A stretch of DNA of 12,287 nt from Oscillospiraceae bacterium (lineage in GTDB: Bacteria; Bacillota_A; Clostridia; Oscillospirales; Oscillospiraceae): positions 1 to 12,287 of the forward strand of contig JAFTKA010000021.1 in the NCBI GenBank assembly GCA_017456105.1. The letters are read 5' to 3'. The notes under the pieces were generated by a model. It did not search any database, was not told the DNA's origin, and saw only the letters and a program-made list of their open reading frames with translations. Both the position numbers and the translations under genes were made by a program. The number at the start of each line of letters is the position of its first letter. The first letter of the stretch is position 1. Of the stretch, positions 1 to 12,287 are shown piece after piece.

Positions 1-273
1 AACGATCCCAAGATGGCAAGCAAGCCCGCACAGGTTAAGGAGAAGATCGCTGCCGGTAAGATGGCTGCTTTCTCCAAGGAGATCTGCCTGCTGCAGCAGG
101 AGTTCGTCCGTGCCGATTTGTTCAAGGGCGACGTTGCCGGTTATATCCAGAACGCTTCCAAGGGTGCTGTGAAGTTCGTCGATGCTATCCACTACATTAA
201 GGGTGAGGGCATTGAGAAGAAGGAAGAGAACTTCGCCGCTGAGGTTGCCGCTCAGATCGCCGGTTCCAAGTAA
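1..273 (+). CDS. tsf: Elongation factor Ts, C-terminal part (5' end outside window)
   Basis: This is the last ~90 codons of EF-Ts, the nucleotide-exchange factor that regenerates EF-Tu-GTP in the cytoplasm. The frame is open from the first base of the window, so the methionine at 13 is internal and not a start. Recognition rests on the C-terminal block: a K-P-A-Q-V-x-E-K-I stretch, then G-K-M-x-x-F-x-K-E-I, then CLLQQEFV, which matches the conserved CLLEQ.FV segment near the EF-Ts C-terminus. Codon use is strongly biased (GCT/GCC, AAG, CTG, TCC), as expected for a highly expressed translation gene. A strong terminator follows 12 bases after the stop, so tsf ends its transcription unit. The usual upstream partner rpsB would lie outside the window. 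Identification is confident; the N-terminal domain cannot be judged. Confidence 0.93.
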   Translation, partial: NDPKMASKPAQVKEKIAAGKMAAFSKEICLLQQEFVRADLFKGDVAGYIQNASKGAVKFVDAIHYIKGEGIEKKEENFAAEVAAQIAGSK

Positions 274-285
274 TTTATAATGTAT

Positions 286-320
286 AAAAGCCTGCCGCAA
301 AGCTTGCGGCAGGCTTTTTA
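286..320 (+). terminator. Rho-independent terminator of tsf
   Basis: A perfect 15-bp stem pairs 286-300 with 304-318 around a 3-base loop. It has a GC-rich core (GCCTGCCGC) and ends in a T run. It lies 12 bases after the tsf stop codon. The A run on the 5' side means it could also work on the minus strand, but no minus-strand gene points at it. Confidence 0.93.
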
Positions 321-326
321 TATCTA

Positions 327-378
327 TGTAGGGAATGCATATATGCATTCCGCGGAACGGATATATCCGTTCCCTACA
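327..378. repeat. Two-hairpin interspersed repeat, copy 1
   Basis: An outer stem TGTAG/CTACA (327-331 with 374-378) encloses two adjacent perfect hairpins. The first pairs GGAATGCAT with ATGCATTCC (332-340/343-351). The second pairs GGAACGGAT with ATCCGTTCC (354-362/365-373). Both have 9-bp arms and 2-base loops, so the folded form is a compact three-way junction. Related copies occur at 3613-3668 and 5667-5722. The second hairpin has changed sequence between copies while keeping its pairing. It lies between the tsf terminator and the ruv promoter and contains no ORF. Confidence 0.85.
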
Positions 379-404
379 GTTTTTGATGGCAGAATAAAAA
401 AAGA

Positions 405-433
405 TAGTCAAATCAAAACAAATGTGCTATGAT
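405..433 (+). promoter_or_regulatory. Probable sigma-A promoter of the ruv operon
   Basis: The -35 candidate TAGTCA (405-410) is separated by 17 bp from the -10 TATGAT (428-433). The -10 is preceded by TGC, giving an extended -10. Transcription would begin near 440, just before the SD AGGAGGAG at 451-458. The ATG at 429 lies inside this -10 box, which argues against using it as the ruvC start. Confidence 0.55.
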
Positions 434-464
434 AAGAGAAATACCACCACAGGAGGAGTTTCTT

Positions 465-962
465 GTGCGGATCTTGGGAATCGACCCGGGCTACGGCATT
501 ACCGGCTTTGGCCTGATTGAAGGGGAGCGGGGGCAATTTTCGCTTCTGCGTTACGGTGCGATCACAACGCCTGCGGGAATAGACTTTTCCGCCCGGCTGG
601 AGATCATATATGAGGATATGCGAAAGCTTCTGGAAGTGGCGAAGCCCGATGCGGTAGCCATCGAAGAGCTGTTTTTCGGCCAAAACGTTACCACCGGCAT
701 TGGGGTAGCCCAAAGCCGGGGCGTGATTTTGCTGGCGATCCGCCAGGCGGGCTTGCAGGTGTTTCAGTACAAGCCCATGCAGGTAAAGCAGGCGGTGGTT
801 GGCTACGGCAACGCCACCAAGCATCAGGTGCAGGATATGACCAAGCGGCTTTTGAAACTGGAAAAGCTGCCCAAGCCCGACGATGCGGCGGACGCCATTG
901 CCATTGCCCTGTGCCACGGCCGGTCCAGCACGTCCCTCATCGCGAAAGCGATGAAGAATTGA
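465..962 (+). CDS. ruvC: Crossover junction endodeoxyribonuclease RuvC
   Basis: RuvC is the Holliday-junction resolvase that cuts four-way junctions held by RuvAB. The GTG start at 465 is chosen because AGGAGGAG sits 6 bases upstream and because the protein then opens with the family's (M)RILGIDPG. The in-frame ATG at 429 would add 12 residues of no family character. The product is 165 aa, the usual length. All four acidic catalytic positions are visible: Asp7 in GIDPG, Glu67 in the A-I-E-E-L-F-F segment, and Asp140 and Asp143 in PDDAADA. The last codon and the TGA stop lie inside the left arm of an inverted repeat that bounds the next gene, so the insertion may have set the exact C-terminus. 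It is the first gene of a ruvC-(insert)-ruvA-ruvB operon. Confidence 0.96.
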   Translation: MRILGIDPGYGITGFGLIEGERGQFSLLRYGAITTPAGIDFSARLEIIYEDMRKLLEVAKPDAVAIEELFFGQNVTTGIGVAQSRGVILLAIRQAGLQVFQYKPMQVKQAVVGYGNATKHQVQDMTKRLLKLEKLPKPDDAADAIAIALCHGRSSTSLIAKAMKN

Positions 963-989
963 AAATTGAAAGTTGAAAAGTGAAAATTA
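957..989. repeat. Left arm of 33-bp inverted repeat (7-bp units)
   Basis: The arm consists of four successive 7-bp units, AATTGAA, AATTGAA, AGTTGAA and AAGTGAA, followed by AATTA. It matches the reverse complement of 1331-1363 at 30 of 33 positions by hand alignment. It begins at the last sense codon of ruvC and ends on the A of the next gene's ATG. Confidence 0.9.
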
Positions 990-1333
990 TGAGAAAGATT
1001 ATTCAAACAAAAAGTTTTCGCTTCGCATTACGTATCGTAAAATTGTGTAGTTACCTACAAAACACAAAACACGAATTTATTATGGCAAAACAACTGCTGC
1101 GCTGTGGAACCAGTGTGGGTGCAAATGTTGCGGAATCCGAACACGCCCAAAGCAGAGCGGATTTTTGTTCTAAACTCAATATCGCATTAAAAGAAGCCGC
1201 AGAAACCGACTATTGGTTGCGGTTACTGCACGAAGCCGGATACCTCAATGAGGGGGAATTTCGGTCAGTGTATGCCGATTGTAAGGAAATTGAAAAAATC
1301 TTAGCAGCGATTGTAAAGACGGTTAAAGAATAA
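989..1333 (+). CDS. Four-helix-bundle protein (23S rRNA IVS / S23-like family)
   Basis: This is a 114-residue protein of the four-helix-bundle family first described from open reading frames in 23S rRNA intervening sequences; the DGR accessory protein Avd shares the fold. Family signatures are the opening I-x-x-K-S-F-x-F-A-x-R-I-V-K-L, the central S-K/A-K-Q-L-L-R-C-G-T-S-V-G-A-N-V-A-E block (about residues 34-51), and A-D-F-C-S-K-L-N-I-A-L-K-E-A-x-E-T-x-Y-W-L-R-L-L in the third helix. ATG 989 is preferred over the in-frame GTG at 980 because it gives the usual N-terminus; there is only a weak A/G-rich SD. No catalytic motif is visible. Nucleic-acid or protein binding is the family expectation, and the function in this operon is unknown. 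Its base composition and inverted flanks suggest acquisition. Confidence 0.88.
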   Translation: MRKIIQTKSFRFALRIVKLCSYLQNTKHEFIMAKQLLRCGTSVGANVAESEHAQSRADFCSKLNIALKEAAETDYWLRLLHEAGYLNEGEFRSVYADCKEIEKILAAIVKTVKE

Positions 1334-1363
1334 CTTTCAATTTTCAACTTTCAACTTTCAATT
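1331..1363. repeat. Right arm of 33-bp inverted repeat (7-bp units)
   Basis: This is the reverse-complement partner of 957-989, made of units of the TTCAATT/TTCAACT type. It starts with the TAA stop of the four-helix-bundle gene and ends 21 bases before the ruvA start. In an ruvC-ruvA transcript the two arms could form a 33-bp stem with three mismatches. Confidence 0.9.
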
Positions 1364-1384
1364 ACTTTTGTGTGAGGTTTTGTT

Positions 1385-1981
1385 ATGATCTATTATGTTC
1401 GGGGTCCTGTAACGGTTTTAGAGCCGGGTTTGGCGGTAATTGACTGCCACGGCGTGGGCTACGGCTGTCGTGTAACCGCCCATACTGCCGCCCAGCTGAA
1501 GCTGAATCAGGAGGCAAAGCTCTACATTACCGAATCTATTCGGGAGGACGCCTTTGACCTGTACGGCTTTATCAGCCGGGAAGAGCAGAACTGTTATGAG
1601 CTGTTGACCACCGTCAACGGTGTAGGCCCGAAAGCGGCCATGGCCATTTTATCCTCCGGGCCTCAGAACTTCACCTTAGCGGTGATGACCGGGGACGAAA
1701 AGCTGTTGACCGCCGCTCAGGGCGTGGGTAAAAAAACCGCCCAGCGAATTATTCTGGAATTGAAGGACAAGGTGGGCGGCAGCAGCGTGGAGCTGGATTT
1801 CTCCGGTCCCACGGTGGCAGCACCTGCAAATCAGGGCAACGCCGCTATGGCCAATGCGGCCCTGCAGGAGCTGGGCTACTCTCCTGCGGAGATCGCTGCG
1901 GCACTGAAGGGCGTCGATCCCAACGCAACCACCGAAGAAATGGTACGCCATGCTTTAAGAGCGATGGTGATGAAAGGGTAA
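1385..1981 (+). CDS. ruvA: Holliday junction branch migration protein RuvA
   Basis: RuvA binds the four-way junction as a tetramer and loads the RuvB motor. The product is 198 aa, within the family range. The N-terminal OB-fold (about 1-63) starts with MIYYVRGPV and contains E-S-I-R-E-D-A-F-x-L-Y-G-F. Two helix-hairpin-helix motifs follow: LTTVNGVGPKAAMAIL (about 74-89) and A-A-Q-G-V-G-K-K-T-A-Q-R-I-I-L-E-L-K (about 110-127). A flexible linker (about 135-155) precedes the C-terminal three-helix domain that contacts RuvB (ALQELGYSPAEI onward). The start is set by GTGAGG at 1372-1377, 7 bases before the ATG. The gene lies 51 bases after the inserted four-helix-bundle gene and 76 bases before ruvB. 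No separate promoter is evident, so expression probably depends on read-through across the insert. Confidence 0.96.
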   Translation: MIYYVRGPVTVLEPGLAVIDCHGVGYGCRVTAHTAAQLKLNQEAKLYITESIREDAFDLYGFISREEQNCYELLTTVNGVGPKAAMAILSSGPQNFTLAVMTGDEKLLTAAQGVGKKTAQRIILELKDKVGGSSVELDFSGPTVAAPANQGNAAMANAALQELGYSPAEIAAALKGVDPNATTEEMVRHALRAMVMKG

Positions 1982-1987
1982 TATTTA

Positions 1988-2018
1988 ATGCATAATGCAA
2001 AATGCAGAATGTAGAATT
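1988..2018. repeat. Heptamer tandem tract between ruvA and ruvB
   Basis: Four tandem 7-bp units, ATGCATA, ATGCAAA, ATGCAGA and ATGTAGA, are followed by ATT. The tract has the same period as the arms around the four-helix-bundle gene but a different unit. It lies in the 76-bp ruvA-ruvB spacer and has no coding potential. Confidence 0.75.
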
Positions 2019-2057
2019 ACAAAAAATTGAGTTTTCATGAAAACCGGGAGGTTTTGT

Positions 2058-3098
2058 ATGAGTTTAGAATTTTCTGAAGAATTGGATACTTCCCCGATTA
2101 TTTCGCCCACCTTTGCTCCTCTGGACGCAGGAGAGATTGGCCTGCGGCCAAAGCTTTTGTCCGACTACACCGGCCAGGAGAAGGCAAAGGGGAATCTGTC
2201 CGTATATATTGAAGCCGCACGCTTAAGAAACGAGCCGTTGGATCATACTTTGCTGTATGGCCCGCCCGGTTTGGGAAAAACTACCTTGGCGGGGGTTATT
2301 GCCAACGAGATGGGTGTGAACATTCGCATTACCTCCGGCCCGGCCATCGAAAAGCCTGGCGACTTAGCGGCACTGCTGACCAACCTGAACCCCGGTGATA
2401 TTCTGTTTATCGACGAAATTCACCGGCTGAACCGGGTGGTGGAGGAGATCCTGTACCCGGCCATGGAGGATTTTGCCATTGATATTATCGTGGGCAAGGG
2501 ACCCTCTGCCAATTCCATTCGGCTGGATCTTCCCAAGTTTACTTTGGTGGGAGCAACCACCAGAGCCGGTCAGCTTTCTGCCCCGTTGCGAGACCGCTTT
2601 GGCGTATCTCTGCGATTGGAATTGTATACCCCCGAGGAGCTGGCCCGGATCGTTACGAGATCGGCAACCATCTTGGGTATGGACATTGAGCCTGAGGGTG
2701 CTATGGAGATCGCCTCCCGCAGTCGCGGCACGCCCCGGATCGCTAACCGTTTTTTGCGTCGCGTCCGGGATTTTGCCCAGATCATGTGCGGCGGTAAGAT
2801 CACCAAGGAAGCAGCCGACCTTGCTCTGCAGCGGCTGGAGGTGGACCAGTTGGGACTGGACGCCATTGACCGCAGAATGCTGACTGCCATCATCAAGAAT
2901 TACGGCGGCGGCCCGGTGGGCCTTGATACCCTTGCAGCCACCATTGGGGAGGAGGCGATCACCCTGGAGGACGTTTACGAGCCCTATTTGATGCAGCTGG
3001 GATTTTTGACCCGCACGCCCCGGGGAAGATGCGTTACACCCTTGGCATATCAGCACTTGCACATTCATTACGACGGTCAGGAACAATTTGAAATTTAG
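2058..3098 (+). CDS. ruvB: Holliday junction branch migration ATPase RuvB
   Basis: RuvB is the hexameric AAA+ motor that drives branch migration with RuvA. The chosen ATG at 2058 has GGAGGT six bases upstream and gives 346 aa; an upstream in-frame ATG at 2037 would add seven residues that include the SD itself. Motifs in order are the N-terminal [12 protein letters not shown] region (about 29-40), Walker [10 protein letters not shown] (68-76), Walker B with DEIH (119-122), sensor 1 GATTRAG (165-171), the arginine-finger segment PLRDRFG (176-182), and a [12 protein letters not shown] sensor 2 block. The C-terminal winged helix includes the conserved [11 protein letters not shown] and TPRGR motifs. 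All key residues are intact. No GC-rich terminator is seen in the 50 bases after the stop. Confidence 0.97.
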
Positions 3099-3149
3099 TC
3101 ATAAAAGTGCATAAATTGCCACAAAACTCAGGAAAATTTTTATAAAGTA

Positions 3150-3178
3150 TTGACAAAAGTTTTCCGTTTGTGTATAAT
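3150..3178 (+). promoter_or_regulatory. Consensus sigma-A promoter for the zinc-ribbon gene
   Basis: TTGACA (3150-3155) and TATAAT (3173-3178) are both perfect consensus hexamers with an optimal 17-bp spacer. A start near 3185 leaves a ~95-base leader. The small inverted sequence CCCATTTGGG (3179-3188) directly follows the -10. A perfect promoter suggests strong constitutive transcription unless a repressor acts at the start site. Confidence 0.9.
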
Positions 3179-3280
3179 CCCATTTGGGCAGAGTATGCCT
3201 ATATTATTGACCCTGCGTTATCACCAGTCGAATTGATGGGCTTTCACGGGGCATTAACAAGCTGAAAAGAGGTAAAATCA

Positions 3281-3559
3281 ATGTACGAAGACAAGACTTT
3301 AGTTTGCAAAGAGTGCGGCAATGAGTTCGTATTCACTGCCGGCGAGCAGGAGTTCTACGCAGAGCGTGGTTTCCAGAACGAGCCCCAGCGTTGCAAGGCC
3401 TGCCGCGATGCTCGGAAAGCCAACGCCCGTGGTCCCCGTGAGTTCTTCACTGCTACCTGTGCACGTTGCGGTGGCGAGGCAAAGGTTCCCTTCGAGCCCA
3501 AGTCCGACCGTCCCGTATACTGCAGCGAGTGCTTCGCTCAGATGCGTGAAGAGGGCTAA
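3281..3559 (+). CDS. Small double zinc-ribbon protein
   Basis: This 92-residue protein has eight cysteines in four CxxC pairs: C9/C12 and C38/C41 in the N-terminal half, C60/C63 and C81/C84 in the C-terminal half. The two halves resemble the short CxxC zinc-binding domains often annotated together in Clostridia as a zinc-ribbon domain-containing protein. The second half has the typical C-x-x-C-G-x-x-A-x-V-P-F-x-P-x-x-x-R-P-V-Y-C-x-x-C-F pattern. Cytoplasmic, no membrane segment; the biochemical role is unknown, with nucleic-acid or protein binding likely by analogy. SD AGAGGT lies about 8 bases before the ATG. It has its own perfect promoter and its own terminator, and its codons are those of highly expressed genes, so it is probably an abundant monocistronic product. 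Confidence 0.85.
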   Translation: MYEDKTLVCKECGNEFVFTAGEQEFYAERGFQNEPQRCKACRDARKANARGPREFFTATCARCGGEAKVPFEPKSDRPVYCSECFAQMREEG

Positions 3560-3575
3560 TTGCTAACAAAACAAC

Positions 3576-3608
3576 AGCACCGGAAGAAATTCCGGTGCTT
3601 TGTTTTTT
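3576..3608 (+). terminator. Terminator of the zinc-ribbon gene
   Basis: A perfect 10-bp stem, AGCACCGGAA with TTCCGGTGCT (3576-3585/3590-3599), has a GAAA tetraloop and is followed by TTGTTTTTTT. It lies 16 bases after the stop codon. Confidence 0.93.
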
Positions 3609-3612
3609 TAAA

Positions 3613-3668
3613 TGTAGGGAATGCATTTATGCATTCCGTTTTGCGGAGCGGATCAATCCGCTCCCTAC
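3613..3668. repeat. Two-hairpin interspersed repeat, copy 2
   Basis: The outer stem is GTAG/CTAC. The first hairpin is GGAATGCAT/ATGCATTCC (3618-3626/3629-3637, loop TT). After the linker GTTTTGC, the second hairpin is GGAGCGGAT/ATCCGCTCC (3645-3653/3656-3664, loop CA). Compared with copy 1, the second hairpin differs on both sides of its stem so that pairing is kept. It lies between the convergent ends of the zinc-ribbon and GntR genes. Confidence 0.85.
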
Positions 3669-3692
3669 GGTGATGGTCGATAGAATTTACAA

Positions 3693-3711
3693 GGGAGGCC
3701 TTTGGCCTCCC
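3693..3711 (-). terminator. Hairpin after the GntR gene, possible terminator
   Basis: A perfect 8-bp GC-rich stem, GGGAGGCC/GGCCTCCC, has a 3-base loop and lies 10 bases beyond the stop of the minus-strand GntR gene. The following T run on the minus strand is weak (TTGTAAATTC), so termination may be partial. Confidence 0.5.
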
Positions 3712-3721
3712 CCGTTATTGT

Positions 3722-4402
3722 TTAATCGGACAAAAGGCGGAAACGACGCTTTAAATGCATACGCATCAGTTCCTGTGCGGCGTCGCCGTCCTGTTCAATA
3801 ATAGCATCCAAAAGCTCTCTGTGTTCCCGGAGATCTTCCTCGTGCTGTTCCGGCAGCAGCTTTTCCTGCACAAGAGGATAGGGCGTGTGCACCAGCTTTT
3901 GGAAGATGGCCTGCAGATACCCGTGGAGCACCGGGTTTTTGGACGCCTTGGAAAGGCGGATATGGAACATATCATTCAAATCGGTGTCCGGTCCCACAAA
4001 GGTTTCCAGACTGGAAGAAAGGGCATCAATATCCTCGTCGGTTCTGTGTTCTGCCGCCAGCTTGGCAATGCCCGGCTCCAATACCAGTCTTGCGTCCAGC
4101 AGGATCTGCAGATCGTTATTGTCGGACAGCAGGTGCAGGACCTCAATATTTGGGATTCGGCCAATGGCGTTTTCTGCCACAAACGTGCCCTGACCGTGAA
4201 CGGATTTTATGATACCGAAGGTCTCCAGCGTTTTGAGTGCTTCCCGCAGAGAATTCCGGCTGACCTGCATAAGCTCGGCAAGCTCCGCCTCCGGCGGGAT
4301 TTTTTTGCCCACAGGCAGCTCCCCGGACCGAATGCTGGCGATGATCTCGTCGATCAGCTGCTTTGCAAGAGAAGTACGCTTGACAGATTGGATAACGGCC
4401 AC
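3722..4402 (-). CDS. GntR-family transcriptional regulator, FadR subfamily (FCD domain)
   Basis: This 226-residue regulator has a GntR winged helix-turn-helix at about 8-75, including PPEAELAELMQVSRNSLREA and the wing G-x-I-x-S-V-H-G-Q-G-T-F-V, and an all-helical FCD ligand domain at about 95-220. Likely metal-binding residues of FCD domains are present: Asn143/His147 in NDMFH, His194 in REHRELL, and His216. It lies 15 bases after the opine-dehydrogenase-family gene on the same strand, so it is probably co-transcribed and responds to that enzyme's substrate or a related small acid. The start is odd: GTG at 4402 directly abuts the purine-rich AAGGGG, and the only upstream in-frame codons run into TAG. 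Translational coupling to the upstream gene, or a non-standard start a few codons later, are both possible. The inverted repeat at 5534-5560 is its probable operator. Confidence 0.9.
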   Translation of the reverse strand: MAVIQSVKRTSLAKQLIDEIIASIRSGELPVGKKIPPEAELAELMQVSRNSLREALKTLETFGIIKSVHGQGTFVAENAIGRIPNIEVLHLLSDNNDLQILLDARLVLEPGIAKLAAEHRTDEDIDALSSSLETFVGPDTDLNDMFHIRLSKASKNPVLHGYLQAIFQKLVHTPYPLVQEKLLPEQHEEDLREHRELLDAIIEQDGDAAQELMRMHLKRRFRLLSD

Positions 4403-4417
4403 CCCCTTGGTGTAATT

Positions 4418-5503
4418 CTATCCGTTAATGTAACACAGAAGAGAGTCCTTTGTCAAGGAAGCGATACCCAAGGTCTTGGCGTTGCGGCCTTCCTGCATTT
4501 GATCGCCCAGGAGGGTTCTGGCGATGGTTACGATGGCGTCGATCTTAGGAGTAGGAACGCCGGCCACCTGGGCCAGGGCCTGAATGGGCTCCAGGGAGAA
4601 AGGGATATCCTCCAAAACATAGCGGGTGGCCAGAGTGTTGGAGGTCATAATGCCCTCGTAGCCCGGGTTGTTTTTGCAGAGCTGATATAGAGGTGTGTCC
4701 TTGTCGCCGCAGCGATACATGGCCACATAGTCTTCACGAATGGATCGCAGTTCCAGACCAAAAGCCTTGGCCACAGCGATCCGCTCCCGGTCCATAGCCT
4801 CCACATATTTACCCACGGAGGGGGTCATACCTTCCCAATAATATTGGAAAGGCACGAAGGGGTTGGCTTCGATCCGGGAGGTATTCAACAGCATGGGAGC
4901 GGGGTGCATCATGGCGTTGATGTTGCCAAGGCTGGTTTTCAGCACATTGTCAACCAGTACAAACCAGGGCAGTGCCTCCCGGATCGCCTCTGCCAGGCGA
5001 GGGTTATCGGAGGCGGGCAGTGCGGCCATAGGGACTTCGCTCTTCATACCGAAAACGTATACATCGCCGGGGCTTTGGATCCGGACAGAATATAAAAGCG
5101 TACCGGCAGCACCCAAAACGATCTTGGCGTTGCAGCCCATATCGTCCATGACCTTACGGAAAGAAATGGCACCGCAGGAACTCTCCGGGTGCAAAAGAAC
5201 GGTCATGCCGTCTTTTAGGTTGGGAACAATTTGTTTTGCCATATTTTCGTGGTACAAAGAGGGGAGGACCATCATGACCACGTCAGCTCCAGCCATGACC
5301 TTTGCCATATCTGTGGTGGCAAACTCCAGCTTGCCGAAACCCTCAACGGCATGATGCAGCTGAATGCCACCCTTTGCGTTAATGGCGTCTACAGTGGCGG
5401 GAACCACATCAAAAAGCCGCACCTTTTCTCCCAAGATCGCCAAATGCCCGGCGATAGCCTGTCCGCCGTTGCCGCCGCCGATAATTGCCCAAGTTTTTGC
5501 CAT
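4418..5503 (-). CDS. NAD/NADP-dependent opine dehydrogenase family protein
   Basis: This is a 361-residue cytoplasmic oxidoreductase. The N-terminal Rossmann domain carries the dinucleotide motif GGGNGG at residues 9-14, followed by an acidic residue after the second strand (LFD, Asp32). The C-terminal half matches the octopine/nopaline dehydrogenase domain, with N-I-N-A-M-M-H-P-A-P-M-L-L-N around His200, the probable catalytic histidine. The family reversibly joins or splits an amino acid and a 2-oxo acid through a secondary amine (opines). The real substrate cannot be read from sequence, and a ketopantoate-reductase-like or related role is not excluded. The start is clear: AAAGGAGA precedes ATG 5503 at good spacing. 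It heads a two-gene unit with the GntR regulator and has its own promoter and operator-like repeat upstream. Confidence 0.85.
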   Translation of the reverse strand: MAKTWAIIGGGNGGQAIAGHLAILGEKVRLFDVVPATVDAINAKGGIQLHHAVEGFGKLEFATTDMAKVMAGADVVMMVLPSLYHENMAKQIVPNLKDGMTVLLHPESSCGAISFRKVMDDMGCNAKIVLGAAGTLLYSVRIQSPGDVYVFGMKSEVPMAALPASDNPRLAEAIREALPWFVLVDNVLKTSLGNINAMMHPAPMLLNTSRIEANPFVPFQYYWEGMTPSVGKYVEAMDRERIAVAKAFGLELRSIREDYVAMYRCGDKDTPLYQLCKNNPGYEGIMTSNTLATRYVLEDIPFSLEPIQALAQVAGVPTPKIDAIVTIARTLLGDQMQEGRNAKTLGIASLTKDSLLCYING

Positions 5504-5533
5504 GGTTAAAATCTCCTTTAATATTGATAAGGT

Positions 5534-5560
5534 TTATTGGTAGGACCTTTATACCAATAA
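5534..5560 (-). promoter_or_regulatory. 27-bp inverted repeat, probable GntR operator
   Basis: Perfect 9-bp arms, TTATTGGTA and TACCAATAA, are separated by 9 bp. The site overlaps the last bases of the -10 and covers the expected transcription start of the dehydrogenase-GntR unit. The inner sequence TGGTAGGACC resembles the T-N-G-T-N3-A-C-N-A core of FadR-type operators. Its position fits repression by the regulator encoded in the same unit. Confidence 0.65.
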
Positions 5561-5585
5561 TAAGGCAGCGAAGACGAATTGTCAA
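5557..5585 (-). promoter_or_regulatory. Sigma-A promoter of the dehydrogenase-GntR unit
   Basis: On the minus strand, TTGACA (5585-5580) is separated by 17 bp from TATTAT (5562-5557). The -35 is perfect and the -10 differs at one base. Transcription would begin near 5550, inside the adjacent inverted repeat, leaving a leader of ~47 bases. Confidence 0.8.
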
Positions 5586-5603
5586 GCCCTGCCTGTGCAA
5601 TTA

Positions 5604-5825
5604 TGTAGGGCGGGGGTTTGCTCCCACCGGACGGAGCGATTCGCGAATCACCCCGGTAAAACGACGGTAGGGAATGCATTTATGCATTCCGTTTTGCGGA
5701 GCAGATCAATCCGCTCCCTACATATTCTATTGGACATCGCAGAGCAGCGATACCGAGCGGGGCGATAAACGATCAGATCAGGACTTTGCACGCATTGTCC
5801 GCCGCGACTGGCGGCCCGCCCTACA
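5604..5825. mobile_element. Composite MITE-like element with 11-bp terminal inverted repeats
   Basis: TGTAGGGCGGG at 5604-5614 is the exact reverse complement of CCCGCCCTACA at 5815-5825. The 222-bp interval contains a GATTC-GC-GAATC hairpin (5638-5649), copy 3 of the two-hairpin repeat (5667-5722) and the first unit of a ~104-bp tandem duplication. No coding sequence is credible inside. The A/T-rich flanks (AATTA to the left, AATTC to the right) are similar but not an exact target duplication. It may be a nested accumulation of short repeats instead of one element. Confidence 0.55.
5667..5722. repeat. Two-hairpin interspersed repeat, copy 3
   Basis: This has the same plan as copy 2: GTAG/CTAC outer stem, GGAATGCAT/ATGCATTCC hairpin, GTTTTGC linker, and a second hairpin GGAGCAGAT/ATCCGCTCC with one unpaired position. 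It differs from copy 2 by a single internal base. It is nested inside the composite repeat region. Confidence 0.85.
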
Positions 5826-5920
5826 AATTCTGTCGATCATCACCATAGGAACGATACCGAGCTGAAAGACAAACGATGAAATCAGCACCCTGTACGCATT
5901 GTCCGCGGGCACAGCCCGCC
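5718..5920. repeat. Tandem duplication of a ~104-bp spacer unit
   Basis: Two degenerate copies run from CTACA at 5718 and at 5821. Shared landmarks sit 103-104 bp apart: CGATACCGAGC (5748 and 5852), an AAACGAT-A-ATCAG block, and CGCATTGTCCGC (5791 and 5895). Each ends in a GC-rich hairpin, for example GCGGGC-ACA-GCCCGC at 5905-5919. A fainter third beginning (ATAAATTTGTCGA) follows at 5925. Confidence 0.7.
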
Positions 5921-5925
5921 GTTCA

Positions 5926-6240
5926 TAAATTTGTCGAATTTTGTTTTCAATTTCGCTATTGCCTGTTCAAAACCTGCCCTTATGATAAAAACAGAAAGGC
6001 GGCGGAAGCCGTAACCGTGCCTTTCTTCGCAAAAACCATTTTCTACCTCTCTTCTTTTTTATTCCCCAAAGGAAGGCCGCACCCCAGGGTGCGGCCTTCC
6101 ACCGTTACAGAAACGCCGGAAGAAAATGGAAACCCGTTTTCCCTTTGAAAACACTGCACAAAACCTCTGTTAAAATCCATAAAAATGGCGTGTCGAAATT
6201 GGTATAAACGTCGAAAATTTTGCTTTACGACGAAAAAAGA
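5926..6240. other. Gene-free leader region upstream of the ABC importer
   Basis: No credible coding sequence is found in this ~315-bp stretch. It holds a possible stem AGAAAGGC/GCCTTTCT (5993-6000/6019-6026) enclosing GGC-GGAA-GCC, a stronger hairpin at 6071-6100, and a LacI-operator-like sequence GGAAACCCGTTTTCC at 6128-6142. The rest is A/T-rich. I see no tRNA and cannot assign it to a known riboswitch class. Confidence 0.6.
6071..6100. other. Perfect 13-bp GC-rich hairpin
   Basis: GGAAGGCCGCACC pairs with GGTGCGGCCTTCC around a CCAG loop. Neither side has a strong T run: the minus strand has TTTGGGG and then AATAAAAAAG, the plus strand ACCGTT. It is terminator-like but no gene ends here. 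It may shield the importer promoter from upstream transcription or stop antisense transcripts. Confidence 0.55.
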
Positions 6241-6269
6241 TTGCAAATCCTATTTTATTGCGTTATACT
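6241..6269 (+). promoter_or_regulatory. Promoter of the ABC importer operon
   Basis: TTGCAA (6241-6246) is separated by 17 bp from TATACT (6264-6269). The -10 matches consensus at five of six positions and the -35 at four. The start is expected near 6276, immediately before a perfect palindrome, which fits repressor control. Confidence 0.75.
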
Positions 6270-6279
6270 TAACACAGAA

Positions 6280-6301
6280 AGTATGGAAACGTTTCCATAC
6301 T
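6280..6301. promoter_or_regulatory. LacI-family operator, perfect 22-bp palindrome
   Basis: The half-site AGTATGGAAAC is followed directly by its reverse complement, giving a centre AACGTT typical of LacI-family operators. It lies 10 bp downstream of the -10, over or just after the start site, so binding would block initiation. The obvious candidate repressor is the LacI-family protein encoded at 9618-10625. The core GGAAACGTTTCC also resembles a CcpA cre site, so catabolite control is an alternative. Confidence 0.85.
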
Positions 6302-6334
6302 AAAAAACGAAAACAAATTTTAGGAGGAAAAATC

Positions 6335-7672
6335 ATGAAAAAGATCATCGCACTGTTGCTGGCTGTCATGATGGTTATCGGCCTGTTCGCTGCTTGTGGC
6401 GGCGGCGAGACCACTCCCGACACCACCCCCGACGCTACCGGCGACAACACTGAAGTGAAGGGTTCTGTTTACTACCTGAACTTCAAGCCCGAGGCCGATC
6501 AGGCATGGCAGGATCTGGCCAAGACCTACACCGAGAAGACCGGTGTTGAGGTTAAGGTCGTTACCGCCGCTTCCGGCGACTACGACAAGACCCTGACTGC
6601 TCAGATGGGCAAGTCCGGTGCTCCCACCCTGTTCAACTGCGGCAACGCTTCCGCTCTGCTGAACTGGGATGAGTACTGCCTGGATCTGACCGACGCTGAC
6701 TTCGTTGGCGAGCTGACCACCAAAGACTTTAACCTGTACAACGCTGATGGCGAGCTGAAGGCTGTTGGCTACTGCTACGAGACCTTCGGCATCATCGTAA
6801 ACAAGGCTCTGCTGAAGCAGGCTGGCTACGAGATCACCGACATCAAGGACTTCGCTTCCCTGAAGACCATCGCTGAGGACATTCACGCTCGTGCTGCTGA
6901 GCTGGGCTTTGATGCCTTCTCCTCTGCCGGTCTGGACGGCTCCTCTTCCTGGAGATTCTCCGGCCACCTGGCTAATATGCCCCTGTTCTACCAGTTCCGT
7001 GATGACGGCGTAACTGTACAGCCCGCTACCATCACCAACAAGTACCTGGAGAACTTCAAGAACATTTGGGACCTGTATATCAACAACTCCGCTGCTGACA
7101 AGGCAACCCTGACCACCTCCACCGGCGACGCTTCCGTGGAAGAGTTCGGCACCGGCAAGGCTGTGTTCTATCAGAACGGCACTTGGGAGTTCGACAAGCT
7201 GACCGGCACCGCTGAGGGTCAGTACGGCCTGAAGACCGAAGACCTGCAGATGATCCCCATCTACTGCGGCGTTGAGGGTGAAGAGAAGGCTGCTCTGTGC
7301 TCCGGCACTGAGAACTGCTGGGCTGTAAACGCCAAGGCAGACGAGGCTGACATCAAGGCTACCCTGGACTTCATCAACTGGGTTGTAACCTCTGAGGAAG
7401 GCACTGCTATGATGATGCAGCAGTTCGGTGCTATCCCCTTCAAGAAGGCTCCCGCTTCCACCAACACCTTTGTTGAGGACGGCAATGCTCTGCTGGCCGA
7501 CGGCAACTACGCTGTTACCTGGGCATTCAACCACACTCCCAATGTTGACAGCTGGAGAGCCGGCGTTGTTACCGCCCTGGCTGCTTACTCTGCTGGCACC
7601 GGCGAGTGGGCTGCTGTTGAGCAGGCATTCGTTGACGGCTGGGCAATCGAGTACCAGACTGTAAACGGCTAA
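6335..7672 (+). CDS. Carbohydrate ABC transporter substrate-binding lipoprotein
   Basis: This 445-residue family 1-type extracellular binding protein is tethered to the outer face of the membrane and delivers a ligand to the permeases encoded next to it. ATG 6335 is preceded by TAGGAGGA; in-frame codons further upstream run back through the operator and promoter and are not coding. The signal peptide MKKIIALLLAVMMVIGLFAAC ends in a lipobox with the lipidated Cys21, then a Gly/Thr/Asp-rich linker (about 22-45) and the mature domain. Typical features include D-Y-D-K-T-L-T-A-Q-M near residue 80, a V-G-Y-C-Y-E-T-F-G-I-I-V-N-K-A-L-L segment, and a C-terminal domain with F-I-N-W-V-V-T-S-E-E-G. Codon bias is extreme (GCT, CTG, AAC, TCC), implying abundant product. 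The sugar cannot be deduced. Confidence 0.93.
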   Translation: MKKIIALLLAVMMVIGLFAACGGGETTPDTTPDATGDNTEVKGSVYYLNFKPEADQAWQDLAKTYTEKTGVEVKVVTAASGDYDKTLTAQMGKSGAPTLFNCGNASALLNWDEYCLDLTDADFVGELTTKDFNLYNADGELKAVGYCYETFGIIVNKALLKQAGYEITDIKDFASLKTIAEDIHARAAELGFDAFSSAGLDGSSSWRFSGHLANMPLFYQFRDDGVTVQPATITNKYLENFKNIWDLYINNSAADKATLTTSTGDASVEEFGTGKAVFYQNGTWEFDKLTGTAEGQYGLKTEDLQMIPIYCGVEGEEKAALCSGTENCWAVNAKADEADIKATLDFINWVVTSEEGTAMMMQQFGAIPFKKAPASTNTFVEDGNALLADGNYAVTWAFNHTPNVDSWRAGVVTALAAYSAGTGEWAAVEQAFVDGWAIEYQTVNG

Positions 7673-7685
7673 TATTTCCAAGCAA

Positions 7686-7713
7686 TGTGGGGTGGGCTTT
7701 CGCCCACCCCACA
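7686..7713 (+). terminator. Intercistronic stem-loop after the binding-protein gene
   Basis: A perfect 12-bp stem, TGTGGGGTGGGC/GCCCACCCCACA, has a TTTC loop and starts 14 bases after the stop. The following sequence (TCTTAATC) is a poor T run, so it probably attenuates or stabilises the upstream mRNA 3' end instead of fully terminating. Confidence 0.7.
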
Positions 7714-7724
7714 TCTTAATCATA

Positions 7725-7771
7725 CTGTATAGTGCAAAGCCGTATGCCCTTAACAGTTTTGCACTGTGCAG
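7725..7771 (+). other. Second intercistronic hairpin before the permease genes
   Basis: CTGTATAGTGCAAA (7725-7738) can pair with TTTGCACTGTGCAG (7758-7771) over 14 positions, counting two G-U pairs in RNA, around a 19-base loop. With the stem at 7686-7713 it forms a tandem structure between the binding-protein and permease genes. Confidence 0.55.
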
Positions 7772-7805
7772 CATTAAAATTCCCCGGAAAGAGAGGACAC
7801 TTGTT

Positions 7806-8720
7806 TTGAAGAAGAGAAGAGCAAGCCGCAGTGCAACCAACTCAAGCTTGATCCGCCGCCCCATCAAGCGGTGGTTCCCGGTGTTTGTGCTGCCCACCTT
7901 TTTGTGCTTCTGTATCGGCTTTATTTGGCCCTTTATCCATGGCATTTACCTGTCCTTCTGTAATTTTAACATTCCGAAGGACGCCCAGTTCGTCGGCTTT
8001 GAAAACTATACCAAAGTATTTCGGGATCAGGGTTTCCGGAATGCTTTTATGAACACCGCCAGCTTTGCGGTGGTTTCCATTATCTTGATCAATGTGGTAG
8101 CCTTTGCCATCGCCTATGCCCTGACCCAGAAGATGAAAGGCTCCAATCTGTTCCGCACCGTGTTCTTTATGCCCAACCTGATCGGCGGCGTGGTGCTGGG
8201 CTTTATCTGGAGCATTTTGATCGACTACGTACTGACCAAAATGGGTGCCGCCCAGCTGATCCTGAACTCCGGTGCAGGCTTCTGGGGCTTGGTAATCCTG
8301 GTTGCCTGGCAGCAGATCGGTTATATGATGATCATCTATATTGCCGGCCTGCAAGCGGTGCCTGAGGATATGCTGGAGGCCGCAAGGATCGACGGTGCCG
8401 GCCGTTGGAAGACGCTGATGAAGGTAACCATTCCCAATGTGATGCCCTCCATCACCATCTGCACCTTCCTGACCCTGACCAACTCCTTTAAGATGTTCGA
8501 CCAGAACCTGGCCCTGACCGGAGGTCTGCCTCAGATCATTGAGAACGGTGCCAAGGTCAATAAGACCGAGCTGCTGGCACTGAACATTTACTCCACCTAT
8601 CAGATCAACAAGAATTGGCACGGCGTAGCCCAGGCCAAGGCAGTGATCTTCTTTATCCTCGTGGCGGTGCTGGCTCTGGCCCAGCAAGCGGCAACCCGGA
8701 GAAAGGAGGTGCAGCAGTAA
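7806..8720 (+). CDS. Carbohydrate ABC transporter permease (first, MalF-like)
   Basis: This 304-residue inner-membrane permease subunit forms the translocation channel with the next gene's product. The TTG at 7806 is chosen as start: AGAGAGGA lies 8 bases upstream and the protein then begins MKKRRASRS, a normal basic cytoplasmic N-terminus. Extending further upstream would translate the intercistronic hairpins. Hydrophobic segments are seen at about 24-46, 82-106, 117-140, 158-182, 211-230 and 276-293. The cytoplasmic EAA loop that docks the ATPase is E-A-A-R-I-D-G-A-G-R-W-K-T-L-M-K-V-T-I-P (191-210). It ends in TAATG, overlapping the second permease's start by one base, so the two are translationally coupled. 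Confidence 0.92.
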   Translation: MKKRRASRSATNSSLIRRPIKRWFPVFVLPTFLCFCIGFIWPFIHGIYLSFCNFNIPKDAQFVGFENYTKVFRDQGFRNAFMNTASFAVVSIILINVVAFAIAYALTQKMKGSNLFRTVFFMPNLIGGVVLGFIWSILIDYVLTKMGAAQLILNSGAGFWGLVILVAWQQIGYMMIIYIAGLQAVPEDMLEAARIDGAGRWKTLMKVTIPNVMPSITICTFLTLTNSFKMFDQNLALTGGLPQIIENGAKVNKTELLALNIYSTYQINKNWHGVAQAKAVIFFILVAVLALAQQAATRRKEVQQ

Positions 8721-9562
8721 TGAAAAAGAATAGAATCGGTTCTTATGCGTTGACTGTTGTATTTTCCGTTATTTGCCTTATTTGGCTGATCCCGATCCTT
8801 TTGGTGGTGCTGAACTCCTTTAAGACCAACGGTGCCATCAACCTGGACGTGTTCTCCCTTCCTGTAAAGGAAGCCTTTGCCGGCATCAGCAACTACGTCA
8901 AGGGCTTGACCTTTGGCAACTACCCCCTGCTGAAGTCCGCTGGATACAGTGCCTTCATTACGATCTCTTCCACAGCACTGATCCTGCTGTGCTGCTCCAT
9001 GACCGCTTGGTACATCGCCCGGGTAGGCAGTGCGGCCTCCAAGATCTTCTACTATCTGTGCCTGTTCTCCATGATCGTGCCCTTCCAGATGGTGATGTTC
9101 ACCCTGTCCAGCACAGCGGACAATCTGGGCTTGAATACCCCCTGGACGATCCCTGTTGTATACCTAGGCTTTGGTGCAGGCCTTGCGATCTTTATGTTCG
9201 TGGGCTTTATCAAGGGCTTACCCCTGGATATTGAAGAGGCGGCAGCCATTGACGGCTGTGGCCCGCTGAGAACGTATTTTAAGGTGGTTCTTCCCATGCT
9301 GAAGCCCACCATGATCTCCGTCGGCGTTTTGGAGCTGATGTGGGTATGGAATGACTATCTGCTTCCTTACCTGGTGCTGGACCTGACGGAATACCGTACC
9401 ATTCCCATTCATGTGCAGTATCTGAAGGGCAGCTACGGCACAGTTGACCTGGGTGCAATGATGGCAATCATCTTCATTGCGATCCTGCCTATTATTATCG
9501 TGTATCTGTTCTGTCAGAAGCACATTATCAAGGGCGTTGCCGCAGGTGCGGTGAAAGGCTAA
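8720..9562 (+). CDS. Carbohydrate ABC transporter permease (second, MalG-like)
   Basis: This is the second integral membrane subunit of the importer, 280 residues, the usual size for the MalG-type partner. ATG 8720 overlaps the stop of the first permease and has AAAGGAGGT nine bases upstream. The N-terminus (MKKNRIGSYALTVVF) leads into a first membrane segment at about 9-31, with further segments near 76-98, 109-130, 142-165, 195-212 and 245-265. The EAA loop is E-E-A-A-A-I-D-G-C-G-P-L-R-T-Y-F-K-V-V-L-P (172-192). No ABC ATPase gene follows. Importers of this class in Firmicutes commonly share an MsmX-type ATPase encoded elsewhere, which is the likely situation here. A hairpin with a short T run follows the stop. 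Confidence 0.93.
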   Translation: MKKNRIGSYALTVVFSVICLIWLIPILLVVLNSFKTNGAINLDVFSLPVKEAFAGISNYVKGLTFGNYPLLKSAGYSAFITISSTALILLCCSMTAWYIARVGSAASKIFYYLCLFSMIVPFQMVMFTLSSTADNLGLNTPWTIPVVYLGFGAGLAIFMFVGFIKGLPLDIEEAAAIDGCGPLRTYFKVVLPMLKPTMISVGVLELMWVWNDYLLPYLVLDLTEYRTIPIHVQYLKGSYGTVDLGAMMAIIFIAILPIIIVYLFCQKHIIKGVAAGAVKG

Positions 9563-9570
9563 ATTTGTTT

Positions 9571-9602
9571 GTGGGACGGCAAGTTCTGCCGTCCCACTTT
9601 TC
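9571..9602 (+). terminator. Terminator between the permease and lacI-type genes
   Basis: A perfect 11-bp stem, GTGGGACGGCA/TGCCGTCCCAC, has a 5-base loop and is followed by TTTTCT. It lies only 15 bases before the next start codon and close to its SD. Termination may be partial, so that the repressor is made at a low level by read-through; no separate promoter is apparent in the 55-bp gap. Confidence 0.75.
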
Positions 9603-9617
9603 TAAAGGAGCACTGTT

Positions 9618-10625
9618 ATGACGATTAAAGACATATCGGCTCAAACGGGCTATTCCGTCGGTACGGTCTCCCGGGTGCTGAACCACCAGCCAAACGTCAG
9701 CGAAAAGGCCCGCAAGGCCATTTTGGAGGCGGCGGAGGCGGTGGGATTTCAGTTGAACGCCAATGCCAAGCAACTGAAGCAACAGCGGCCCACCTCCCTT
9801 CTGGCGGTGGTAAAGGGTACGTCCAACGAACTGTTTGCGGGCCTCATCGAGGCTATGCAGGCAAAAATGCAGAGCCTGCCGTATCCGCTGATCGTGGACT
9901 ATATCGACGAGGATGCGGACGAAGTTCAGCGTGGCGTGCAGCTGTGTCGGGAGAAAAAACCTTTGGGCATCTTTTTTCTGGGCGGCAACGCGGAGAGCTT
10001 CCAAAGAGATTTTGCACAGATCGATGTACCCTGCGTACTGGTAACCGGCGATGCGGCCGGGTTGCAGATGGAGGGGCTGTCCAGCGTTACCACCGACGAT
10101 AAGCAGGTGGGCTTCCTGGCGGTGGAGCATCTGGTAAAACTGGGTCATAAGAAGATCGTTGTGATCGGCGGTAACCGGGAACAATCCGATATTGCCCGGC
10201 TGCGGTACGAGGGAAGTCTGCAGGCTTTTAAAAAGGAAAATATCGCCTTTGATCCTGCTGAGGATTATTGTACCGGACGTTTCTCCTTTGAAGACGGCTA
10301 TCAGGCGGTGGAGGAGCTGCTGGCAAAAGGCCGGAAGTTTACAGCTGTGTTTGCCATGGCGGACGTTATGGCCATCGGTGCGATCCGGGCTTTGAAGGAT
10401 CACGGACTGCGAGTGCCGGAGGATATCTCCGTAGTGGGCGTGGACGGCCTGAATATCGGTAAGTATACTGTCCCCAAGCTGGCTACCGTGCGGCAGTCGA
10501 TGGAGGAACTGGCGGACCGCAGTATTCAAATGCTGGGCAGTCAGATCGAAGGCAGGGCAGGCACGATGCACGTAACGATCCTGCCTGTTGTAGACGGGAA
10601 CGAAAGTGCCATTACCTATCAATAA
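9618..10625 (+). CDS. LacI-family transcriptional repressor
   Basis: This 335-residue regulator has an N-terminal LacI helix-turn-helix (MTIKDISAQTGYSVGTVSRVLN, about 1-22, extending to VGF at 43) and a hinge region with N-A-x-A-K-Q-L (about 47-54). A periplasmic-binding-protein-like ligand and dimerisation domain follows, containing G-I-F-F-L-G-G, V-T-T-D-D, V-E-H-L-x-x-L-G-H-K-K-I, A-V-F-A-M-A-D and the usual VPEDISVVGVDG block. The SD AAAGGAG lies seven bases before the ATG. It follows the transporter genes on the same strand, so it most likely senses the imported sugar or a derivative and represses the operon through the palindrome at 6280-6301. Its position at the 3' end of the unit would also make it autoregulated by read-through. 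The ligand is unknown. Confidence 0.93.
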   Translation: MTIKDISAQTGYSVGTVSRVLNHQPNVSEKARKAILEAAEAVGFQLNANAKQLKQQRPTSLLAVVKGTSNELFAGLIEAMQAKMQSLPYPLIVDYIDEDADEVQRGVQLCREKKPLGIFFLGGNAESFQRDFAQIDVPCVLVTGDAAGLQMEGLSSVTTDDKQVGFLAVEHLVKLGHKKIVVIGGNREQSDIARLRYEGSLQAFKKENIAFDPAEDYCTGRFSFEDGYQAVEELLAKGRKFTAVFAMADVMAIGAIRALKDHGLRVPEDISVVGVDGLNIGKYTVPKLATVRQSMEELADRSIQMLGSQIEGRAGTMHVTILPVVDGNESAITYQ

Positions 10626-10626
10626 C

Positions 10627-10660
10627 AAAACGGACTGTCAACGACAGTCCGTTTTATTTT
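10627..10660. terminator. Bidirectional terminator between lacI-type and pseudouridine synthase genes
   Basis: A perfect 13-bp stem, AAAACGGACTGTC/GACAGTCCGTTTT, has a 3-base loop and is followed by TATTTT on the plus strand. On the minus strand it ends in GTTTTGTT. It begins one base after the LacI-family stop. The minus-strand gene's stop codon at 10638-10640 lies inside the stem and loop. Confidence 0.9.
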
Positions 10661-11516
10661 GAAAAAAAGTGTCCAGTTGGGATTTTAGCACCAGAGCTTC
10701 GCCCGTAATTGGGTGGATCAGCTCCAGCTTCTTTGCACAAAGCAGCTGTGTTGCGATTCCTTTTTTTCGGGAGAACGCCAAAGCTTCTTCTGTTCCGTAC
10801 TGGGGGTCGCCCAAAATCGGACAGCCAAGATAGGCACAGTGGACGCGTAATTGGTGGGTGCGGCCGGTAACCGGCTGCAGGGCCACTCGGGTGCAGTTTT
10901 CTGCGGATTCCAGGACCTGATAGCGGGTCAGACTGGGCTTGCCATCGGGCCGCACTTCCCGTAATAAACTGGGCAGCGGTTTCCGGGCGATGGGGGCGTC
11001 GATTGTGCCGGCATTTTCCGGGAATGTGCCAAATACCACCGCGTGGTAGGTCTTCTGCACCGGCACTTTTTGTAACAGTGCGTGGATATGGGCATTCTTG
11101 GCAAGCAGGACAATACCGAAGGTATCCCGATCCAGCCGGGTCAGCGGGTGGAAGGCAGAATCCTGCCCGGATTTTTGATAATAGCCCAGCACACGGTTGG
11201 CCAGCGTGCCTGTAAACTGGGAACGGGAGGGGTGGATCAGCATACCGGCGGGTTTGTCCACCGCCAGCAGATGCTCGTCTTCATATAAAATCGTAATGGG
11301 TGTGTCCTCGGCAGGAAACAGGGGCGTTTCTTCCTCCAAAGGAACGGAAATCACGTCTCCCGGCGAGATCTGAAAATCTGCGTGCCGGGGCACACCGTTG
11401 ACAAAAAGCTTATCCTGCCATTTGAGCCTGTTCATCAGCCCCGTGGACAGCTTTAACTCCTCTTTCAGAAAAGAGGACAGCCGTCCGGCCCGGTTTGCAA
11501 TATGGGTGATCTCCAC
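10638..11516 (-). CDS. RluA-family pseudouridine synthase
   Basis: This enzyme isomerises specific uridines to pseudouridine in structured RNA, probably rRNA. The chosen GTG start at 11516 has AGGAGG six bases upstream and gives 292 aa. Starting further upstream would translate a hairpin repeat and the rplT terminator. An S4-like RNA-binding segment is recognisable at about 23-58 (L-S-T-G-L-M-N-R-L-K... F-V-N-G-V-P). The catalytic domain begins with L-Y-E-D-E-H-L-L-A-V-D-K-P-A-G-M, followed by the motif HPLTRLDRDTFG, where Asp129 is the expected catalytic residue, and the conserved P-V-T-G-R-T-H-Q-L-R-V-H block. Which of RluA, RluC or RluD it corresponds to cannot be decided. It follows rplT on the same strand. 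Its final residues (N-K-T-D-C-R) are encoded within the convergent terminator, so its exact C-terminus may be recently acquired. Confidence 0.92.
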   Translation of the reverse strand: MEITHIANRAGRLSSFLKEELKLSTGLMNRLKWQDKLFVNGVPRHADFQISPGDVISVPLEEETPLFPAEDTPITILYEDEHLLAVDKPAGMLIHPSRSQFTGTLANRVLGYYQKSGQDSAFHPLTRLDRDTFGIVLLAKNAHIHALLQKVPVQKTYHAVVFGTFPENAGTIDAPIARKPLPSLLREVRPDGKPSLTRYQVLESAENCTRVALQPVTGRTHQLRVHCAYLGCPILGDPQYGTEEALAFSRKKGIATQLLCAKKLELIHPITGEALVLKSQLDTFFQNKTDCR

Positions 11517-11538
11517 GGCGTTCCTCCTCTCCTGAATA

Positions 11539-11563
11539 TGTAGGGGCGATTCACGAATCGCCC
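11539..11563. repeat. Single-hairpin GTAGGGG-type repeat in the pseudouridine synthase leader
   Basis: TGTAG is followed by a perfect hairpin GGGCGATTC/GAATCGCCC (11544-11552/11555-11563), 9-bp arms with a 2-base loop. This is the same half-module design as the two-hairpin repeats, and the GCGATTC-type core recurs in the composite region (5636-5649). On the minus strand it sits just upstream of the SD. Confidence 0.75.
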
Positions 11564-11589
11564 GAACAGATGAAATTTGCATAGATTTA

Positions 11590-11615
11590 AGGCGTGCTGC
11601 TTTTGCAGCACGCCT
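11590..11615 (-). terminator. Terminator-like hairpin after rplT
   Basis: A perfect 11-bp stem, AGGCGTGCTGC/GCAGCACGCCT, has a 4-base loop and lies 10 bases after the rplT stop. The next bases on the minus strand are TTAAATCT, a weak U run, so partial read-through into the pseudouridine synthase gene is plausible. Confidence 0.75.
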
Positions 11616-11625
11616 AGAATGCATC

Positions 11626-11982
11626 TTACTTCAGAGCGGCCTTTGCCTGCTCGACCAGAGCGGCGAAAGCGGCGGTGTCCTGGATAGCCATTTCGGACAG
11701 GCTCTTGCGGTTCATCTCGATACCGGCCTTCTTCACACCGTTCATGAAGGTGGAGTAGTTCAGACCGTAGGGAGCGACAGCAGCGGACAGACGGGTGATC
11801 CACAGTCTGCGGTAATCACGCTTCTTCAGCTTGCGGCCGACGTATGCATAGTTGCCGGACTTCATAACGGCCTGCTTGGCCATCTTGAAGTGGGTAGATT
11901 TCGCACCCCAGTAGCCCTTAGCCAGCTTCAGGGTAGCATTTCTTCTCTTGCGCGTCATCATAGCGCCTTTGACTCTTGCCAT
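11626..11982 (-). CDS. rplT: 50S ribosomal protein L20
   Basis: L20 binds 23S rRNA early in large-subunit assembly. The product is 118 aa, the standard length, beginning [20 protein letters not shown] and containing the conserved [26 protein letters not shown] and [12 protein letters not shown] segments, then the C-terminal [14 protein letters not shown] region. SD AGGAGG lies seven bases upstream of the ATG. The rpmI reading frame runs 65 bases into this gene, so in this sequence the two genes overlap. The order infC-rpmI-rplT is the conserved ribosomal operon. In many bacteria L20 or a leader riboswitch controls it, but the leader lies outside the window. Confidence 0.97.
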
Positions 11983-12199
11983 TTCTGTATCCTCCTATCG
12001 CTGATTTGTACGGGATCATCTTCTTCACAGCTGCTACGTTGGTCTGGTCAGCGTAAGCAGTGGTGCGAAGACGGCGGGTCCGCGTGGTGTCTTTCTTGGT
12101 GAGGATGTGGCTCTTGTAAGCGCGTGCTCTCTTGACCTTACCGGACTTGGTCAGGTTGAATCTCTTCTTAGCGCCGCTGTGAGTCTTAAATTTCGGCAT
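11918..12199 (-). CDS. rpmI: 50S ribosomal protein L35, reading through past its usual end
   Basis: Residues 1-65 match L35 over its whole normal length: [20 protein letters not shown], then the [16 protein letters not shown] block, and VKKMIPYK at the end. A stop would be expected right after Lys65, but codon 66 (12002-12004) is TCA. One base change would make it TAA or TGA. The frame therefore continues for 28 residues through the rplT SD and 65 bases into rplT, in a different frame, giving a 93-residue product whose tail has no family resemblance. This could be a real stop-loss change or a sequence error. The SD is GGAAGGAGA before ATG 12199. The ordinary L35 core is intact and the assignment is secure. 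Confidence 0.93.
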
Positions 12200-12229
12200 G
12201 ATTGGTTCTCCTTCCGTGTAATTACGTTG

Positions 12230-12287
12230 TTATTTTGCAGTTTTCGGGCTGAGGAACATCGTCATGTGACGTCCATCCAGCTTGGGG
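12230..12287 (-). CDS. infC: Translation initiation factor IF-3, C-terminal end (5' part outside window)
   Basis: The last 18 codons and the stop are present on the minus strand. They read P-K-L-D-G-R-H-M-T-M-F-L-S-P-K-T-A-K, matching the conserved IF-3 ending P-K-x-E-G-R-x-M-x-M-x-L-x-P-K. It is the first gene of the infC-rpmI-rplT operon and stops 30 bases before rpmI. Only the end is visible, so start, length and its often unusual start codon cannot be judged. Confidence 0.9.
   Translation of the reverse strand, partial: PKLDGRHMTMFLSPKTAK

Follow-up and report, generated by a model that had tools for sequence, protein, structure and literature searches.

The window, by which we mean the whole stretch of DNA analysed (12,287 nucleotides of contig JAFTKA010000021.1 from an Oscillospiraceae bacterium), carries ruvC, ruvA and ruvB on the forward strand. 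Between ruvC and ruvA lies a gene for a four-helix-bundle protein of the S23 (IVP) family, framed by inverted arrays of seven-base words. The features are as follows.

465..962, forward strand: ruvC, the upstream host gene (PF02075)
957..989, forward strand: left arm, a heptad array with five A-R cores (AATTGAA AATTGAA AGTTGAA AAGTGAA AATTA)
960..962, forward strand: TGA stop codon of ruvC, taken from the first heptad of the left arm
989..1333, forward strand: S23/IVP four-helix-bundle gene, 114 aa (PF05635, TIGR02436; PDB relatives 2rld and 2gsc)
1331..1363, forward strand: right arm, an inverted heptad array that starts with the TAA of the S23 gene (from the sequence)
1385..1981, forward strand: ruvA, the downstream host gene (PF01330, PF14520, PF07499)
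1986..2017, forward strand: one-sided gene-free heptad array in the ruvA-ruvB spacer, AATGCAT type, five AAT cores
2055..3098, forward strand: ruvB (PF05496)

Profile searches placed the protein in the family encoded by 23S rRNA intervening sequences (PF05635 at 2.8e-29, TIGR02436 at 2.3e-33) and reported no catalytic domain in it. The arms (957-990 and 1330-1363; 34 nt, 91% complementary) came first in the inverted-repeat listing of the window; one other listed pair is longer (37 nt) yet only 70% complementary. In the best ungapped register the arms span 33 nt (957-989 and 1331-1363), of which 30 match. The S23 ATG (989-991) starts on the final base of the left arm, and the right arm opens with the S23 TAA (1331-1333). 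The initial annotation of this DNA had described the gene, its family, the 30 of 33 matching positions and both of these junctions, and the sequence and the profile matches bear it out on each point. The unit sits in the short gap that runs from the ruvC stop codon to the ribosome-binding site of ruvA. The RNA fold of 950-1372 gave a z of -3.9, and none of 100 shuffles folded equally well. The array at 1986-2017, which the initial annotation did not mention, uses a word different from that of the S23 arms.

BLAST with the E. coli 16S and 23S sequences gave no rRNA match in the window or in any of 393 loci. No Rfam family exceeded its cut-off at the window element, no reverse transcriptase was found among the five window proteins scanned by profile, and no transposase lies inside the S23 unit. 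Set beside the 23S intervening sequences (IVS), the unit has the S23/IVP protein and terminal inverted repeats capable of forming a stem, and it is not inserted in rRNA. None of the five proteins scanned is the reverse transcriptase that, with template and variable repeats, marks a diversity-generating retroelement, and the framed gene is S23, not a RAYT gene between REP hairpins. The unit agrees with the description of a heptad-armed S23 unit, in which inverted period-7 arrays with A-R cores enclose the S23 gene.

Two other repeats were seen in the window. A REP-like double hairpin is present in three copies (328-382, 3614-3668 and 5667-5721; GTAGGGAATGCAT...CCCTAC) and belongs to a family distinct from the heptad arrays. 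Two direct 77-nt copies (5740-5816 and 5844-5920) are 74% alike and 104 nt apart.

Heptad arms across the S23 family

Comparisons were made on relatives of the window genome, with one genome per species, many of them possibly incomplete. A first scan of contigs gave 22 relatives; in many of these, by eye, purine-rich tandem words precede the gene and their complement lies behind it, the words differing from one relative to another. Arms were scored as the complementarity between left and right flank. With 160-nt flanks, 300 control ORFs had a 99th percentile of 23 and a maximum of 30. Above that 99th percentile were 57 of 98 family ORFs, which came from 93 sequences (92 loci and the window), and the window itself scored 51. 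With 200-nt flanks, arms with a score of at least 30 were found on 82 of the 149 distinct S23 copies of the first set, and flanking complementarity was below 24 in 60 of the 149.

The same was observed in three other phyla, Bacteroidota, Verrucomicrobiota and Acidobacteriota (those of loci L013, L018 and L017). Arms scoring at least 30 accompanied 45 of 78 copies there, the counts leaving out 15 of 108 loci without an ORF by the profile used. This compares with 21 of 250 control ORFs; the controls were drawn from the loci at the head of the set, and frames on the opposite strand that overlap S23 flanks may be among them. By phylum, in the order given, arms were present on 13/30, 14/24 and 18/24 copies, and 10/13, 13/14 and 11/18 of the armed copies had period 7. 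Among the genomes sampled, the family itself is present in 116 of 148 from Bacteroidota, 78 of 115 from Verrucomicrobiota and 58 of 119 from Acidobacteriota, and in 73 of 300 from the taxonomic family of the genome that holds locus L001.

In the first set, 64 of 74 left arms had seven as their best period, as did 34 of 45 arms in the three-phylum set. At lag 7 the mean self-match of left arms was 0.745; all other lags between 2 and 12 gave values of 0.255 to 0.335. Left arms were purine-rich in 75 of the 82 armed copies. Where both neighbours of an armed copy were called, co-directionality with both was the commonest arrangement (35/56). Among the copies compared, a period of seven is common to the arms across phyla; the heptad itself varies between copies.

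Over 41 words of the first set, the core reads A, then a purine, then usually T, the other four bases being free, with an information content of 3.23 bits against 2.35 after permutation (sd 0.10, maximum 2.72). The matrix of this core did not transfer to the three-phylum arms (0.49 against 0.17, sd 0.26), for which the refitted core was A-G (2.73 against 2.29 permuted, sd 0.10, maximum 2.57; 35 arms). Arrays had a median size of 32 nt, whether they were left arms of the first set, right arms of that set or gene-free. Five uninterrupted cores were the commonest count in the first set (32/68 left arms, 41/69 right arms). Five was likewise the commonest number in the three-phylum loci (12/29 left arms, 8/26 right arms) and among gene-free arrays (54 of 100), the last taken from loci up to L255 (L256-L285, where S23 arms are unmasked, were left out). 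The PDB relatives of S23, 2rld and 2gsc, have five chains each, and the Xanthomonas structure of the two (2gsc, protein XCC0516 of Xanthomonas campestris) is described as a homopentamer torus in an excerpt of PMC4990558. The five chains and the five-core arrays together suggest that one S23 subunit probably takes up one heptad core, although the agreement between five cores and five subunits may be a coincidence.

Some copies belong to a second class. Among the arm-less copies listed, many have, by eye, an upstream inverted array in which words of 7-8 nt alternate with small hairpins; L041, L252, L250 and L148 are examples. A tRNA gene was present in 9 of 13 second-class loci scanned. The upstream array of L041 exceeded the cut-off for Gut-1 RNA (Rfam RF01706) and that of L063 fell just below it; Gut-1 RNA overlaps one second-class array and has no match to the window element.

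Several further S23 copies were recorded. The richest genomes were that of L021 (19 matches) and those of L013 and L017 (10 each), some matches being partial or below the cut-off. No S23 relative was found on viral contigs. Two phage records from human faeces, MT835815.1 and MT835590.1, encode S23 relatives of 43% and 39% identity. The cyanobacterial plasmids L150, L151 and L153 carry heptad-armed S23 units that follow a helicase gene, which in L151 is annotated drmD; further along come a restriction enzyme gene in L151 and a methyltransferase gene in L153. The number of heptads is unequal between two Planktothrix plasmids.

Empty sites, gene-free arrays and candidate movers

Within the genus around L001, the ruv spacers are highly variable. 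Two of 30 RuvA loci carried a relative of the window S23 (the genomes of L001 and L009), and nine of the 26 others with a ruvC match had at most 32 nt between that match and ruvA. Gene-free heptad hairpins were seen by eye between ruvC and ruvA in L106, L114 and L120, and between ruvA and ruvB in L096, L100, L101, L104, L106, L114, L116 and L118. In L001 the S23 unit lies between ruvA and ruvB rather than between ruvC and ruvA, and its protein is 88% identical to that of the window. The ruvC-ruvA spacer of L118 contains a heptad array next to which lies an unrelated ORF that may be the cargo of a heptad unit.

The purH-purD spacer was surveyed as a second site; 27 of the 30 returned loci were readable, and eight further rows were picked for carrying the unit. 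Among the 27, eight had an S23 unit, one (G330) had an apparent shortened remnant, two had gene-free heptad hairpins and one had a one-sided array. Four of the remaining spacers were 25-42 nt long and 11 held other sequence. The initial annotation had called for a comparison of ruvC-ruvA spacers and for a search for arms on other family genes, naming as contrary outcomes the gene at this place in all relatives with unrelated flanks, or no heptamer arms on any other copy. On the side of the sequences, the comparison gave short ruvC-ruvA and purH-purD spacers without the unit in relatives, and the search gave heptad arms on the S23 copies of both sets. The comparisons are between species: no transposition and no filled and empty pair at strain level was seen, and no target duplication was recognised among relatives that are too distant to show one.

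Gene-free arrays were compared with the arms of S23 copies. For 71 arrays in 18 genomes, the similarity to arms of the own genome was 1.064, against 0.525 with genome labels permuted (sd 0.066, maximum 0.754 of 2000); genomes rather than arrays were permuted because both arms of one hairpin counted as two arrays. Own-genome arms ranked first for 37 of the 71 arrays, in 12 of the 18 genomes; the own genome was not the best match for 34 arrays, and six genomes had no own-best array. Of six genomes whose arrays had gone unmatched in an earlier comparison, S23 copies fetched later gave the missing word in G337, G347 and G322 and did not give it in G330, G327 and G351. As far as these genomes go, the word in a gene-free array tends to be one used by an S23 copy of the same genome.

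Arrays were also counted in 20-kb stretches, none holding an S23 gene (L187, chosen at a ruv site, was left out), with a detection threshold biased towards arrays of at least three units. At the strict threshold, 29 period-7 arrays were found in 635 kb from 25 genomes with S23 and one in 691 kb from 20 genomes without it; periods 5, 6, 8 to 11 and 13 showed no comparable difference. Counted per genome, arrays occurred in 8/25 against 1/20 genomes at the strict threshold (p 0.03) and in 8/25 against 4/20 at the looser one (p 0.50), where a few genomes dominate (G330 with 12, G354 with 10 and G337 with 6 of 37 arrays). One genome, G353, had heptad arrays and no S23 was found in it, though it may be incomplete.

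Plain polymerase slippage could make heptad repeats, the link to S23 then being incidental. Excerpts of two papers are consistent with this, reporting that array copy number differs between Coxiella strains (PMC4990558) and proposing slippage for bacterial heptamers (PMC4692102). We regard slippage or chance as the least probable of the explanations considered here, because the arrays are inverted around one gene family and their words match those of their own genome; the five-core lengths also speak against it.

REP/BIME hairpins are dispersed, intergenic and tied to a RAYT transposase gene. Matches to REP_Tyr_transpos (NF047646, E 0.001 or better) were present in 30 of 41 genomes with S23 and in 5 of 20 without it (p 0.0007), kinship not being controlled; only 5 of the 61 genomes exceed the curated NF047646 cut-off. 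With Y1_Tnp the association was weaker (27/41 against 6/20, p 0.013), and Y1_Tnp makes a poor census of RAYT genes because the RAYT-type proteins of ruv spacers score below its cut-off. Genes of this type lie in the ruvA-ruvB spacers of L008, L097, L110 and L111 (NF047646 at 8e-16 to 7e-20, below the curated cut-off), a spacer that holds heptad units in relatives. The S23-negative, array-bearing G353 had three NF047646 matches, whereas neither RAYT nor Y1_Tnp was found in the array-bearing G309 and G354, which may be incomplete. A RAYT protein might move heptad hairpins as it moves REPs, with S23 as a passenger, a chaperone or an end-binding partner. The NF047646 association led us to rate this explanation higher. 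The association may nevertheless follow kinship and the REP-like repeats of the window are another family, and on balance we consider movement of this kind unlikely.

Reverse transcriptase was tried as a partner and rejected, since no association with S23 appeared across the 61 genomes. An Avd-like S23 that works with a reverse transcriptase copying the arrays would fit the resemblance of PF05635 to Avd in sequence and structure (PMC10053308, seen in part). RVT_1 was nevertheless not enriched with S23 (17/41 genomes with S23 against 13/20 without it, p 0.11), and none was found in G309, G347, G350, G354 or G334. Such a partnership seems highly improbable.

Words, paired arms and selection

The 15 purH-purD copies of S23 form one starred clade (95/91, on few columns and with a bootstrap that had not settled). 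Their words include AGATACA, AATTAGG, AGTGGAG and GATAGGA. The match of a left arm to the right arm of the same copy had a median of 41, against 15 across copies with differing left arms (28 ordered pairs). At purH-purD the two arms of a copy have thus kept matching each other through changes of the word. Over all 82 armed copies, the own right arm ranked first for 44 and within the first three for 67. Six of the seven ruv-located copies in the tree form one starred set, with L009 outside it. Word similarity correlated with S23 similarity below 60% identity with a rho of 0.154 (null sd 0.058; the highest of 300 permutations was 0.197) and below 50% identity with a rho of 0.063. In these comparisons the word tracks S23 similarity mainly among close relatives, and the relation is weak or absent among distant copies. 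The dN of S23 was 0.06-0.26, and in 20 of 21 pairs dS had reached saturation; by this measure S23 is under purifying selection.

Mismatches between the arms showed no bias towards G-U: 47 were of the G-U type and 72 of the A-C type in 82 elements, with 40 and 51 in 48 three-phylum elements and 18 and 19 in gene-free hairpins. The order of heptads in one arm followed that in the other no better than after permutation (0.895 against 0.890, p 0.38, 51 elements), and the same held for the three-phylum loci (0.865 against 0.855, p 0.26, 24 elements). When six genomes that partly repeat the first set were added to the latter, the values were 0.866 and 0.846 (p 0.046). Under selection for RNA pairing, G-U mismatches should outlast A-C mismatches; they do not, and these data therefore give no support for an RNA stem.

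The initial annotation had suggested that the arms form a long stem in the ruv mRNA. In its fuller form, the arms would pair in that mRNA, RNase III would cut the stem and free the S23 message, and the stem would be under selection. The stable fold of the window unit is in keeping with this, as are the co-directionality of most armed copies with both neighbours and the Coxiella IVS, which has a 28-bp stem and heptads before the S23 ATG and is cut by RNase III in vitro (PMC4990558, in part). Against it stand the mismatches without G-U excess, the missing covariation heptad by heptad in the main set (the p of 0.046 being that of one mixed set, and of 0.26 without its repeats) and the 393 loci without an rRNA match. 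Selection on an RNA stem found no support in either set tested, the first or the three-phylum set, from mismatches or from heptad order, and we judge this account of the unit doubtful. The evidence is against the stem as the selected trait, not against the occurrence of cleavage. Of the earlier interpretation, then, the self-contained IVS-like unit in protein operons stands, upheld by the arms across the family and the empty sites, and the long ruv mRNA stem as a maintained feature is not supported. With neither a G-U excess nor covariation in heptad order, the conserved trait is therefore the shared word in inverted orientation, which, as judged from sequence comparison, is more in keeping with a protein recognising the word than with a stem.

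Recognition by a protein could also be stationary. S23 might be a TRAP-like ring that binds five-heptad mRNA arrays and controls its own translation and operons like ruv and pur, the arrays not being remains of anything mobile. The window array abuts the S23 ATG, left arms are mostly purine-rich, the 15 purH-purD copies are one site and one clade, and S23 is under purifying selection, all of which such a regulator would accommodate. The sites nevertheless differ between relatives and include empty and foreign-insert states, S23 copies of several words occur in one genome, and single arrays had no clear strand preference (8 sense and 3 antisense; 10 and 5 with the unmasked S23 arms of L256-L278 included). 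We find a purely regulatory role improbable.

Known systems and a proposed explanation

The closest known unit is the 23S IVS of Coxiella burnetii. According to excerpts of PMC4990558, it holds an S23 ORF, a 28-bp terminal stem and heptads GACAGAT directly before the ATG; RNase III cuts it at the first repeat in vitro, the ends having been mapped, and the function of S23p proteins is said to be unknown. To judge from these excerpts, it shares with the units described here the S23 ORF, a size of about 400 nt, a similar stem length, heptamers 5' of the ATG and a varying number of repeats. The unit of the window, in contrast, lies in the spacer of a protein operon and its right arm opens with the stop codon, and carrier genomes here hold gene-free relatives of the same word and show no sign of selected RNA pairing. 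IVP ORFs within 16S and 23S insertions have also been described in CPR bacteria (PMC11270868, in part).

Heptamer repeats are known from bacteria apart from S23. Excerpts of PMC4692102 describe them as over-represented and with no role found. They give the heptamers of Xanthomonas (GGGAATC) and of Nostoc (GGGGA(C/T)T), and report that in Xanthomonas four units are commonest, that the mean distance between a repeat and the ORF on its 5' side is 28 nt, and that inverted pairs number 70 and 75 cases. A TAACTGA heptamer is described in Beggiatoaceae, with translational control proposed, in an excerpt of PMC4679880; between them, the two excerpts propose quadruplexes or translational control. These orphan heptamers resemble the arrays studied here in being seven-base intergenic units and, in Xanthomonas, in lying near the upstream ORF with many inverted pairs. 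By our own reading of the words, they fit an A-N-T core once rotated or complemented; the commonest Xanthomonas count of four units, as given in PMC4692102, corresponds to five cores only when a fifth, partial core is included. Searched for the terms four helix, S23 and intervening, PMC4692102 and PMC4679880 gave none of them. S23 proteins linked to heptad arrays outside rRNA were not found in the literature searched, which covered few subscription papers. In Flavobacterium columnare 94-081 and ATCC 49512, a four helix bundle gene lies in another operon-like spacer, its neighbours being the genes for guanylate kinase and nicotinate-nucleotide adenylyltransferase (PMC5524665, in part).

Three other systems offer partial likenesses. 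REP/RAYT elements, too, are intergenic hairpins that are dispersed and linked to a gene; they share the ruv spacers with the heptad units and RAYT co-occurs with S23, but S23 has no reported catalytic domain and its arms are heptad arrays. Avd of the diversity-generating retroelements is a related four-helix-bundle protein (PMC10053308, in the part seen), whereas no reverse transcriptase was seen beside the S23 unit and none is enriched with S23. The likeness to TRAP lies in the proposed logic only, that of a ring of n subunits reading n evenly spaced short cores. TRAP, the trp RNA-binding attenuation protein, has eleven subunits and binds RNA triplet repeats; it is unrelated to S23 as a protein and differs also in its shorter spacing and its known RNA binding.

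We lean towards the reading that the block at 957-1363 is one copy of a widespread IVS-like unit of mobile type in protein operons, with an S23 pentamer that probably reads five heptads. The mobility of the unit is inferred from its distribution. The S23 pentamer would be a ring that engages a single array, each subunit contacting one heptad core, in a manner comparable to the binding of triplet repeats by TRAP. The arrays would therefore be the sites that the ring recognises, either in DNA or in single-stranded form. An inverted pair of arrays would mark the ends of the unit, and gene-free hairpins would be non-autonomous derivatives served by the resident S23 protein. The enzyme that cuts or copies strands may be supplied by the host or by another element, movement being the least supported step of the proposal. 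Expression of the unit would come from riding on the transcript of the operon.

It is possible, though we hold it more tentatively, that S23 proteins in general are pentameric rings reading five seven-base words, each lineage with its own word, and that they define a new class of mobile units including the 23S intervening sequences and the orphan heptamers. If so, the 23S intervening sequences would be the rRNA branch of the class and the orphan heptamer repeats of bacteria its non-autonomous progeny. The link between S23 and heptamers gives both a testable role, with a five-subunit ring, a five-core array and a copy-specific word, and it would explain why one protein family is found in rRNA, in housekeeping operons and beside retroelements. 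S23 would then be a compact repeat-binding protein with many natural specificities. The distribution of these units suggests an overlooked class of small mobile element, which may be a source of the seven-base repeats of bacteria.
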